Source: Chloroflexota bacterium (lineage in GTDB: Bacteria; Chloroflexota; UBA6077; FW602-bin22). From it: 64,000 nt of DNA. Positions 1-64,000 of this stretch are shown here, one piece after another. The stretch lies in the NCBI GenBank assembly GCA_016875715.1, contig VGOZ01000003.1:1-64000 (forward strand), written 5' to 3'. The position numbers and the translations under genes are program-made. The notes beneath the pieces are model-generated. The model was not told the DNA's origin. It did not search any database and was given only the letters and a program-made list of their open reading frames with translations. Each line of letters starts with the position of its first letter. The first letter of the stretch is position 1.

Positions 1-2
1 TG

Positions 3-209
3 CTCTATCTCCTGAAGGCCCGGTTTCGCGATCAGGTCGTCGGCTCCATCTATCTGTGGCAGCAGGTCCGGCGCGATCTGGCTGTCCACGAGCCGTGGCA
101 GCGGCCTCGGTTCTCCCTTCTCCTGCTCATCCAGGCGGCGATTCTCGTCATGCTGGCCCTCGGCCTGGCGCGCCCTGCCGCACATCGGCCATTTGAAGCT
201 CGGCCATAG
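3..209 (+). pseudogene. BatA-type N-terminal membrane domain, truncated fragment
   Basis: Open from the window edge. The frame reads LYLLKARFRDQVVGSIYLW followed by a Trp-rich linker and one hydrophobic helix (LLLLIQAAILVMLALGLARPA), which is the usual N-terminal pattern of BatA/aerotolerance-regulator proteins. The family has a vWA domain after this helix. Here the recognisable sequence stops at about base 180 and the frame ends at a TAG shortly after, so the vWA part is absent. The 3' side becomes integrase-like in another frame. The 5' end lies outside the window. A deletion/insertion junction or an assembly chimera would both explain it. Confidence 0.6.
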
Positions 210-309
210 CTCGATTGTCTTGACCTTGTCCACCTACGCGCATTCATCGCCGACGCACTTACGCGCCGCCGCCGACGCGATGGATGCCGCCCTAGCGGCC
301 CAGGCATGA
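178..309 (+). pseudogene. Tyrosine recombinase/integrase, C-terminal remnant
   Basis: Reads LKLGHSSIVLTLSTYAH and about 25 further residues to a TGA. The LGHSS...T..TYAH block is the C-terminal signature of phage-type tyrosine integrases, containing the second catalytic His and the nucleophilic Tyr. The first two thirds of the enzyme, including the two catalytic arginines, are missing; upstream sequence in this frame is not integrase-like. It lies about 100 bp from the 3' end of the tRNA-Sec gene, the classic place for an integrase of a tRNA-targeted element. Probably a relic. Confidence 0.7.
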
Positions 310-407
310 CGGCCGTTGCTACCCCGTTGCTACCAGCTTGCTTGCTATCGGCGCGGTCTCGACGGTCGGAGCAGGCAGGCGATCGGGCAATCTAGCTTTG
401 AAAACGG

Positions 408-501
408 CGGGAGCGTATGGGAGTCGAACCCACCCGCCGACGGGCAACGCCGGCGCAACGGTTTTGAAGACCGCGAGGACCACCGGGCCCCATCCGCCCC
501 C
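408..501 (-). tRNA. selC: tRNA-Sec (anticodon UCA)
   Basis: Read on the minus strand. The acceptor 3' strand is ACGCTCCC with discriminator G, pairing with the GGGGGCG 5' end. The anticodon arm is GCGGT-CTTCAAA-ACCGT with TCA in the loop. A long GC-rich variable arm follows, then the T arm GTGGG-TTCGACT-CCCAT. The long extra arm plus UCA anticodon identify a selenocysteine tRNA. The genome continues CCG after the discriminator, so a full CCA end is not encoded. The exact 5' base and D-stem pairing are uncertain by a base or two. It implies that the organism inserts Sec at UGA, and a candidate selenoprotein is present at about 27.1 kb. Confidence 0.88.
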
Positions 502-519
502 GTGGCGGATGGCTGGCGA

Positions 520-1926
520 TTATATGGACGCCCGCGCCGGCAGAACGGTCAGGGGCAGCCGCCCATTGAGCGGCGCGGCGAGCCTGCCACCCGCGTCCGC
601 GCCGGCGACTGTCCCGACGAGGTCATAAGCCATCGCATCATCAATCCGCACGGGCACGATCTCGCCGATTGCCGCGGTACCGCGGACGAACACCAGGCCG
701 TCCACCTCGGGCGCATCGCGGTAGGTGCGCCCGATGGCCTGGTAGTCGCCATCGCCGTCCTCAACCGCACCCTCGATCAGAACCGGCAGCGTGCGCCCGA
801 TCTGCAATCTGTTCCGCTCGATCGAGATCGCCTGGAGCGTCTCCATCGCGCGCCGGTAGCGTCGCTCCTTCACCCGTTCGCGCACCTGGCTCGCCGCCGT
901 CGCCGCAAGCGTGCCCGCTTCCGCAGAATAGGTGAACACACCAACCCGGTCGAGTTGGGCCGAGCCGAAGAACTCCAGGAGCGACGCGAACTCCCGCTCG
1001 GTCTCGCCGGGAAACCCGACGATGAACGTGCTTCGGAGGGCGAGGTCAGGGATTGCCGCGCGGAACCGGCGGATGAGATCAAGGGCGTCCACGGTCGGAC
1101 GACGCATCCGCCTCAGCACGTCACGATCGGCGTGCTGCAGCGGCATATCGACGTACTTGACGATCTGGGGATGCCGGGCAAAGGTCTCGATCAATCGATC
1201 GGTCACCGTGCCGGGATAGACGTACATCACCCGAACCCAGGGGATCTGTGGAACCGCGGCGACCAGGCGATCGAGCATCTCGGCGAGTCCGTCGCGCATC
1301 GCGAAGTCCTTGCCGTATCCGCTGGAGTCCTGAGAGACGAGCACGATTTCGCGCACTCCCCGTGCGGCCAGTTGGCGTGCCTCGACGATGATCCGTTCGA
1401 TCGGTTTCGAGCGGTGCTTGCCCTTGATAAGCGGAATGGCGCAAAACGCGCAGGTGTGGTCGCAACCGTCGGCGATCTTCAGATAAGTGCTGGGCCCCCG
1501 AGCGACGCGGCCCGGAGACGGATCGACCGCCCCGGCACCCAGCCACTTCGGGCGCACGCCTGCGCGAACCGCCTCAAGCAGTCGATCGATCTCTCCCCAG
1601 CGCATCGCCCCGAGCATGCCATCGATCCCCGGCACCGCCGCGGTCAGTCGATCGCCCCAGCGCTGAGCGAGGCAACCGGTCGCAATCAGCCGCTGACCGC
1701 GACGCCGAGTCGCGGCGTGCCCGCGCAACGCGGCGACGGACTCATCCGCGGCGCGCTGGATGAAGCCGCACGTGTTCACAATGATCGTATCCGCCTCGTC
1801 CGGACTGGATACCTCAACGTAGCCACGAGACTTGAGAATCTCGGCCATGTTCTCGCCGTCGACGAGGTTCTTCGGGCACCCGAGCTGTTCCAGGTAGAAA
1901 CGCCCAGCGGGGGCTACATCGGTCAC
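520..1926 (-). CDS. rimO: Ribosomal protein S12 methylthiotransferase RimO
   Basis: A radical-SAM methylthiotransferase that modifies an Asp of ribosomal protein S12. The N-terminal UPF0004 domain starts FYLEQLGCPKN, and its three cluster cysteines are in LGCPKN, VNTCGF and ATGC. The radical-SAM CxxxCxxC is CDHTCAFC, and a TRAM domain closes the protein, as usual for RimO/MiaB. The match to RimO rather than MiaB is by the LGCPKNLVD start. The ORF could begin at a TTG at 2004 inside the upstream gene. The GTG at 1926 lies 20 nt after the rodZ-like stop and gives the family's normal N terminus, so it is preferred. No clear Shine-Dalgarno precedes it. Likely co-transcribed with the upstream gene. 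Confidence 0.9.
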   Translation of the reverse strand: MTDVAPAGRFYLEQLGCPKNLVDGENMAEILKSRGYVEVSSPDEADTIIVNTCGFIQRAADESVAALRGHAATRRRGQRLIATGCLAQRWGDRLTAAVPGIDGMLGAMRWGEIDRLLEAVRAGVRPKWLGAGAVDPSPGRVARGPSTYLKIADGCDHTCAFCAIPLIKGKHRSKPIERIIVEARQLAARGVREIVLVSQDSSGYGKDFAMRDGLAEMLDRLVAAVPQIPWVRVMYVYPGTVTDRLIETFARHPQIVKYVDMPLQHADRDVLRRMRRPTVDALDLIRRFRAAIPDLALRSTFIVGFPGETEREFASLLEFFGSAQLDRVGVFTYSAEAGTLAATAASQVRERVKERRYRRAMETLQAISIERNRLQIGRTLPVLIEGAVEDGDGDYQAIGRTYRDAPEVDGLVFVRGTAAIGEIVPVRIDDAMAYDLVGTVAGADAGGRLAAPLNGRLPLTVLPARASI

Positions 1927-1945
1927 GGGCGCAAGTATCTGCGGG

Positions 1946-2782
1946 TTACTGACCGGCGAGCCACTCGCGCCGAACGACTTCCTCCGCGCCCCCGGCCTTG
2001 CCAATCGCTTGACCGTTGTGGGTCAACTCCACCAGCGCGCCGTTACCGACATGCATGATGATCCGCGTCTCGCCGCGCCAGGTCCGGTGCTCGCCGCTCT
2101 GCAGTATGCCGGAGAAGACGGTCTGCCCATCCACCTCGACCTGCGTCCAGACGCGGCCCAGCGTGCGCGCCTCGATCGTCACGCCACGCGCGGTAGACGG
2201 GACGCTCGCCGGAGCGGTCGGTGCGCCGGTGGGCCGGGGAGTCGCGGCGGGAGCGGGTGTGGCGGTCGGGGGCGGGGGTGTCGTGGCAGTGGGGACTCGG
2301 GTCTGGGGCGCTACGGTCGCCGTGGGCGCTACCCGTGTGGGAGTCAAGGTCGGGGCGGGTTCGTTGGCTGCGGCGGTCAGGATCGACTGATAGCGCGGCA
2401 CGACTTGATAGAGAGCGGCCCCCAGCAGAATCGCGACAATGAGGGTAAGCCCGATGCGCGTGATCTGAATCGTCGACCCGCTCAGCACCGGCCGATCCTC
2501 GACCTCCCGCTGCACTCCGTGCCCGGGCGGCCGAGGATCGATCTCGGCGACCATGCGCTGGGCGTCTCGCGGGTCGAGGCCCAGGTAGACCGCGTAATTG
2601 CGTACCAGTCCACGGGTGAAGACCGGTGGCGGCAGCCGCGTGAATTGCTCGTCCTCCAGCGCCTCCAGATGGTGCCGAGGAATGCGCGTCTGCTGCTCGG
2701 CCTGTGCGATCGTGATCGATCGCCCTTCGCGCGCTGCGCGCAGCAGGCTACCCAACCCGGGCGATCGCGACTCGGGTGACAC
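1946..2782 (-). CDS. RodZ-like HTH membrane protein (DUF4115)
   Basis: A 278-residue protein with an N-terminal Cro/RodZ-type HTH (about residues 8-75, LGSLLRAAREGRSITIAQAE), one transmembrane helix (about 108-128, IGLTLIVAILLGAALYQVV), an extracellular Pro/Thr/Ala-rich linker and a C-terminal DUF4115-type beta domain ending QAIGKAGGAEEVVRREWLAGQ. This is the RodZ architecture, which links MreB to the cell-shape machinery. No mreB or other rod genes are in the window, so a cell-shape role is inferred from family only. The GTG start has a GGGAGG ribosome-binding site just upstream. It lies directly before rimO. Confidence 0.82.
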   Translation of the reverse strand: MSPESRSPGLGSLLRAAREGRSITIAQAEQQTRIPRHHLEALEDEQFTRLPPPVFTRGLVRNYAVYLGLDPRDAQRMVAEIDPRPPGHGVQREVEDRPVLSGSTIQITRIGLTLIVAILLGAALYQVVPRYQSILTAAANEPAPTLTPTRVAPTATVAPQTRVPTATTPPPPTATPAPAATPRPTGAPTAPASVPSTARGVTIEARTLGRVWTQVEVDGQTVFSGILQSGEHRTWRGETRIIMHVGNGALVELTHNGQAIGKAGGAEEVVRREWLAGQ

Positions 2783-2851
2783 CGACCCTCCCGGCTCGCG
2801 CCCGCGCTGATCCTACACAGGAAGCTGTTCGGTCACAACACAACCCCACGA

Positions 2852-3577
2852 TCAGGTCCGTCGGGCGACGATCAGGTGCGAGAGTCCGAAACGACGCAGG
2901 GGGGTACTCTCACACGCGTAGAAGACCGCCCGGAGGAGAGCGCCGACCCCGCGGCGGCGGGCGACGATGTTGTCGAAACCGGGGTAGACATACTCGTGCG
3001 CGATGATCTCTAGGCCCGAGTCCTGGAACAGCCGCTCTATCTGACCGTGGGTATAAGCCCGGACGTGCGGCGCCAGTCTCTGCCGAACGGAATCGGGCAG
3101 ATAGCCCACCAGGGGAATGTTGCCGAAGACAAACCGCTTTCCCAGATACACCCCGTGAGTCTCGAAAGGGAAGAGCCGATTTGGCGCATAGACGATGAGT
3201 CTCCCGCCCCGCCTCAGCACCCGCGCCGCCTCCGCGATGGTGCGGCGATCGTCGGCCACGTGCTCGATCACTTCGTTGAGAAGCGCGACGTCGAACCGCG
3301 CGTCGTCGTACGGCAGGTTCTCCCCGACTGAAAGGCGAATGTTTGGCAGAGTGGCGCTGGCGCGTGCCACGCGCTCGGGATCAATGTCGACACCGTGGAC
3401 GTCGCCGCTGAACTCGCGGAACTTCCGCACGTAGGTGCCGATGCCACAACCGATGTCGAGAATCGCGCGTCCTTCTAGCGGGGCGTAACGCCGGATCAGG
3501 GCGAGCCGTCGGTTCTGACCGAAACGCCACACATAGCTCGGATGGCCGAGGTGAATCCAGGATCGGTCGTCGGACAC
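2852..3577 (-). CDS. Class I SAM-dependent methyltransferase
   Basis: A 241-residue Methyltransf_11/23-type protein. The SAM-binding motif I is ILDIGCGIGTYVRKF, the acidic end of beta-2 is GVDIDPE, and the post-motif LLNEVIEHVADD and VLRRGGRLIVYAPN are typical of UbiG/BioC-like enzymes. The substrate cannot be told. The GTG start gives VSDDRSWIHLGHPS. It stands alone, about 70 bp from rodZ and divergent from infC. Confidence 0.8.
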   Translation of the reverse strand: MSDDRSWIHLGHPSYVWRFGQNRRLALIRRYAPLEGRAILDIGCGIGTYVRKFREFSGDVHGVDIDPERVARASATLPNIRLSVGENLPYDDARFDVALLNEVIEHVADDRRTIAEAARVLRRGGRLIVYAPNRLFPFETHGVYLGKRFVFGNIPLVGYLPDSVRQRLAPHVRAYTHGQIERLFQDSGLEIIAHEYVYPGFDNIVARRRGVGALLRAVFYACESTPLRRFGLSHLIVARRT

Positions 3578-3667
3578 GTGCAGCCATCGTAGGATGGGTT
3601 ACGGCGACACGCCAATCGCGCGTGGTATGATCGCCGACGCAATCTTCGAGGTGCGAGGTGAGGTTTA

Positions 3668-4438
3668 ATTAGCATTCGGGAGCTACGGACGAATGACAAG
3701 ATCCGGGTCAGGGACGTCCGGCTGATTGGCAATGATGGTGAACAACTGGGGATCGTGGCGACGATCGACGCGATCCGGATGGCCCAGGAGCGGGGACTCG
3801 ATCTTGTCGAGGTAGCACCGAACGCAGTCCCACCCGTGTGCCGCCTGATGGACTACGGGCGGTTCAAGTACGAGCAGACCAAGCGCGAGCGCGAAGCGCG
3901 CAAGAATCAGAAGGTCATCGAACTCAAAGAGGTGCGCCTCACTCCACGCACCGACGAGCACGACATCACCGCGAAGGTCAAGATGATCGGCCGATTCCTT
4001 GAAGAGGGGGATAAGGTCAAAGTCACAATCCGCTTCCGCGGCCGCGAACTCGCCCACCCCCAGTTGGGACGAGAGGTGCTTGACCAGGTCGCGGAGCATC
4101 TCCGCGCGACCTCGGTCGTGGAACGCCCGCCACTCATGGAGGGTCGGGCCATGTTCATGATCCTCTCGCCGCCGGGATCCCGAGCGGCGGCACCCGGTCG
4201 ACCGACCGCCGCGAATGAGGGAGAGGCGGCGGCTCCACGGCCGGTCGGTGAAGCACGAGCGGCCGTCGCGGCAGCGCCTGCGCAGTCGGCGGCAACGTCA
4301 CCCAGGCCCGTTCCGGTCGCGTCCCCCGCTCGACCCGCGGGGCCGGTCGCCGCACGGCCACCCGCGCCAGCGCGACCGACTCCGGCCAACGGTGTGCCGT
4401 CTCCCCCACGGCCCGCGTCTCGTCCTCCGGCGCGTTAG
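3668..4438 (+). CDS. infC: Translation initiation factor IF-3 (AUU start, long C-tail)
   Basis: IF-3 binds the 30S subunit and proofreads initiator tRNA and start codon. The ORF track begins at an internal GTG (3755), but homology extends upstream: ATT-AGC-ATT-CGG reads (M)SIRELRTNDKIRVRDVRLIG, the normal IF-3 N terminus. An ATT at 3668, preceded by GGTGAGGT, is therefore the start. AUU is the known rare, IF-3-sensitive start of infC in many bacteria and allows autoregulation. The N domain, linker (KREREARKNQKVIELKEVRL) and C domain (KVKVTIRFRGRELAHPQ) are complete by about residue 175. About 80 Ala/Pro-rich residues follow, longer than usual. rpmI and rplT, the common downstream partners, are absent. 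Confidence 0.93.
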   Translation: MSIRELRTNDKIRVRDVRLIGNDGEQLGIVATIDAIRMAQERGLDLVEVAPNAVPPVCRLMDYGRFKYEQTKREREARKNQKVIELKEVRLTPRTDEHDITAKVKMIGRFLEEGDKVKVTIRFRGRELAHPQLGREVLDQVAEHLRATSVVERPPLMEGRAMFMILSPPGSRAAAPGRPTAANEGEAAAPRPVGEARAAVAAAPAQSAATSPRPVPVASPARPAGPVAARPPAPARPTPANGVPSPPRPASRPPAR

Positions 4439-4453
4439 CCTCTCACGGGAGGT

Positions 4454-4759
4454 TCAGGCCGGTTCCAGTTCTCGATTGCGTCCCGCGGTCGGCGTGGCCG
4501 CTCCGCGCGCGGCGATGATCTGATCGGCGCGCTTGCCCACTCCCAGTGCGCGACAGTCGCAGTACGCGGTGAATGTGCTGGCGCGGAGCAGCCGCTCTCC
4601 GATCTCGTTCAGTTGACCGGCATAGATCCGCTCGAATGTCGCGAAGCGGGTAAGCCGCTCGATCGCAAGCTCGATCTGCGCGCGCTGGTTGAGCACGGCT
4701 AGGCGGCGCCGGGGCGCCTCTCTGCTGGTTGACGACACCTGCGAACCCCCGTCCTGCAT
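4454..4759 (-). CDS. Hypothetical protein, 101 residues
   Basis: Not recognised. The central part, IELAIERLTRFATFERIYAG through GERLLRASTFTAYCDCRALG, has amphipathic helical character and two close cysteines (YCDC). Ends are Arg/Pro-rich and look disordered. The ATG start gives MQDGGSQVSSTSREAPRRR. It is convergent with infC, 15 nt apart. The competing ORF 4443-4772 in another frame has only Arg/Ala-rich composition and is judged a shadow. Confidence 0.5.
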   Translation of the reverse strand: MQDGGSQVSSTSREAPRRRLAVLNQRAQIELAIERLTRFATFERIYAGQLNEIGERLLRASTFTAYCDCRALGVGKRADQIIAARGAATPTAGRNRELEPA

Positions 4760-4877
4760 CGGCCGGGATCATCGGATTGCTGCTGTAAGAACGGTGATCA
4801 GATTGGCGGCGAGGGTGTTAGAGGGACTCGTGACCACGTGAGGGGCGTCGATCTGGCCGTCGATACACTGATCGCGC

Positions 4878-5801
4878 ATGGGCTTCACGATCGACCTGGA
4901 GGCGGCGCTCCACTTCTCGTCGATCGACGGCTACCTCCAGCAGCAACGCCAGGTCGTCGCGTCGTTGCGTGCTTTCTACGATGCGGACGCGGCACGCATT
5001 TGGAACGCGCTGAGCCCGGTTCAGCGTGCCCGATTCGCCGGCGCGCTCGGGCGCGATGTCGCGCTGCCCGAGCGGGAGTGGAACCGCGCCTGGTGGCTTC
5101 ACGCAATCGGTGGGACACCCCGCGCGCCTTTCGTCACGGGGCTATCGCCGGAGGACGGCGCGGTCCTGTTTGCTGCCCTGTCGGCGGCACTCGACCCGGC
5201 TGTTCCACCGTCCGATCGACGCGCGGCATTCGAAGCCTGGTGGGCCGCGCTGATCGAACGGTGCCGCGCCTTGATCGCACGTTATGTCGATGAGCGCATT
5301 CAGGGCGCCCGGCGCCGCCTGCTCGACGAAGGTGTTCTCGAGGCGGACGTGGCAACGGGAACCCAGTCGCCGGGCGCGATCCGCCACGCCCGGCGCTCTC
5401 GCCGCGGCGTCGGCGATCGGCAGCGCATTCGGGCCTCCGAGCAGGCATGTCTGGACCTGCATCGTGCTCTGGATCTCCGCTTCCGCCCACTTCAGCCCGT
5501 ATGCGGCGCCTGCGTGCGGCAGACTGGCGGCTGTTGCACCATTACCGTCCCGCTGATCTGGCGTGAGAACGACTTCCGCCTGCTCGCGTTCGATACACCC
5601 GCTCCGATGGTGCCCGACCCAGCGCTCGCCGGCGCGTGCCCCTTCCTCGGCGCGAGCGGTTGCCGCCTTCCATCTGAGCGGCGACCGCACATCTGCCGTT
5701 CCTTCCTCTGCGAGAGCGCCGAGGCCGCGCTCGGCACCACTCTGGAAGGAACGCGCGGAGAGATCGAGCGACTGACGCGGGCCCGCTCCCAGCTTGCCTG
5801 A
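4878..5801 (+). CDS. YkgJ/UPF0153-type zinc/iron-chelating cysteine cluster protein
   Basis: A 307-residue protein. The first about 190 residues are helical and unrecognised (MGFTIDLEAALHFSSIDGYL). The C-terminal about 90 residues carry the CxxCxxxxxxCC...C...C...C pattern of the YkgJ family: VCGACVRQTGGCC, then GACPFLGASGC, then RPHICRSFLC. Family members are thought to bind Zn or an Fe-S cluster, but the reaction is unknown. It is convergent with the methyltransferase at 5805, only 3 nt between stops. Confidence 0.62.
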   Translation: MGFTIDLEAALHFSSIDGYLQQQRQVVASLRAFYDADAARIWNALSPVQRARFAGALGRDVALPEREWNRAWWLHAIGGTPRAPFVTGLSPEDGAVLFAALSAALDPAVPPSDRRAAFEAWWAALIERCRALIARYVDERIQGARRRLLDEGVLEADVATGTQSPGAIRHARRSRRGVGDRQRIRASEQACLDLHRALDLRFRPLQPVCGACVRQTGGCCTITVPLIWRENDFRLLAFDTPAPMVPDPALAGACPFLGASGCRLPSERRPHICRSFLCESAEAALGTTLEGTRGEIERLTRARSQLA

Positions 5802-5804
5802 GCG

Positions 5805-6503
5805 CTATGACTTCCGCGCGATCGCCAGGACCGATACCCCGAGCGGCAGGTCGATACGCCGGAGAAGCCGGCGTTCCACGGCCAGCGCCACCCTGCCGCT
5901 ACGGCGCTCGAGCCAGGACTCGCTCGAGAGATCATTCCCGCGATAGTGGCGCCAGCGTTGGAGGACGCGGCGCAGCGCGATCGCGGGGAGCAACAGACTG
6001 TTGACGTAGCTCAGGCGCTGGGGCCAGAGGTCCGCCTCGCGGAGTTTCGCGCGCAATCCGGCAACGGTGTAGCGCCGAGCCGTTTCCACGGCTTCATCGT
6101 GAGGCCCGCGCAGCCATTCGAGCGCCGGGAGGCGCAGGATGAGGAATCCCTCCGGCCGCAGCACCCGGCGCATCTCGCGCAACGCCGCGACGTCGTCCTG
6201 CACGCGGGCGTGATAGAGGACCTCGAACGAGGTCACGAGATCGAAGGCGCCCGCGATGAAGGGCAGGGACTCCGCCTCGCCGGCAACCTGATCGGGCAAG
6301 CGCCCGCGCGCCAGACGACGTGCATCCTCGCTCGGTTCTAGGCCGACAACGGAGCCGAAGCGCGACAACAGTGCGCCGTTCCCACCCGTTCCCGAGCCAA
6401 CATCGAGGATGCGCCCGAGGGGCGGCTCGCACGCGCGGAGCACGTCGCCGACGATGAGCCGATTGCCGACGTACCACCAGTGGCGATCCTCAACCGCCCG
6501 CAT
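5805..6503 (-). CDS. SAM-dependent methyltransferase of the surface-glycan cluster
   Basis: 232 residues. Motif I is ILDVGSGTGGNGALLSRFG, and VTSFEVLYHARVQDD and VLRPEGFLILRLPALEWL are Methyltransf_11 hallmarks. The N-terminal EDRHWWYVGNRLIVGDVL is typical of methyltransferases next to glycosyltransferase loci. It sits 42 nt downstream of the DegT aminotransferase on the same strand, so it probably acts on the same glycan or lipid-linked product. Sequence similar to the family N terminus continues a few codons upstream of the chosen ATG, so the true start may be a non-ATG codon slightly earlier. Confidence 0.78.
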   Translation of the reverse strand: MRAVEDRHWWYVGNRLIVGDVLRACEPPLGRILDVGSGTGGNGALLSRFGSVVGLEPSEDARRLARGRLPDQVAGEAESLPFIAGAFDLVTSFEVLYHARVQDDVAALREMRRVLRPEGFLILRLPALEWLRGPHDEAVETARRYTVAGLRAKLREADLWPQRLSYVNSLLLPAIALRRVLQRWRHYRGNDLSSESWLERRSGRVALAVERRLLRRIDLPLGVSVLAIARKS

Positions 6504-6545
6504 ACGTTCGAGTTGCTCGCGGTTCAGGAGACGCTCGCAGAATGG

Positions 6546-7652
6546 TTACGCAATCGCGTGCCGCCCGATCCGATCGATCGCGTACTCCAGGGCATCCTCG
6601 GCCATCTCCGGATAGAGCGGCAGCGATAGGATCTCACCGGCAGCCCGCTCGGTGACCGGGAGAAATGGCGCCTGATCGCGACACTCGCGGTAGGCCTCCT
6701 GGCGGTGAACGGGAATCGGATAGTGGATCAGGGTGCCAACGCCGTCCGCGGCGAGGAGGTCGCGCATTGCGTCCCGCCGCGCGAAACGGGCCACGTAGAG
6801 GTGCACGACGCTGCGCCGATCGCTCGCCACGAGCGTGGGGAGCATGACGCCGGGGAGGTCGCGCAGGACCTCATAGCGCGCGGCCAGCGCCCGGCGCTGT
6901 GCTGTCCACTCGGCGAGGTGGGGTAACTTCGCCCGCAGGAACGCGGCCTGCATCTCGTCTAGGCGGCTGTTTATCCCCTTGTCCCGGTGCACGTACCGGT
7001 CGGCCTGACCGTACGCGCGGAGCCGTCGGACCCTCCCGGCGACCTCTGCGTCGTTGGTCGTCACCATCCCGCCATCGCCAAGAGCACCGAGGTTCTTCGT
7101 CGGGTAGAAACTCCAGGCACAGGCGTCGCCGAGCGCGCCGACCGGACGATCGCCGAGCGCCGCGCCATGCGCCTGGGCAGCGTCTTCGAGCACGCGCAGG
7201 CCGTGCCGGTGCGCGATTGCGCCGATCGCATCCATGTCGGCGGCCAGTCCGTAGAGGTGGACCGGCAGGATCGCCCGAGTGCGCGCTGTGATCCGCTCCT
7301 CGATCCGAGCGGGATCCATGAGCAGCGTCTCGGGGTCGACGTCGACGAAGACCGGCTGAGCGCCCGCGGCGGTGATCGCGCTGACTGTGGGCACCGCGGT
7401 ATTCGCGACGGTGATCACCTCATCTCCGGGCATCACGCCCAGTGCCGCCAAGCCCAACTGGAGGGCCTCCGTGCCCGAGGCAACGCCGACGCCATGGAGG
7501 CAACCGACCGACGCCGCGAACTCCCGCTCGAACGAGGCGACCTCGGGACCCAGAACGAACCAGGCGGAATCGATCACGCGCGCTGCCGCCGCCATCAGTT
7601 CCTCGCGCAATGCGGCGTGCTGCGGGCCGAGGTCATTGAACGGAACCCTCAC
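6546..7652 (-). CDS. DegT/DnrJ/EryC1/StrS aminotransferase
   Basis: A PLP-dependent sugar aminotransferase acting on 3- or 4-keto nucleotide sugars. The PLP lysine is in SFYPTKNLGALGDGG, and EDAAQAHGA and ASGTEALQLGLAALG are family blocks. The ORF runs upstream into the previous gene. The start VRVPFNDLGPQH at GTG 7652 is chosen because it fits the family N terminus and forms a GTGA overlap with the epimerase stop, a sign of translational coupling. With the epimerase and GT2 upstream, it should provide an amino-sugar for a surface glycan. Confidence 0.9.
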   Translation of the reverse strand: MRVPFNDLGPQHAALREELMAAAARVIDSAWFVLGPEVASFEREFAASVGCLHGVGVASGTEALQLGLAALGVMPGDEVITVANTAVPTVSAITAAGAQPVFVDVDPETLLMDPARIEERITARTRAILPVHLYGLAADMDAIGAIAHRHGLRVLEDAAQAHGAALGDRPVGALGDACAWSFYPTKNLGALGDGGMVTTNDAEVAGRVRRLRAYGQADRYVHRDKGINSRLDEMQAAFLRAKLPHLAEWTAQRRALAARYEVLRDLPGVMLPTLVASDRRSVVHLYVARFARRDAMRDLLAADGVGTLIHYPIPVHRQEAYRECRDQAPFLPVTERAAGEILSLPLYPEMAEDALEYAIDRIGRHAIA

Positions 7653-8659
7653 TCCGGCGCCGCCGTCCAGTATCGATCGCGATGCAGCCGATAGAAGGCG
7701 ATCATGCGCGCGAGGCCCTCTTCGAGGTCGATCGTCGGATCCCACCCGAGGACCTCCCGCGCCCGGCGATGGTCGGAGTACACCGATCCGATGTCGATCG
7801 CGCGGCGTTCATCGGGCCATGGGACGGTGACCAGGGAACCCTGTCCTACGAGCCGGACGATTGTCTCGGCGATCGCGCGCAGGCTGTACGGCCGCACGCC
7901 CCCGAGGTTGATTGCGAGCCCGTTCGCCGCCGGGTTCCGACCGGCGAGGAGGAACGCATCCACCGCGTCGTCGACGTAGGTGACGTCGCGCAACTGTTCG
8001 CCGTCGCCATAGAGGGTGATGGGAAGCCCGTCCATCGCCCGTCGCACGAACCAGGGGAGAAACCCCTGCCTGCCGTGAGACATCAGCATGCGTGGACCAA
8101 ACGTATTGGTGAGTCGCAATGCGCAGGTGCGCAGCCCGTGGACCGAGCTGTAGAGGAGGTGGTATTGCTCGCCGGCGAGTTTGTTGATCCCGTTGACATC
8201 CGTCGGCACCGTCCCGTGCGTCTCATCCAGCGGGAGGTACCGCGGGCGGCCGTAGATCTGGCGCGTCGACGCGTGCACGATCGCGATCGACGGATTCTCT
8301 CTTCGGCACGCCTCGAGCAGGGTCAGCTGGGCGCGACAGTTGATCTCGAGATCAGTGACCGGGTCCGTCATGCTGTCGAGATGGCTCACCTGACCAGCCA
8401 GATTGAACAGAACCGCCTGGTCGCGCACCAGGTACCGGATAGTCCACTCGGTCCGTACGTCCGCGATGTTCAGCGTGAGCCGATCGCGCAGATGGGAGAT
8501 GTTGAACAGGTTACCGCCGTACTCGGGCGCGAGGACGTCGACGATGAGCACTCTCGCACCCAGCGAAACCAGGCGACTGGCCAGGTTGGAACCGATGAAT
8601 CCGCATCCCCCGGTGATCATCACCGGGAGGCCAGCGTAGAAGCCTCCGAAATCGCTCAT
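7649..8659 (-). CDS. NAD-dependent nucleotide-sugar epimerase/dehydratase
   Basis: An extended SDR enzyme of about 336 residues. The Rossmann motif is ITGGCGFIGSNLASRL, the active-site region reads HASTRQIYGRPRYLP (a Y with K further on in NGINKLAGEQYHLLY), and ALRLTNTFGPRM is typical of GalE/RmlB-like enzymes. The track ORF starts far upstream in the GT2 gene. ATG 8659 (MSDFGGFYAGLPV) overlaps the GT2 stop as ATGA and is preferred. It probably makes the keto-sugar used by the downstream DegT enzyme. Confidence 0.9.
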   Translation of the reverse strand: MSDFGGFYAGLPVMITGGCGFIGSNLASRLVSLGARVLIVDVLAPEYGGNLFNISHLRDRLTLNIADVRTEWTIRYLVRDQAVLFNLAGQVSHLDSMTDPVTDLEINCRAQLTLLEACRRENPSIAIVHASTRQIYGRPRYLPLDETHGTVPTDVNGINKLAGEQYHLLYSSVHGLRTCALRLTNTFGPRMLMSHGRQGFLPWFVRRAMDGLPITLYGDGEQLRDVTYVDDAVDAFLLAGRNPAANGLAINLGGVRPYSLRAIAETIVRLVGQGSLVTVPWPDERRAIDIGSVYSDHRRAREVLGWDPTIDLEEGLARMIAFYRLHRDRYWTAAPE

Positions 8660-9396
8660 CCGTCGGGAGGGATCGCGCGTGCGGCCACGGACATTGCAGT
8701 CCGCTGACCGCGGAGACGCCACCAGAGCCGCCAGAGCTGGGCGAACGTCCGCAGGACTCGTCCGGGGCGAAAGAACTGCGAGGAACCAAACGGCCGGTCG
8801 TAGTGGTTCACACCGACCTCCGCGAACCGCGCGCCCCGATCCTGCAGCGCACGGATCAACTCGACGCAGATGGTCCCGCTGGTGGATTCGAGGTGCAGGT
8901 GATCCAGTAACGACCGACGGATCAAACGGAAGTCGCAATCCACGTCGCGGATTCGCAGTCCGAATGCGAGCGACACGACTTTGTGGTACAGGCGGCCGAC
9001 AATCGACCGAACCGGGCCATCACCACGAAGCAGTTTGTAGCCGTTGACCACATCGATCTCGGGCGTCAGAGCCGCGACGAGAAGGGTCAACTCGCGTGGA
9101 TCGTACTGGGCGTCGCCATCAGTGTAGAAGACGAGTTCCTTCGTCGCCGCGGCGAAACCGCTGCGGAGGGCGCCGCCATAGCCGCGATTGCGGTCGTGGG
9201 TGATAACCTGGAGGCGTGGGTAGCGCGCCGCCAGTTCGTCAAGCACGTCGCCGGCGTGATCAGGCGACGCGTCGTTGACGACGATGACCTCCCAGTCATC
9301 GGTCAGTCCGCGAAGCGTGCGCTCGGCCAGAACAACCATGCTCGCGATGGTTCCGGCATCGCCATACGCGGGGAAGAACGCGCTGATGCTCCTCAC
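8656..9396 (-). CDS. Glycosyltransferase family 2 (DPM1/undecaprenyl type)
   Basis: GT-A fold: FFPAYGDAGTIASMV at the N terminus, VIVVNDASPDHAGDVLDEL, FYTDGDAQYDPREL (the DxD-like metal site) and a C-terminal FGSSQFFRPGRVL. No C-terminal membrane helices beyond a weak one are seen, which resembles dolichol/undecaprenyl-phosphate sugar transferases. The ORF extends into the preceding gene; GTG 9396 (VRSISAFFPAYG) avoids the overlap and fits the family start. The next gene begins inside this one's stop. Confidence 0.87.
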   Translation of the reverse strand: MRSISAFFPAYGDAGTIASMVVLAERTLRGLTDDWEVIVVNDASPDHAGDVLDELAARYPRLQVITHDRNRGYGGALRSGFAAATKELVFYTDGDAQYDPRELTLLVAALTPEIDVVNGYKLLRGDGPVRSIVGRLYHKVVSLAFGLRIRDVDCDFRLIRRSLLDHLHLESTSGTICVELIRALQDRGARFAEVGVNHYDRPFGSSQFFRPGRVLRTFAQLWRLWWRLRGQRTAMSVAARAIPPDG

Positions 9397-9427
9397 CGGG
9401 AGGTCCGCCCGCGCCGCGCGCCAGACC

Positions 9428-11818
9428 CTAGGCGGCGCGATTGCAGCATAGAGGCCAGGCCTGCGGCGTCGGGTCATACCCGATCACCAGCCGAACACGC
9501 GCGCCGCGGACCAGGGGCACGCCCGCGGGCGGATCCTGGAACATCACCTTGCCCGGCACCCCGCCGCGCCGCGCGCCGATCTTGATGGGCTGGTACGCGT
9601 AACGATCGATCGTCATGCCGACGCCTTCCAGCACCGTGTGCGCGCGATCGGGATCCATCGAGACGACCGATGGCACGATGGTGGCAATCGGGCTGAATGA
9701 TCTGTATGCCGCGCTCAGTGCGGCCACAGTGCCGTCGACGGGCCGTCCCCTGTCGAAAAGGCCGAAGACGCGGTCAGACGGTTCCGGCCCATCGACGTTC
9801 CACACGTAGGGCGCGAGACCCAGGACAGACTCGGGACGTGCTCGAATCATCCCTATCGCCCGCCTGTATCCCGCCGGGCGGTCCTCGCGACTGAGTCCGG
9901 CCGGCGCGAACTCGGACACGACGATCGGCGCGTCGATCCCGCGCCGCGGCCACGACTCGATTGCGTCGCGCATGCGGAAGGTATAGAAGTTCATGCCGAC
10001 GATAAACCCTTCCGGCGCACCGCCCCTCGGCCGCCAGGCGTCCGCGATCCAGCGGTAGTAGACATCCTCCGCCTCGCGCGCCATCACCGGGTGGTCCGGA
10101 TCGATCTGACGCAGAAGATCCACTGTCTCGGCATAGAACTGGCCGAATGCCTTCGCCCTCGCAGTCTGGCGCATGCCCAGAAGCGTCTCGTTCCCCAGAC
10201 CCCACATCGCGACGGCGGGATGGTCGCGATACCGCTGCACCCAGGCGACCACCGCACGACGCACCAGCCGACGCACGTTCGCATCGCTGTAATCGAGCGC
10301 GGGGTCGAAGTCGAAGGGCAGCACCACCATGAGTCCGGCGCGGTGCGCCGCGTCCAGGACTGTGTGATCCCACTCCGGCGATCGCCAGCCGACGAGGATG
10401 TTGACGCCCATGTCCTTGAGGTGGGCGAAGTCGCGGTCGAGGAGGGATCGGCGTTCGGCGGCGCTCCGATCGTGGAAGGTGACGTTGTACCCCATTCCCC
10501 GGAACTCTGTCGGCTCACCGTCGACGATGAGGCTGTAATGATAATCCCGGCCGGACACCACGAACTCGCGCCGCTGTAGATCGGCTGGCCGCCGGTAATG
10601 CCTGCGCGGGAACACGACAACGCTCGCCGCATCGGCCGTCAACGGGCGGGTAGATTCGTGCGCGGCCTCGGCGACCCGCTCTACGATCGGCTCTTCGCGC
10701 TCCCAGACGCCGGACGCGACGTCGACCACATCCTCGTGGTGCGGGATCTTCTCGGCCGCGACCAATTTGAGCGCGCTGCCCTCACCCATCACGGGGGCTG
10801 CGTGCACGCTCCCCTCGATCCAATCGAGGAACGATGTCGCTGGCGCAGCCTGCTGCACGACGGGGAGCATGCCTGCCAGGATCGCGACCACAAGCGCCTC
10901 GCAGAATCTCCGCGAACTCGACGTCGCGGGCGTGGTCGCAAGGTCGGTACGCCAGCCGATCGTCACGCCCCGCCCGCGACATAGGGCGACAAGCACCGAA
11001 GGAGAGATCGCACGGGTCACCCCTTGGAATGCCCAGAGCGCGATGTAGAGACCGAGCACGAGGACCAGGGGCAGAATCGGGTCGAGGGTGGCCGACAGCC
11101 AGCCCACATAGCTGTCGTACACAGAGGTGTGGAGTCGCAGGAGTTGGTGGAAGATGAAGGGCGTGACACCGATCGTCTCGAGATCGGCGATGATGGCGCG
11201 GTCGCGCAGGACCCGCGCGACCACCTCGGCCTGAATCGTGATGCCCGCGATGACCAGCGCCAGGCGAGGGCGCGGCATGCTCCCGAGGTCGGGTGACGAC
11301 ACGCCGCGGCACGCGAACGCGACGGTGCACACCCCGGCGCCGAGGATGGCGAGATTCGCCAGCGACGACGCGAGCACCCGCGCCAGAAGCGCACTACCGG
11401 GCGCGATGATCGCGGCAGCGCGGGTAACCGCCGTTGCACCCGCATCGGAGATCCCGACGAGATGTGCCACGCCGGTAATCTCCGGACCCGGATGGAGCCC
11501 GGCCACCTCAATCTGCCCGACGAAGCGAAGGATCGCCCGCGCGTAGACCTCGTTGATGGGCAGGAGTCCGACCAGATCATCGAGAACCGGGTTAGCCGAG
11601 AGGCGAGCAAGCAGAGTCGCGCCGACGAGCACGGTGACCTCGTGGACCAGCCCTATCGCGTGCCAGACCAGGACGGTCAGAGCGACCGCACCGACGATCG
11701 AGATGACAAGACCGCTCGAGCGACGGGTCCACCGCTCCGATGCGCGGCCGGCCGGATCGAGTCGGCCGACGGATCTCCCCACGATCGAGGCCAAAGCGAG
11801 CGCGAATCTAACTTTCAC
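9428..11818 (-). CDS. Membrane-anchored clan-A glycoside hydrolase with C-terminal PASTA domain
   Basis: About 796 residues. The first third has several hydrophobic segments (LVISIVGAVALTVLVWHAIG, LPLVLVLGLYIALWAFQG, FCEALVVAILAGMLPVV). A (beta/alpha)8 hydrolase domain like GH2/GH5 then begins at about YHYSLIVDGEPTEFRGMGYN. The likely acid/base Glu is in MWGLGNETLLG and the nucleophile Glu in IVVSEFAPAG. The last about 70 residues form a PASTA-like repeat (VPSVVSMDPDRAHTVLEGVG...GVPLVRGARVRLVIGYDP). The combination suggests a cell-surface enzyme trimming or binding wall glycans. GTG 11818 is a tentative start. A TTGACA-17-TAGATT promoter-like pair overlaps it, so translation might begin further in, at GTG 11782. 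It leads the glycan cluster. Confidence 0.72.
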   Translation of the reverse strand: MKVRFALALASIVGRSVGRLDPAGRASERWTRRSSGLVISIVGAVALTVLVWHAIGLVHEVTVLVGATLLARLSANPVLDDLVGLLPINEVYARAILRFVGQIEVAGLHPGPEITGVAHLVGISDAGATAVTRAAAIIAPGSALLARVLASSLANLAILGAGVCTVAFACRGVSSPDLGSMPRPRLALVIAGITIQAEVVARVLRDRAIIADLETIGVTPFIFHQLLRLHTSVYDSYVGWLSATLDPILPLVLVLGLYIALWAFQGVTRAISPSVLVALCRGRGVTIGWRTDLATTPATSSSRRFCEALVVAILAGMLPVVQQAAPATSFLDWIEGSVHAAPVMGEGSALKLVAAEKIPHHEDVVDVASGVWEREEPIVERVAEAAHESTRPLTADAASVVVFPRRHYRRPADLQRREFVVSGRDYHYSLIVDGEPTEFRGMGYNVTFHDRSAAERRSLLDRDFAHLKDMGVNILVGWRSPEWDHTVLDAAHRAGLMVVLPFDFDPALDYSDANVRRLVRRAVVAWVQRYRDHPAVAMWGLGNETLLGMRQTARAKAFGQFYAETVDLLRQIDPDHPVMAREAEDVYYRWIADAWRPRGGAPEGFIVGMNFYTFRMRDAIESWPRRGIDAPIVVSEFAPAGLSREDRPAGYRRAIGMIRARPESVLGLAPYVWNVDGPEPSDRVFGLFDRGRPVDGTVAALSAAYRSFSPIATIVPSVVSMDPDRAHTVLEGVGMTIDRYAYQPIKIGARRGGVPGKVMFQDPPAGVPLVRGARVRLVIGYDPTPQAWPLCCNRAA

Positions 11819-11984
11819 CGGTTGACCTGTCAATTGGCGACATCGCCTCGGCGATGCTGGCGCCGCCGTCCGGTTGCACAACGCTCCCGTACGGTGCCAA
11901 CGATGCCGGGGGTCAGACCGTCCGCAGCCTCTCCCGTCGCCGACTCATCGGAGCAGTGATTTCGGCAACATGAAGGCGCAGCCG

Positions 11985-12977
11985 TCAGTGTCCCGCGATC
12001 AGAGCGCCGGTGCGGGCGGCCCACGCCGAGGACAGCGCACCGATCGCCCCATTCGGCCAGCCATCGGGCCCGGCGGCCAGGTCCATCTCCTCCTCGAGGT
12101 GCCGGAGCGCGCCGCGTGCCAGTTGCTCGAACGGCGCCCCTGTACCGAGCGCCAGGAGCGCTCGATCCATCGCCGCCTCGATGTGCTCCTGAATCTCCGC
12201 GCTCTCGCGCAGAAACGCCGCGACCAGATCGCCATAGCGGATCGACTCGCGCGTCTGGCGGAGGGTCAGGTAGTGGTGGCCGAGACACAGGACGCGCGGA
12301 CGCAATCCCTCGATCCGCTGTAGCGACGACCGGTACAGGTCGGGGTAGAAGATCAAGGGCATTCCGCCCGGCCGGCTGCCGCGACCGAGCGCTGAGTCTT
12401 CAGAGATCGCGATTCCCTCGGCCTCCCAGTGGAGCGTGATGCAGCCACGGGTGTGCCCCGGCGTGTGCACGACCCGAAACGCGATGCCTCGGCCGAAATC
12501 GAGCACATCGCCGTCGACGAGTTCCCGTGCGATCGGGGCAGGCTGGCCCGCGGTCACACGGTGAGCCACACGCGCCTGCTCCAGACGTGAGGCGCGTCCA
12601 ACAAGACTGAGGTTCCGCGCGAAGAAGAGATCGAAGGCGGCGTCAGGATCACGGGCGATCGGGGCATCGTCGCGATGAATCCAGATTTCACACTGCGCGG
12701 CGCGATGGACCGCGTCGTTACCGCCGGCGTGATCGTGGTGACCGTGCGAATTGATGACCACCTCGACATCGCGAAGTGAGAGGCCCATCGATCGGAGCGC
12801 AGGTTCGATGTACTCGGCAGGGGTTGATGCCACGCCCGTGTCGATGAGGCCGAGTCGCTCGCCGCGGATGAGGTACATCTCGGTGTGTCCTCGGCCCTCC
12901 TCCCAGTAACAGCCGATCTGGGTAAGGGCCCTGTGGAAAGGGAAATCGGTGTGATGCCAATAACGTGGCGCGGTCAC
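11985..12977 (-). CDS. MBL-fold metallo-hydrolase
   Basis: 330 residues with the metallo-beta-lactamase Zn motif INSHGHHDHAGG, a later VVHTPGHTRGCI and the C-terminal LCLGHHYL. This is the glyoxalase-II/lactonase-like branch; the substrate is unknown. The track ORF begins upstream inside the amidase gene. GTG 12977 (VTAPRYWHHTDFPF) overlaps the amidase stop as GTGA. It is the last gene of the LLM-PIG-L-Nudix-amidase operon, so its substrate may be the product of those steps. Confidence 0.85.
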   Translation of the reverse strand: MTAPRYWHHTDFPFHRALTQIGCYWEEGRGHTEMYLIRGERLGLIDTGVASTPAEYIEPALRSMGLSLRDVEVVINSHGHHDHAGGNDAVHRAAQCEIWIHRDDAPIARDPDAAFDLFFARNLSLVGRASRLEQARVAHRVTAGQPAPIARELVDGDVLDFGRGIAFRVVHTPGHTRGCITLHWEAEGIAISEDSALGRGSRPGGMPLIFYPDLYRSSLQRIEGLRPRVLCLGHHYLTLRQTRESIRYGDLVAAFLRESAEIQEHIEAAMDRALLALGTGAPFEQLARGALRHLEEEMDLAAGPDGWPNGAIGALSSAWAARTGALIAGH

Positions 12978-14605
12978 GCGGCATACCCGGGAGGGCCACG
13001 GTAGGGCGCGCCAAGCGCTCTCTCCAGCGATCGGCCCACGCCAAGTACCGTGGCCTCGTCGAAGGCCCGGCCGACGATCTGCAGACCGAACGGCATTCCG
13101 GCGCCGCCGACGCCCGCAAGCAGGCTCAACGCGGGATGCCCGCTGAGATTGAAGGTCGAAACAAGGCGGTTCCACGCCCGAGTCGGCTCCCGCGAGAGCA
13201 CCGCATCGAAGGTGGGCGCGACGTGGGGAATTGTGGGCAACACCAGAACGTCGACCAACGCGAGCGCCGCGTCGATCTCCCGCCGCACGATTGCCTGAAT
13301 GCGTCTCGCCCGGGCGTAGAGATGGGCTCCGATCGTCAGACCCATCTCGAGTCTGGTGCGCACATCCGTGCCGTATCCATCGGGATGGGCGCGCAGCCAG
13401 TCGCGATGGATGTCGGCGGCTTCGGCGCCGATGATGGCAAGAAGCGCCGCTGGGCCCCTCGATACCGGGGGCGGCGAGATCCGGTGGATTTGGAAGCCCA
13501 CGGAACTGAACGACGCCACGGCCTCCTCCATCGCGGCGGCAACCTCAGCGTCCACGTCGCCGATCAGCGGCGTGGTCAGAAAACCGATGCTGGCCTTGGC
13601 GATACCGTCCCGTGCCAGGGCCGCGGTCGGGCGATGACGCGATCGATGCGACCACGGATCCGCGGCATCGTGCCCGGCGATCGTGTCGAGCAGAAGGCCC
13701 AGATCCTCAACCGTGCGGGCCATCGGGCCCACGTGATCGAGCGTCCACGAGAGCGGGAAGACGCCACGACGGGAGACGCGGCCGAAGGTCGGCTTGAGGC
13801 CGGCGACGCCGCACGCGGCGGCGGGCAACCGCACCGACGCGCCGGTGTCGGTGCCCAGCGATAGCGGGAACAGCCCGGCGGCCAGACCCGCGGCGCTGCC
13901 CCCACTCGACCCACCGGGAACGCAGGCCAGGTTCCACGGGTTGCGCGTTCGCCCGTAGTGCGGATTGTCGGTCGTGAGGCCGTAGGCGAACTCGTGCAGA
14001 TTCACCTTGCCAAGTGAGACCGTTCCACCGGCGGCGAGCCGCTCGACCGCACGCGCGTCGCGAGGGGGAATCCGTTTGCGGAGAAACGACGATCCCACAC
14101 CGGTCGGGACCCCGGCGGTGTCGAAGATGTCTTTGTACGCGATCGGGACGCCGTGGAGCGGTCCGCACGAATGGCCCCGCGCGAGGTCGCGGTCGAGACG
14201 TTCCGCGTTCGCCAGGGCCATCTCTGGATCGAAATGAACGAAGGCATTGAGTCGTCCATCGATCGAGGAGATGCGGGCAATGTGATGCTCGATGACCTCG
14301 CGCGCCGAGAGGCGACGCGATGCAATTTGGCGTCCGATCTCGGCCCCGGATTCGTAATGAAGGGGATCCAACGTCCGAAAGACCGTCGCAGGCGAGATCG
14401 CGCTATCGGGCTCCCTCGATCCCACCCTCCGCGATCGCGGCGCGTCGATCGGCGTTGCCGGCGGAAGATCGGGAGCTACCGTCGCATCCACACCATCGAG
14501 ACCGGAATCGATGATGCGAAGTTGCGCGGCGATCGCCTCAAGCCGCGACTCATCGACCCGAAGCCCGAGCGAGAGCAGGCGCTCGCGAATCTCCGCCAGC
14601 GTCAT
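12974..14605 (-). CDS. Amidase signature enzyme
   Basis: 543 residues. The Ser-cisSer-Lys triad is visible: Lys in GVPIAYKDIFDTAG, cis-Ser in PGGSSGGSAAGLAAG, and the nucleophile Ser in GTDTGASVRLPAAACG (TGAS instead of the common TGGS). About 100 N-terminal residues precede the domain (MTLAEIRERLLSLGLRVDES). This resembles GatA/aryl-amidase/allophanate-hydrolase types. No gatB or gatC is nearby, so tRNA amidation is unlikely and a catabolic amide is more plausible. It follows the Nudix gene by 9 nt. Confidence 0.88.
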   Translation of the reverse strand: MTLAEIRERLLSLGLRVDESRLEAIAAQLRIIDSGLDGVDATVAPDLPPATPIDAPRSRRVGSREPDSAISPATVFRTLDPLHYESGAEIGRQIASRRLSAREVIEHHIARISSIDGRLNAFVHFDPEMALANAERLDRDLARGHSCGPLHGVPIAYKDIFDTAGVPTGVGSSFLRKRIPPRDARAVERLAAGGTVSLGKVNLHEFAYGLTTDNPHYGRTRNPWNLACVPGGSSGGSAAGLAAGLFPLSLGTDTGASVRLPAAACGVAGLKPTFGRVSRRGVFPLSWTLDHVGPMARTVEDLGLLLDTIAGHDAADPWSHRSRHRPTAALARDGIAKASIGFLTTPLIGDVDAEVAAAMEEAVASFSSVGFQIHRISPPPVSRGPAALLAIIGAEAADIHRDWLRAHPDGYGTDVRTRLEMGLTIGAHLYARARRIQAIVRREIDAALALVDVLVLPTIPHVAPTFDAVLSREPTRAWNRLVSTFNLSGHPALSLLAGVGGAGMPFGLQIVGRAFDEATVLGVGRSLERALGAPYRGPPGYAA

Positions 14606-14614
14606 CGCACCATT

Positions 14615-15166
14615 CTACGTTCCATCGGAGCCCGCGTCGGATGCGGCGCGCAGCTTCCACGCACCGAGGCGCGGCAGGAGATCGTCGATGATTCGCAGTG
14701 TCGCCCCCCAGAGGATGTGATCGCCGAGGCGAATGAATGTCACCTCGCGAGGCGCTTCCCAGCCCTCCCGCCGCCACACGGCGCGCTCGCGGGCCGCCCG
14801 ATCGGCCAGGTAGGCGATCTCCACCTCGAGCACATCGACGATCTCGCCCGGGTTGGGACGCCACGGTCCCTGTGTCCCAACTATCCCCAAGAACGGTGTG
14901 ATGTGAAACCCGGACGCCCGCGTCGCGACGGAGGGGAGCTCGGTGATCATGCGGACCGCTTCGGCGGGCAGGCCGATCTCTTCCCATGCCTCGCGCAGCG
15001 CGGTCGCCCGCAGATCAGGATCGGTCGGATCGCGTACGCCCCCCGGGAACGCGATCTGACCGCCGTGAGGCCCACCTGGCGCCCGCACGACCAGGACAAA
15101 TCGCTCCTCAGCGCCGCCCGCTCCGAGCAGGGGGACGAGGACCGCAGCCGCGCGAACCGGGTCCAC
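14615..15166 (-). CDS. Nudix hydrolase, CoA-pyrophosphatase-like
   Basis: 183 residues. HGGQIAFPGG followed by the Nudix helix ATALREAWEEIGLP fits the NudL/CoAse type, where the LLxxR...GGqiaFPGG block precedes the box. The metal-binding REAWEEIG is intact. GTG 15166 is chosen (VDPVRAAAVLVPLLG), 15 nt after the PIG-L stop. Expected activity is hydrolysis of CoA or another nucleoside diphosphate derivative; specificity is not provable here. Confidence 0.82.
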   Translation of the reverse strand: MDPVRAAAVLVPLLGAGGAEERFVLVVRAPGGPHGGQIAFPGGVRDPTDPDLRATALREAWEEIGLPAEAVRMITELPSVATRASGFHITPFLGIVGTQGPWRPNPGEIVDVLEVEIAYLADRAARERAVWRREGWEAPREVTFIRLGDHILWGATLRIIDDLLPRLGAWKLRAASDAGSDGT

Positions 15167-15181
15167 AGACTGAATGATCGC

Positions 15182-15994
15182 TCAGTCAAAGAACGGAAAG
15201 AGTCGCGGGATCGCCTCCTCGGTGAGTCGTGACCCGTACTCGCACCCTTCGAACGCCTCGGCGTGTCGGATCCGCGCGCCCCGCGCGGCCCCGTAGAAGC
15301 GGACGAGGAGATCGCGGTACCGATCCGCGCGTCGACGGAACCGCTCGAGATAGCGATCGCGCAACCATGCCTTCCTGGCCGACTCCTCGTCCGGCACCTC
15401 GTGTTCGCGCATCGCGTTGTAGGCGAGCCACTCGTACACCTGCGACGTGTGGCAGTGGAGCGCCTCGACCTTGGCTTCGACCGCCTCATCGATATCCACA
15501 GCCACGTCCGGCGTGAACGGATAAGGGCGCTGGAAATCGTCCGAGACGTAGGCGATGACCGGATTGATGCGCAGGTGTGGCGTCAGTGAGACCACATTGG
15601 GCACGGTCACCATGTACGCGGCATCCTGGATCAGCGTCGCCGCATAGCGGTGGTCCGGGTGGTAATCGTTCGGCCGAGGACCCAGGACCAGATCGGGTTG
15701 GAACTCCCGAATGACGCGTATCACCTGACGGCGATTCGTCAGGCTGGGTTCCAGTTCGCCATCGTGATTGTCGAGGACCTCATAGGCGGCGAGTCCCAAT
15801 GCTTGCTGGACGGCCCGCGTCTCGGCGAGCCGCCTCCAAGCGAGCGGTCCGCCTCCCATTGTGTGGTGCCCGGCATCGCCGTTGGTCATTGAGACGAACT
15901 TCACCCGGTGGCCAAGGCGTCCGTACAGGTAGGCGACGCCGCCCGCGGAGAAATCCGGATCGTCCGGATGGGCGCCGATGACGAGGATGTTCAC
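15182..15994 (-). CDS. PIG-L/LmbE-family deacetylase
   Basis: 270 residues. The metal site AHPDD is in MNILVIGAHPDDPDFSAGG, and the third ligand is in NDYHPDHRYAA. The family removes N-acetyl groups from GlcNAc-type substrates (MshB, BshB, LmbE). Its start overlaps the LLM oxidoreductase stop as ATGA. Whether this is a low-molecular-weight thiol step cannot be said, since no MshA or MshC partner is in the window. Confidence 0.88.
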   Translation of the reverse strand: MNILVIGAHPDDPDFSAGGVAYLYGRLGHRVKFVSMTNGDAGHHTMGGGPLAWRRLAETRAVQQALGLAAYEVLDNHDGELEPSLTNRRQVIRVIREFQPDLVLGPRPNDYHPDHRYAATLIQDAAYMVTVPNVVSLTPHLRINPVIAYVSDDFQRPYPFTPDVAVDIDEAVEAKVEALHCHTSQVYEWLAYNAMREHEVPDEESARKAWLRDRYLERFRRRADRYRDLLVRFYGAARGARIRHAEAFEGCEYGSRLTEEAIPRLFPFFD

Positions 15995-16956
15995 AGCGAC
16001 GCCACCAGACGCATGGTCCGGTCATAACTTGCTACCCGATCGTCACCGACGATGAGGGTGGACACGATCAGTTCGTCGAGACCAGCGGTGAGATAAGCTC
16101 CCAGACGGTCGGCCACCTGCCTCTCGGTGCCGCCGACGACGACCGCGTCCACGATTTCGTCGGTTACCACGCCACTACGCGCGTCCGGAAACCCGGCTTG
16201 AACGAACATCTCCTGATAGTTCGGTGCGCGCAGGTAGAAGCCCAGGCGGTCCCGTCCGGCCGCGTGCACCGCGCTCAAATCGGCCTCGACCGCCGCGAAG
16301 CAGTGCCCGACCAGGGGCGGTCGTTCGCGCCCGGCACTCCGGGCGGCGCGCGCGAGCGCGGGCGCTGCGACGTCGCGCAGGAACGGCAGCGGGCAGATCC
16401 AGGCCAGCGCGCCATCGGAGATCTCACCGGCGAGTTCCCACGACGCCGGGCGCAGCGCCGAGATGAGCACCGGTACTCCCGGCGGGTCAGCCAGCCGACC
16501 CGCCACGTTGTACGAGCGCCCCCGCTGTTCAAATGGCCCCTTCTGGAGCGCACTCCGCACAATGGTGACGTACTCGCGGAGATGGCCGAGCGGCCGATCG
16601 TAGGGGATACCGTACATCCCCTCGATGCCGGCGCGATGGCTCGGACCCAGGCCGAGCCGGAATCGTCCTGGCGCTAACGCCGCGAGAACCTGCGCCTGCT
16701 GCACGGCTACCAGGGGATGCCGGGGATAGGTTGGCGTGATGCCTGTGTTCAGCACGATCTGGCTCGTACGGACCGCCGCGGCGCCAAACAGCGTGAGTGC
16801 GTCCGGACCCACCCCACCGGTCGTCAACCACACCGAACGTACGCCCAGACGGTCGGCACACTCAATCGCGGCGAGTTGCCCGACCACCGTGGTCTCGTGG
16901 ACGGCGACGCCGTAGCGACCGGCATCAATCCGATAGAGGCTCTCTGGCATCACCAC
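15991..16956 (-). CDS. Luciferase-like (LLM class, probably F420-dependent) oxidoreductase
   Basis: A 321-residue TIM-barrel of the bacterial luciferase superfamily: YGVAVHETTVVGQLAAIECADRLG, LFGAAAVRTSQIVLNTGI, APGRFRLGLGPSHR and VVGGTERQVADRL are family blocks. Such enzymes use FMN or F420. The F420 type is inferred from resemblance to mer-like actinobacterial/chloroflexal members. It is the first gene of a five-gene minus-strand operon and divergent from the Gfo/Idh gene. Confidence 0.85.
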   Translation of the reverse strand: MVMPESLYRIDAGRYGVAVHETTVVGQLAAIECADRLGVRSVWLTTGGVGPDALTLFGAAAVRTSQIVLNTGITPTYPRHPLVAVQQAQVLAALAPGRFRLGLGPSHRAGIEGMYGIPYDRPLGHLREYVTIVRSALQKGPFEQRGRSYNVAGRLADPPGVPVLISALRPASWELAGEISDGALAWICPLPFLRDVAAPALARAARSAGRERPPLVGHCFAAVEADLSAVHAAGRDRLGFYLRAPNYQEMFVQAGFPDARSGVVTDEIVDAVVVGGTERQVADRLGAYLTAGLDELIVSTLIVGDDRVASYDRTMRLVASL

Positions 16957-17032
16957 CTCGCGCTGGCCGACCGCTGCGGACGGCTCCGGACGCGGAGTCT
17001 ACACTCCGCCGAATCGCCTCAGGAGCATCGCC

Positions 17033-18121
17033 GTGGCACCCACACGCGTCGGCATCATCGGCACGGGAACCATCGCCAACTCGCACGCGACCGCGCTGAG
17101 AGGCTACCCCGGAGGCCAGATCGTGGCGGTCTTCGACGTCCTGGGCGACCGAGCCCGCGACTATGCCGAGAAGTGGAACGTGCCCACGGTGTGCGGTTCG
17201 CTGGATGAGCTGCTCGCGCGCGGTTATGTCGACGCGGTCATCGTCTGCACGCCCCCCTTCGCGCACGCCGAACCGACGATGAAGGCACTCGAGGCGGGGA
17301 AGCACGTCCTGTGCGAGAAGCCCTTCGCGCTCGACCCGCACGAGGCCGAGCGCATGGTGCGCACCGCGGAGCGCGCCGGTAAGTTCCTCGCCTGTGCCTC
17401 CGGGCGCAATCGGTGCAGCGCCGCGCAACGCAAGGCGCACGCGATGATGGCGAGCGGTGAACTGGGTGACGTGTACCACGTGCGCTGGAGCCGCTGGCGC
17501 TTCCGCGGCCGGCCGGGCCATCACATCTTCCCCGAGAGCGCATGGTTCCTCGATCAGCGGCGTGCCGGTGGCGGCGCGATGATGGACATCGCCGTCTATC
17601 AGATCGACACGGTCCTCTGGTTGCTCGGGAATCCGCGAGTCACCTCGGTGATGGCCTCGATGCGGCAGATCACGGAGGAACCACCGGCGGGAGGCGTCAA
17701 ACAGGACGTAGAGGACCACGTCGTGATCATGGTTTCGTGCGAGGGCGGTAAGAGCGGAATCATCGAGACCGCATGGGTCGCAAATGTGAAGGGTGCCGAC
17801 GGATTCTTTGTCTTCGGCACGAAGGCAGGCCTGCGATTCGACCCACTCACGAAGATCACCGCGGTGCCGGTGGATGAGTCTTCTGGACTCCAGAGAATGC
17901 CGTGGATGGGCGGCGAGAGCTTCCGCTCCATCGAGGAGCAGGTACTCCTGGCGCCGGACAACTACAGCGACGACTTCGGCAGCATCACCCAGCAGTTCGT
18001 CGACGGTGTGGCCGCGGGCCGGCAGCCGTATACACCGGGGCGCGACGCGCTGGAGGTGACGCGGATAATCGACGCGGCGTACCGCTCGGTGCGCTCCGGA
18101 GCGATGGTCGCGCTCGCCTAG
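17033..18121 (+). CDS. Gfo/Idh/MocA-family oxidoreductase
   Basis: A 362-residue NAD(P)-dependent sugar or inositol dehydrogenase-like protein. The Rossmann motif is VGIIGTGTIANSHATAL, the catalytic Lys lies in CEKPFALDPHEAERM, and the C-terminal domain has GGGAMMDIAVYQIDTVLWLLG. GTG start at 17033. Convergent with the acetamidase/formamidase gene with a 4-nt overlap of the stops. Confidence 0.88.
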   Translation: MAPTRVGIIGTGTIANSHATALRGYPGGQIVAVFDVLGDRARDYAEKWNVPTVCGSLDELLARGYVDAVIVCTPPFAHAEPTMKALEAGKHVLCEKPFALDPHEAERMVRTAERAGKFLACASGRNRCSAAQRKAHAMMASGELGDVYHVRWSRWRFRGRPGHHIFPESAWFLDQRRAGGGAMMDIAVYQIDTVLWLLGNPRVTSVMASMRQITEEPPAGGVKQDVEDHVVIMVSCEGGKSGIIETAWVANVKGADGFFVFGTKAGLRFDPLTKITAVPVDESSGLQRMPWMGGESFRSIEEQVLLAPDNYSDDFGSITQQFVDGVAAGRQPYTPGRDALEVTRIIDAAYRSVRSGAMVALA

Positions 18122-19023
18122 CCAGGGAGCGGCCGGGGGAACGAGGCGTAGGCGGTTACGTCCATTCCTCCACAGTACTGACCGACGCGGATGTCGCCCG
18201 CCGCGCTGATCGCCATCGTCGCGGCGATCCGACCAAATCCGTACTGCTCTCCGAGGAGCTGCACGAGTCGCGCGGTCGCGGTGGTGAGGGCCACGTCGAT
18301 CGTCGGGCCGTGAGCGATTGCGACGATCCGGTCATCGGACTCGACCCATGGGAATCCGTGCGAGCCGCAGAATAGGCTCTCGACGCGCACCAACACCTCC
18401 GCGCCGATCTCAATGCCGGTTCCGGAGATCTCGGCGTCCCCCATGGAGGCGTGCACGTCTCCAAGTGCGAGCAAGGCGCCCTCGACCGCGACCGGGAGAT
18501 GGACGCGTGCGCCTGACCGGATCTCATTGCAGTCGAGATTCGAGCCGTGATCGCCGGGCGCAGCGGTGAGAAGCTCGCCGCGAGCCGGCGCAGTGCCGAT
18601 GACACCGACCATTGGACGAATCGGGAAGCGATGGCCACCCATCAAGAAGCGGTCGCCGACGATGGGCACGATGACGGCCTGATGCTCGTCGACGCGATCG
18701 ACCAGCGCACTCCCCGGACCGACCCTCACGTAACCGCGCGGTCCGATGTCGATGCGCTCGATCGTGACGACCAGTTCATCGCCAGTCCGACTACCCACGA
18801 CCCGCACCGGACCCGTCGCCGGATTGACGCGACGCCGGTCTCGAACAGCCAGATACGGCTCGAGGTCGTCGGCGTGATGGATGCGGCCAGTGGATGCGTC
18901 GTGCGTCTCGAACAGGATCTGGCTACCCGGCGCGACCTCGCACACAGGATCGAGGCCCGGAGTGAAGGCGTAGATGAAGTGCTCGCGCCATATCCGTTGC
19001 AGGGGAACCTCCACCGATGTCAC
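18118..19023 (-). CDS. Acetamidase/formamidase family protein
   Basis: 301 residues matching FmdA_AmdA: GSQILFETHDASTG, an HxxDDLEPYLAV segment, LLALGDVHASMGDAEISGTG and the C-terminal GDIRVGQYCGGMDVTAYASFP. Family enzymes hydrolyse formamide or acetamide to ammonia and the acid, often with Zn. ATG at 19023 gives MTSVEVPLQRIWREHF. Divergent from the DUF4149 gene with about 36 bp between. Confidence 0.87.
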   Translation of the reverse strand: MTSVEVPLQRIWREHFIYAFTPGLDPVCEVAPGSQILFETHDASTGRIHHADDLEPYLAVRDRRRVNPATGPVRVVGSRTGDELVVTIERIDIGPRGYVRVGPGSALVDRVDEHQAVIVPIVGDRFLMGGHRFPIRPMVGVIGTAPARGELLTAAPGDHGSNLDCNEIRSGARVHLPVAVEGALLALGDVHASMGDAEISGTGIEIGAEVLVRVESLFCGSHGFPWVESDDRIVAIAHGPTIDVALTTATARLVQLLGEQYGFGRIAATMAISAAGDIRVGQYCGGMDVTAYASFPRPLPG

Positions 19024-19059
19024 AGCGCCAGGCGGACAATACGCGAATAGAATCCGTCG

Positions 19060-19650
19060 GTGCGATCCGCGGCCTCACCGCGCGCCGGTGAGAGCGCTCC
19101 GATTCCCTTTCCCCGCGCGCCAGATCCGGATGCCCGATGGCAGAAGCCTCTCCGTGCGATTCTCGGCTACGTCGAGTTCTTCGGGCTGGCGTTCTGGATC
19201 GGAGGTCTGGCTACCCTCGCGCTGCTGGCCCCGCTTTTGTTCCAGACGATCCCGTCCCGCGACCTGGCGGGTGAGGTCTTTGGCCGAAGCTTGGATCGTA
19301 TCCTGCCGCTCCTTGCGATCTGCGTCGGGCTCCTGATCTGCGCGACCGCGACCCGCCAGGCAATCGATCGCCCGAGCGATCCGCTGGGGTTCATCAACTG
19401 GCTCGTCGTCATCGCGATGGCCGGGATTATCGGATACGTAATCCTCGGTGTGATCGGCGAGATGCGGATCCTGCGGATGGCGATGCCTTTGCCCCTCGAG
19501 AGCACCGCGCCGGACGATCCCCTGCGTGTGGCGTTCAACGCCGTGCACCGTCGCGCCGAGCAGATGATGGCTGTGGCCTTCGTGCTAGGCCTGATTCTGG
19601 TTCCGTTGCTGCGCCGCCGGTGGCATGCCGATCGAGTGACCTGGCCATAG
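19060..19650 (+). CDS. DUF4149-like four-helix membrane protein
   Basis: 196 residues, with hydrophobic segments at about 36-58 (YVEFFGLAFWIGGLATLALLA), 84-102 (LLAICVGLLICATA), 116-138 (WLVVIAMAGIIGYVILGVIG) and 168-186 (MMAVAFVLGLILVPLL). The FWIGG...PLLFQTIPSRDLAGEVFG pattern is like DUF4149/TMEM205-type proteins. Function unknown. The N-terminal about 30 residues are polar, and the real start may lie nearer the first helix. It overlaps the next ORF by 31 nt. Confidence 0.65.
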   Translation: MRSAASPRAGESAPIPFPRAPDPDARWQKPLRAILGYVEFFGLAFWIGGLATLALLAPLLFQTIPSRDLAGEVFGRSLDRILPLLAICVGLLICATATRQAIDRPSDPLGFINWLVVIAMAGIIGYVILGVIGEMRILRMAMPLPLESTAPDDPLRVAFNAVHRRAEQMMAVAFVLGLILVPLLRRRWHADRVTWP

Positions 19651-20381
19651 GGACGATTGATCCGGACTCGGACGGGGCTGATGTCACTCCGGACGAGCTT
19701 GACGACGAGGAGACTGGGCCGGGTCCGCGCGGGATCGTGCGCCTCGTGCGGAGCCAGGGTCGCCGCGCGATCGCCGTCGACGGCGTGGTCCAGTCGGTGG
19801 AGGTGCCGGAGGAGGCTTCGATCGCTGGCTACTGGCCAGAGATGCTGCCCCGGCGCCCAATAGGCCGGGCGCTCGTGCTCGGCATGGGTGGCGGCACGAT
19901 CGCTCACCTGATCCTTCGCGAGCATCCCGCGGCGCGGGTCTGCTCGGTTGACGACGATGCGCGCATCATCGAACTCGCCCGACGCAACGCTCGGTTCCGT
20001 CTGGACGACCCTCGAATTGAGATCGTTCTCGGTGACGCGTTCGCCCATGTGCGCGCGCTCGTCGCTCAGGGCAAGACGTTCGATCTCATCGCGGTCGACC
20101 TCTTCCGCGCCGGCGAGGTCGTGCGCGCGGCGTTCGCACGGCCCTTCCTGCGCCGGCTGGACGCCCTGTGCAACGCCGGAGGCGTGGTGACGTTCAACCT
20201 GATCCGCGATCGGCGCACGGCACGGATCATCCGGCGCGTCGCGCAGCACCTGCGCCTAATCGAGACACGTCTGATCGGACTGAACTGCGTTCTTCACTGC
20301 GAGAGCTCGGGCCTGAGCGGCATCTCGCGTGAGAGAGCCTCCACGCCGCGCCGGGCGCGGGGGCGACTCACCGACCGCTAA
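19620..20381 (+). CDS. Spermidine-synthase-like SAM-binding protein
   Basis: 253 residues. ALVLGMGGGTIAHLILREHP, SVDDDARIIELARRNA and IVLGDAFAHVRALVAQGKTFDLIAVDLF are the SpeE/methyltransferase core. The polyamine-binding N-terminal part of true SpeE is short, so it is probably one of the orphan spermidine-synthase-like proteins. The GTG at 19620 lies inside the upstream gene; a start further in is possible. The Arg-rich C-tail looks disordered. Confidence 0.68.
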   Translation: MACRSSDLAIGTIDPDSDGADVTPDELDDEETGPGPRGIVRLVRSQGRRAIAVDGVVQSVEVPEEASIAGYWPEMLPRRPIGRALVLGMGGGTIAHLILREHPAARVCSVDDDARIIELARRNARFRLDDPRIEIVLGDAFAHVRALVAQGKTFDLIAVDLFRAGEVVRAAFARPFLRRLDALCNAGGVVTFNLIRDRRTARIIRRVAQHLRLIETRLIGLNCVLHCESSGLSGISRERASTPRRARGRLTDR

Positions 20382-20518
20382 CGGCGTACCTGCGGCGTCG
20401 CGGTCGGCGCCCGAACGTTGAGCCGGTCCGGTGGATCCGACGCGCCGAGGGCGAGGTAGAACGCCAGGATCAGGATCAGGAGCGCCCCGGCGATGGCGTT
20501 GGCCCGTTTGCCCAACAC
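20378..20518 (-). CDS. Small single-pass membrane protein, 46 residues
   Basis: Too short for the ORF track. Read on the minus strand from GTG 20518: (M)LGKRANAIAGALLILILAF then YLALGASDPPDRLNVRAP... to a TAG. One clear transmembrane helix follows a basic N terminus, then a short Pro/Thr-rich extracytoplasmic tail (PTATPQVRR), a style seen in other surface proteins of this window. AGGCAGG sits 2 nt before the start. Its stop overlaps the convergent methyltransferase stop by 4 nt. It fills the otherwise empty gap 20.38-20.54 kb. Function unknown. Confidence 0.5.
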   Translation of the reverse strand: MLGKRANAIAGALLILILAFYLALGASDPPDRLNVRAPTATPQVRR

Positions 20519-20538
20519 GGCCTGCCTATGATATTCAG

Positions 20539-21075
20539 GTGCTCGACTACCTCTATCTGATCGTGACGGGTGCCGGGACGGCCCGCGAGTGCCCGGCCCT
20601 CGCGGGGCGTCTGATGCTGCTGGCCGAGCACCTGACAGTGGTGCTGACGCCGAACGCCGAGCGCATCGTCGCCCCGCGAGAGTTCACCCTCGCGTTCGGC
20701 GACCGGCCGGGATGCAGGCTCGTTGAGAGCTATTTCGACGTGGCGATCCTGCCACGACCGCCTCACGGCGCGGTCCTGGTGGCACCGTGCAGTTTCGCCT
20801 CGCTCAACAAGCTCGCCGCCGGCATTGCCGACAATCTCGCGCTGTCGATCGTTTCAGAGGCGATCGGGCGTCGCACGCCGGTCGCGGTCGCCGTCTCGGT
20901 GAATCAGTCGCTCTGGGACCATCCGATCACCGCGGAGTCGGTGGCGCGGCTCCGCGGGTGGGGAGTCCGCGTCCACGAACCGCGCGCCCTGGACGATCGG
21001 CTCACCATGGCGAGCCCCGATTTCCTGGTTGATGAGGCGCGGTCGATACTTCTCGGCGCACACGGCGGTCCGTGA
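20539..21075 (+). CDS. Flavoprotein of the HFCD family
   Basis: 178 residues from GTG 20539 (VLDYLYLIVTGAGTAREC). The PF02441 flavoprotein core is visible: VLVAPCSFASLNKLAAGIADNL is the classic FMN-binding/PAxxNT-like segment, and the later NQSLWDHPITAESVARLRGWG resembles PPC decarboxylase (CoaC/Dfp), UbiX and EpiD proteins. A CoaB domain is absent, so it is not a Dfp fusion. The longer ORF from 20431 adds Arg/Gly-rich residues overlapping the divergent small protein and is rejected as the start. Confidence 0.72.
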   Translation: MLDYLYLIVTGAGTARECPALAGRLMLLAEHLTVVLTPNAERIVAPREFTLAFGDRPGCRLVESYFDVAILPRPPHGAVLVAPCSFASLNKLAAGIADNLALSIVSEAIGRRTPVAVAVSVNQSLWDHPITAESVARLRGWGVRVHEPRALDDRLTMASPDFLVDEARSILLGAHGGP

Positions 21076-21111
21076 TAGGATGCCCGGCGACTTCTCGTTT
21101 GGACGTAGCCG

Positions 21112-21837
21112 ATGATGTCGCGAGCCACTCCTACTCGTCGCACCGTTGTGACCGCCCAATGTGCATTCTCGGTCGGCTTCTGCGGCGCCGGATCTCCCGT
21201 CCTACTCATCCCCGGTGGCGTGGGGACGAGCGCCGACTGGGACGCGACCGCAGCGGCCATCGGCGAGGCCGGGCGTGCCGTCATCATCCCGGACCTCCCG
21301 GGAACCGGCGGATCCGGGACTCCACGCGAGGGATATGACCGGGCGATCCTTGCGCGCTCGCTCGTTGTCCTCGTCAAGGCGCTGGGCCACGAACGGCTGG
21401 CGGTCGTCGGTCATGGGATCGGCGGGTTCCTGGCAATCGAGATGGCCGCGGCGACGCCCTACGTTGTCGAGCGACTCGTGCTCGTGGCCCCGACCATCGG
21501 CGGGATGGGCGAGCGCGTACGGCGATTGACCGCCGATGAAGCGATGGCCGAGCAGGCGCTCTATCAGCAAGCCAGCACCGACGAGCCGCTGATCAATCAC
21601 CTGCTGGGGGGGGCTGCGAGGACCGATGACGGGCCGCTCCTCGGCGCCATCGAATGCCCTACGCTTATCGTGCGGGGCGATAGCGATGCCACCTTCGGCG
21701 CCGAGCGCGCGCGGGCGGCCGGCCGACTGATCGGGAACGCTTTCGAGGCGACGATCGAGGGTGTCGGTCATCGCGTGCACGCGCAGCGACCGGCTGAGTT
21801 CGTCGATCTGATCGTTCGATTTCTGTCCGGGCGCTGA
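21112..21837 (+). CDS. Alpha/beta-hydrolase fold protein lacking the nucleophile Ser
   Basis: 241 residues with PVLLIPGGVGTSADWDATAAAI (oxyanion-hole region), VIIPDLPGTGGSG, and ECPTLIVRGDSDATFG and GVGHRVHAQRPAEF with Asp and His. The nucleophile elbow reads VVGHGIGGFLAIE: the expected G-x-S-x-G (or D in dehalogenases) has Gly in the nucleophile place. The rest of the fold looks intact. Either a non-catalytic member or a base error; GGG would need more than one change to give Ser AGC but only one to give AGG or TGG. Confidence 0.78.
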   Translation: MMSRATPTRRTVVTAQCAFSVGFCGAGSPVLLIPGGVGTSADWDATAAAIGEAGRAVIIPDLPGTGGSGTPREGYDRAILARSLVVLVKALGHERLAVVGHGIGGFLAIEMAAATPYVVERLVLVAPTIGGMGERVRRLTADEAMAEQALYQQASTDEPLINHLLGGAARTDDGPLLGAIECPTLIVRGDSDATFGAERARAAGRLIGNAFEATIEGVGHRVHAQRPAEFVDLIVRFLSGR

Positions 21838-21850
21838 TCGCCCGCCGTCG

Positions 21851-22519
21851 CTACTCGGGGACGTGTTGGCGAGCCCCCGCGGTGGCGATGCCATCCGGCC
21901 ACATCACGTTCCAGGGCGCGAGCGGGCGCGGCCGACCCGGAACTTGATGATGGGCCCGACAGCGCGCTTCGTACATTTCGGACGCCCCCACGGCGATCAA
22001 CGGCGCACCGTACTCGGCAGGCAACCCCCCGACCAGTCGCTGGGTTCGCGTCGCCGTCGGCGCGCCACAAGTTGCGCACACCGCGGTGAGTTTCGTGAGA
22101 CTGTCGGCGTTCGCCATGAGAGCCGGCATCGGTCCGAAAGGTTCGGCCCTGAAATCGAGGTCCAGCCCCGCCACGAGCACGCGCCGGTTCTGGCGCACCA
22201 GTTCTTCGCACACGGCGATGAGATCGAGACCGAAGAACTGCGCCTCGTCGATCGCCACGACCTCGGCTCTCGGATCGATCATGGCCCATAGGGTGGCTCC
22301 ATCTCGTACGGGCAGCGCCGAGACGCTAGTCCCATCGTGCGAGACGATCTCGACTGCAGAGTAGCGCGTGTCCAGCGCGGCCTTGAATGCCTGCACGTGC
22401 TGGCGCCCGATCAGCGCACGCCGCAGGCGGCGGATCAACTCCTCGCTCTTGCCAGAGTACATGCATCCAACAATCGCTTCCAGCGAGCCAGCGCGCCGGG
22501 GCATCGCCTCGTCGCACAC
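21851..22519 (-). CDS. tdk: Thymidine kinase (type II)
   Basis: 222 residues. The P-loop is IVGCMYSGKSEELIRRL and the Walker B/lasso region is VAIDEAQFFGLDL. The zinc-binding CATCGAPTATRTQRL and YEARCRAHH blocks are typical of type II kinases, which phosphorylate thymidine in salvage. The usual GPMFSGKT is here GCMYSGKS. A short non-conserved C-tail follows. Divergent from the CaiB gene, 23 bp apart. Confidence 0.93.
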   Translation of the reverse strand: MCDEAMPRRAGSLEAIVGCMYSGKSEELIRRLRRALIGRQHVQAFKAALDTRYSAVEIVSHDGTSVSALPVRDGATLWAMIDPRAEVVAIDEAQFFGLDLIAVCEELVRQNRRVLVAGLDLDFRAEPFGPMPALMANADSLTKLTAVCATCGAPTATRTQRLVGGLPAEYGAPLIAVGASEMYEARCRAHHQVPGRPRPLAPWNVMWPDGIATAGARQHVPE

Positions 22520-22542
22520 GATGCCGATGATACGCTAGCACC

Positions 22543-23742
22543 GTGTCAGGTCCCCTCGCCGGGTTGCGCGTTCTTGAATTGACCAACTTCATCGCCGGAC
22601 CCTTCTGCGGCTGCCTTCTGAGCGACCTGGGGGCGGATGTCATCAAGGTCGAGATCCCAGGTGTGGGCGATCATGCCCGCGTGCAACCGCCGATCGTCGG
22701 CGGCGATGGCGTCGGATTCATGGCCCTCAATCGCGGGAAGCGCAGCCTGGCGCTGAACATCAAGCGGGATGCCGGAAGAGAGGTCTTCCTTCGATTGGTC
22801 GACTCGGGCGATGCGCTCATCGAAAACATGCGCCCCGGCACGCTGGCCGATCTCGGTCTCGCGCCGGATGCGCTGATGGCACGGAATCCGGGTCTCATCG
22901 TTTGCAGTCTCTCCGGCTTCGGGCAGACGGGTCCATGGAGCGAGCGCGCCGGACTCGACCTGATCGCTCAGGCGATGTCGGGAATCATGAGCATCACCGG
23001 TGAACCCGGCGGCGCGCCCGTGAAATGCGGCGTGCCAGTTGCGGATCAGGTCTCCGCACTGTATGGCGCTCTGTCCATCACCGCCGCGGCGCACGAGCGG
23101 GCGCGTTCGCGCCGCGGCCAGCACATCGATCTGAGCCTCTTCGAGTGCGCGCTTTCGCTGGGCGTTTGGGAGACGGCGGCGTATTTTGGCACCGGCATCG
23201 TGCCGGGACCGATCGGCTCGGCACATCGCGCCGCGGCGCCGTACCAGGCGTTTCGCTGTGCCGACGGCTACATTACGTTCGGCGCGGTGACACCGGCGAG
23301 CTGGCACGGCGCGTGCGTGGCGCTCGGGCTGGAGCATCTGGAGCACGATCCCGGGTACGCGACGATCGCCGACAGAAAACTGCGAGAGATCGAACTCGCA
23401 TCGCAGATCGAGGACGTCACCGTTCAGCGACCGCGCGCCTACTGGCAGGGACGGCTCGAGATGGCGGGTGTGCCTTGTGGACCCATCCTGCGCTATGACG
23501 AGACGCTCGCGACGGATCACACCGTGGCGCGCGAGATGGTCGGGGAGTTCACTCATCCGCGCGCGGGGAGCATGCGCGCGGTCGCAAGTCCGGTGAAGAT
23601 GGGCCGGACCGCGGTGAGGCGCCCATCGGCGGCGCCGCTCCTGGGCGAACACTCCCGCGAGATCCTCCAGGAGATTCGGATCGGTGACGAGGAGATCGCC
23701 CGTCTGATCGATATTGGGATCGTCCAGGAGGGACGGCCGTGA
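22543..23742 (+). CDS. CaiB/BaiF-family (class III) CoA transferase
   Basis: 399 residues. LRVLELTNFIAGPFCGCLLSDLGADVIKVE, the acidic catalytic region with NRGKRSLALNIK, and LIVCSLSGFGQTGPW are diagnostic. Enzymes of this family move CoA between carboxylic acids such as formate/oxalate and carnitine. GTG start 22543. Its stop overlaps the next gene as GTGA, suggesting coupling with a glutamine-amidotransferase-like hydrolase. Confidence 0.9.
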   Translation: MSGPLAGLRVLELTNFIAGPFCGCLLSDLGADVIKVEIPGVGDHARVQPPIVGGDGVGFMALNRGKRSLALNIKRDAGREVFLRLVDSGDALIENMRPGTLADLGLAPDALMARNPGLIVCSLSGFGQTGPWSERAGLDLIAQAMSGIMSITGEPGGAPVKCGVPVADQVSALYGALSITAAAHERARSRRGQHIDLSLFECALSLGVWETAAYFGTGIVPGPIGSAHRAAAPYQAFRCADGYITFGAVTPASWHGACVALGLEHLEHDPGYATIADRKLREIELASQIEDVTVQRPRAYWQGRLEMAGVPCGPILRYDETLATDHTVAREMVGEFTHPRAGSMRAVASPVKMGRTAVRRPSAAPLLGEHSREILQEIRIGDEEIARLIDIGIVQEGRP

Positions 23743-24428
23743 GCGGTCCCTCGATTCTGTTGACGGTGGCGGCCCGGGCGCGCGATGAGATCGTCGAGCA
23801 ATACCGCTCGTTCGTGGCGCGCGAGGGCGCCCGTGTCACGGTCGTTCGGCCGGGCGATGCCGTGCCAGCGCGGATCGACGGTCTACTTCTGAGTGGAGGG
23901 GCCGATGTCGACCCGCGCGAGTACAGTCACGAGCCGGGATCGTTGACCCGCCCCGAACCGGAGCGGGACGCGTTCGAGCGTCCGCTCCTCGCGCGAGCCA
24001 TCCAGGCAAGTACGCCGGTCCTTGCGATCTGCCGCGGCTTCCAGCTTGTGAACGTCGTGTACGGCGGCACGCTCATCCAGCATCTGGAGGGGCACAGTCG
24101 AGATGAGATGGGCGAATCGCGCCTCCACCTCGTGCACGTGCGCCCGGGCACCCGGCTACGCGAGATTCTTGATGCGGGGATGGTGCAGGTGAACAGTTCG
24201 CATCATCAGGGAGTGGCCGACGATCAGATCGCACGCGGGCTTCACGTCTCGGCGCGGACCAACGAAGGGCTCATCGAGGGGATCGAGGCGCCAGATCGCT
24301 GGGTTGTCGGGGTGCAGTGGCATCCCGAGAGGAGCGACGAAGTCGATTCCAGCCATCGACGTCTGGCGGCGAGTTTCGTGCGCGCATCAGCCGTCGCCGA
24401 CGGTGCTTCGCGCCTGCCTGCGGTCTGA
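23739..24428 (+). CDS. Gamma-glutamyl-GABA hydrolase-like class I amidotransferase (peptidase C26)
   Basis: 229 residues of PuuD type. The nucleophile Cys is in PVLAICRGFQLVNVVYGG, the catalytic His-Glu in VQWHPERSD, and LSGGADVDPREY and NSSHHQGV are family blocks. Family members hydrolyse gamma-glutamyl amides. It is translationally coupled to the CoA transferase, which may indicate a shared catabolic pathway; the substrate is not evident. Confidence 0.87.
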   Translation: MSGPSILLTVAARARDEIVEQYRSFVAREGARVTVVRPGDAVPARIDGLLLSGGADVDPREYSHEPGSLTRPEPERDAFERPLLARAIQASTPVLAICRGFQLVNVVYGGTLIQHLEGHSRDEMGESRLHLVHVRPGTRLREILDAGMVQVNSSHHQGVADDQIARGLHVSARTNEGLIEGIEAPDRWVVGVQWHPERSDEVDSSHRRLAASFVRASAVADGASRLPAV

Positions 24429-24456
24429 AGTCGACATCGGCGAGACGCCGACCCGG

Positions 24457-24984
24457 CTACTCGCCCAGAAATCCCTGCGCGGCGCCCAGATGCGGCAGAA
24501 CGAAACTCTGCGTGCACTGGGCGATCTGGATCAGGTGGGCTCGATCGTGATGCACCCACTCGTTCACAATGTCCCCCACGGTGAGGAAGCCCACCTTCGG
24601 GTGATCGCCGCCACGGGTCAGATCGTCGCCGCGAAGGCGGAACACCAGAGCGACGCCCTCGTGGCGCATGGTCTGGAACTCGCGCGCAAGATCCGGCAGA
24701 CGGCGCGCGCAGTCGTTACGGCTAGCAGCGACCTCGTCGGGATCCCACCCCTGCAGCGCGGGACGATCCGCGGCAAGAATCTGGCGGATCCGCCCGGCAA
24801 AGCCACGCCGCTCTGCCTCGATGAGATGCCCCACGACCTGCCGCGCGCACCACTCCCGCGGCGCCGGATGGTGCGCCGACGCAGCTTCGGTCATCGCCAG
24901 TACCTCGCGGAGGATCGCCTCGCCACTCGCGCGAATCAGCTCCGATAGCTCGCCGGGACGAAGCGCCGGAGTCGTGTCACTCAT
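24457..24984 (-). CDS. DinB-family metal-binding four-helix protein
   Basis: 175 residues from ATG 24984 (MSDTTPALRPGELSELIRAS). The DinB/YfiT pattern is visible: a His in VVGHLIEAERRGFAGRI and two His in VHHDRAHLIQIAQ give the three-His metal site. Many such proteins use low-molecular-weight thiols as cofactor. The track ORF extends past the divergent ThDP gene start and is trimmed here. A second DinB-like protein lies at 27.8 kb. Confidence 0.8.
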   Translation of the reverse strand: MSDTTPALRPGELSELIRASGEAILREVLAMTEAASAHHPAPREWCARQVVGHLIEAERRGFAGRIRQILAADRPALQGWDPDEVAASRNDCARRLPDLAREFQTMRHEGVALVFRLRGDDLTRGGDHPKVGFLTVGDIVNEWVHHDRAHLIQIAQCTQSFVLPHLGAAQGFLGE

Positions 24985-25009
24985 CGAAGCGCGATTGTAG
25001 ACTGGCTCG

Positions 25010-26581
25010 GTGACCCACACTGCCGCCGACCTCGTCGCAGGAGCCCTCGCCCGCTCGGGCGTAGTCGCGTTGCCCAACCTCTCTGGCAATCACATTATGT
25101 CGTTCTACACCGCTCTCGAGAGATCCGGAGTCCGTCTCGTCCATACTCGCCACGAGGCTGCGGCGGTGCACGTCGCTGACGCAGTCGCCCGCCTGACCGA
25201 CCGACCGTGCCCAGCTCTCGTTACCGCGGGACCGGGCTTCGCCAACACGCCAGGCGCGCTCTATACCGCGCTGCAGGCGCAGTCACCGGTGGTGCTCCTG
25301 GCCGGTGCCATCGAGGAGGCATTGCTCGGCCGGCCGGCGTTCCAGGCGATGGATCAGGTCGCGATGAGCCGCGATCTGGGCATTCCCGCGCGACTCGTCC
25401 GAGCGTCCACCGCCCTTGCCGACGTGGGTTGGGCCTTCCGCGGGGCGGATCGCGGAGTTCCTTCGCCCCGCGCGCTGCACCTCTGCGCCGACGTCGGTAG
25501 ACGGACAATCCCGGAACCCGTCCGAGCGATCGCGATGCGCGCGCGACGGCGGCACGCCGATGCCGCGTCCATCCGCACCACAATTGACGCCCTGCGCCGC
25601 GCGCGCCGTCCCCTCATCGTCGGGGGACCGGTACTGGCGCGCGGCGCGGGGCGCGCGCTCTTGCGGCGGAGCGAGGAGATCGGTATCCCCGCGGTGGCGC
25701 TGGAGAGCCCGCGCGGCCTCGGGGATCCGGGCCTTGGCGGAGTCCGGGATGTCCTCCGCGAGGCCGATGCGATCGCGTTCGTGGGCAAGCCGTTCGATTT
25801 CGCGATCGGGTATGGACAGGCGCCTTCGGTGGCCGGCAACGCCAGGCTCGTGCGGCTGGCCGAGGGGAGGTCCGGACCGGGGTCGCTCGCCCCATCTACC
25901 CACCCGACTCTGGCGCTCACCGCGCTGCTCGACGCGTGCGACGTTGACCGACAGGCGGATGGTGGGTGGCTCGCTCGAACACGCGATCTGCGCGACTGGC
26001 GTCCGGCCGTGCCCGATGCCCCCTCGGCCGGGGCGATCCATCCCGGCCGGATCGGGCTAGTCGTCGAGAGAGCGCTGCGGGAGTCCGATGTCCTGGTCGC
26101 GGACGGTGGCGAGTTCAGTCAGTGGGTGCAGGCGTTCGTACGCCGGCCGGAACGGGTGCTGAACGGACCGGCCGGGGCGATCGGCGGCGCGCTCCCGTTC
26201 GCAATCGGCGCGCGCCTCGCCCGGCCCGATGCTCGAATCATCGCGATATCCGGCGATGGCGCCGTCGGCTTCCACCTCGCCGAGTTCGAAACCGCGGCGC
26301 GCGAGAACCTGCCCTTCGTCCTCCTCGTCGGCAACGACCGGCTCTGGAACGCGGAATCGGTGATCCAGAGCCGCTTCGGCGGTCCACCACTGCGCTCGCT
26401 CGATCTCTCCGCGGCACGTTACGATCAGGCCGCCATCGCCCTGGGTGGTTACGGCGAACGGGTGGAGACGGAGCCGGACCTGATCCCGGCGATCGAGCGC
26501 GCACTCGCATCGGGCAAGCCGGCGCTGGTCGAAGTGGCGATTCTGCCTGTCCCGGCTCCTTCCTACGCGCCAACCGTCTGA
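25010..26581 (+). CDS. Thiamine-diphosphate-dependent enzyme, acetolactate-synthase-like
   Basis: 523 residues. The N-terminal PYR domain has the cofactor Glu in HTRHEAAAVHVADAVARL and VTAGPGFANTPGALY. A middle domain follows, then the C-terminal PP domain with GDGAVGFHLAEFETAARENL and the Asn of VGNDRLWN. This matches the AHAS/pyruvate oxidase/benzoylformate decarboxylase group. No regulatory ilvN subunit is near, so a catabolic decarboxylase is as likely as acetolactate synthesis. GTG start, divergent from the DinB gene by 25 bp. Confidence 0.86.
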   Translation: MTHTAADLVAGALARSGVVALPNLSGNHIMSFYTALERSGVRLVHTRHEAAAVHVADAVARLTDRPCPALVTAGPGFANTPGALYTALQAQSPVVLLAGAIEEALLGRPAFQAMDQVAMSRDLGIPARLVRASTALADVGWAFRGADRGVPSPRALHLCADVGRRTIPEPVRAIAMRARRRHADAASIRTTIDALRRARRPLIVGGPVLARGAGRALLRRSEEIGIPAVALESPRGLGDPGLGGVRDVLREADAIAFVGKPFDFAIGYGQAPSVAGNARLVRLAEGRSGPGSLAPSTHPTLALTALLDACDVDRQADGGWLARTRDLRDWRPAVPDAPSAGAIHPGRIGLVVERALRESDVLVADGGEFSQWVQAFVRRPERVLNGPAGAIGGALPFAIGARLARPDARIIAISGDGAVGFHLAEFETAARENLPFVLLVGNDRLWNAESVIQSRFGGPPLRSLDLSAARYDQAAIALGGYGERVETEPDLIPAIERALASGKPALVEVAILPVPAPSYAPTV

Positions 26582-26670
26582 CCGCGCGGCCCGCGTGCGG
26601 TGGCGAGTCCTCGCCACGTCGCCCCTCGACTACGTTCGGTCAGGCTGCGGTGACGATCTACAGTCGCCCC

Positions 26671-26922
26671 ATGAGACTGACACCGGCAGACGTCCTGGCC
26701 GGACTTCCGGAGAATCTGTCGCGGGAGGAGGCGCGGGCGTGGTTACGCGCGGCCAACGAGCTTCTGGAGGCGTCGGTCGGCGTCGTCGCGACGCCGGAGC
26801 AGATGCGGCGTTTCACTTCGGCGCAGTGGCAGGCACTCAAGCGCGATCCGCACGCGCTGAGCGAGGCGGTGCGCGCTGCGCATGTGCGGTTCCGGGAGCG
26901 ATTCGATCGTCCGCCCCTGTGA
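26671..26922 (+). CDS. Hypothetical small protein, 83 residues
   Basis: Starts at ATG 26671 (MRLTPADVLAGLPENLSREE); the longer track ORF in this frame is a shadow of the ThDP gene. It is predicted helical and charged, without cysteines or membrane segments (ARAWLRAANELLEAS, QWQALKRDPHALSEAVRAAH). Codon-position GC bias and amino-acid mix look coding. No family recognised. Confidence 0.5.
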   Translation: MRLTPADVLAGLPENLSREEARAWLRAANELLEASVGVVATPEQMRRFTSAQWQALKRDPHALSEAVRAAHVRFRERFDRPPL

Positions 26923-27137
26923 GCAATTGCCGTGACACTCGCCGAAGTGCTGACACCCCGCGACACGCGCGCCCTTGCGACGCGTTTATCCACGGTGCGA
27001 TCGACACCACCGTAGAAATAATCCGGCGCAAGGTGATGTGAACGGGTGGGCAATCGAACAAATGCCCCGTCTTCGGTGTCCCTGACGGCACGCCGTGCAC
27101 GCTGTCCATCGTGATGCACGTCCTACCATTCGCCCCG

Positions 27138-27770
27138 ATGATCCCGCTGATCGCGCACGATGGCCCGACGACAAAGCTGACTGTGTGGTCCGACTACATA
27201 TGACCGTGGTGCTACATCGGCCAGGCTCGGGTCGATACGATCGCGCGGGAGTTCGCCCTCACCATCGAATGGAAATCCTTCGAACTCCACCCCGGAGTCC
27301 CGCCGGAGGGGATGGCTCTCCCCTATAGCCCCGAACGGATCGCGGAGGGACAGGCGCGTCTGGAGACGGCCGCGGCGGCGGAGGGCCTCGCCTACGGTCG
27401 TCGGTCGCACTGGTTCGACACCCGGCCGGCCCACGAGGCCACGCTGTGGGCGGCGGACCTCGGTGCCGCCGATCGTATGAAGCGTGCGATCTTTCCGGCC
27501 TACTTTGTGGAGGGGCGCAACATCGGGTCGCCGGAAGTCCTAGCCGAGATCGCTACGGCGGTGGATCTGGATGGCGCGGACCTGAGAGCCGCGCTCGAGG
27601 AAGGGCGATACGCCGAGGCGGTGAGCGCGCAGTTCGCGGAGGCGCGCGCCATCGGCGTGACCGCCGTGCCCACCTTCGTCATCGCGGATCGCTACGCGAT
27701 CATGGGCGCCCACCCAGTGGAGGGCTTCCGGCAAATGCTCGGCCGCGTCCGAGCGCCGCGACGGGACTGA
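27138..27770 (+). CDS. DsbA/FrnE-like oxidoreductase, candidate selenoprotein (UPWC)
   Basis: The frame from ATG 27138 reads MIPLIAHDGPTTKLTVWSDYI, then TGA, then PWCYIGQARVDTIAREFALT and on to a TGA at 27768, the C-terminal part being the track ORF at 27312. Family members have VWSDYICPWCYIG here, so the UGA replaces exactly the first active-site Cys of CPWC. The cis-Pro loop is intact (AVPTFVIADRYAIMG), as are the helical insert and C-terminal helix. With a tRNA-Sec gene in the same window, the UGA (Sec22) is read as Sec, giving U-P-W-C. Length is about 210 residues, normal for FrnE. A nearby ATG (27114) or GTG could serve as start; no clear SD. A bacterial SECIS hairpin just after UGA was not provable by eye. 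Confidence 0.78.
27201..27203 (+). other. UGA codon proposed to encode selenocysteine
   Basis: TAC-ATA-TGA-CCG-TGG-TGC: the stop lies in frame within a conserved CxxC motif, with coding sequence continuing about 190 codons downstream. The second Cys (TGC 27210) is kept. A simple TGC-to-TGA error is the competing explanation, so conservation of UGA in relatives would decide. Confidence 0.72.
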
Positions 27771-27776
27771 GGCCCG

Positions 27777-28697
27777 CTACCGCGGCGTCGCCGACTCGCG
27801 GACAGAGACCGCCGTCGCGCGCAACGTACCGGCCAGGTCGGCGAGCCAATCCGCCCGCGCCGCCGCCCGCTCCGGGTGCGCCAGAACGACCCCCTCGAGC
27901 CGCCCCCAGGCTCGAAACAAATCGCGCGCGATCCGGACGATCTCGCGCGGTGGTGCAGCGATGACGTCGAGCGTCTTCTCGATCTGAATCGCGTGCTCCC
28001 GGAAATGCGCCGCCCAGCGGTGGAGGCGGAACCGAACGTTGACCTCGAACCCGGCCCAGACCGTGGGCGCGGCTAGTCCTCGCCAGTCATCGAGCCCCCA
28101 GATCGCCGCCAGACCCTCGTGGTGCAGGTCGCTCATCCGATCGAGGATGGGAGCGAGCCCCCCGAGGCCGAGCGTTGCGCTCAGTTCGTGCGCGGGGATA
28201 AGGCTCTCAGCCGGACGCACGGGAAGATCCGGTTGGGCGAGGCGCCCGAGTGCATATGCGGTTGAGAACGCGTAGCGTACCTGCGTGGCGAGGATGTGCC
28301 CCAGCGTCTGGCGGAGGCTCCACTCGCCGCCCGCCGGCGCCCGATCGAGCAGATCGTCACCGACGTCGAGCAGCAGGCCGCGCAACCCCCAGCAAGCCGC
28401 CGTGGCCTGGACGAGGTTGGCGCCGCCGTGCGTCGCCCGTGGTGATCCCTCACGCAGCATCGTCGCAGTCGCCTCATCGATCCGCTCGGCGATGTAGTAG
28501 AGGCCGTAGCGAACATCCGCCTCGCCGTGCAGGAACGGCCACCCCCGGCCCAGTCCGTCGTCGGGGATGGCGAGGATCTCCGCAGCGGCCCGCCGGATCG
28601 TCGCACCAGCGTCGACGACACCGGACGGGAGCGGCGGACCCACCAGGTCGATCCCTGCGGCGCGCAGGAACGCCCCGACCGTTATTGCGTCCGCCAC
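27777..28697 (-). CDS. DinB-superfamily protein, two-domain length
   Basis: 306 residues. The C-terminal half carries a DinB-like core: GGEWSLRQTLGHILATQVRYAFS and later FRLHRWAAHFREHAIQIEKTL, with spaced His. The N-terminal part (MADAITVGAFLRAAGIDLVG, VDAGATIRRAAAEILAIPDDG) is helical and unassigned. It overlaps the methyltransferase upstream by 16 nt and is last in the AceE-like/methyltransferase/DinB operon. Confidence 0.68.
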   Translation of the reverse strand: MADAITVGAFLRAAGIDLVGPPLPSGVVDAGATIRRAAAEILAIPDDGLGRGWPFLHGEADVRYGLYYIAERIDEATATMLREGSPRATHGGANLVQATAACWGLRGLLLDVGDDLLDRAPAGGEWSLRQTLGHILATQVRYAFSTAYALGRLAQPDLPVRPAESLIPAHELSATLGLGGLAPILDRMSDLHHEGLAAIWGLDDWRGLAAPTVWAGFEVNVRFRLHRWAAHFREHAIQIEKTLDVIAAPPREIVRIARDLFRAWGRLEGVVLAHPERAAARADWLADLAGTLRATAVSVRESATPR

Positions 28698-29455
28698 ACC
28701 GATACCGAGTAGAGCAACCCGATCTCCCGCTCACCGCGACCGCCCGACAGGTGAAAGCTGCTGACTCCGCCCGGGTGGCGGCGGATCGCCTCCTCGATGA
28801 GGTCGCGCGATTGCGCCGCGCCGGACCCACGCGCCAGCCACTCCTCGAAGTCGAGGCGGAAGGGCACCACCTTCTCGCGCACCGGGAGTAGACCGAGCGC
28901 GAGAGCCAGCGCACGGATCCGCGCGTGCGGCAGGCACGCCCAGTGCGAAGGGTCGCGCAGGCGTTCGATGGATTCGTGCCAGAGCGACTCGGCGCGATCC
29001 TCCGACCCGACGTGATCCGCGATCACGATGTGTCCGCCCGAACGGACCACACGCGCCATCTCAGCCACGCAGCGCTCGGGGAATGGGATGTGGTGGAGGC
29101 TGAAGCGAGTCACTGCGCCATCGAAGGAACCGGCGCGCACATCGAGCGCGCACGCGTCGCCCAGCGCGAAGGTGATGTTTGTCAGCCCTTCGCGCGCCGC
29201 CTCGGCTCGACCGAGTTCAACCATCGCTGCGGTCAGGTCGATGGCATGTACCACCGCGACATGCGGCGCGAGCGCGCGGGAGACGAGTCCGGGCCCGGCC
29301 GCGAGATCCACCCAGGACTGATCGGGCGCAAACGGCATGAACTCGATCAGGCCGCGCAGAGTCGCGGCGGAGCGCATCACCGGACTCACGTTGAAGGCGC
29401 GCGCCTGGTGCGTAAACTCGGAGAGAATTGACTGGCCGTGGCCGGTCTCGATCAC
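28682..29455 (-). CDS. Class I SAM-dependent methyltransferase (Methyltransf_11)
   Basis: 257 residues. VDLAAGPGLVSRALAPH is motif I, AIDLTAAMVELGRAEA the acidic loop, and TRFSLHHIPFPERCVAEMARVV and GGHIVIADHVG are UbiE/ArsM-like blocks. GTG 29455 overlaps the AceE-like stop as GTGA, so translation is probably coupled. The methyl acceptor is unknown. Confidence 0.82.
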   Translation of the reverse strand: MIETGHGQSILSEFTHQARAFNVSPVMRSAATLRGLIEFMPFAPDQSWVDLAAGPGLVSRALAPHVAVVHAIDLTAAMVELGRAEAAREGLTNITFALGDACALDVRAGSFDGAVTRFSLHHIPFPERCVAEMARVVRSGGHIVIADHVGSEDRAESLWHESIERLRDPSHWACLPHARIRALALALGLLPVREKVVPFRLDFEEWLARGSGAAQSRDLIEEAIRRHPGGVSSFHLSGGRGEREIGLLYSVSVWRTQ

Positions 29456-31884
29456 CCGGCTCGATTCTCCAGCGCGACGAACGCGGCGTTCACGATGTGA
29501 TCCGCGTCGATACCGTATTCGCGGTACAGGTCCGGCATCGACCCGGACTGCCCGAATCGGTCCACGCCCAGGGGGATTACCACCGTGCCCAGCGCGGCAC
29601 CAAGCCCGGCGAGGGCGTGTGACGCTCCGTCCAGAACCGTCACGATAGGGGCCCCGCGCTCGTCCGGGTGTATGATGCGGCCAAGGTGGCCGATCGGGTC
29701 ACCCACGGACTCGCCGCGCGCCTGGCGGCGCCGCGCCTCGGCATAGCGCTGATGGAGGAGGCCGGCGCTGGTCAGATTCAGGACGTTGGCGGGCACGCCC
29801 TCGGCGGCGAGGATCTCGGCGGCGCGCACCGCCTCCGGTATCACGGCTCCGGCGGCAGCGATCTGGACGAGATCGGGACGATGCGCGCCGGCGGCGCCGT
29901 CGCGCCAGTCCACGAGGCGATAACCGCCGGCGAGGACTTGACGGCGCAACTCCTCCTCGCCGTAGCGCCGCAGCGCCGGCGTGAGGAGGGACTGATCGAG
30001 CACCTTGGTCGTCAGCCGGAGGTAGCTTGCCGCACCGTGTTCCCTGTCGCAGACCCGGCGGATCGCTTCGAGGAGAATCCACTCGACCTCGCGCGCGAAC
30101 GCCGGTTCGAAGGGATCGATCCCCGGAAGTTCGATGCCGAGCGATGGCGTCACGGTCGACTGGTGGGCGCCGCCTTCCGGGCTGAGCGTGATCCCGGAGG
30201 GAGTCGCCACGATGATGAAGCGACTCCCCGAATAGAGAGCGTGGATGATCGCGTCCAGACCGCGGCAGATGAACGGGTCGTACACCGTGCCGATAGGGAC
30301 CAGGGGCTGCCCGATCAGATCACCGGCGAGCCCGGCCTGGCCGAGCAGTGAAAATAGGTTCATCTCGGAGATGCCGAGTTCGATGTGCTGTCCGGTCGGC
30401 CCAGGCTGCCAGCGCAGGAGGCGCGGCCCCGGCAGCGGCACCTCTTCCTGGTCGGTCGCGTGGAAGACACCAACGCGATTGACCCACCCGCCGAGGTTCG
30501 TCGATACCGCAACGTCCGCGCTCATCGTCACGATGCACTCGCCAACTCCGGGGATTCCCGGTAGATCGGTCAAAATCCGACCGAACGCCTCCTGGGTGGA
30601 GATGCGGTCGGCGAAGCGCGTACCCACATCCGCGGGGACAGCGCCAAGTGGTATGACTCGACGGGCAGACGCGTCTGCGGGTTCGCGAAGTCGATTCGCG
30701 GCTCGCCGAATCAGATCGGCCTCGGCGGATTCTGGCGGGAATCCGGCCCAGGGGTCGCCCTCCGGAACACCCAATGCGACGCGAAGATCCTCGATCTGTT
30801 CCGGCGTCAGTTGCGCGGCGTGGTTCATCGGATCGCCGGCGAAGGGAAGGCCCCAGCCTTTGATCGTGTAGGCGAAGAGCACGGTCGGGCTCGTGGTATG
30901 CCGCGCCGCCGCACGGAATCGCCCGACGAGTTCGGCGAGGTCGTGTCCTCCGAGATCGCCGATCAGTTCGGGCAGTTCCTCATCGCGATGCGCACGCAGC
31001 AGCCGGGAGATCGCGCCGCCGCCCGAGAGGCGGCCCAGTCGCTCGCGTATCTCTCCACCCTGCAGGCGAATGAGTGCCTGGTACTGCTGGTTGCTCATTT
31101 CGTCGATCGCGCACTTCAATTCCTCGCCACCGGGCGCACGGAAGAGCGCCTGGAGGCGCCGGCCATATTTCGCCTCGAGGACATTCCAGTTGTTCGCACG
31201 GAACATCTGCTGCAGTTGCGTCGCGCGGATGCCCGGAATGACCCGATCGAGGCTCTGTCGATTGAGATCGACGATCCAGAGGACGTTGCCAAGAGTCGAG
31301 AGGTGCTCTTCGGCGACCGCCTCCCAGATCGAGCCCTCATCGAGCTCCGCATCTCCCACCACGGAGACAAAGCGTCGGCCCGCGGGTGCCTCGAAGTGCG
31401 TACCCGCGTAGCGATCGACCAGCGCAGCGAAGGCGGGGACGGTCGCGCCGAAACCCATCGAACCGAGCGAGAAATGGATCGGACCCGGATCCTTCGTCTG
31501 GCTCGGATAGGACTGCAGACCGTGGAACTCCCGCAACCGCGGAAGGAAATCGCCGGAGAGGTTGCCCAGGAGGTACTGGATGGAGTGGAACGCCGGGGAC
31601 CCGTGCGGCTTGGGCGCCACCCGATCGCCGGCGCGGAGGAAGGCGAACCACAGCGCGGTGAAGATCGAGACGATCGAGGCAGACGACGCCTGGTGGCCGC
31701 CGACCTTCAGGCCGTCCACATTTGGCCGGATGCTGTTGGCGTGGTGGATCATGTACGTCGACATCCACAGGATGCGCCGCTGGATCGACTCCATTGCCGC
31801 GAGGTCGGCGGCTGACATGACCGGCACCGAACTTACTGCGGCGAGCGTTCCACCGCGCGACGATGAGCGGACGGACTGCGACAT
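29452..31884 (-). CDS. Pyruvate dehydrogenase E1 (AceE)-like / transketolase-family enzyme
   Basis: 810 residues. The homodimeric alpha-ketoacid dehydrogenase architecture is visible: N-terminal ThDP domain with DGLKVGGHQASSASIVSI and VVGDAELDEGSIWEAVAEEH (the GDG-N-like cofactor motif), middle PYR domain with ISTQEAFGRILTDL and LGISEMNLFSLLGQAGLAG, and C-terminal transketolase domain. AceE of Escherichia coli is about 890 residues, so this is slightly short. No E2 or E3 gene is in the window. A strong AGGAGG lies 8 nt before ATG 31884. It heads a three-gene operon with the methyltransferase and DinB protein. Confidence 0.82.
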   Translation of the reverse strand: MSQSVRSSSRGGTLAAVSSVPVMSAADLAAMESIQRRILWMSTYMIHHANSIRPNVDGLKVGGHQASSASIVSIFTALWFAFLRAGDRVAPKPHGSPAFHSIQYLLGNLSGDFLPRLREFHGLQSYPSQTKDPGPIHFSLGSMGFGATVPAFAALVDRYAGTHFEAPAGRRFVSVVGDAELDEGSIWEAVAEEHLSTLGNVLWIVDLNRQSLDRVIPGIRATQLQQMFRANNWNVLEAKYGRRLQALFRAPGGEELKCAIDEMSNQQYQALIRLQGGEIRERLGRLSGGGAISRLLRAHRDEELPELIGDLGGHDLAELVGRFRAAARHTTSPTVLFAYTIKGWGLPFAGDPMNHAAQLTPEQIEDLRVALGVPEGDPWAGFPPESAEADLIRRAANRLREPADASARRVIPLGAVPADVGTRFADRISTQEAFGRILTDLPGIPGVGECIVTMSADVAVSTNLGGWVNRVGVFHATDQEEVPLPGPRLLRWQPGPTGQHIELGISEMNLFSLLGQAGLAGDLIGQPLVPIGTVYDPFICRGLDAIIHALYSGSRFIIVATPSGITLSPEGGAHQSTVTPSLGIELPGIDPFEPAFAREVEWILLEAIRRVCDREHGAASYLRLTTKVLDQSLLTPALRRYGEEELRRQVLAGGYRLVDWRDGAAGAHRPDLVQIAAAGAVIPEAVRAAEILAAEGVPANVLNLTSAGLLHQRYAEARRRQARGESVGDPIGHLGRIIHPDERGAPIVTVLDGASHALAGLGAALGTVVIPLGVDRFGQSGSMPDLYREYGIDADHIVNAAFVALENRAG

Positions 31885-31951
31885 TGGTCGAGACCTCCTG
31901 GGGCCGCGACGCGATTCTACCCCGAGGTGATTCGTCTCCCGCGATCGAAAG

Positions 31952-32659
31952 TCACTCGATCGTCAGACGGAGCCGTTTGTTGTTCCTCCCCTTCGACTCG
32001 TAACCGGCGATCCGGGCATGACCAACATGCGCTGTATTCGCGACGTGTGTCCCGCCATCCGCCTGCAGGTCCAGACCGACGATATCGACAATGCGGATCG
32101 TCTCGATCCCTTCGGGGAGGAGGTTCACCTTCGTCCGTATCAGATCCGGAATCGCGAAGGCCTCGGCGCGGGGCAGGAACCGCACCTGCACGGGTCGCGC
32201 GGCGGCGATCTCCTCCGTCATCCGTTCCTGAACCCGCGCGACGAAATCGGCCTCCAGACGCTCCAGATCGAAGTCCATGCGTGCGCTACCCACATCCATA
32301 CTCGCGCCGGTGACACTCGCGCCGTAGTCGCGAAAGATGATCCCACACAGGACGTGGAGCGCCGTGTGCGCGCGCATCAACGCGTGGCGACGAGGCCATT
32401 CGATCTCCCCCTCGATCGCCTCACCGACCCGCGGCCTCACCCCTTCGATCAGGTGGATGGGACCAGACGTCCCCCGGCGAACGCCGTGGACGGAGAAGGA
32501 CGCGCCGCCCTGCCAGATCGTCCCCAGATCAGCGGGCTGCCCGCCGCCACCAGGAAAGAACGCGGTGCGATCGAGAACGACGCCATCACCATCCTCGGAA
32601 ACGACTGTCGCGGAGAAGGCCTTGAGGTAAGCGTCGGAGTGATAGAGGGCTTCGGTCAT
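31952..32659 (-). CDS. Alanyl-tRNA editing protein AlaX-like
   Basis: 235 residues from ATG 32659 (MTEALYHSDAYLKAFSATVV). AlaX proteins hydrolyse Ser/Gly mischarged on tRNA-Ala. The metal HxxxH is in HTALHVLCGII, FFPGGGGQPADLG is typical, and the C-terminal zinc motif reads LQADGGTHVANT, in which the usual Cys of CGGTH is Asp. The track ORF beyond 32659 runs over the divergent MoxR start and is discarded. Confidence 0.85.
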   Translation of the reverse strand: MTEALYHSDAYLKAFSATVVSEDGDGVVLDRTAFFPGGGGQPADLGTIWQGGASFSVHGVRRGTSGPIHLIEGVRPRVGEAIEGEIEWPRRHALMRAHTALHVLCGIIFRDYGASVTGASMDVGSARMDFDLERLEADFVARVQERMTEEIAAARPVQVRFLPRAEAFAIPDLIRTKVNLLPEGIETIRIVDIVGLDLQADGGTHVANTAHVGHARIAGYESKGRNNKRLRLTIE

Positions 32660-32684
32660 GGGCCGAAGGCTATCATCGGCCGCG

Positions 32685-33743
32685 ATGCGCGATCCGCTGC
32701 GCCCCGGCAGAACGATCGGCGACGAGATCGACCGGCCGGTCCACATCCGGGCGCGAGGCGCCGACGCCACTTCCGATCCAGTCGAAGAATCGGTCGCGCT
32801 TGGTCGCGCCATCGAGAACGCGATCCGCGCCCGCGTGATCGGTCAGGATGACTTGATCCGCGGCGTTCTGCTCGCACTGCTCTCGGGTGGACACTGCCTG
32901 GTCGAGGGAACTCCCGGCCTCGGCAAGACCATGCTCGTGCGGACGATCGGCGCGGTGCTCGGCGTCACCTTCAGCCGGATCCAGTTCACGCCCGATCTGA
33001 TGCCCACCGACGTGATCGGCACGTCGATCTATGGCCCGAACCTGAACGGCGCGCGCACACTGCGTTTCGAGCCCGGCCCGCTGTTCGCAGGAGTGGTCCT
33101 CGCCGACGAGGTCAACCGAGCCACGCCGAAGACTCAGTCCGCACTCCTGGAGGCCATGGAGGAGGGTCAAGCGACGGTCAGCGGAGAGACCTATCGCCTT
33201 CCCGAACCGTTCTTCGTGCTGGCGACGCAGAACCCGATCGAGATGGAAGGCACCTATCCCCTGCCGGACGTGCAACTGGATCGCTTCTTCTTCAAGCTCC
33301 ACGTGGACTATCCCAGCCCCGCCGACCTCAACCGAATCCTCGAGGCCACCACCCGAGGCCCTGAGGCGGAACCGGAGAGGATCGCGAGCGGCGACGGCCT
33401 GCTGCTCGCCCGCGCGGTCGTGCGCGAACTGCCGATCGCCAGTTATGTCCGCGACTACGCGGCGCGACTCGTCCTCGCGACCCACCCGAATCGGCGCGCG
33501 CCGCGCATCGTCCGCCGCTACGTCGCTCACGGTGCGAGTCCGCGAGGCGCACAGAGCATGATCCTGGCGGCCAAGGCGCGCGCGCTGCTGGGGGGGCGGT
33601 ACAACGTGTCGTTTGCCGACATTCGGTCTGTCACATTGCCGGCGCTCCGTCACCGGGTGAAGCGCAACCTCGCCGGCGAGGTCAGCGGCGTCACGACCGA
33701 TCAGGTCCTCGACGCGGTGCTGCGCGAGATTGTCGAGGAGTAA
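32685..33743 (+). CDS. MoxR-type AAA+ ATPase
   Basis: About 352 residues. Walker A EGTPGLGKTMLVRTIG, Walker B GVVLADEVNRATPKTQSALLEAMEE, the sensor-1 region FFVLATQNPIEMEGTYPLPDVQLDRF and sensor 2 are all classic MoxR. These act as chaperones, usually beside DUF58 and vWA (BatA/BatB) genes. Here the next gene is a convergent SDR, so the usual partners are missing. The start at 32685 (MRDPLRPGRTIGDE) avoids overlapping the AlaX start; ATG 32658 is the alternative. Confidence 0.9.
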   Translation: MRDPLRPGRTIGDEIDRPVHIRARGADATSDPVEESVALGRAIENAIRARVIGQDDLIRGVLLALLSGGHCLVEGTPGLGKTMLVRTIGAVLGVTFSRIQFTPDLMPTDVIGTSIYGPNLNGARTLRFEPGPLFAGVVLADEVNRATPKTQSALLEAMEEGQATVSGETYRLPEPFFVLATQNPIEMEGTYPLPDVQLDRFFFKLHVDYPSPADLNRILEATTRGPEAEPERIASGDGLLLARAVVRELPIASYVRDYAARLVLATHPNRRAPRIVRRYVAHGASPRGAQSMILAAKARALLGGRYNVSFADIRSVTLPALRHRVKRNLAGEVSGVTTDQVLDAVLREIVEE

Positions 33744-33748
33744 CGCCC

Positions 33749-34492
33749 CTACCGGGTGAAGATCGTCCCTCGCACATAGTCCGCGTCGTCCGACGCCAGG
33801 AAGGTGAGCACACGGCCCACCCCGGCGGGATCTCCCAGTTCCGCCCGCGCGGTCGCGCGGGCCCGCTCCGGGTCGTCGCCGCGCGCGCGGGCCACATCGG
33901 CGACGTTGTCCAGCTTCAGCTCCGTCGCGAGGCTACCCGGGCAGATCCCGTGGACGCGTATGCCATGCGGCTCGAGTTGCGGCGCGAGCACCAGAGAGAG
34001 ACCGTGGACGCCACCCTTACTCGTGCCGTACGCGACCGATGAGGACCCTCCGCGAACACCAGCACCCGAGGCAATCAGCAGGATGACGCCGCGACGCTGC
34101 GCACGCATCGGGCCCGTCACCGCCCGGCAGCACAGGTAGGCGCCGCGCAAGTTGACCGCGATCACCTCGTCGAACACCGCCGGATCGAGTTCGTCGACGA
34201 GCAGAGTCGCGCCCTTGAGGATGCCCGCGGCATGCACCAGCACGTCGATGCGGCCCCACCGAGCAAGGACCGCCTCTACCGCGCGCGAGACGCTGGCCTC
34301 ATCGGTCACGTCCACCTGCAGGGCGATCGCCTCTGCCGTGGGACCCATCTGCGCGAGAGTGGCGTCTGCCTCGCGTTGTCGCACATCGAAGATCGCGACG
34401 CGCGCCCCCTCGCCCGCGGCGAGGATCGCGGTCTCCCCGCCGATTCCGCGGGCCCCACCCGTGACGATCACGACCCGATCGCGAAGCGGCAC
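33749..34492 (-). CDS. SDR-family oxidoreductase
   Basis: A 247-residue classical short-chain dehydrogenase. VVIVTGGARGIGGETAILAA is the cofactor motif, LVHAAGILKGATLLVDELD corresponds to the NNAG region, and the catalytic Ser...Tyr-x-x-x-Lys is GGSSSVAYGTSKGGVHGL. The C-terminal FLASDDADYVRGTIFTR is typical of FabG-like enzymes. Substrate unknown. Convergent with moxR by 5 nt. Confidence 0.9.
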   Translation of the reverse strand: MPLRDRVVIVTGGARGIGGETAILAAGEGARVAIFDVRQREADATLAQMGPTAEAIALQVDVTDEASVSRAVEAVLARWGRIDVLVHAAGILKGATLLVDELDPAVFDEVIAVNLRGAYLCCRAVTGPMRAQRRGVILLIASGAGVRGGSSSVAYGTSKGGVHGLSLVLAPQLEPHGIRVHGICPGSLATELKLDNVADVARARGDDPERARATARAELGDPAGVGRVLTFLASDDADYVRGTIFTR

Positions 34493-34531
34493 CCTATCTC
34501 CTCCCAGACCCGGTTAGCGAAGGCAGCGCGC

Positions 34532-34831
34532 TCAGCGTCTGGCCATGCCGGGGCGGTGAACCGGCTGGACATCCACCAGGACCCGCTTGCCGATCCTCTG
34601 CGCCAGGGCATCCGCGAGCACCCGAATCGCCGCGATGGTACGCCCATCGCGGCCGACCAGGCGACCGACCTCCTCGGGTGGCGCGCTCAGTTCGATGACG
34701 ATGAGGTTGGCGCCTTCCACGCTGGCGACTTTGAGTTCGCCGGGTTCCGCCACCGCGATGCTGGCCGCCATCTTGCAGAACTCGTCGGCTGGGGGCAGCC
34801 TCGCCGGCCGGAGGTACTGTCGGGGTCTCAT
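34532..34831 (-). CDS. khpA: KH-domain RNA-binding protein KhpA-like
   Basis: 99 residues. A type II KH domain is visible: VIELSAPPEEVGRLVGRDGRTIAAIRVLADALAQRIGKRV with the GxxG loop (VGRDGRTI). KhpA binds small RNAs with KhpB/Jag. It is normally found after rpsP, which is absent here. ATG 34831 adds about 25 residues before the domain. It lies 9 nt downstream of the ABC exporter gene on the same strand. Confidence 0.82.
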   Translation of the reverse strand: MRPRQYLRPARLPPADEFCKMAASIAVAEPGELKVASVEGANLIVIELSAPPEEVGRLVGRDGRTIAAIRVLADALAQRIGKRVLVDVQPVHRPGMARR

Positions 34832-34840
34832 GCGACTAGT

Positions 34841-36654
34841 TTAGGCGACCATCTCCGCCGACTTCTGGTCCGCGTTTCGTTCCGGGCCGTACTGCATCTC
34901 GATCAGTTCACAGTACGCACCCCCGCTTCGCATCAACGCATCGTGAGAGCCCACTTCGCGCACCGTTCCGTGGTCGAGCACGACGATACGGTGCGCATTA
35001 CGGATCGTGGAGAGACGATGCGCGATCACGAACACCGTGCGCCCGGCGACGACCCGCTCGAGCGCCGCCTGGATCTGCAACTCGGTCTCGGTATCGATGT
35101 CGGATGTGGCCTCATCGAGGATGAGGATGCGCGGATCGCGCAGAATGGCGCGAGCCAGCGCGATCCGCTGTCGCTGCCCGCGCGAGAGGCGCGACCCACC
35201 CTCGGCCACCGAGAGCTGATAGCCGCCCGGGAGTCGCGCGATGAACTCGTGCGCGTTCGCGAGGCGCGCCGCGGCTTCGACCTCCTCGTCGGTCGCGTCT
35301 AGCCGCCCGTAGGCGATGTTCTCCCGAACCGTCGAGGCGAAGAGAAAGGTCTCCTGCAGTACGATCGCCATCTGCGACCGGAGCGAATGCAGAGTCACGT
35401 CGCGCAGGTCGTGCCCGTCCACGCGCACCGATCCAGCGGTGGGGTCGTAGAAGCGCGCGACGAGGTTCGCCAGGGTCGTCTTTTTAGAGCCGGTGTGCCC
35501 GACCAACGCGATCATCTGACCCGCCGCAATGTCGAGGTGGATATCGGACAGCACGCGCTGACCCGGCTGGTACCCGAAGTCGACATGGTCGAACTCCACA
35601 CGCCCGCGGATGCGCGGCAGCACACGCGCGTGGGGACGCTCCCGCTCGATCGGTTCATCCAGGAACTGAAAGATCCGATCGGAAGCGGCGAGAGCCTGGG
35701 ACGCGACATTATTGACCTCGCTGAACTGGGCGATCGGCTGATAGAAGGCAATGAGGTAGGTCATGAACGCAACGAGTTCGCCGACCGTCGCCTGCCCCAT
35801 CATCACCTGAGCCGCGCCATACCACAGCACCAGCGCCGTTCCCGCTGCCGCGATCATCTGCATCGTCGGCGTCGCGATCGATTGGACCCGCACGGCCTCC
35901 ATGTTCGCGCCCATGTTCTGCCGATTCTGCGTATCGAATCGCCGCTGATCGGCGCTCTCGCGGGCGAATGCGCGCGCCACCCGTACGCCGGCGACGTTTT
36001 CCTGCAGGACCGCGTTGACCCGGGCAGCCGACTCCTGCACCTTGCGATAGCGCACGCGCAAGATGTCCGAGATGATGCGGGTTGTCACGATCAGTGCGGG
36101 GACGGTCGCGACGATCATCAACGTGAGGCGCCAGTTCAGGGTGCTGAGGATCACCAGATAGATGCACATGTCGATCACGCCCACGAACGCGTTGACCGTC
36201 GGACCGATCAGAGCCTGCTGGAGAGCATTCACGTCGTTCACCAGGCGCGACATCGTGACGCCAGATTCCTGACGCTCGAAGTAGCGGAGCGGCATCCGCT
36301 CGAGGCGGCCGAACATCTCCCGCCCGATCGCGAGCACCACCTTCTGCCCGACGAGCGCGATCGCGTATCGGTTGGCGTACGTAAGGAGAGCACGCGCGAG
36401 ATGGACGACCGTCAGGGCCAGGCCGATCTGGAAGAGCCTGGTACCTCAACCTCGGCGGGGATGACCTCGTCGATCACATGCTTTGCGAGCCATGGCGGCA
36501 GCATCGAGAGGAGCGAGACCGCCAGGATCGCGATCGCAACGGCGAGCAGTGTCACGCGGTGCTCGGCCATGTAGCCCCAGAGGCGCACGAAGGTTCCCCG
36601 AGGATCCGCGATCCGCACTTCCTCGGTGGATCCGAACGCCCACATGTTCGCCAT
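34841..36654 (-). pseudogene. ABC exporter half-transporter B (MsbA/LmrA type), frameshifted
   Basis: Two track ORFs form one gene: N-terminal MANMWAFGSTEEVRIADPRG with TM1 (VTLLAVAIAILAVSLLSMLPPW, 36654-36412), and the rest of the membrane and ATPase domain (from about residue 110, 34841-36340). The frame changes near 36.42-36.44 kb, where PAEVEVPGSS runs out and LFQIGLALTVVHLARALLTYANRYA begins in another frame. The ATPase has an unusual Walker A (GHTGSKKTTL, Lys for the Gly of GSGK) and signature LSRGQRQR instead of LSGGQ. Walker B Glu and the switch His are normal. Either a decaying or a non-catalytic partner. It partners the half upstream. Confidence 0.78.
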
Positions 36655-36702
36655 GCGTTAGCCCCCCGCGGCGACGAAGAGCGAGGCAGCTTCGATGGCG
36701 TC

Positions 36703-38424
36703 CTACGTGGGTCGCAACTGAGTCTCGTAGATCGTGCGATAGGTCGGGCTGCGGTCCAGTAGCTCAGCATGGGACCCGCGTGCGGCGACGGCACCGTCAG
36801 CGAGCACGCGGATCTCATCGGCGCGCATCGCGGTGGTGAGCCGATGAGCGATGACGAACGTCGTGCGGCCCACCATCAGTCGGTCGAGCGCTTGCTGGAT
36901 CAAATAGTCGGTGCGGGAATCAACGGCCGAGGTGGCCTCATCGAGGATAAGGATGCGCGGGTCGACGACGATTGCGCGCGCGATGGCGATGCGCTGGCGC
37001 TGCCCGCCGGAGAGGCGCACCCCCTTCTCTCCGATCATCGTGTCGTACCCGGCCGCCAGTTCGCCGATGAAGTCGTGCGCGTTCGCGGCCTTCGCGGCGG
37101 CCACGATGTCCGCCTCGGTCGCGTCGGTCCGCCCGTAGCTTATGTTCTCGCGGATCGTCATGTTGAACAGGAAGGTCTCTTGCATCACCATCCCGATCTG
37201 GGACCGCAGCGACGTCAGAGTGAGCTCACGCACGTCAATGCCGTCGATCAGGATCTGCCCGAAGGTCGCGTCGTAGAAGCGCGGAATGAGATTGATCAGC
37301 GTGCTTTTGCCCGAACCACTCGGACCGACAATGGCGATCGTCCGCCCGGCCGGGGCGCGGAAGTCGATTCCTCGGAGCAGGGGCGGGGCCGAACCGTAGG
37401 CGAAGCCGACCTCGCGGAAGGTCACGTCTCCGCGCATCGGGCGGAGGTCGCGCGCGTCCGGCCGTTCGACCACGTCGAGCGGGGTGTCGATGATCTCGAA
37501 GATGCGTTCGCCGCCCGCGATCGCCTGGTGACTCATCATGTTGATGAAGCCGAGCATCTGGGTTGGCATCCAGAGGAGCATGGCGTAGCTCTGAAACGCA
37601 AAGAGTTACCCGATGGTGATGCGCCCTTCGACGACCAGCAGCGCGCCGTAGCACAGCGCCAGACCCTGGCTGAGCGTTGTCGCGACCATCATCGACTGCA
37701 TGAACGCCTGCATCGAGCGGCTTGTCTGCAACCGCATCTGGCGCACGTCCCACAGGACCCCATTGAAGCGGTTCGCCTCGAACTCCTCGCGCGTTAACGC
37801 CTTAACGAGCTTGATCGCGCCGATGTTCTCTTGCAGGATGGTGCTGAGGCTGGCCATCCGCTGCTGTATCGCGCGCCACATGGGCATCACGGTCGAAACC
37901 TGCATCTGAGTCGCCACGATGAGCGGCGCCACCGACAGGGTGAGCACAGTCAGCCAGCCATCGATCGTGGCCATCGCCCAGACGTTCAGGCCAACCATCA
38001 GAGCGAAATTGATCGCCTGGATCAGAGCACCGGTGATGAAGAACTGCACCATCCCCACATCGTTCGTCGCGCGCGACATCAACTGGCCAGTCTGGTTCTC
38101 GTCGTAGAAACTCATCGACTGCGACTGCAGATGGCCGTAGACCTCGGAACGAAGGTCGAAAATGACGCGCTGCCCCATCATTTGCCCCAGGTAGGTTTGG
38201 ACCGACGTCAGGACATTCAGCAGTCCGGCCGAGGCGAAGACTCCGAGAACCAGGAGCGCCAGATTCTGCCAGTGACGCGCGGGGATGACGTCGTCAATCA
38301 CGATCTGCGTGAAGTAGGCGGGGGTCATTCGCAGGGCGGTGATTGCGCCGAGCATCAGGACCACCCCTGCAGCCATCCACCAGTGCGGGACGAGATATCC
38401 AGTCAGGCGAAGGAGGGTGCGCAC
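36703..38424 (-). pseudogene. ABC exporter half-transporter A, interrupted by in-frame TAA
   Basis: Start MRTLLRLTGYLVPHWWMAAG with six membrane segments. The frame stops at TAA 37606-37608 (after GRITIG) and continues in the same frame as LFAFQSYAMLLWMPTQMLGF, where family members read straight through TM6. The ATPase domain is canonical: Walker A GPSGSGKST, signature LSGGQRQR, Walker B ILILDEATS, switch VIAHRLT. Only one codon disrupts it, so reading as sequence error, readthrough or early pseudogene are all open. Half B begins 49 nt downstream, so the pair is a heterodimeric multidrug/lipid exporter. A 19-bp palindrome lies just upstream of its ATG. Confidence 0.78.
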
Positions 38425-38449
38425 CGCGCGGAATCTAGCAAGCGCTCAA

Positions 38450-38468
38450 TTAGTTGCACAAACTAATC
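38450..38468. promoter_or_regulatory. Perfect palindromic operator, MarR-like
   Basis: ATTAGTT-GCACA-AACTAAT, a perfect 7-bp dyad with a 5-bp spacer, 25 bp upstream of the exporter start codon. MarR-family sites often have this TTAGTTG...AACTAA form, and such regulators commonly control exporter pairs. No marR gene is in the window. Confidence 0.5.
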
Positions 38469-38469
38469 A

Positions 38470-38631
38470 TCAAGACAGGCGCCGTCGCCCTCTCATCAAC
38501 AGCGAGGCCTTGCGCGCTGTGGTATGTGCGGTTCGCCGGCCTCGCCGAGACGGCGGCCTGGAAGCGCTTTGCGGGACGTGGCAAAGAGCTGACGGACGCG
38601 GATCTCACCGAGACCTGCCTGCCGCCGTGAG
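38470..38631 (+). other. Possible gene remnant between exporter and oxidoreductase
   Basis: One frame reads WYVRFAGLAETAAWKRFAGR then GKELTDADLTETC to a TGA, with a coding-like amino-acid mix. No plausible start with a ribosome-binding site and no family recognised, so it may be the C-terminal remnant of a lost gene. The rest of the 255-bp gap holds the operator at its left end and a palindrome at its right end. Confidence 0.2.
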
Positions 38632-38652
38632 CAGGCGCGGCCGGGGATCGCG

Positions 38653-38668
38653 CGGACCGTACGGTCCG
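38653..38668. terminator. 16-bp perfect palindrome downstream of Gfo/Idh gene
   Basis: CGGACCGTACGGTCCG lies 11 nt beyond the stop of the minus-strand Gfo/Idh gene. The position fits a terminator stem, but there is no U-tract and no loop beyond the inner bases, so a protein-binding site is an alternative. Confidence 0.3.
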
Positions 38669-38679
38669 ACCCGAGGCGG

Positions 38680-39921
38680 TCAGTCCGCGCCGGGAACCTC
38701 GATGAGTCCGAGATCGCCGTCCATCTCGCGCTGTGCGAGGTCGTGATCTCCGGACTCCACCTGATCCAGCGAGATGGCGCGCTGCAGGCGGGCGCTCTCC
38801 AAGACCGCGCACACAAGGGCCACGTCCCGCCTTCCGCCCAGCGCGTCGACCTCGGGCAGGGAGCCCTTGAGGATCACGTCGCCGAACCCGTGCAACTCCA
38901 TCGCCAGGAGCTTCCGATCGATCTCTGGCGTACTGAGGCGGTAGGACGTCGGCCGTTCCACGCCGAACAGATGGGCGCCGAGCGCATCCAGCCGATAAGA
39001 CGGGGCGTACTCGAGAAGGGCGTCATCGGTAAGTGAACGACCTTCGATCAGGTCGAGGCGTGGGCTGCGCCCAGAGGCGTCCACCGGTGCGACGATCGAC
39101 CCTCTGGACCCGTACAGCACGCGCTGGCGCACCATCTGACCCGCGGCCGCAGCGTTGAGGCACCACTGGCCCACAATGCCGTGGCGGAACTGGAGAACGG
39201 CCGTCAGGAGATCGTGCGCAGTCGCACCGATCCACTCCCCCTCGCGCGCACCACGACCGACACGGCGGCGGCGGCGGCGTACGAGCCGTGTCGCACCCAT
39301 CACGCTCTCAATATCGCCGCCGAAATAGCGCAGAAGGCTGGCCGTGTGTATGCCCAGGTCGAGGAGGAGACCGCCCGACAGCGCGTCGTGGCGCCATTCC
39401 GAGCCCAGGACGCGGTCGCCCCCGCGTGCGGAAGTCTCAAGCACCATCGCGGGATCGCCAATGGCCCCATCGTCGATCATCGCGCGGATGAGCCGATTCA
39501 TGGGATCTCGTCGGAAGTTCTCAGCCACGGAGAGGCGACCGCGCGAACGGCGCGACGCGCGAATCAGAAGGTTGCACGCGCGGATGGTGATGGCGAGCGG
39601 CTTCTCGACTTGAACGTGTAACCCGCGGTCCAGACACTCGATTGCTATGCGATGATGGCTGCGCGGATCGGTGACGATGTCGACGCCGGCCAGACTATCC
39701 ACCGCCTCAGCCATGGTCGCGATCGACTGAAAGACGCGCGGACGAGAACCCAGGAGAACGCGACACTCCTCAGCCATCTGCTCGACGGCCCGATCGTTCA
39801 GGTCGCACACCGCGGCAACCTCGACATTCGCGAACGGCGTCGCCGCGAGTTCGGCATAACCCGCCACGTGGCGGCGACCCATCGGGCCACACCCGACGAT
39901 GCCGACGCGAGCGCGCTGCAT
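38680..39921 (-). CDS. Gfo/Idh/MocA-family oxidoreductase (second copy)
   Basis: 413 residues. VGIVGCGPMGRRHVAGYAEL is the nucleotide-binding motif, VQVEKPLAITIRACNLL holds the catalytic Lys, and GGLLLDLGIHTASLLRYFGGD is the C-domain block. A basic run RLVRRRRRRVGRGAREG in the middle is unusual for the family. It is unlike the 17-kb paralogue in length and C-terminus, so probably a different substrate. Divergent from the SOS-type gene, 95 bp apart. Confidence 0.84.
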   Translation of the reverse strand: MQRARVGIVGCGPMGRRHVAGYAELAATPFANVEVAAVCDLNDRAVEQMAEECRVLLGSRPRVFQSIATMAEAVDSLAGVDIVTDPRSHHRIAIECLDRGLHVQVEKPLAITIRACNLLIRASRRSRGRLSVAENFRRDPMNRLIRAMIDDGAIGDPAMVLETSARGGDRVLGSEWRHDALSGGLLLDLGIHTASLLRYFGGDIESVMGATRLVRRRRRRVGRGAREGEWIGATAHDLLTAVLQFRHGIVGQWCLNAAAAGQMVRQRVLYGSRGSIVAPVDASGRSPRLDLIEGRSLTDDALLEYAPSYRLDALGAHLFGVERPTSYRLSTPEIDRKLLAMELHGFGDVILKGSLPEVDALGGRRDVALVCAVLESARLQRAISLDQVESGDHDLAQREMDGDLGLIEVPGAD

Positions 39922-39952
39922 GGAGGAGGCAGGCTACCCCAGCACATAGTGG

Positions 39953-40001
39953 TTGACAATATCGAACGTCCGTTCTACGATGATAGTAGAACAAACGTTC
40001 T
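39953..40001 (+). promoter_or_regulatory. Sigma-70 promoter overlapped by two LexA-type boxes
   Basis: -35 TTGACA (39953-39958), 17-bp spacer, -10 TACGAT (39976-39981). Box 1 CGAACGTCCGTTCT (39963-39976) fills the spacer; box 2 AGAACAAACGTTCT (39988-40001) covers the start site. Both have the GAAC-N4-GTTC dyad of the Gram-positive-type SOS box (CGAACRNRYGTTYC), and box 2 fits the central consensus. Repressor bound here would block RNA polymerase. A GAGGG ribosome-binding site lies 7 nt before the ATG at 40017. Confidence 0.75.
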
Positions 40002-40016
40002 AGTGAGGGTACGGCG

Positions 40017-40235
40017 ATGCGCACGACGCAACTGACGCTGTTTCCGGAGTCCAGGCGCCGATCGCGTGCGATGCATCCGGCTGGAGCACGCCGGCGGCAT
40101 GGGGATGTCGCCGCGCTGGAGTCACAGGCGCGTGGGGCGCGCCAGGGCGCAAATCTGCACTCGGCGTTTGTGTCCTTCTGGGCGACGCTCTCCCCTGAGC
40201 GGCGTGCCGAGTTGCGCTCCCGCCTCGCGGCGTGA
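40017..40235 (+). CDS. SOS-regulated small protein with N-terminal beta-clamp-binding motif
   Basis: 72 residues. Starts MRTTQLTLFPESRRR; QLTLF at residues 5-9 matches the QL[SD]LF consensus by which polymerases, mismatch-repair proteins and clamp-binding proteins contact the replication sliding clamp. A basic, Arg-rich, probably disordered middle follows, then a short C-terminal helix-like segment (AFVSFWATLSPERRAELRSRL). No family recognised and too short for an enzyme. The promoter and SOS boxes directly upstream argue that it is real and damage-inducible. A role as clamp modulator is inference. Confidence 0.62.
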   Translation: MRTTQLTLFPESRRRSRAMHPAGARRRHGDVAALESQARGARQGANLHSAFVSFWATLSPERRAELRSRLAA

Positions 40236-40242
40236 GCGGACT

Positions 40243-41817
40243 TCAGCGATAGACCCCGAACGTGCGGACGCCCGGCGAGGTGCCCGGGCCGGTCGACGTA
40301 ATGGCGATGCGCAGGTAGGCGACATCCGGCACGGGCGTGGCGAAGACGAAGGACACAGTGTCGCCATCCGCCTTCGTGCCGTTCGCGATCTCCTCATTGG
40401 CGATCTCGTCGAAGTTGCCGTTTCGGAGGATGATGCGCGCCGTCACGGGCCCAGTTCCGCTGAATGCGAGCCGGGCCTGCACTGCGGACACGGTATCGGC
40501 CGCGGAGAGCGTCACGGTGACCGTGCGAGACGTGCCGGAGGTGGCCTAGCCTGTCGCGAGCCAGTAGGTCGATGCGTTCTGATCGTTCGGACCTCCCGCG
40601 AGCGCATCGACGGCGTGCGCGGCGAGATGATCGTTCGGTGCATCCGAGGCGATCTCGATCCCCGGTGGGGGTGTGGGTGTCGGGGTCAGGGTCGGCGTGG
40701 CTGATGACGTCGGCGTGGCGGAGGCCGTGGATGTCGGCGTCGGCGAGGGGGTGACCGGGGCTGTCGACGTCGCGGACGGAGTCGACGTGGCTGTGTTGGA
40801 GGGTGTCGCCATCGGGGTCGGGATTGTCGTGGCGGTCGCGGTGGGAGTTCCGGTCAAGGTGTGGGTCGGCGTCGCGGCAGGCGTGGGTGTCGCGGTCCCT
40901 GTCGGCGAACTGGTGGACGTTGCCGTCCAGGTCGGAGTTGCTGTAGGCGTCGCCGTGGAGGTGCTGGTGGGAGTGGCGGTGGGGGTCTCGGTCGGCGAGG
41001 GGATCCACGTCGGGGTTGTCGATGCCGTGGCAGTGGACGTCCAGGTCGGTGTCGGTGTCCCGGTTGCACTGGCGGCGGCCGTCGGCGACGCAGCGGGCGT
41101 TCCGTTGGGTGTGGCGGTGGAGGTGGAACTCGGAGCCAGCGTGAGCGTCGGCGTCACAGTCGCGCTGGAAGTCCGGGTAGATGGTGACGGATCGGCGCGA
41201 TTGGCCGCGACCCGCCCCAGAGCAAGTGTTAGCTCGAGCCCACCGCCAGCGGCGCGCAAACGCAGGCTCTGCACGGCGTTCCGTGTACGGAAATGCAGGA
41301 GATACTCTCGCTTCCCCTGTACCTCCTCCCGCGCCAGCCACGCACGTGACTCATTCCCGACGACATCGGTCCCGATCGGCAGCCAGGCGTCATTCTTGCA
41401 GCGCTCCAGATCGCCGATCACCAGCGAGGCGAGTGCGGCGCTGCCGAACGTCGCGACCAGATGATCGATTTGAATCACGCCAGCAATGCCATCGGGGCGC
41501 AGGAGCGACCGCTGGGCGGACGCGTTCGCGCCGGTTCGCTGCGGCGTCGCGCTGCCGCCGCAGGTGGTGTAAAGATCGTCGGACGTGGTCGGACCAGAGG
41601 CAGTGAGATCGAGGAAGACGAACTGTCCGGTGATCGAGCGCACGTCGCTGGGCGCCAGGACGATTGCTGCGACCGGAAGCTCGACGATCGGATTTTCCGG
41701 AACGGCGCGGTAGCCGACCGGAACGTAGGAGCGGTAGGCCGTCTGCGTGCGGGCGACATCGCATGCGGTCGTAACGAGGACGAGCAGAACCAGCGCGAGC
41801 CCCCGTGTCGGGCTCAC
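40243..41817 (-). pseudogene. Secreted lipoprotein with Pro/Thr linker and beta-sandwich C domain, in-frame TAG
   Basis: Signal peptide with lipobox ([14 protein letters not shown]), an N-terminal domain (about 30-200), then about 150 residues of Pro/Thr/Ser/Ala linker ([16 protein letters not shown] style). The C-terminal domain, about 120 residues, looks like an F5/8-type or carbohydrate-binding sandwich ([12 protein letters not shown] ... ARIILRNGNFDEIANEE ... GVRTFGVYR). A TAG at 40546-40548 falls in this domain, and the same frame continues ATSGTSRTVTVTLSAADTV to a TGA at 40243. As TAG is a genuine stop elsewhere in the window, either the tail is lost or the base is wrong. Confidence 0.68.
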
Positions 41818-42026
41818 GTGCCGCTTGTGCGGAGGCGGCCGTTACGTCAACGCTCGCGGTCGCCGGCGGCCTGTTCGAAAGACGTAAGAGGGGGCGCAGC
41901 CTTCCACCGCTCGCGCACGAAGGGAGCCCGATCGTCGAAGTCACGCATCGGCGCGGATCACCGATTCGGTAGTCTTGGAACATTCTGCCCGGACGGGCTG
42001 TGGGCAGGAGGATACCACCGCTGCTC

Positions 42027-42032
42027 TATAAT
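42027..42032 (+). promoter_or_regulatory. Consensus -10 element before zinc-protein gene
   Basis: TATAAT stands 33 nt before the ATG at 42066. No good -35 is seen 16-18 bp upstream, so promoter strength is uncertain. The 250-bp gap 41818-42065 holds nothing else recognisable. Confidence 0.35.
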
Positions 42033-42065
42033 CGGTCGGATCATACAGAGACGCTGAGCGATGCG

Positions 42066-42464
42066 ATGGCACGCGGCAGGCAGCGGATCCGACAGCGCGG
42101 GAGCCGTCAACAATGGGCGGTTGCGCGTGCCTTCAAAGGCTCCCCATCGGACGAGGGTGGTGGCGAAACCGTCGGAAGCGAGGTCGAAGTGGCGATACGA
42201 CCTGACGTGATCACAACTGCGCGTTGCGGTCTGTGCAAGAAGGTCACCGAGCAGAAGATGGTCGGCGGGCAGGTGAACGTGCTGATCCCCTACTCGCGGT
42301 GCTTCAGTTGTAACGCCGTGCGGTGTGAGGAGTGCTGGGACGATCCCGACGACCCCTGCGATGGGATGGACGAACATGAGTTCCTCAAGGTGCGACTGAG
42401 CGAGGAGGGCGTTCCACGCACCGCCAATTTCCAGACGTACGTGCGGAGTCGGATCGAGCGCTGA
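42066..42464 (+). CDS. Small cysteine-rich, probably zinc-binding protein
   Basis: 132 residues from ATG 42066 (MARGRQRIRQRGSRQQWAVA). The C-terminal half has CGLCKKVTEQ, then CFSCNAVRCEECW and DPCDGMDEHEF, i.e. three CxxC pairs plus C/H, a B-box- or zinc-ribbon-like arrangement. The N-terminal part is basic and could contact nucleic acid. No family recognised. The MBL gene follows after 13 nt. Confidence 0.6.
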   Translation: MARGRQRIRQRGSRQQWAVARAFKGSPSDEGGGETVGSEVEVAIRPDVITTARCGLCKKVTEQKMVGGQVNVLIPYSRCFSCNAVRCEECWDDPDDPCDGMDEHEFLKVRLSEEGVPRTANFQTYVRSRIER

Positions 42465-42477
42465 CGATCGCGCCGCA

Positions 42478-43404
42478 TTGGCTGAGGCACGCGCCGTGTC
42501 CGTAGAGACATCCGGGTCCCCGGCAGAGTTCATCGCGACGCGACGACTCGGGCCGTGTACTGTCACGGTCATCCGCGAGGGCGATATCCGCTGGGAACCG
42601 GATGTGCGTCGAGGCGACGGAAGTCCGGTGCCGCTCGACCTCTGGCGCGGCGTCGTTCCGTCGGCGGACGAGCGTGGCGGCGCCTCGATTCCCTGCAACT
42701 GCGTTCTCATCCGGGTGGATGATGTTCTGGCAGTGGTCGACCCCTGTTTTGGCGAGGCCACGGAGGATGGTCCGTGGCCCGAGTATGGCCTGCAGCGAAC
42801 TGCCGGACGCGAGGCTGCGTTCCGACTGCTCGGAATCGCACCGGAGCACGTGACGCATGTCTTGCTCTCGCACCTCCACGGCGATCACATCGATGGATGC
42901 ACGATCGTGCGGAATGGCGAGCGCGCACCCCGCTACCCGCGGGCGCGATATGTCCTACAGCGGCAGGAGTGGGAGCCCGCACGCGGCAGCGATGATCCCC
43001 TGGGCCTTGCCTCGCGGCACCTCCTGGCCGTGGAGGCGCACGGGCAGCTCGATCTCATCGATGGCGACGTGGAGATCGGGTCGGGCCTCTGGGTTCGCCA
43101 TCGGCCGGGTGAGAGTCGTGGCCACGCGATCGTGGAGGTGACCGCCGGCGCGCACGCGTTCTTCCATCTGACCGATCTCTTCCACTTCGCCTGTGAGGTG
43201 GAGCACCAGGACTGGGCGCCGCGGGGCGTCGATATCGTCACGGCGCGTCGGTCGCGTGGGCTGGTGTGCAAGAGCGTCGAGGCAGCGCACGCGCTCTGCA
43301 CCTTCGGCCATGCTGGTCCGCCCTGTTTCGGTCACATCGAGCGTGCTGGCAACGGGTACGCCTGGCGCTGGGAGACGATGCCCGGTGACTCGCAGCCGCG
43401 GTAA
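42478..43404 (+). CDS. MBL-fold metallo-hydrolase
   Basis: About 308 residues. LLSHLHGDHIDGCTIV is the Zn-binding HxHxDH motif; a later GHAIVEV and FHLTDLFHFACE give the remaining ligands. Similar to AHL-lactonase/quorum-quenching-like hydrolases, but this is weak. The TTG at 42478 is tentative; GTG 42496 (VSVETSGSP) may be the true start. Confidence 0.78.
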   Translation: MAEARAVSVETSGSPAEFIATRRLGPCTVTVIREGDIRWEPDVRRGDGSPVPLDLWRGVVPSADERGGASIPCNCVLIRVDDVLAVVDPCFGEATEDGPWPEYGLQRTAGREAAFRLLGIAPEHVTHVLLSHLHGDHIDGCTIVRNGERAPRYPRARYVLQRQEWEPARGSDDPLGLASRHLLAVEAHGQLDLIDGDVEIGSGLWVRHRPGESRGHAIVEVTAGAHAFFHLTDLFHFACEVEHQDWAPRGVDIVTARRSRGLVCKSVEAAHALCTFGHAGPPCFGHIERAGNGYAWRWETMPGDSQPR

Positions 43405-43482
43405 CGCCGACCTGCCCATCCGGGGTCGTGCCGAGGCGCATGAGTTGCCGTGCCAGATTGAGCGCCCTACGATCCTCGACGG

Positions 43483-44724
43483 ATGACCGATCGCCCCGCG
43501 ACCGGCGGCCGGTCGGTCGCAATCTGGTTCTTCGCTGGCACGACGCTCGCCCTCGGGACTCTCCTTGCGGTCCTGCTCTGGGCGCTCCTGGCGAGCGGCC
43601 TCATCGGTCCTCTGGGCCTGTTCATCGCGTCGACCGTGCGGCCGGCGGGCAGCGTGACCGCGATCGGCGCCTCACCGCCCCCGCCACCCGCGACCGCCAC
43701 GCCGGCGCTGCCGTCGGTCCAGCCAGGCAGCGTGTCCACCCCCAACCCGACCGTCCCGCCTCTCACACCGGCCGCGCCGACCGTGGCGAGGAGCGCCACG
43801 GCGACAGCCCAGGCCTCGGGAACGACTGTGGGGCGCGTCGGAACCGCGATCGAGTCCGACACCTGGCAGTTCCTACTCACCTCGGTCGATGTCGCACCGG
43901 CCGCGACGGGACGCCGGGTCGCGGTCACGTTCTCGATCAAGAACAACGGGTCGCGGGCGGCGACGCTCTCGATCCCACGGACCCGTGAGGCTCTCCCGCC
44001 GCGCTCCCCGGCGAGCCGTGATGCGAGCGCTGCGTTCCAGCCAGTCCAGTTCGTGGAACCACCGGCACTGACGCTGCGCATCGAGGACGCGAACGGCAGC
44101 GAGTACGGCGGCGGGTTTCTCAGCGCGACCGGGGAAGAGAACGGGAACTTCACCTTCCTGTCCGCGCCGGGCGATGCCATCGATCTAGCCTATGTGTTCC
44201 CGCTTCCGATTGCGGCGATCGATCCGCTCGTACTGAAAGTGCGTTTCGGGATCGGCGCGGGAAGCATCAGCCGGACGATCCCGCTGCTTCACGGCTATCG
44301 CGCCTCCCCGGCGTTGCGCTCGAGCGACGCGCCGGACATCCGCGGGCGGGAGCAGCGCATCGAGGTGGGCGAGATCTGGTCGCTCACCGCGCTCTCCCTC
44401 ACCACCGCGAGCGGGCCGAATCGATCGAAGCGCGTGACGCTGCACCTCAGCGCCGAGAACCGGACAACGCGACCCCTCGTGGTGGGCGCCACGCTCGATG
44501 ATCCCACCGGCCAGGATCGCGATTTCTACATCGTCGACGCGGCCGGCGTCCTGGCCTATAGCGCGGGCGAATCGATGCCGCGCAACGTGATCCCGCCTCG
44601 GGCCGTCCGCACCGTCGACGTCCCCCTGGAGGCACCGGAGGCGTTCGCGAACGCCGGGCCGTACCGCGTCACGGTTATCGTCAGCCCTCGTTACAACCTG
44701 TTTGCGCGCTTCCGCCTGGACTGA
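43483..44724 (+). CDS. Membrane-anchored protein with Pro/Thr linker, DUF4352-like domains
   Basis: 413 residues. One N-terminal transmembrane helix (AIWFFAGTTLALGTLLAVLLWALLA), then an about 75-residue Pro/Thr/Ala-rich linker, then two beta-rich domains of DUF4352 flavour (LLTSVDVAPAATGRRVAVTFSIKNNGS and LTTASGPNRSKRVTLHLSAENRT). Such domains occur on the cell surface of Gram-positive-like bacteria; role unknown. Convergent with the permease gene, 3 nt apart. Confidence 0.68.
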   Translation: MTDRPATGGRSVAIWFFAGTTLALGTLLAVLLWALLASGLIGPLGLFIASTVRPAGSVTAIGASPPPPPATATPALPSVQPGSVSTPNPTVPPLTPAAPTVARSATATAQASGTTVGRVGTAIESDTWQFLLTSVDVAPAATGRRVAVTFSIKNNGSRAATLSIPRTREALPPRSPASRDASAAFQPVQFVEPPALTLRIEDANGSEYGGGFLSATGEENGNFTFLSAPGDAIDLAYVFPLPIAAIDPLVLKVRFGIGAGSISRTIPLLHGYRASPALRSSDAPDIRGREQRIEVGEIWSLTALSLTTASGPNRSKRVTLHLSAENRTTRPLVVGATLDDPTGQDRDFYIVDAAGVLAYSAGESMPRNVIPPRAVRTVDVPLEAPEAFANAGPYRVTVIVSPRYNLFARFRLD

Positions 44725-44727
44725 CGG

Positions 44728-45672
44728 TCACGCCGCACGGCGAGTATCTAGCGCGTCGCGTAGACCATCGCCGACGAAATTGACGCAGAGCACCGCCAGG
44801 AAGATGCACATGCCCGGGAAGATGGCCATCAACGGATTGAGCGTGATGTAGTTCTGGGCGTCGTTGAGAAGGCGACCCCAGGTCGGGAAGTCCGGCGGAA
44901 AACCGAGGCCTAGGAAGGAGAGTGTCGCCTCGGCGATCATCGCCGAGCCGACCGCCAGTGTCGCCGAGACGATGACAGGGCTGAGCGTGTTCGGCAGCAT
45001 GTGACGCAGGATGATCCGGCCTGGCCCGACGCCGAGGCAGCGGCACGCCTCGATGAACTCCCGCTCCCGCAGCGAGAGGAACCCGGCGCGGACGAGACGA
45101 GACGTGGCCATCCAGTTGAGCCCGCCGATGACGGAGACGATCATCACGAACACGCCGATTTCCGGGCCCAGCGCGTTCACGAAGATCGGCCTGAAGAGGT
45201 ATGTGACAACGAGCAGCAACGGCAGTTGCGGGATCGAGAGGAAGACCTCGATCACACGGGAGAGAACCAGATCGACCTTTCCGCCGAAGAACCCCGCGCT
45301 GGCACCCACGAAGACGCCGATGGAGATGGAGATGAGCATCGCCGCGATGCCCACGGCGACCGAGACGCGACCGCCGAGCAAGACCCGGGCGAACGTGTCC
45401 CGGCCCAGATCGTCCGTTCCCATCGGGTGATCCCAGGTCACGCCGGCGTTGGACCGCGTGAAGTCGATCTGGCCGACCGGTATCGTCCATACGAACGGAC
45501 CGGCCACCACCGTCACGGCGATGAGGAGGTAGAGCACGAGACCGAACCGCGCCAGGTTGTGGGCGCGGAACCGGCGCCAGGCATCACCCCAGAGCGTCCG
45601 CTCAGGCAGATCCAGGATGGAATCAGAGCCCGGAGCAGACGCTGTGGGGTAGGTGGCGACGACGCGAGCCAT
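44728..45672 (-). CDS. Peptide/opine-type ABC importer permease (DppC-like)
   Basis: 314 residues with the OppC N-terminal helix (FGLVLYLLIAVTVVAGPFVW), six membrane segments and the EAA loop REFIEACRCLGVGPGRIILRHMLPN that docks the ATPase. Its ATG overlaps the DppB-like stop as TGATG. No ATPase gene (DppD/F) is adjacent, so ATPases must be encoded elsewhere. Confidence 0.9.
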   Translation of the reverse strand: MARVVATYPTASAPGSDSILDLPERTLWGDAWRRFRAHNLARFGLVLYLLIAVTVVAGPFVWTIPVGQIDFTRSNAGVTWDHPMGTDDLGRDTFARVLLGGRVSVAVGIAAMLISISIGVFVGASAGFFGGKVDLVLSRVIEVFLSIPQLPLLLVVTYLFRPIFVNALGPEIGVFVMIVSVIGGLNWMATSRLVRAGFLSLREREFIEACRCLGVGPGRIILRHMLPNTLSPVIVSATLAVGSAMIAEATLSFLGLGFPPDFPTWGRLLNDAQNYITLNPLMAIFPGMCIFLAVLCVNFVGDGLRDALDTRRAA

Positions 45673-46616
45673 CAGGCGTACCTTACGCGCGGGTCGAGAA
45701 CGCCGTAGAGCACGTCGGCGATCAGCGTCATCACGACCACCAGCACCGATGAGAGGAGGACGATACCCATCACGACGGGCGTATCGCCGTCCTGAATCGA
45801 TTTGATGAGCAGCGCACCCATGCCCGGCACGCGGAAGATCTGCTCGGTCACGACCGCGCCGGTGAACACGTTCGGCAGCTGAAGCGCGATGAGGGTGACG
45901 ACCGGAAAGAGGGCGTTCCGGAGCACGTGTCGGACGACCACGATGCTCTCGCGCAGCCCCTTGGCGCGCGCGGTGCGGGCGTAGTCCTGCCCCAGGTTAT
46001 CGAGCATCGACGCGCGGACGAATCGGGCCAGCGAGGCAGCCTGAAACAGCGCCAGAACCGCGACGGGCATGATCATCTGTTTGATCTGCACCCAGAGATC
46101 TTTCGTGTTTCCATCGTAGACGAATGGCAGCCAGTTCAAGTTGACACTGAAAATGATGATGAGGATGAGGCCGGTGAAGAACGTCGGTAGAGAAAATCCA
46201 ACGAAACTCAGTGTTGTGACAATCTGATCAATCATGGAGTACTGCCGAACAGCAGTGATCACACCGAGGGGTATCGCGATGAGAATCGCGATGGCATACG
46301 CGGTGCCGATCACGAGGATCGTGGTGGAAAGGCGCTGAGCGATCAGCGTGAGGACGTTCACGCGACTGGCGAAGGAGTACCCCCAGTCGCCCTGGAGCAT
46401 CGAACCGACCCATTTGACGTACCGGATGTGCATCGGCTGATCGAGCCCGAACTGGCGGCGCACGTTTTCGCGCACCTCTGCCGGCACGTCGGGATTCGCC
46501 GCGAACTGTGCGAGGGGGTCACCGGGCGCCAGCGCCAGGATGCCAAAGACGATGGCGCTGATCAGGATCAGCGTCGGTATCGAGATGGTCACCCGTCGCA
46601 GGAGGTAGGTCGTCAC
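45672..46616 (-). CDS. Peptide-type ABC importer permease (DppB-like)
   Basis: 314 residues. N-terminal MTTYLLRRVTISIPTLILIS with the ALAPGDPL motif, six helices and the EAA loop DYARTARAKGLRESIVVVRHVLRNALFP. GTG start 46616. It follows the solute-binding protein after a strong stem-loop. Confidence 0.9.
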   Translation of the reverse strand: MTTYLLRRVTISIPTLILISAIVFGILALAPGDPLAQFAANPDVPAEVRENVRRQFGLDQPMHIRYVKWVGSMLQGDWGYSFASRVNVLTLIAQRLSTTILVIGTAYAIAILIAIPLGVITAVRQYSMIDQIVTTLSFVGFSLPTFFTGLILIIIFSVNLNWLPFVYDGNTKDLWVQIKQMIMPVAVLALFQAASLARFVRASMLDNLGQDYARTARAKGLRESIVVVRHVLRNALFPVVTLIALQLPNVFTGAVVTEQIFRVPGMGALLIKSIQDGDTPVVMGIVLLSSVLVVVMTLIADVLYGVLDPRVRYA

Positions 46617-46642
46617 CCGGTACCTCGATCCTCTGGAAGAAT

Positions 46643-46675
46643 GGGGTGGCCCGAGTGCGTTGCCCGGGCCACCCC
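46643..46675. terminator. Strong intercistronic stem-loop after the solute-binding protein
   Basis: GGGGTGGCCCG-(11 nt)-CGGGCCACCCC, a perfect 11-bp stem, starting 12 nt after the binding-protein stop on the minus strand and ending 27 nt before the permease start. Such hairpins stabilise the abundant binding-protein mRNA and partly terminate transcription into the permeases. No U-tract. Confidence 0.65.
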
Positions 46676-46686
46676 GTCACGACGGA

Positions 46687-48579
46687 CTAGGCGAGCGACC
46701 AGTCCTCCATGTTCCACGGATCCGAGTCGAAGGGCACGAGCTTCGGCCCCTTGATCCGCTTCGAGTAGGCGTCGACTCGCTTGCGATCGATCAGCGGGAT
46801 GCTGATGTACTGGTTGACGACGATGTCGTTCAACTTGTGCCAGAGCGCGACGCTCTTCTCGCCATCGAGTTCCTTCTGCGCCGCGTCGAAGGCCTTGTTG
46901 AACTCCTCATTGATCCAGCGGACGCGGTTCGTGCCGGCCCACTGGTTCGACTTCTGGGCCACATCTCGAGCAACATCGCCGGAGTACCACGACTTCATGT
47001 AGCCGGCCGGCCAAGGCGATCCGAAGGTCGACGTGAACATCATCGCGTCCCACTGGAAGTGGTTGATAGTATCCGGCTTCCCCGGGTCACTAGCGAAGAA
47101 CACGGTCGCATCGACGGCCTTCAGTTCGGTGTCGATGCCAATCTTCTGCCATCCGTCCTTAATCAGAGCCTGCTCCTTCTGGCGCAGGCTGTTGATGCTG
47201 GTGGCGAAGACGATCTTCATGCGGGTGCCGGAAGGCGTCGTCCGGATGCCATCGGCGCCCTTCTTGTAGCCAGCGTCGTCGAGGAGCTTGTTCGCCGCAG
47301 CAAGATCGAGAGTGTACTTTGTGCCCTTTGACGACAGCTTGGGCGGAGTCGTCAGCACGTTCAGAGCTACCACGCCCGTCTCGCCATACAGCTGCTTCGC
47401 CATCGTGTCGCGATCGATCGCAAGTGAAAGCGCCTGCCGCACTTTGATGTCGGTGAGGAACGGATGCTTCGACTTGAGAGACGACTTCTCGCCGTCGACT
47501 TCTTTGTGCGGATCGGTCATATTGAAGTGAACCGCCTCGACGCCAATGCCGGGAAGGGTGAGTAGCGTCCCTCGACCGGCCTTCATCAATTCCTCGAGGA
47601 CCTGCCACTCAACCTGCAGGTTCCAGGCGAAGTCGTACTCGCCGGTCTGGAAGACGGCCCGCGCCGCCGAGACGGCGTCGCCACCACCCTTCATCTCGAC
47701 CCGTCCAAACGCCGGCTTCGCCGGATCGCGATAGTTCGGGTTCGCAACATAAACGACTGAGTCGCCCGACTTGAAGTTATCGACCATGTAGGGGCCAGTG
47801 CCGAACGACTTGGCGTTGAAGGGGGCCTCACGGGCCTTGGCCCCCTGGTACGCCTCGAGGGCGTGCTTCGGAAGAACCTGGCCGCTCTCCCCCACGAACG
47901 GGACATACCACGCTGGGGAGGGGGCCTTAAACATCACGCGGGCGGTATTGGCATCGACCGCGACCACATCCTCGACTTCCAGGTATCCGCCGATGTTTGT
48001 CGCCGCGGTCTCCTTGTTGGTAATGAACTTGAACGTGAAGACAACATCGTCGGCCGTGAATGGCTTGCCGTCGGCCCACTTGACATCACGCTTGAGCTTG
48101 TAGGTGACGCTCTTGCCATCCTCCGACAGGCCGCCATTCTGCCGGCTCGGCACTTCTGCGGCGAGCACTGGTACCAGGTTGCCGGCCTCGTCGTAGTTCA
48201 GGAGCGGCTCGGTCACCAGACGCGCCGCGTGCACGTCCTTTGTCCCTACAGCAAGCGCCGGGTTCAAGATCGTCGGGCCCTGCCAGTAGAGGACCTTCAG
48301 CGTACCGGCCGAACCGCGACCAACGGCGGCCGCGGCGGGCTTGGTGGGAGCAGGCGCCGCGGCCGGCGCGCTCGTCGCGGTCGGCGCCGGAGCCGGCGCG
48401 CTCGTCGCGGTCGGCGCCGGAGCAACTGGCGCCGCCGGCGGGGCAGCCGGAGCGGCAGGCTTCGCCGGTACAGGTGTGGCGGTCGGGGCCGGAGCCGCGC
48501 AGGCCGCCAACAGCGCTCCCGCGCCGATGGCCAGACCGCCGGCGAGAAAACCGCGCCGTCCCAGTCTTCCGATAGTCAC
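46687..48579 (-). CDS. Dipeptide-type ABC solute-binding lipoprotein (SBP_bac_5)
   Basis: About 630 residues. Tat signal with RRGFLAGG and lipobox LLAAC, then an Ala/Pro-rich linker with two exact 30-bp repeats, then the SBP_bac_5 fold (TLKVLYWQGPTILNPALAVG; YKLKRDVKWADGKPFTADDVVFTFKF; VRQALSLAIDRDTMAKQLYG). The GTG at 48579 is chosen because GGAGGA lies 7 nt upstream; the ATG at 48594 actually overlaps this Shine-Dalgarno. The track ORF from 48630 has no ribosome site. The substrate is probably a peptide or sugar-like oligomer. Confidence 0.88.
   Translation of the reverse strand: MTIGRLGRRGFLAGGLAIGAGALLAACAAPAPTATPVPAKPAAPAAPPAAPVAPAPTATSAPAPAPTATSAPAAAPAPTKPAAAAVGRGSAGTLKVLYWQGPTILNPALAVGTKDVHAARLVTEPLLNYDEAGNLVPVLAAEVPSRQNGGLSEDGKSVTYKLKRDVKWADGKPFTADDVVFTFKFITNKETAATNIGGYLEVEDVVAVDANTARVMFKAPSPAWYVPFVGESGQVLPKHALEAYQGAKAREAPFNAKSFGTGPYMVDNFKSGDSVVYVANPNYRDPAKPAFGRVEMKGGGDAVSAARAVFQTGEYDFAWNLQVEWQVLEELMKAGRGTLLTLPGIGVEAVHFNMTDPHKEVDGEKSSLKSKHPFLTDIKVRQALSLAIDRDTMAKQLYGETGVVALNVLTTPPKLSSKGTKYTLDLAAANKLLDDAGYKKGADGIRTTPSGTRMKIVFATSINSLRQKEQALIKDGWQKIGIDTELKAVDATVFFASDPGKPDTINHFQWDAMMFTSTFGSPWPAGYMKSWYSGDVARDVAQKSNQWAGTNRVRWINEEFNKAFDAAQKELDGEKSVALWHKLNDIVVNQYISIPLIDRKRVDAYSKRIKGPKLVPFDSDPWNMEDWSLA
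48363..48422. repeat. Two perfect tandem 30-bp repeats in the binding-protein linker
   Basis: The unit beginning CCGGCGCGCTCGTCGCGG occurs twice back to back with no mismatch and encodes APAPTATSAP-type linker residues. Perfect identity suggests recent slippage, so linker length may vary between strains. Confidence 0.8.
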
Positions 48580-48632
48580 TATGTCTTCCTCCATCGCGTC
48601 GCGAACCACTCCAAGCCCGCTGACCGGCACAC

Positions 48633-48660
48633 ATTATTGAGTTAGCAATAGCCGTGTCAA
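48633..48660 (-). promoter_or_regulatory. Promoter of the solute-binding protein operon
   Basis: On the minus strand: TTGACA (48660-48655), 16-bp spacer, AATAAT (48638-48633). The -35 is perfect and the -10 is 5/6. It stands 54 nt before the GTG start, matching the expected 5' leader. No operator-like dyad was noticed. Confidence 0.55.
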
Positions 48661-48698
48661 CTTATTGGGCCAACCCGCCGTGTCCAGTCGCGCGGCGG

Positions 48699-49943
48699 TC
48701 ACGATGGGCGCTCCACCGCCTCTCTGCTGATGCGCGAGTCGATCTCGCGCGCGATCGTCACCGCGCGCTCTCGATCGCCCGGCCCACCCGGAGTGAGGAG
48801 GGTGACCGCGGCGATGACATCGCCGCGACGGAGCACCACCAGATGGCCACTCCACCCGACATCCCCGGCGACCATCCGGCCGATCACCCCGGCTTCCCCC
48901 ACGTCGACGCCCGCCACTGCAGTCAGAACCATCGCTGGATCGTCGCTCGCCCACCGCGCGACGGACTCTCGCGACCATGCTTCCAGTGCAGCGGCGGCGT
49001 TCGGATAGCGGGCAACCTGAACAATCAGGTGCCGCGTCGCGGCGACCTCGGGCCGGGTCAGGTCGCCGTGGGCGTAGGCTCGTCGCGCGAACACGACCCC
49101 ATTCTGCGTCGCCGAAGGCGACACGTCCTCCCAGATCGTCCGCGCCGCGACGGAGAGCGCATCCGGCCCGGGAAGCAGCCCGGACAGCGCCCGGATGGAC
49201 GGTGCAACGGAGGGCGCGGAGGTTGGGGGCTCCGGCATCCGCGCCGCGGGCGGGACCACTCCGAGCTCGGCGGCGATCGTTCCGGCCAGGCCTACGGTCA
49301 CCTGACCCGCCCGCGCCCACGGTGTGTCCACCTTCCAGAGTTGCAGGAACGCTCGTTGCGTGCGGAGGGCGATGTGACTCCCCTGATCGGTCGGAGGAGA
49401 GGCCGGCAGTCCGTACCGCGTCAGCGGATCCTCCACCGACTCGTAGTGCTCGCGGAGAGCTCCCTGCCGGCCGAGGAGGCCAAGGCGGACCGCGACGATA
49501 TCGGCCCAGGAGCGGCCCTCCTCATCGAATCTCCCCATCGATGGAACCTGCCATCGCGAGGCGAGAACCGGGTCGAAGCCGCCGGCGGCGAGCCGATCGA
49601 GCAGATTCGTCAGTCGCAGCACTGCATCTTCTTCCGACCACTGCAAGATCGCGCGCTGCGTCGCCTGCACGATGAATCCGTCCTGTACGAAGCGTCGCGA
49701 GATCGGATAGCCGAGAGCCTCAACCCCACCCAGTTCGAGGTATCCGCTCCAGATCCGCGCCTGGGCATCATCCACCACCGCATACCCCGCGACCTCCGGC
49801 GTACCGGTTTGCGAATACCAGCGCCCGCCCGGCACCTCACGCTCCACCTGAGCACCGGCTACCTCCAGCGAGAGCGCGAGGAGGAGGCCGAGGAATGGTC
49901 CGACGCGTCTGAGGCGCGGGGAGAGAGGAACGCTGCCAGTCAC
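48699..49943 (-). CDS. Secreted protein with LGFP-like repeat
   Basis: About 414 residues. Signal peptide RVGPFLGLLLALSLEVAGAQ, then a repeat-like block RIWSGYLELGGVEALGYPISRRFVQDG, similar to the 'xYFxxxGGLxxFGYPISexF' repeats common in Chloroflexota and LGFP wall-binding repeats, with a second weaker copy (EHYESVEDPLTRYGLPAS). The C-terminal half is an unassigned alpha/beta domain (AAALEAWSRESVARWASDD). The preferred start GTG 49943 lies just before the signal. Function probably at the cell surface. Divergent from argC. Confidence 0.65.
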   Translation of the reverse strand: MTGSVPLSPRLRRVGPFLGLLLALSLEVAGAQVEREVPGGRWYSQTGTPEVAGYAVVDDAQARIWSGYLELGGVEALGYPISRRFVQDGFIVQATQRAILQWSEEDAVLRLTNLLDRLAAGGFDPVLASRWQVPSMGRFDEEGRSWADIVAVRLGLLGRQGALREHYESVEDPLTRYGLPASPPTDQGSHIALRTQRAFLQLWKVDTPWARAGQVTVGLAGTIAAELGVVPPAARMPEPPTSAPSVAPSIRALSGLLPGPDALSVAARTIWEDVSPSATQNGVVFARRAYAHGDLTRPEVAATRHLIVQVARYPNAAAALEAWSRESVARWASDDPAMVLTAVAGVDVGEAGVIGRMVAGDVGWSGHLVVLRRGDVIAAVTLLTPGGPGDRERAVTIAREIDSRISREAVERPS

Positions 49944-49970
49944 GGGGAGACCGAACGATAATCGCCGGCG

Positions 49971-51041
49971 ATGGCAGAGACCTTTCGGGCCCAGATCGTC
50001 GGCGCGACCGGGTATGGCGGCCTCGGTATGACCGAGCAACTCATCCGGCACCCGAGAATCGAGATCACATCGCTGCTGGCCAGTTCCGATGTGGGAAAGC
50101 CGATCAGCGACTTCTTCCCGCACCTGCGCGGCTTCTGCGACCGCGTCGTAGAGGACGCCGAGGAAGCGCGGATCGGCGAGAACGCCGACATCGTCATCTT
50201 TTCCACCCCGGACCGCATCGCGATGCAGAACGCTCCCGCCCTGCTGGATCGCGGCATCAAGGTCATTGACTACTCAGGTGACTTTCGGTTCCGCGATCCC
50301 GTCGTCTACGCGCGGTACGCGGAGCGGCAGCCGTCCGTCGCGGGCAAGCCCCACCTGTGCCCCCATTTGCTTGCCGAAACGGTCTACGGCGTGCCCGAAC
50401 TGTTCCGGGCCGACATCGCGGGAGCCCGTCTGGTGGGGAACCCCGGATGCTTCTCCATCGCGATGGAACTGGCACTCGCGCCCGCGCTGAAGGCCGGGAT
50501 CGCCGAGTCGCGCGGGATCGTCGTCGACGGCAAGACGGGCATCTCCGGCGCGGGGAAGAAACCCTCGGCGACGTTTCACTTCCCCGAGCGAGTGGAGAAC
50601 ATCACTCCGTATCGGATCGCCGCGCATCAGCACGGGACAGAGGCGGCGGAGCACCTGGGCCGGTACACGGGGCAGCCGATCGGGCTCACGTTCGTGCCGC
50701 ACCTCGTGCCGATCTCTCGCGGTATCGAGTGCACCTGCTACGTGCGCTTGACCCGATCGGTGACGGTGCAGGAGGCGCGGGATCTCTACTTGGCAACCTA
50801 CACCCGCGAGCCATTCGTCCGCGTGTTGCCATCCGGGTCGGCGCCCGGTCCGAAGGCGGTCCACGGCAGCAACCTCTGCGACATCTCCTTGTTCGTCGAT
50901 GCAGCAAACGAGATGCTGGTGATCGTCTCTTCGATCGATAACTTGATGAAGGGGCAGGCCGGCAACGCCCTCCAGAACATCAACCTGATGCTCGGACTTC
51001 CCGAGACGCTCGCGCTCGACCGCGTACCGCTTTACCCATGA
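49971..51041 (+). CDS. argC: N-acetyl-gamma-glutamyl-phosphate reductase (ArgC or LysY)
   Basis: 356 residues. NADP-binding AQIVGATGYGGLGMTEQLIRHP, the active-site Cys in RLVGNPGCFSIAMELAL, and the ending IDNLMKGQAGNALQNINLMLGLPE are diagnostic. Arginine biosynthesis step 3; the LysW-type lysine route uses a close homologue. No other arginine or lysW gene is nearby, so which route is undecided. It overlaps the next gene as ATGA. Confidence 0.92.
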   Translation: MAETFRAQIVGATGYGGLGMTEQLIRHPRIEITSLLASSDVGKPISDFFPHLRGFCDRVVEDAEEARIGENADIVIFSTPDRIAMQNAPALLDRGIKVIDYSGDFRFRDPVVYARYAERQPSVAGKPHLCPHLLAETVYGVPELFRADIAGARLVGNPGCFSIAMELALAPALKAGIAESRGIVVDGKTGISGAGKKPSATFHFPERVENITPYRIAAHQHGTEAAEHLGRYTGQPIGLTFVPHLVPISRGIECTCYVRLTRSVTVQEARDLYLATYTREPFVRVLPSGSAPGPKAVHGSNLCDISLFVDAANEMLVIVSSIDNLMKGQAGNALQNINLMLGLPETLALDRVPLYP

Positions 51042-51604
51042 GTCGCGCGCTCGTTCGTGCGGGCTCGATCCTGGCCGGGCCAGCGCTCGTCCTGGCAATC
51101 CTGCCGGGAATGGGCGCGCAGACGACCGACTGCGGTCCTCTCGACTGCGCGCTCGTTCAGACCGCGGGCAAGATCCTGGTGTGCGTCGCGTTCTTCCTGT
51201 TCACCGCGGCATTCCTGCTCCGCGGGATTGCCTTGCGATCATGGGCCACGGTCGGGATATCCGCGCTCGTGATGTTCCCCTCGCTCGTCTACCCGTTCCT
51301 CATCGTCCAGACCTATCAGGACCTGACCGGTGGGACCGGCGAAATGCATCAGATGATTCACGCGGCGCGAACGTATGCCGCGGCGTCCATGTCCCGTCCG
51401 GTGGAGGATCTGGAGGGTCTGGCAATCGACGGGAAGCCCGGGTGGGCCGCGGTGCGGATCAAGGATCGGGCGGAGGGTACCTGGATCGTGGTGCTGCGCA
51501 GTTCAAACCGTATCTGGTCGCCTCAGGCGATCGCTCCGCGTTTCGACCGCGATGCGCTCCGCGCGCTGGGCGCCCCGACCGACCTGATCCGCGACCAGGG
51601 CTGA
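51038..51604 (+). CDS. Hypothetical three-helix membrane protein
   Basis: 188 residues. Hydrophobic segments at about 7-25 (AGSILAGPALVLAILPG), 44-66 (ILVCVAFFLFTAAFLL) and 70-91 (SWATVGISALVMFPSLVYPFL), then a soluble C-terminal domain ending SPQAIAPRFDRDALRALG. Translationally coupled to argC, but no functional link is evident. Confidence 0.55.
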   Translation: MSRALVRAGSILAGPALVLAILPGMGAQTTDCGPLDCALVQTAGKILVCVAFFLFTAAFLLRGIALRSWATVGISALVMFPSLVYPFLIVQTYQDLTGGTGEMHQMIHAARTYAAASMSRPVEDLEGLAIDGKPGWAAVRIKDRAEGTWIVVLRSSNRIWSPQAIAPRFDRDALRALGAPTDLIRDQG

Positions 51605-51605
51605 G

Positions 51606-52982
51606 TCAGTCGCGCGCCACGTCCACGTACGTGGCGGCGCCCACACGACGCTCGCGAAGGACTCCCCAGCCGCCGTGACTGACGATCCGCTCCGACTCGG
51701 GTGGGGTCGCGCCACCGAACGCCTCGAGCAGCGGACGACCTGTCATGGACGTCGGCCGCTCGCACCCGAGGAGATGGAGGATTGTGGGCGCGACATCGGC
51801 CGGACTGGCCGGGAGCGATGAGTCGGCCGGCGGGAACACGCCTGCCCCGATCGCGAACATCACGTTGCCCATTTCCCAGGGGGAGAGCGCACCGTGATCG
51901 GACTGCAGCCGGTCGGCGCTCGACGCATCGCCGGTGGACCAGCCGGGGACACCGTAGAGGTTCGACTCGTCGCCCCAGGAAGGTGACCAGAAGAGATCCG
52001 GGACCCACCGGCCGGCGTTGCCTCCCCAGAGCGACGAGGCTGAGGCCACCGAGGCCGGAAAGTCGGTCGCGGGCAGGTCATCACGGGCGAAGATCGGACC
52101 GCACCAGGTCTGTTCCGCGAGCCACGTCACGATCCGGGGGAGCCGGGCCCGTGCCGCGCCGCGGATGTGGATGCCGCGTCCGGCGGCAGTGACCTCGATC
52201 TGAGCCCGGTTCGCCAGGCCGGCGCGCTCGAGTTCGACGCGCACGGAGGCGCCCGGGCGCACCGTCGCGTGACCGTGGTCGGAAAGGAACAGCAACGTGG
52301 TGTGGCTCAAGTCGAGGCGATCGAGCAAGCGCGCGAGGCGGTCATCGTTCCGACGCAGCGCCGCGCGCACTTCCGGTGAGCCGAGGCCGTGCGTGTGGAG
52401 CGATCCATCCGGCTCGGATGACCAGAGGATGAAGACATCCGGATCCAGTCGAGGCAAAGCCACATCGAGCAGCGCGGTCTGCAGGAAGCGGTCGACGGAA
52501 TCTCGATCCGCATCGGCCGCAGGCATCGTTCCCAGGACGGCGTCGAGATCGACGGGGACGCGGAACGCGCGATTGATCGTCCAACCCGCGCCGTGGGGAT
52601 TCTGGAGCAGCGTCTGGCCGGGAGAACCGGACCCCAGCACCGCCAGACGCTTGCCGCCCGAAGCCATAACCTCGCCGAGTGTCGGCGGGAGGACCACGCG
52701 GCCGTACTTCTGTCCGATAGCGAGCAACTGCGACGGATCGCCGGTGTTCAGGTGGCCGACCACGTCCGGGGCGAACATGTGATTGGCGGTGATACCGTGC
52801 GCGCCGGGCTGGGCGCCTGTCCCGATGGTGGCGTTGTTAGGCCGCGTCTCGCTCGGATACACAGAACGTGCGCGCGGAAAACGGAACGCGCGGGCCCGTA
52901 ACGCGGATAGGGTTGGGGTCGTCCGCGCGTCGATCAGGTCGGGGCGCAGTCCATCCCACCCCACCACCGCGACGCGGGGCAT
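51606..52982 (-). CDS. Type I phosphodiesterase/nucleotide pyrophosphatase-like enzyme
   Basis: About 458 residues from ATG 52982 (MPRVAVVGWDGLRPDLIDAR). The alkaline-phosphatase-fold metal site Asp of GWDG, the nucleophile region YPSETRPNNATIGTGAQP, LFLSDHGHATVRPG and the C-terminal SDHGALSPWEMG give the two-metal ligands. It overlaps the isomerase stop as TGATG. Substrate unknown; the neighbour suggests sugar or sugar phosphate metabolism. Confidence 0.85.
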   Translation of the reverse strand: MPRVAVVGWDGLRPDLIDARTTPTLSALRARAFRFPRARSVYPSETRPNNATIGTGAQPGAHGITANHMFAPDVVGHLNTGDPSQLLAIGQKYGRVVLPPTLGEVMASGGKRLAVLGSGSPGQTLLQNPHGAGWTINRAFRVPVDLDAVLGTMPAADADRDSVDRFLQTALLDVALPRLDPDVFILWSSEPDGSLHTHGLGSPEVRAALRRNDDRLARLLDRLDLSHTTLLFLSDHGHATVRPGASVRVELERAGLANRAQIEVTAAGRGIHIRGAARARLPRIVTWLAEQTWCGPIFARDDLPATDFPASVASASSLWGGNAGRWVPDLFWSPSWGDESNLYGVPGWSTGDASSADRLQSDHGALSPWEMGNVMFAIGAGVFPPADSSLPASPADVAPTILHLLGCERPTSMTGRPLLEAFGGATPPESERIVSHGGWGVLRERRVGAATYVDVARD

Positions 52983-54010
52983 CACGCGGCGCGCTGCCCG
53001 AGATGAAGCCGGTTTCGGGCGTAGGCGACACTGGACTCGAAATCCGCGCGCTGCTGGATTCGCAAGCGCTCCAGCGTGTCGGGCGGCGTGATGGCGCCGC
53101 GCACGGCGAGGATCTGGCGGCGCGGCCCTAGGCCGCGCCGCATCCCGTCTCGGGCCAGGCAGGCGAATCGTGCGGCATCTGCCGCCGCAACGTGTGGGTA
53201 GAGCGCGGCGTGCGCGGCGGTGAGGTAGGGGACGCGCGCCGGGCCTGATCCGGTGATGATCTCCAGATCGAAGGGGCACTCCGGCGCCTGCGCGACGAGC
53301 AGATCGCGGATACCCACGAGATCGGCATTACCCTCGCCGAGCGGGACCCACTGGGCCATCGCACCGTCCGCCGCCTCCCACACGGCGGTGTCGCGCACGT
53401 GAGTCGACAGCGCGTACGAGGCGAGGACCTCGGCAGCAAGGAGCGGGTCCTCGCCGGCATAGGCAGGATTGCCCGTATCCAGGCAGGCGCCGACCACATC
53501 GAATCCCCGCCGCTCGATGATCGCGCGCAGTTCGCGGGCGAGGAGATCGACCCCGCCGTGATTCTCGAGCGCGAGTCGCACCCCGTGTGCCCGCACGACC
53601 GGAGCGACTGCGGCGATCACCCGCTCGCACTCCTCGATGTGCGCTCCGAGAGGCACGGCTCCCGCGCGATCACGCCGATCGCCGAGAAAGCAGCGCACGA
53701 TGGGTGACCCTACCTCGGCCGCGGCCTGGATCAAGGCGGTCACCTGCTCTTCGGCGGTGCCGTACGTTGGGTCGAACGAGGCAGCATGCCGATCGATGCT
53801 ACCGAGCCCGACCTCCAGCGCCACGCCCCGGGCGCGAGCTTCGTCGCGCACCTCACGCAGGTAGGACCGATCGTGCGAGGCAAGGTTCGCACGCTCCGAG
53901 AAGTGCACTGCGTCGAGGCCCATTTCACTGGCATAGCGGATAAACGCGAAGGCATCCCATCCCTGCAGGCGGAGCGAATAACTATCAAGGCCGAGCGCCC
54001 AACGGGTCAC
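52982..54010 (-). CDS. Xylose-isomerase-like TIM-barrel sugar epimerase/isomerase
   Basis: 342 residues. The AP-endonuclease-2/xylose-isomerase fold with metal ligands visible: Glu in RLALENHGG, Asp in GACLDTGNPA, His in LSTHVRDTAV and Glu in PFDLEIITG. First gene of a two-gene operon with the phosphodiesterase and divergent from the enolase-superfamily gene, so the three probably serve one sugar or sugar-acid pathway. Confidence 0.82.
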   Translation of the reverse strand: MTRWALGLDSYSLRLQGWDAFAFIRYASEMGLDAVHFSERANLASHDRSYLREVRDEARARGVALEVGLGSIDRHAASFDPTYGTAEEQVTALIQAAAEVGSPIVRCFLGDRRDRAGAVPLGAHIEECERVIAAVAPVVRAHGVRLALENHGGVDLLARELRAIIERRGFDVVGACLDTGNPAYAGEDPLLAAEVLASYALSTHVRDTAVWEAADGAMAQWVPLGEGNADLVGIRDLLVAQAPECPFDLEIITGSGPARVPYLTAAHAALYPHVAAADAARFACLARDGMRRGLGPRRQILAVRGAITPPDTLERLRIQQRADFESSVAYARNRLHLGQRAA

Positions 54011-54033
54011 CGGGCGCGAGTATATTCCGCGTT

Positions 54034-55119
54034 ATGAAGATCACTGACGTCCGCTCCGTCTACCGCGATCGAGGTCTTGGTGCGCGCCCGAACACCGATG
54101 GCGGCTACGCGAATCAGCGCCGCATATTCGGGTACGTCGAGGTATTCACTGACGAGGGCCTGACTGGTTTCTGTCCCGGAGCTGCGCATCCGGCGGTTGT
54201 CGAGACCGACCTCAAGCCGGCGATCATGGGGATGGACCCGCGCGATGTTGAAGCGGTCTGGGCACAACTCTGGCAGGGTTGGCGTCACCCCAAGACGGAC
54301 GACGTGATGGCGCTGAGCCGGGTCGACATCGCGATCTGGGATCTGCTCGGCAAGGCCCTCGGCCAGCCGGTTTGGCGCCTTCTCGGCGGCGCGCGGCGGC
54401 GCGTGCGGGCGTATGGCGCGGGCGGAATGTATCAGCCGGGCAAAGGCATCGACGAACTGGTGAACGAGATGATGGACTTCGCCGACCATGGCTTCGACAT
54501 CGTGAAGATGAAGGTGGGCCGGCTCGGTTTCGACGATGACCTCGCGCGAGTGCGGGCCGTGCGGGCGGCGCTTCCCGCGAGAGTCGGCTTGATGATCGAC
54601 GCGAACCACGCCTGGACGCCGTACGAAGCGATTCGCTTCACACGGGCGGTGGGCGAGGCGAACCTTTACTGGCTGGAAGAGCCGGTGGACCCGTGGGATC
54701 ACCGCGGCTGCGCCGAGGTCGCCCGCGCGCTCGACCTACCCATCGCAACCGGCGAGAACGTCGGCGCCCTGCACGCCTTCCGCGACATGATCGATTGCCG
54801 CGCCTGCGACATCGTGCAGGCCGACGCGCTGATCTGCGGCGGCCTCACGGAATGGCGGAAGATCGCCCACTACGCGGCGGCGCACGGGCTGCCAATGGCC
54901 CCGCACGGCAACGGGCACGTGGGGGCGCACTGCGTGGCCGGCGTCGCCAACGGCATGATCGTCGAGGTCGGGATGTATTTCGGCCGAGTCAGCAGCACGC
55001 CCGTCACCATCGCCCCGCTCGTCGTGGAAAACTCGGAGATCGTGATGACCGACGAACCCGGTATCGGGTGGAAGATCGATCGCGACGCGCTGAGGTGGTA
55101 CGAGACACACGACGACTGA
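54034..55119 (+). CDS. Mandelate racemase/muconate lactonizing enzyme-family protein
   Basis: 361 residues of the enolase superfamily. KMKVGRLGFDDDLARV holds a KxK, Asp is in RVGLMIDANHAW, Glu in YWLEEPVDPWD and Glu in IATGENVGA, with MAPHGNGHVGAH giving a His general base. All metal ligands are intact. Family members dehydrate or racemise sugar acids. Divergent, 23 bp, from the sugar isomerase. Confidence 0.88.
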   Translation: MKITDVRSVYRDRGLGARPNTDGGYANQRRIFGYVEVFTDEGLTGFCPGAAHPAVVETDLKPAIMGMDPRDVEAVWAQLWQGWRHPKTDDVMALSRVDIAIWDLLGKALGQPVWRLLGGARRRVRAYGAGGMYQPGKGIDELVNEMMDFADHGFDIVKMKVGRLGFDDDLARVRAVRAALPARVGLMIDANHAWTPYEAIRFTRAVGEANLYWLEEPVDPWDHRGCAEVARALDLPIATGENVGALHAFRDMIDCRACDIVQADALICGGLTEWRKIAHYAAAHGLPMAPHGNGHVGAHCVAGVANGMIVEVGMYFGRVSSTPVTIAPLVVENSEIVMTDEPGIGWKIDRDALRWYETHDD

Positions 55120-55188
55120 TTTTCCCGGATCCGCAGGCGCGTGTTCGGGCTACCCGGATGCGCCTCTCGACAATACGTACCGACCGCG

Positions 55189-55590
55189 TCACGGCGCGGG
55201 CGGCGAATCCTTAAGGAGCCGCCGCAGGTCGGCCTCGAACTCGTCGATCGTCGAACGCAGGCGAGCCATGTGGGCGCTCACCGTCACGCGCTCGGCCTGG
55301 CCCGCGTCATACATGTCCCACGCGACCGCGTGGGCGGTGCGGAGCGTGGTGATCACCTGTCGCAGGTCGCGCTCCTCACCGGCGAGTGCGGCGAACAGTC
55401 GCTGGGCGATCTCCTGCGCTTTCAGCGCCACGGTCAACCGGGCCGGACGTTCCGGATGGCCGGGCTCGATCGCACGCCCGAGCAGCGCCGTGAGAGCGAG
55501 CAGTTCCTCCCAGTCCGCGCGGTCGATCTCGCCCCAGTCTCCCGCCCGCATCGTATAGGAGGCGGCGCCAGATGCGCCCTGTTCGGACAC
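55189..55590 (-). CDS. Hypothetical helical protein, 133 residues
   Basis: From GTG 55590 (VSEQGASGAASYTMRAG). Predicted all-helical: LLALTALLGRAIEPG, LTVALKAQEIAQRLFAALAGEE, MARLRSTIDEFEADLRRLL. No membrane segment, no cysteine. The track ORF upstream of this start is the shadow of gnd. Divergent from gnd. No family recognised. Confidence 0.5.
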   Translation of the reverse strand: MSEQGASGAASYTMRAGDWGEIDRADWEELLALTALLGRAIEPGHPERPARLTVALKAQEIAQRLFAALAGEERDLRQVITTLRTAHAVAWDMYDAGQAERVTVSAHMARLRSTIDEFEADLRRLLKDSPPAP

Positions 55591-55668
55591 TGATACATCG
55601 TACCGGCTCCTCGTGCGACGTGCGCGCGTGCCGTATGATCGCGTGCGCGACGCGACGGGGAGAGTGAG

Positions 55669-57150
55669 ATGGCCACGCCAGGGATCGGACTGATCGGCCT
55701 CGCCGTGATGGGCGAGAACCTCGCGCTCAATATCGCCAATCACGGTTTCCCGATCGCGGTCTACAACCGCACCCGCGCCGTCACCGAGCAGTACGTCGCG
55801 CACCGAACCGCCGGGAAGCCCGTGACCCCGGCGTACACGCTCGAGGAGTTCGTGAGAACGATCGCCCGGCCGCGTTCGATCGCGATCATGGTTCAGGCCG
55901 GCAAGCCGGTCGATTCGGTTCTGGATCAACTCCTGCCCCTGCTCGGCCCGGACGACCTGGTGATGGACTGCGGCAACTCCTATTTCGAAGACACCGCGCG
56001 CCGCTCGGCCGCGATCGCGCCGACGGGTATCCATTACTTCGGCGTTGGCGTCTCGGGCGGTGAGGAGGGCGCGCTCAACGGTCCGTCGATCATGCCGGGT
56101 GGTCCCGAGGCCGCGTACCCACGCATCGCCGGCGTGCTTGGCGCCATCGCCGCGAAGGTGCCCGACGGGCCCTGCGTGGCGTACATGGGGACCGGCGCGG
56201 CCGGTCACTATGTCAAGATGATCCACAACGGCATCGAGTACGGCGACATGCAGCTGATCGTGGAGGCGTACGACATCCTCAGCCACGCGTGCGGATTCTC
56301 CGCGATCGAGATCGGCGCCATCTTCGCGGAATGGAACCGCGGCGAACTCGACTCCTACCTCGTCGAGATCTCGGCCGCGGTCCTGCAGTCCGTCGATCGC
56401 GACACGGGCCGCCCGATTGTGGATGTGATCCTCGATCGCGCCGGGCAGAAAGGGACCGGACGATGGACAGGTCAAGATGGACTGGAACTGGGTGTGCCGA
56501 TTCCCACGATCGAGGCCGCGCTGTGGGGGAGGAACATCTCAGCGCTCAAAGCGGAACGTCTGGCCGCGGCGAAGGTCCTGAAGGGGCCGCGCCAGTCGCG
56601 TTTGCGCGGCGCCTCGGCCGAACGTCTCGTCGCCGCCGTGCGCCAGGCGCTCTACGCCTCCAAGATCGCCTCCTACGCGCAGGGGATGTCGCTCCTCGCG
56701 ACCGCGTCGGCCGAGCGCGGCTACAGCCTGAACCTCCCGGAGATCGCGCGCATCTGGAAAGGCGGCTGCATCATCCGGGCCCGCCTGCTTAACGAGATCC
56801 AGGCGGCCTTTACGCGCGATCCCAGGTTGCCGAACCTGCTCCTCGACGCCGATTTCCGGGCCGCGATCAACGAGCGGCAGGCGGGTTGGCGCCATACGGT
56901 GCGCACCGCGATCGGATTGGGCATCCCGTGCCCGGCATTCGGGTCGTCCCTGGCCTATTTCGATAGCTACCGCGCGGCGCGCCTCCCGGCGAATCTCATC
57001 CAGGGGCAGCGCGACTATTTCGGCGCCCACACCTACGAGCGCGTGGACCGCAACGGCGCGTTTCACACGGAGTGGCTCGTACCCGAGGCGAGTGCGAACG
57101 GGGCACGGATCGTGACGAGTCAACCTGCGGGCCGGGGCGGAGGGCATTGA
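55669..57150 (+). CDS. gnd: 6-phosphogluconate dehydrogenase
   Basis: 493 residues, the long decarboxylating form. IGLIGLAVMGENLALNIANHG binds NADP, VSGGEEGALNGPSIMPGG and YVKMIHNGIEYGDMQLIVEAY hold the catalytic Lys and substrate residues, and QKGTGRWTGQDGLELGVP and the C-terminal FGSSLAYFDSYRAARLPANL are typical. Oxidative pentose-phosphate pathway. ATG at 55669 preceded by GGGAGAG. Its 3' end overlaps the convergent gene by 31 nt. Confidence 0.94.
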   Translation: MATPGIGLIGLAVMGENLALNIANHGFPIAVYNRTRAVTEQYVAHRTAGKPVTPAYTLEEFVRTIARPRSIAIMVQAGKPVDSVLDQLLPLLGPDDLVMDCGNSYFEDTARRSAAIAPTGIHYFGVGVSGGEEGALNGPSIMPGGPEAAYPRIAGVLGAIAAKVPDGPCVAYMGTGAAGHYVKMIHNGIEYGDMQLIVEAYDILSHACGFSAIEIGAIFAEWNRGELDSYLVEISAAVLQSVDRDTGRPIVDVILDRAGQKGTGRWTGQDGLELGVPIPTIEAALWGRNISALKAERLAAAKVLKGPRQSRLRGASAERLVAAVRQALYASKIASYAQGMSLLATASAERGYSLNLPEIARIWKGGCIIRARLLNEIQAAFTRDPRLPNLLLDADFRAAINERQAGWRHTVRTAIGLGIPCPAFGSSLAYFDSYRAARLPANLIQGQRDYFGAHTYERVDRNGAFHTEWLVPEASANGARIVTSQPAGRGGGH

Positions 57151-58322
57151 GGGGACTCGCCCGGCGACACTTCGCCGAGCACGGCAGAGAGCAGATCGAG
57201 CGCATCGCGCCGGAGGGTGCGGCGTTCGATCTGCGCCGATGACGCGAGCCGATCCAGAGTCTCTGTCTCGCTGAGGCCGCGCACCATCAACGCGCGCCCC
57301 CGCTCGCGCAAGCGCACGCGATAGTCCTGCGTCAGCCTTCGGTGCACCGAGCGAATCGCGGCCTGACCGGCCGGGCTCTCCGTATCCATCCCAATCCGTC
57401 GCGCGTCGCCATTGAGCGCCTTGAACCCGTATGGGAGTTGCTCGATCGTCCGACGGCGCCCGACTAGCTCCTTTCGCACCGCGCGGCGTCGCTCGAAATT
57501 ACGGAGGATCGCGCGGGAAGAGCGCTCACCGCCCGCGATCGACGCCGTCACGATCGTTTCAGCGGCCTCCTCGTCGCTCGGGTCGTTCCGGAGCAACTCG
57601 TCATCCGGGATTCCGTCGCGCTCGGCAAAGATCGTTCGGCGCTCGGCCATCGCCGCCCCGAACACGCCTACACCCAGCAGGTAGTAGGTCGATGCCACTT
57701 CGAAGTCGGACGAGATGTCGCCGCGGCGATCTAGGCTCGCGAGGCGGCGGGCGAGGCTCCAGCCGGGCAAGGGCGCGTGAAACTCTTCGGCGTCGATCGC
57801 GATCAAATGGACGTCCGCCGCCAGGATGGGCCGCGACTGCGCGCAATTGACCTTCGAACGAAGGTAGGCCACGTTCAACGGACGTGCCGGGGCGACGAAT
57901 AGACCATCCTCCACGGTTGCGCCGTCACAACCCTCCGGAAGCAAGCCGGCCAGGCGGTCGCCCCCAATCTCCAGGAGCCGGGTGAGGACTGGCGCAGACA
58001 CCTGGTCGTGTTCGGCCGTGTCGAGCGTGAACTTGAGATCGATCGGGCGCAGGACGGTTCCTCTGCCCGGAACGACACCGAGCGCGACGGCATCGGGATT
58101 GCGTACGCCGAGCGTCCCGAGCCATCGGGTGATGGACCGTTCCCGCCACAGATCGACGGTGCGCACGCCGAGAATCGAAGGGATGCGCGGACCGGCCACC
58201 TCCTCCCAGCGGGCGCCCAGACGTCGCCCGCCGTCACCCCAGGAGGCGATCTCACGGAGCATCCAGAGATCCCAGCCGAGCAGGGCTGGCAGCTCGCTGC
58301 GCCGGAGCCAGCGCCGGAACAT
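57120..58322 (-). CDS. Unrecognised 400-residue protein of the antiporter-like operon
   Basis: Starts at ATG 58322 (MFRRWLRRSELPALLGWDLW), overlapping the upstream stop as TGATG. No membrane helix. A segment LRPIDLKFTLDTAEHDQVSA resembles the D-x-K...Q core of PD-(D/E)XK nucleases, and EFEVASTYYLLG-like and RRTIFAERDGIPDDE stretches follow, but I cannot assign a family. The C-terminal RLTQDYRVRLRERGRALMVR then LDRLASSAQIERRTLRRDAL is helical. Tight coupling to two membrane proteins suggests it works with them; nuclease function is only a guess. Confidence 0.6.
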   Translation of the reverse strand: MFRRWLRRSELPALLGWDLWMLREIASWGDGGRRLGARWEEVAGPRIPSILGVRTVDLWRERSITRWLGTLGVRNPDAVALGVVPGRGTVLRPIDLKFTLDTAEHDQVSAPVLTRLLEIGGDRLAGLLPEGCDGATVEDGLFVAPARPLNVAYLRSKVNCAQSRPILAADVHLIAIDAEEFHAPLPGWSLARRLASLDRRGDISSDFEVASTYYLLGVGVFGAAMAERRTIFAERDGIPDDELLRNDPSDEEAAETIVTASIAGGERSSRAILRNFERRRAVRKELVGRRRTIEQLPYGFKALNGDARRIGMDTESPAGQAAIRSVHRRLTQDYRVRLRERGRALMVRGLSETETLDRLASSAQIERRTLRRDALDLLSAVLGEVSPGESPQCPPPRPAG

Positions 58323-60082
58323 CAGAACGCGGCTCTGCGGACGACCAGGAGTGCGGCGAGGATCCACGCGCCGATGAGCGGTCGCGTAACGCCGGCGAGA
58401 CGCTCCTCTTCGATGCGCGCCCAGAAGTCGCCGAGCATGCGCAGCCGCCAGATGCACGCCAGGACCGACGCGCCGATGACCAGCGCCGTCGCGGGACGAC
58501 TCGATACGACGCCGTGGATCAGGTCACTACCCACGGGTGGCGTGCCGACGGGAAGCAAACCTGCAAGCGCGAGGACGCTGGCGACAAATGTCACAGTGGC
58601 CCCGTCAGTGGCGCGTGCAAGTGGACCGGTCCCTGGGCCACCGCGCGCCTCCCGCGCGACCAGCGCAAGTCCGCCGACGGCGAGCCACCCGACCCGGCTC
58701 CACACCGCGTCGGCCGCCAACGATGGGTCGAGACCCGCGCCAAGGCCAATGAGCGCCGTCCCGAGGGGGTACGCCGAGATCGCCAGAAGGAAACCACCGG
58801 GCCGCCGATCCGCGAACGCCCACAAGCTTCCCAGAAGAAGCAGAAGAACCCCGATCAGCTCGAGAAACCCTCTTGCACCGACCAGACCGAGGAGCCACGG
58901 ATGGAGTTCCAACGCGCGTACGACGATGGCCGCACCGCCCAGCGAACTGGCCGCGAACGCGATCCAATGGTCCGCACTCGGCGTTGAGGGAACCGCGAAC
59001 GTGCCGAACCCGGAGAAGCTCAGTCCGCATACGAGCAAGATCGCGAGGGTAAGACGCGCGATGAGCGGATCGACACTGCCGCCGCTGGCATGGTCGACGA
59101 GAGCGGGGAGGAGCGCTCCGATCGTACCCACCGCAGCGATGGCGGTCGTGCTCGATACGATCCTCTCCGGCTGGCGATCGGTCGCCAAGGTCGCGCGGAG
59201 GGCAAGGAGAGCCGCCACCGTGGCCAGGATGCCCGCCCAGACGTGATCGGTGGCGATCCACGCCGCCGATGCGAGGACGAGCGCACCTAGGGGAAGAACG
59301 AACGCGCGCCCGATGGGCGCGCCTCGCGCCGAGGTGAGCATGGACACGCCAGCGAGGCAGAGCGCCAGCAAATGCGGCACGAAAGCAGCGGCGGGCGGAA
59401 GGGGCACCTGCACTCCCCTGAGTATCAGGAGAATCAGGAGGAGCGCCGACGCGGCAACCCCTACGGCCAAACGCACCAAGATCGAGAGTCGGGGCGACAG
59501 GCGATCCCACTTCCACGCGACCGGTACGGAGTGGAAGATGGCGGTGAGGAAGCCCGGCACCACCAGACCCAGCGCGGCCGCCATTCCCAGGCCTTGATGA
59601 ACGCCCAGAGCGAGCGCGCCTACGGAAAGTAGGATGGAACTCGCGATGAGGCCCGATCCGCCGCGCTCGACGGTCAGGAGCAGTCCAGCGACGAGGATGG
59701 GCCATATCCAGGCCAACTCAGCATCAAGCCGGCCGGTTCCTGTCAGCGGATAGTCGCGTGCCAGGACGGAGCTGGCTATTCCTGCCGCACCGGCCAGGAG
59801 CGGTGCCTGCAGCCGGCTGAGCCGATCGCCCTCTCGCCCGGCTGATCCACGCCACAGCGTCCACACCCCGGCGCCACCGACCGCCGCTGCGGGCATGACG
59901 CCGTGGGCCAGACTGCCGGTCGCCCGATACAGGCACATCGCCACCGCGAGCGCCAGCGCGCCGATCCCCAGCGAACGCGCTCTCCGGCCCCGGAAGAGGA
60001 ACGCGATTGCTCCGTTGGCGACGATCAAGACGGCGATCAGAACGGTGGCCCACTCCGTGGCATCGCCGGCCAAAACGCTCAC
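58322..60082 (-). CDS. Large polytopic membrane protein, divergent proton-antiporter-like
   Basis: About 586 residues from GTG 60082, overlapping the upstream stop as GTGA. About 15 hydrophobic segments (WATVLIAVLIVANGAIAFLF, WIWPILVAGLLLTV, LVRLAVGVAASALLLILLIL). The segment LAGLLPVGTPPVGSDLIHGV followed by a helix and IWRLRMLGDFW resembles the late 'GxPPxxGF...K' part of NuoL/MrpA-type subunits but is poorly conserved. Probably the second antiporter-like subunit of the operon. Confidence 0.55.
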   Translation of the reverse strand: MSVLAGDATEWATVLIAVLIVANGAIAFLFRGRRARSLGIGALALAVAMCLYRATGSLAHGVMPAAAVGGAGVWTLWRGSAGREGDRLSRLQAPLLAGAAGIASSVLARDYPLTGTGRLDAELAWIWPILVAGLLLTVERGGSGLIASSILLSVGALALGVHQGLGMAAALGLVVPGFLTAIFHSVPVAWKWDRLSPRLSILVRLAVGVAASALLLILLILRGVQVPLPPAAAFVPHLLALCLAGVSMLTSARGAPIGRAFVLPLGALVLASAAWIATDHVWAGILATVAALLALRATLATDRQPERIVSSTTAIAAVGTIGALLPALVDHASGGSVDPLIARLTLAILLVCGLSFSGFGTFAVPSTPSADHWIAFAASSLGGAAIVVRALELHPWLLGLVGARGFLELIGVLLLLLGSLWAFADRRPGGFLLAISAYPLGTALIGLGAGLDPSLAADAVWSRVGWLAVGGLALVAREARGGPGTGPLARATDGATVTFVASVLALAGLLPVGTPPVGSDLIHGVVSSRPATALVIGASVLACIWRLRMLGDFWARIEEERLAGVTRPLIGAWILAALLVVRRAAF

Positions 60083-61536
60083 CACGTGGCGAGTATGGCG
60101 AGGACTCCGAGAAGCATCACGATGAGCACATGCGCTGGCACCCTCTCCAGAGATGCGAGAGGGCGGGCGATCGCGTCGCCGGCCGCGATGAGGAGGGGAC
60201 GGGCGAAGATCCACGGCAGGCCCTGCAGCACGAGGTTCCTGCCGATCTCGCTTCCGCCACCGGGCGCGACGTCGCGCCAGAGGAAGATCGACCGGCGCGC
60301 CAACCCGATGTCGCGGGCACGCGCGAGGGCGATGCCGCCCAGCGGGATCGCGCAGGTCAGCGCCAGGGCCAACGCGCCGGGGACACCGAAGAGGCGGTCG
60401 TACCCGAGATCCCAGGCGACGCTCGGAAACGCCGCGGCGGCAGCATCGCCCACGGGTCCGATGATGAGCGCGATGGCAGGCAAGATGCCGAGGACGAGTG
60501 GAATCCAGAGCAGGGCAGCGGTCACCGCGACCCGTTCGGACGGCTTGTTCGCGTCCCGTGGTAGGGCGAGGCCGCTAGCGTGCCGAACGATTGCCGCCGC
60601 GATCACGATCGGCGCGCACACCACGATGACCAGCACTCCAGGTTCGGCCGCCTCGATGAGGGCCAGGAGGAGGAACCAGCGCCCCAGGAACGCGGCCGAG
60701 GGTGGAATGCCGAGTGTGCAGAACAGGCCGATGGCGCCGGGAAGCACGCCCAGCGCCCCGGGAACGCGTCGGGTCTGCGCCCCGTGGGGATGTGCCGAAT
60801 CGGCCGCGAGCGCGATCGCCGCCCACGCCGGGATCGAGCCGAAGGCGACGAGGATCGCGCCTACCACTCCGACCGGCGAGCCGAGCGAGAGACCCGCCGC
60901 CACGAGGGCGAGTTCGACCCCAATGCCGACATCCACCGCCATACGGAACCGCCGCGCGAGCAGACTTGCCGCCAGCGCGACAAGCACGGCCAGAACGGCG
61001 ATGACGAGGCCGGTGCCCGTCGGCGCATCGTGGCCCACGACGGCACGGATGAGATACCCAATCCCGCCGATCTGCGCGAGCATCGACCCGAGAACGTAAC
61101 TTGCGCCGGGCAATCGGCTCAGTTCGATGCCGAATCCGTTCATCGGTACGACCCGACCTCGCGCACAGAATGCGATAAAGAGCACCGGCTGCACGATGGC
61201 AGGATTCGCGATCGCACTGGAGAGTACGACGGCGGCGTCGCCAATGAGGCAGACGAGCGCAAACGCAGCGATTCCGCGACCACCGGTGCGGGTCGCCCGT
61301 GGGTCAGTACGGCAGGCTAGCCACGCGGCGATCGCGGCGAGCGACGCCCACATCGCCGCCGCGGTCAGGTCGGTAGAGGTCAGCGAGAAGCACGTCGCGC
61401 ATCCGGCAGCAAGACCCGCTGCTGCGAAGGGAACGGCTCGGGAGCGATCAGCGGCCAGTCGCTCGATCGTGGCCGCGAGGGCTAGGAGGCCCGCCACGAT
61501 CGCCAGCGGGAAACCGAGTGCGCCGTCGAGCGACAC
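60079..61536 (-). CDS. NuoN/MrpD-like proton-translocating subunit homologue with K-to-R changes
   Basis: 485 residues, about 14 helices. FIAFCARGRVVPMNGFGIEL and LPGASYVLGSMLAQIGGIGYLIRAV line up with the GxxxKxxxxPxHxW...APxxVSAxLxxxxxGxYxxxR block of NuoN/L/MrpD, and TLGIPPSAAFLGRWFLLLALIEA with the later GxPPxxGFxxKxxLxxA block. In both, the proton-channel Lys is Arg (about residues 127 and 286). First gene of a coupled three-gene operon; no other Nuo or Mrp genes are near. Confidence 0.66.
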   Translation of the reverse strand: MSLDGALGFPLAIVAGLLALAATIERLAADRSRAVPFAAAGLAAGCATCFSLTSTDLTAAAMWASLAAIAAWLACRTDPRATRTGGRGIAAFALVCLIGDAAVVLSSAIANPAIVQPVLFIAFCARGRVVPMNGFGIELSRLPGASYVLGSMLAQIGGIGYLIRAVVGHDAPTGTGLVIAVLAVLVALAASLLARRFRMAVDVGIGVELALVAAGLSLGSPVGVVGAILVAFGSIPAWAAIALAADSAHPHGAQTRRVPGALGVLPGAIGLFCTLGIPPSAAFLGRWFLLLALIEAAEPGVLVIVVCAPIVIAAAIVRHASGLALPRDANKPSERVAVTAALLWIPLVLGILPAIALIIGPVGDAAAAAFPSVAWDLGYDRLFGVPGALALALTCAIPLGGIALARARDIGLARRSIFLWRDVAPGGGSEIGRNLVLQGLPWIFARPLLIAAGDAIARPLASLERVPAHVLIVMLLGVLAILATW

Positions 61537-61605
61537 ACCCCATGCTAACCTAGCCGTCGGTTCTGCCCGGCGCGTTCGGCCCCGTGGAGAACGAAGGAGC
61601 TAGTC

Positions 61606-62973
61606 GTGGTGCAGCAAATCGCATCCGAACGGCTGGTCGCTACCGATCAGCGACATCTCATCCATCCCCTCCATAACAGTACGCATCGCGCGCGCATCCT
61701 CGCTCGCGGTCGCGGCGCCCTGCTCTGGGACATGGATGGTAGAGAGTACATCGACGGGCTCTCCGGACTATGGAACGTCAACGTCGGTCATGGGCGCGAG
61801 GAGCTCGCCGCGGCGGCACATCAGCAGATGAGCACGCTCGCATATTGCTCCGGCTACGTAGGTCAGTCCACCGAACCGGCGATCGAGCTGGCGGAGCGTC
61901 TCGCCGGCCTCGCCTACCCGAACCTGAACACGGTGTTCTTCACCTCAGGCGGCGCGGAGTCGAACGAGTCGGCGTTCAAGACCGCCCGATACTACTGGAA
62001 GCGTCACGGCAAGCCCGGAAAGGTCAAGATCATCTCTCGCCATCACGGCTACCACGGCGTCACGATGGCGGCTATGAGCGCGACTGGCATGAGTGTATAC
62101 CACACGATGTTCGGACCACTCGTCCCGGAGTTCGTGAAGATCGACGCGCCCTATCTGTATCGATGCCCTCCGGGCATCGATACAGAAGTCTGGCCGGCCG
62201 CCACGGGAGCGGCGCTGGAAGAGAAGATCCTCGCCGAGGGCCCTGACACCGTGGCGGCCTTCATCGCCGAGCCGGTGATGGGCGCAGGTGGCGTGATCCC
62301 GCCGCCGGACGGCTATTTCGCGAGCATCCGGGAGATCTGCGATCGGTACAACGTGCTGTTCATCGCCGACGAGGTCATCACTGGCTTCGGGCGCACCGGC
62401 CGGTGGTTCGCACTCGATCACTGGGGCGTGCAACCCGACATCATGAGTTTCGCCAAGGGCATCACCAGCGGTTATGTCCCCCTGGGGGGCATCATGGTGT
62501 CCGACGCGATCGCCGATTCGATCCGCTCGGGAAGCGGCGCCAGCGCGTGGATGCACGCCTACACCTACTCAGCGCACCCGACCTGCTGCGCGGTGGGCCT
62601 CGCGAACCTGCGGGTCTTCGAGCAGGAGCGACTGGTGGAACGGGCGGCCGAGAATGGTGCCTACCTGCAGAAGCGCATGCGCGATCTGGAGGCGTCGCCC
62701 CACGTCGACGGCGCCCGCGGCCTTGGGATGATGGCCGCGGTGGAGGTCGTGGCGTCGAAGGAGGGGCGGCGAGGGTTTCCGCCCGAGCGTGGCGTTGGGA
62801 GCCGCGCGATCGCGATCGCGGCAAGCCGCGGGCTCATCACCCGCACGCGCGCCTATCCCGGCGGTGAGGCGCTCTGCCTCGCTCCGCCGCTCGTTACGAC
62901 ACGCGAGCAGATCGACCGCGCCGTAACGATCCTCGGAGAATCGATCCAGGAAGCGATCCGCGCGACTGCCTGA
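61606..62973 (+). CDS. Class III (omega-type) aminotransferase
   Basis: 455 residues. LWDMDGREYIDGLSGLWNVNVGHG, FFTSGGAESNESAFKTARYYW, VLFIADEVITGFGRTGRWFA and the PLP lysine in IMSFAKGITSGYVPLGG identify the omega-transaminase subgroup (beta-alanine/taurine/putrescine:pyruvate type). GTG 61606 has AAGGAG 6 nt upstream. Divergent from the antiporter-like operon. Confidence 0.92.
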   Translation: MVQQIASERLVATDQRHLIHPLHNSTHRARILARGRGALLWDMDGREYIDGLSGLWNVNVGHGREELAAAAHQQMSTLAYCSGYVGQSTEPAIELAERLAGLAYPNLNTVFFTSGGAESNESAFKTARYYWKRHGKPGKVKIISRHHGYHGVTMAAMSATGMSVYHTMFGPLVPEFVKIDAPYLYRCPPGIDTEVWPAATGAALEEKILAEGPDTVAAFIAEPVMGAGGVIPPPDGYFASIREICDRYNVLFIADEVITGFGRTGRWFALDHWGVQPDIMSFAKGITSGYVPLGGIMVSDAIADSIRSGSGASAWMHAYTYSAHPTCCAVGLANLRVFEQERLVERAAENGAYLQKRMRDLEASPHVDGARGLGMMAAVEVVASKEGRRGFPPERGVGSRAIAIAASRGLITRTRAYPGGEALCLAPPLVTTREQIDRAVTILGESIQEAIRATA

Positions 62974-63019
62974 GTCGGCATCCCAGGCGTGGCGGCCGCC
63001 ACGCCCGATGCCTCAACTC
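62972..63019. terminator. Bidirectional terminator hairpin between convergent genes
   Basis: GGCGTGGCGGCCGCCACGCC (62986-63005) is a perfect 20-bp palindrome, extended by GGCATC (62977-62982) against GATGCC (63007-63012) and GAGT against ACTC outside. It overlaps both stop regions of the aminotransferase and the ThuA gene. No U-tract, but the position and strength fit a shared terminator. Confidence 0.7.
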
Positions 63020-63651
63020 ACCCAGGCCACCGCGTTGGCGAGCATGCGCTGCACTTCCACGGTCTCGAACGTATTGTTCGCGTGGCCGAGCGTCGTGAAG
63101 AACACTTTGCCTCGTCCGTACGAGTGGGTCCAGGCCATGGGCAGGTTCTGGCCGTTCCAGGGCGCCGTCGCGAGGACCGATACCGTGGGTTCCCAGGCCG
63201 ACATGTAGATCTCGTCGCGTACCGTGAAGTCGGAGATGCCCTTGAAGATCGGGTGATCGGGCGCCTGGACCTTCACCGTGAACTCGAGACCCGGCGGATG
63301 CCAGTTCGCGGTGCCGCCGGTGAGGCGCATCGAAGCGCCATCGATCCACCAGCCCGTGCCGTGGATCCCAACAAACCCTTTGCCTGCCTCGATCGCGCCG
63401 AACAGTCCAAGGGTCTGCGTCTCGTTCAGTTCGTAGTGCAGCTTGCGCGAACCGTCCGGCAGTCGCTCGCGGCGCGTGAAGCCGGTGCCCAGGACGATCG
63501 CGTCGAACCCACCGAGTCCGCTCGCAAGGACGTCTTTATCGTCTGTGAGCGTGCTCTGGTGTCCCGCCCCCTGGAGCGCGGAATGGATGGTCGGCGCGCA
63601 CGTGTGGAAATTGTGATTGGTTCCGTTGAGAACGAGGACGCGGCTCATCAC
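63013..63651 (-). CDS. ThuA-domain protein
   Basis: 212 residues. SRVLVLNGTNHNFHTCAPTI, AGKGFVGIHGTGWWIDGASM, LTGGTANWHPPGLEFTVKVQ and SYGRGKVFFTTLGHANNTFE match the ThuA fold (class I amidotransferase-like), found in sugar-utilisation loci. Function not firmly known. A glycoside-hydrolase-like gene lies directly upstream on the same strand. Confidence 0.85.
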   Translation of the reverse strand: MMSRVLVLNGTNHNFHTCAPTIHSALQGAGHQSTLTDDKDVLASGLGGFDAIVLGTGFTRRERLPDGSRKLHYELNETQTLGLFGAIEAGKGFVGIHGTGWWIDGASMRLTGGTANWHPPGLEFTVKVQAPDHPIFKGISDFTVRDEIYMSAWEPTVSVLATAPWNGQNLPMAWTHSYGRGKVFFTTLGHANNTFETVEVQRMLANAVAWVS

Positions 63652-63686
63652 CCACCTCCGGGTCAGTTGGACGGGATTCTACCCCT

Positions 63687-64000
63687 TCAGCGATCGAGGT
63701 ACCGTCGGGTCAACTCGATGTAACGGCGTCCATCGCGTCGGGTCTCGGCAATCTCCGTGCCCTACGAGAACTCGTTCCACGTCTCGACCGCGATGATGCG
63801 GCGTCCACTCGCGACCGCCTGCTGGAGCTGGCGCTCGTACCGACGACCGCCCTCCCGGTCGATGTCGAAGCAGTTCTGAGCCGCGCCTCCCTGGCAGAAC
63901 TGGGGGTTCTTGAATCCCGGATCGACATAGGCGACGGTGAAGCGCCCGTCGGCATTGAACCCGAACGGCGCGGCGCCCCCCCCCGCCGTACAGGCCGTCG
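63687..64000 (-). pseudogene. Glycoside-hydrolase-like protein, C-terminal part, with in-frame TAG
   Basis: Continues past the window edge. The frame reads AAPFGFNADGRFTVAYVDPG then GGRRYERQLQQAVASGRRII, AVETWNEFS, TAG, GTEIAETRRDGRRYIELTRRY to TGA 63687. The WNEF.EGTEI block is typical of GH99/DUF5010/WbsX-type proteins, and the stop stands where Glu is expected, so GAG to TAG is the simplest change. A run of nine Cs on the plus strand (about 63977) lies in the same gene. Confidence 0.6.

Follow-up and report, generated by a model that had tools for sequence, protein, structure and literature searches.

The gene at positions 27138-27770 of the window (the whole 64,000-nucleotide stretch of DNA analysed here) very probably, at about 95 per cent, encodes a FrnE-type (DsbA-fold) thiol-disulfide oxidoreductase, presumably cytoplasmic, in which selenocysteine (Sec) takes the place of the nucleophilic cysteine; it is Sec insertion itself that we infer. 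The first-pass annotation had read the gene as the Sec form of a DsbA/FrnE-like oxidoreductase, and this overall reading is supported by the alternation of UGA and Cys codons among homologues, by a hairpin downstream of the UGA codon and by the presence of selA, selB and selD in the genome. Coordinates of the features discussed below are given in Table 1.

Table 1. The frnE-like gene, its predicted functional sites and other features of the window
Feature	Position	Strand	Description and basis
tRNA-Sec, anticodon UCA	406-501 (ARAGORN); 409-501 (Rfam)	-	Rfam RF01852, 73.1 bits, cut-off 47
CoA-transferase family III	22543-23742		upstream of the frnE-like gene
Peptidase C26/GATase	23739-24428		upstream of the frnE-like gene
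TPP enzyme	25010-26581		upstream of the frnE-like gene
frnE-like gene, very probable selenoprotein	27138-27770	+	210 aa plus stop; translation with TGA as U, PF01323, FrnE in PDB
Predicted Sec codon UGA, U22 of the U22-P-W-C25 active site	27201-27203	+	TGA/TGY codon counts in 127 homologues
Codon for C25, resolving cysteine and sole Cys of the protein	27210-27212	+	invariant in 52-sequence alignment
Candidate bacterial SECIS hairpin	27216-27236	+	7-bp stem AUCGGCC/GGUCGAU, 7-nt loop AGGCUCG; fits bSECIS model
Codon for P178, cis-Pro position of the thioredoxin fold, motif T-A-V-P-T	27669-27671	+	invariant alignment column

Reading frame, homology and predicted fold

Translation showed that both halves of one protein are in frame with the TGA at 27201-27203, which stands, as had been noticed at first pass, in place of the first Cys codon of a CPWC motif. 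When this TGA is read as Sec, the product has 210 residues (MIPLIAHDGPTTKLTVWSDYI-U-PWCYIGQ...), and a second TGA (27768-27770) serves as the ordinary stop. Standard ORF calling returned 27312-27770 only, an ORF of 152 aa that starts with ATG 27312 and is missing the active site; the gene is thus split by the standard ORF caller in the way that had been described. The reading frame is open from 27042 on and the start codon is uncertain: besides 27138, ATG 27114 and GTG 27111 are alternative in-frame starts, and the homology, which starts near residue 9-13, does not choose among the three. By eye, no obvious signal peptide was seen in the N-terminus (MIPLIAHDGPTTKLTV), and neither a sigma-70-like promoter nor a terminator was detected in the vicinity of the gene. 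The genome assembly has draft status, its contamination being estimated at 5.5%.

The read-through product matched the Pfam domain DSBA (PF01323) over residues 14-201 (E 5e-40). Its best match among PDB sequences was FrnE of Deinococcus radiodurans (residues 12-206, E 2e-33), and Streptomyces SCO1869 was also among the best solved relatives. Because the PF01323 and Deinococcus FrnE matches both cross residue 22, the homology spans the two sides of the TGA, which agrees with the earlier observation that the family is intact before and after this codon. The invariant columns of a 52-sequence alignment were U/C22, P23, C25, P178 and G190, and the segment preceding the TGA, including KLTVWSDYI, is conserved as protein. 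The AlphaFold model of the read-through protein (mean pLDDT 94.7) has a strand at residues 12-18 and then a helix at 23-38; U22 is therefore placed directly before the first helix, which in the model is the usual position of the thioredoxin-fold nucleophile. The top five Foldseek matches were D. radiodurans FrnE structures (TM 0.85-0.87 on the query). Of the features that mark the FrnE subfamily, the protein has the DSBA domain, the cis-Pro and a [CU]xxC where the first helix begins. A C-terminal CX4C motif, which is common in the subfamily and not defining for it, is absent from the window protein. Since C25 is the only cysteine, U22-C25 is the sole possible internal redox pair. No viral relatives were found.

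Upstream of the frnE-like gene, the genes for the CoA-transferase III, the peptidase C26/GATase and the TPP enzyme stand in a row (22543-26581). In one related genome (G002) a TPP enzyme and a CoA-transferase III flank the Sec-frnE gene, and this is the sole relative sharing nearby genes. A conserved neighbourhood was rejected, as the other relatives share no nearby genes with the window, and no operon function is proposed because the neighbours are shared by G002 only.

Codon alternation, candidate SECIS hairpin and Sec machinery

Alignment of relatives had been suggested as a check on the Sec reading, unrelated codons at the position being named as evidence against it. The aligned codon was TGA in 70, TGC in 39 and TGT in 18 of the 127 homologues in which it is covered, that is, 70 TGA, 57 TGY and no other codon, in a sample whose weaker matches were hand-chosen, so that the proportion should not be read as a frequency, and whose counts are inflated by closely related sequences. 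For the 34 loci from named genomes the retrieval patterns included DYICPWCY, and this subset leans towards Cys forms; the loci from the genome search alone comprised 69 TGA and 24 TGY forms. Despite the biased sampling, the absence of any third residue at this codon is informative in the sequences compared. All seven closest relatives, which belong to the same class and are 47-57% identical, have TGA at the aligned codon (7/7), followed by PWC, PFC or PYC. When the Sec/Cys label was placed on a quick tree, 16 changes were needed, at least six of which are forced by well-supported branches.

A distant DsbA-fold homologue (L080 in genome G021, match 1492-2019, + strand) has a TGA in the context DLG-U-PWAY without a second Cys, and may represent a separate subfamily that contains Sec. 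In some genomes FrnE is present as more than one paralogue (L118 and L121 in G304, L098 and L156 in G331); both states occur in G304, where L118 is the Cys form and L121 the Sec form.

A SECIS prediction downstream of the UGA, likewise proposed at first pass, led to the hairpin at 27216-27236. The bSECIS model specifies a loop of 3-9 nt, a G in the first two loop positions, a distance of 16-37 nt from the UGA and a free energy of -7.5 kcal/mol or lower (PMC13188914). All four hold for this hairpin, the loop of which lies 19 nt after the UGA with G at loop position 2, the energy being -8.1 kcal/mol. The Rfam scan reported tRNA-Sec alone, with no SECIS match. Taken singly, the hairpin is modestly unusual: it was matched by 2.7% of synonymous recodings (p 0.03), and an equally good one follows 3.9% of all the window's TGAs. 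Among the homologues, a hairpin that fits the model, with an energy of -7.5 kcal/mol or lower, was found in 77% of the TGA versus 7% of the TGY forms, and the inner stem pair (21,29) was paired in 91% versus 35%, relatedness of the sequences inflating both contrasts. The G+C content of the compared homologues was 0.57 for TGA and 0.54 for TGY forms, and six pair types (CG, TA, TG, GT, GC and AT) occurred at (21,29) in the TGA forms, in which the paired bases of the stem covary. The outermost stem pair, A-U or G-C, was matched throughout in the window gene and the six relatives nearest to it; in the seventh (L071) one stem pair is broken. Because the window hairpin by itself is only modestly unusual, its putative role as SECIS rests on the family comparison, the case from sequence being weak for the single hairpin and strong across the family.

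The tRNA-Sec gene noticed earlier in the same window was identified by both ARAGORN and Rfam. Absence of selA, selB and selD from the genome had been named as an argument against Sec; all three were found with scores above their curated cut-offs, selA on contig C23 (530 bits), selB on C5 (303 bits) and selD on C1 (385 bits). The EF-Tu-like part of selB runs off the end of C5 (L174) and the end of C104 (L177) carries a C-terminal domain, which is consistent with one selB cut by the assembly. The selD gene (L176, G000:C1, about 2679-3647, - strand) contains an in-frame TGA in LSHGAG-U-ACKL and is itself a selenoprotein gene; the TGA of the SelD GAGUACK motif is a classical Sec site. Of 29 genomes in the class, 23 had tRNA-Sec and 26 had selA above cut-off. 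Both were above cut-off in 12 of the 13 genomes of the class that carry a TGA form, the exception being a fragmented genome (G017).

Alternative readings of the UGA codon

One base separates TGA from TGC, and Cys forms are common in the family, so that the protein could be an ordinary CPWC FrnE in which a sequencing or assembly error turned TGC or TGT into TGA. Such an error is extremely improbable in view of the TGA found at the aligned codon in 7/7 closest relatives, which come from separate genomes and are 47-57% identical. A genuine nonsense mutation, leaving a pseudogene or just the 152-aa product from 27312, would agree with the standard ORF beginning at that ATG. This product would, however, have neither the active site nor the strand and helix that come first in the fold, whereas the part preceding the TGA, including KLTVWSDYI, is conserved as protein, and the TGA recurs across the phylum, always opposite Cys and opposite no other residue. 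We therefore consider a nonsense mutation very improbable. Retention of the TGA by all seven closest relatives is the reason for which sequencing error and a dying gene are regarded as excluded.

The UGA might also be decoded as another amino acid, as Trp, or as Cys via a reassigned or suppressor tRNA. Sec was assigned by homology, not by chemistry, and decoding as Cys would suit the alignment equally well. Against this stand the full Sec apparatus of the genome, the use of TGA as ordinary terminator elsewhere, including the gene's own stop at 27768, and the SECIS-like hairpins, which follow the TGA but not the TGY forms; moreover, none of the other long frames tested in the window was shown to have a domain across a TGA. 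Decoding as an amino acid other than Sec is thus highly unlikely, and Sec is the reading that we adopt.

Other read-through genes in the window were sought by ranking 458 TGA-spanning frames by codon usage, a weak score that placed the true frnE-like gene 38th. Ten candidates were compared with Pfam, and in none of them was a domain shown to cross a TGA.

Relation to known proteins and proposed mechanism

A 'DsbA-like protein' with UxxC (COG2761) is one of the selenoprotein families of the Sargasso Sea selenoproteome described in 2005 (PMC1088965), 'DsbA-like' selenoproteins were found in several sequenced bacteria in a 2006 survey (PMC1794560), and 'DsbA-like protein form 1, PF01323, UxxC' is an entry in Table 1 of a 2026 review (PMC13188914). 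Sec forms of the DsbA-like family COG2761/PF01323 have thus been on record since 2005 (PMC1088965, PMC13188914), and the frnE-like gene is a new, well-supported addition to a selenoprotein family already known. It has in common with DsbA-like form 1 the Pfam domain, Sec at the first CxxC residue, a downstream bacterial SECIS (here a candidate) and widespread Cys homologues; in this comparison, made by description, no difference of kind was found, and the gene is another member in a different genome. COG2761 is the FrnE group. New in this work are the window gene itself and the evidence that Sec is widely retained, together with a hint, itself unproven, that the C-terminal CX4C is missing from Sec forms.

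D. radiodurans FrnE (DR_0659; PDB 5cnw, 5co3, 5cp1) resembles the window protein in the location of the active site and in the P-W-C context, but its residue 22 is Cys and it possesses a C-terminal CX4C, whereas the window protein has Sec and C25 only. Regeneration of the active site has been proposed as the role of the CX4C in D. radiodurans FrnE; the motif is missing in some family members, such as Streptomyces and D. maricopensis FrnE (PMC8945050). Among the loci from the genome search the motif was present in 0/69 Sec forms versus 9/24 Cys forms, a contrast that was not significant in independent pairs. As CX4C changes just three times on the tree, its association with the Cys state is a hint, not a result. 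The DsbG-like / Rcas_1661 (seleno)lipoprotein family (NF041057) is likewise thioredoxin-like and includes a UxxC member, but the window protein gives only a partial match to it, below the cut-off (34.8 bits versus 190).

In the mechanism that we propose, SelA and SelD would make Sec-tRNA(Sec) on the tRNA encoded in the window, and SelB would bring it to the UGA, aided by the candidate hairpin. U22 would attack substrate disulfides, and the mixed selenenyl-sulfide would be resolved by C25, yielding a U22-C25 bond. As the protein has no other cysteine, this bond would have to be reduced by an external reductant. The U-P-W-C motif would then be catalytically functional, as had been suggested at first pass; we infer the actual insertion of Sec, the reaction direction and the substrates. 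By analogy with FrnE biochemistry, the likely role is disulfide reduction or isomerisation in the cytoplasm with an external reductant. It is conceivable, but in our judgement rather unlikely as a joint proposition, that the FrnE lineage of the phylum had Sec as its early state and exchanged it repeatedly for Cys, that gain of CX4C accompanied or enabled the change to Cys, and that the Sec forms represent a distinct single-pair (U-x-x-C only) version dependent on an external reductant.

The analysis corrects the annotation of a gene that standard pipelines would truncate, with loss of the active site, and a lineage that uses Sec thereby gains one more well-supported selenoprotein. The set of 70 Sec and 57 Cys homologues, in which the two states have switched repeatedly, offers good material for studying the effect of Sec in a presumably cytoplasmic disulfide reductase, and the same set is useful for relating Sec to the CX4C regeneration motif.
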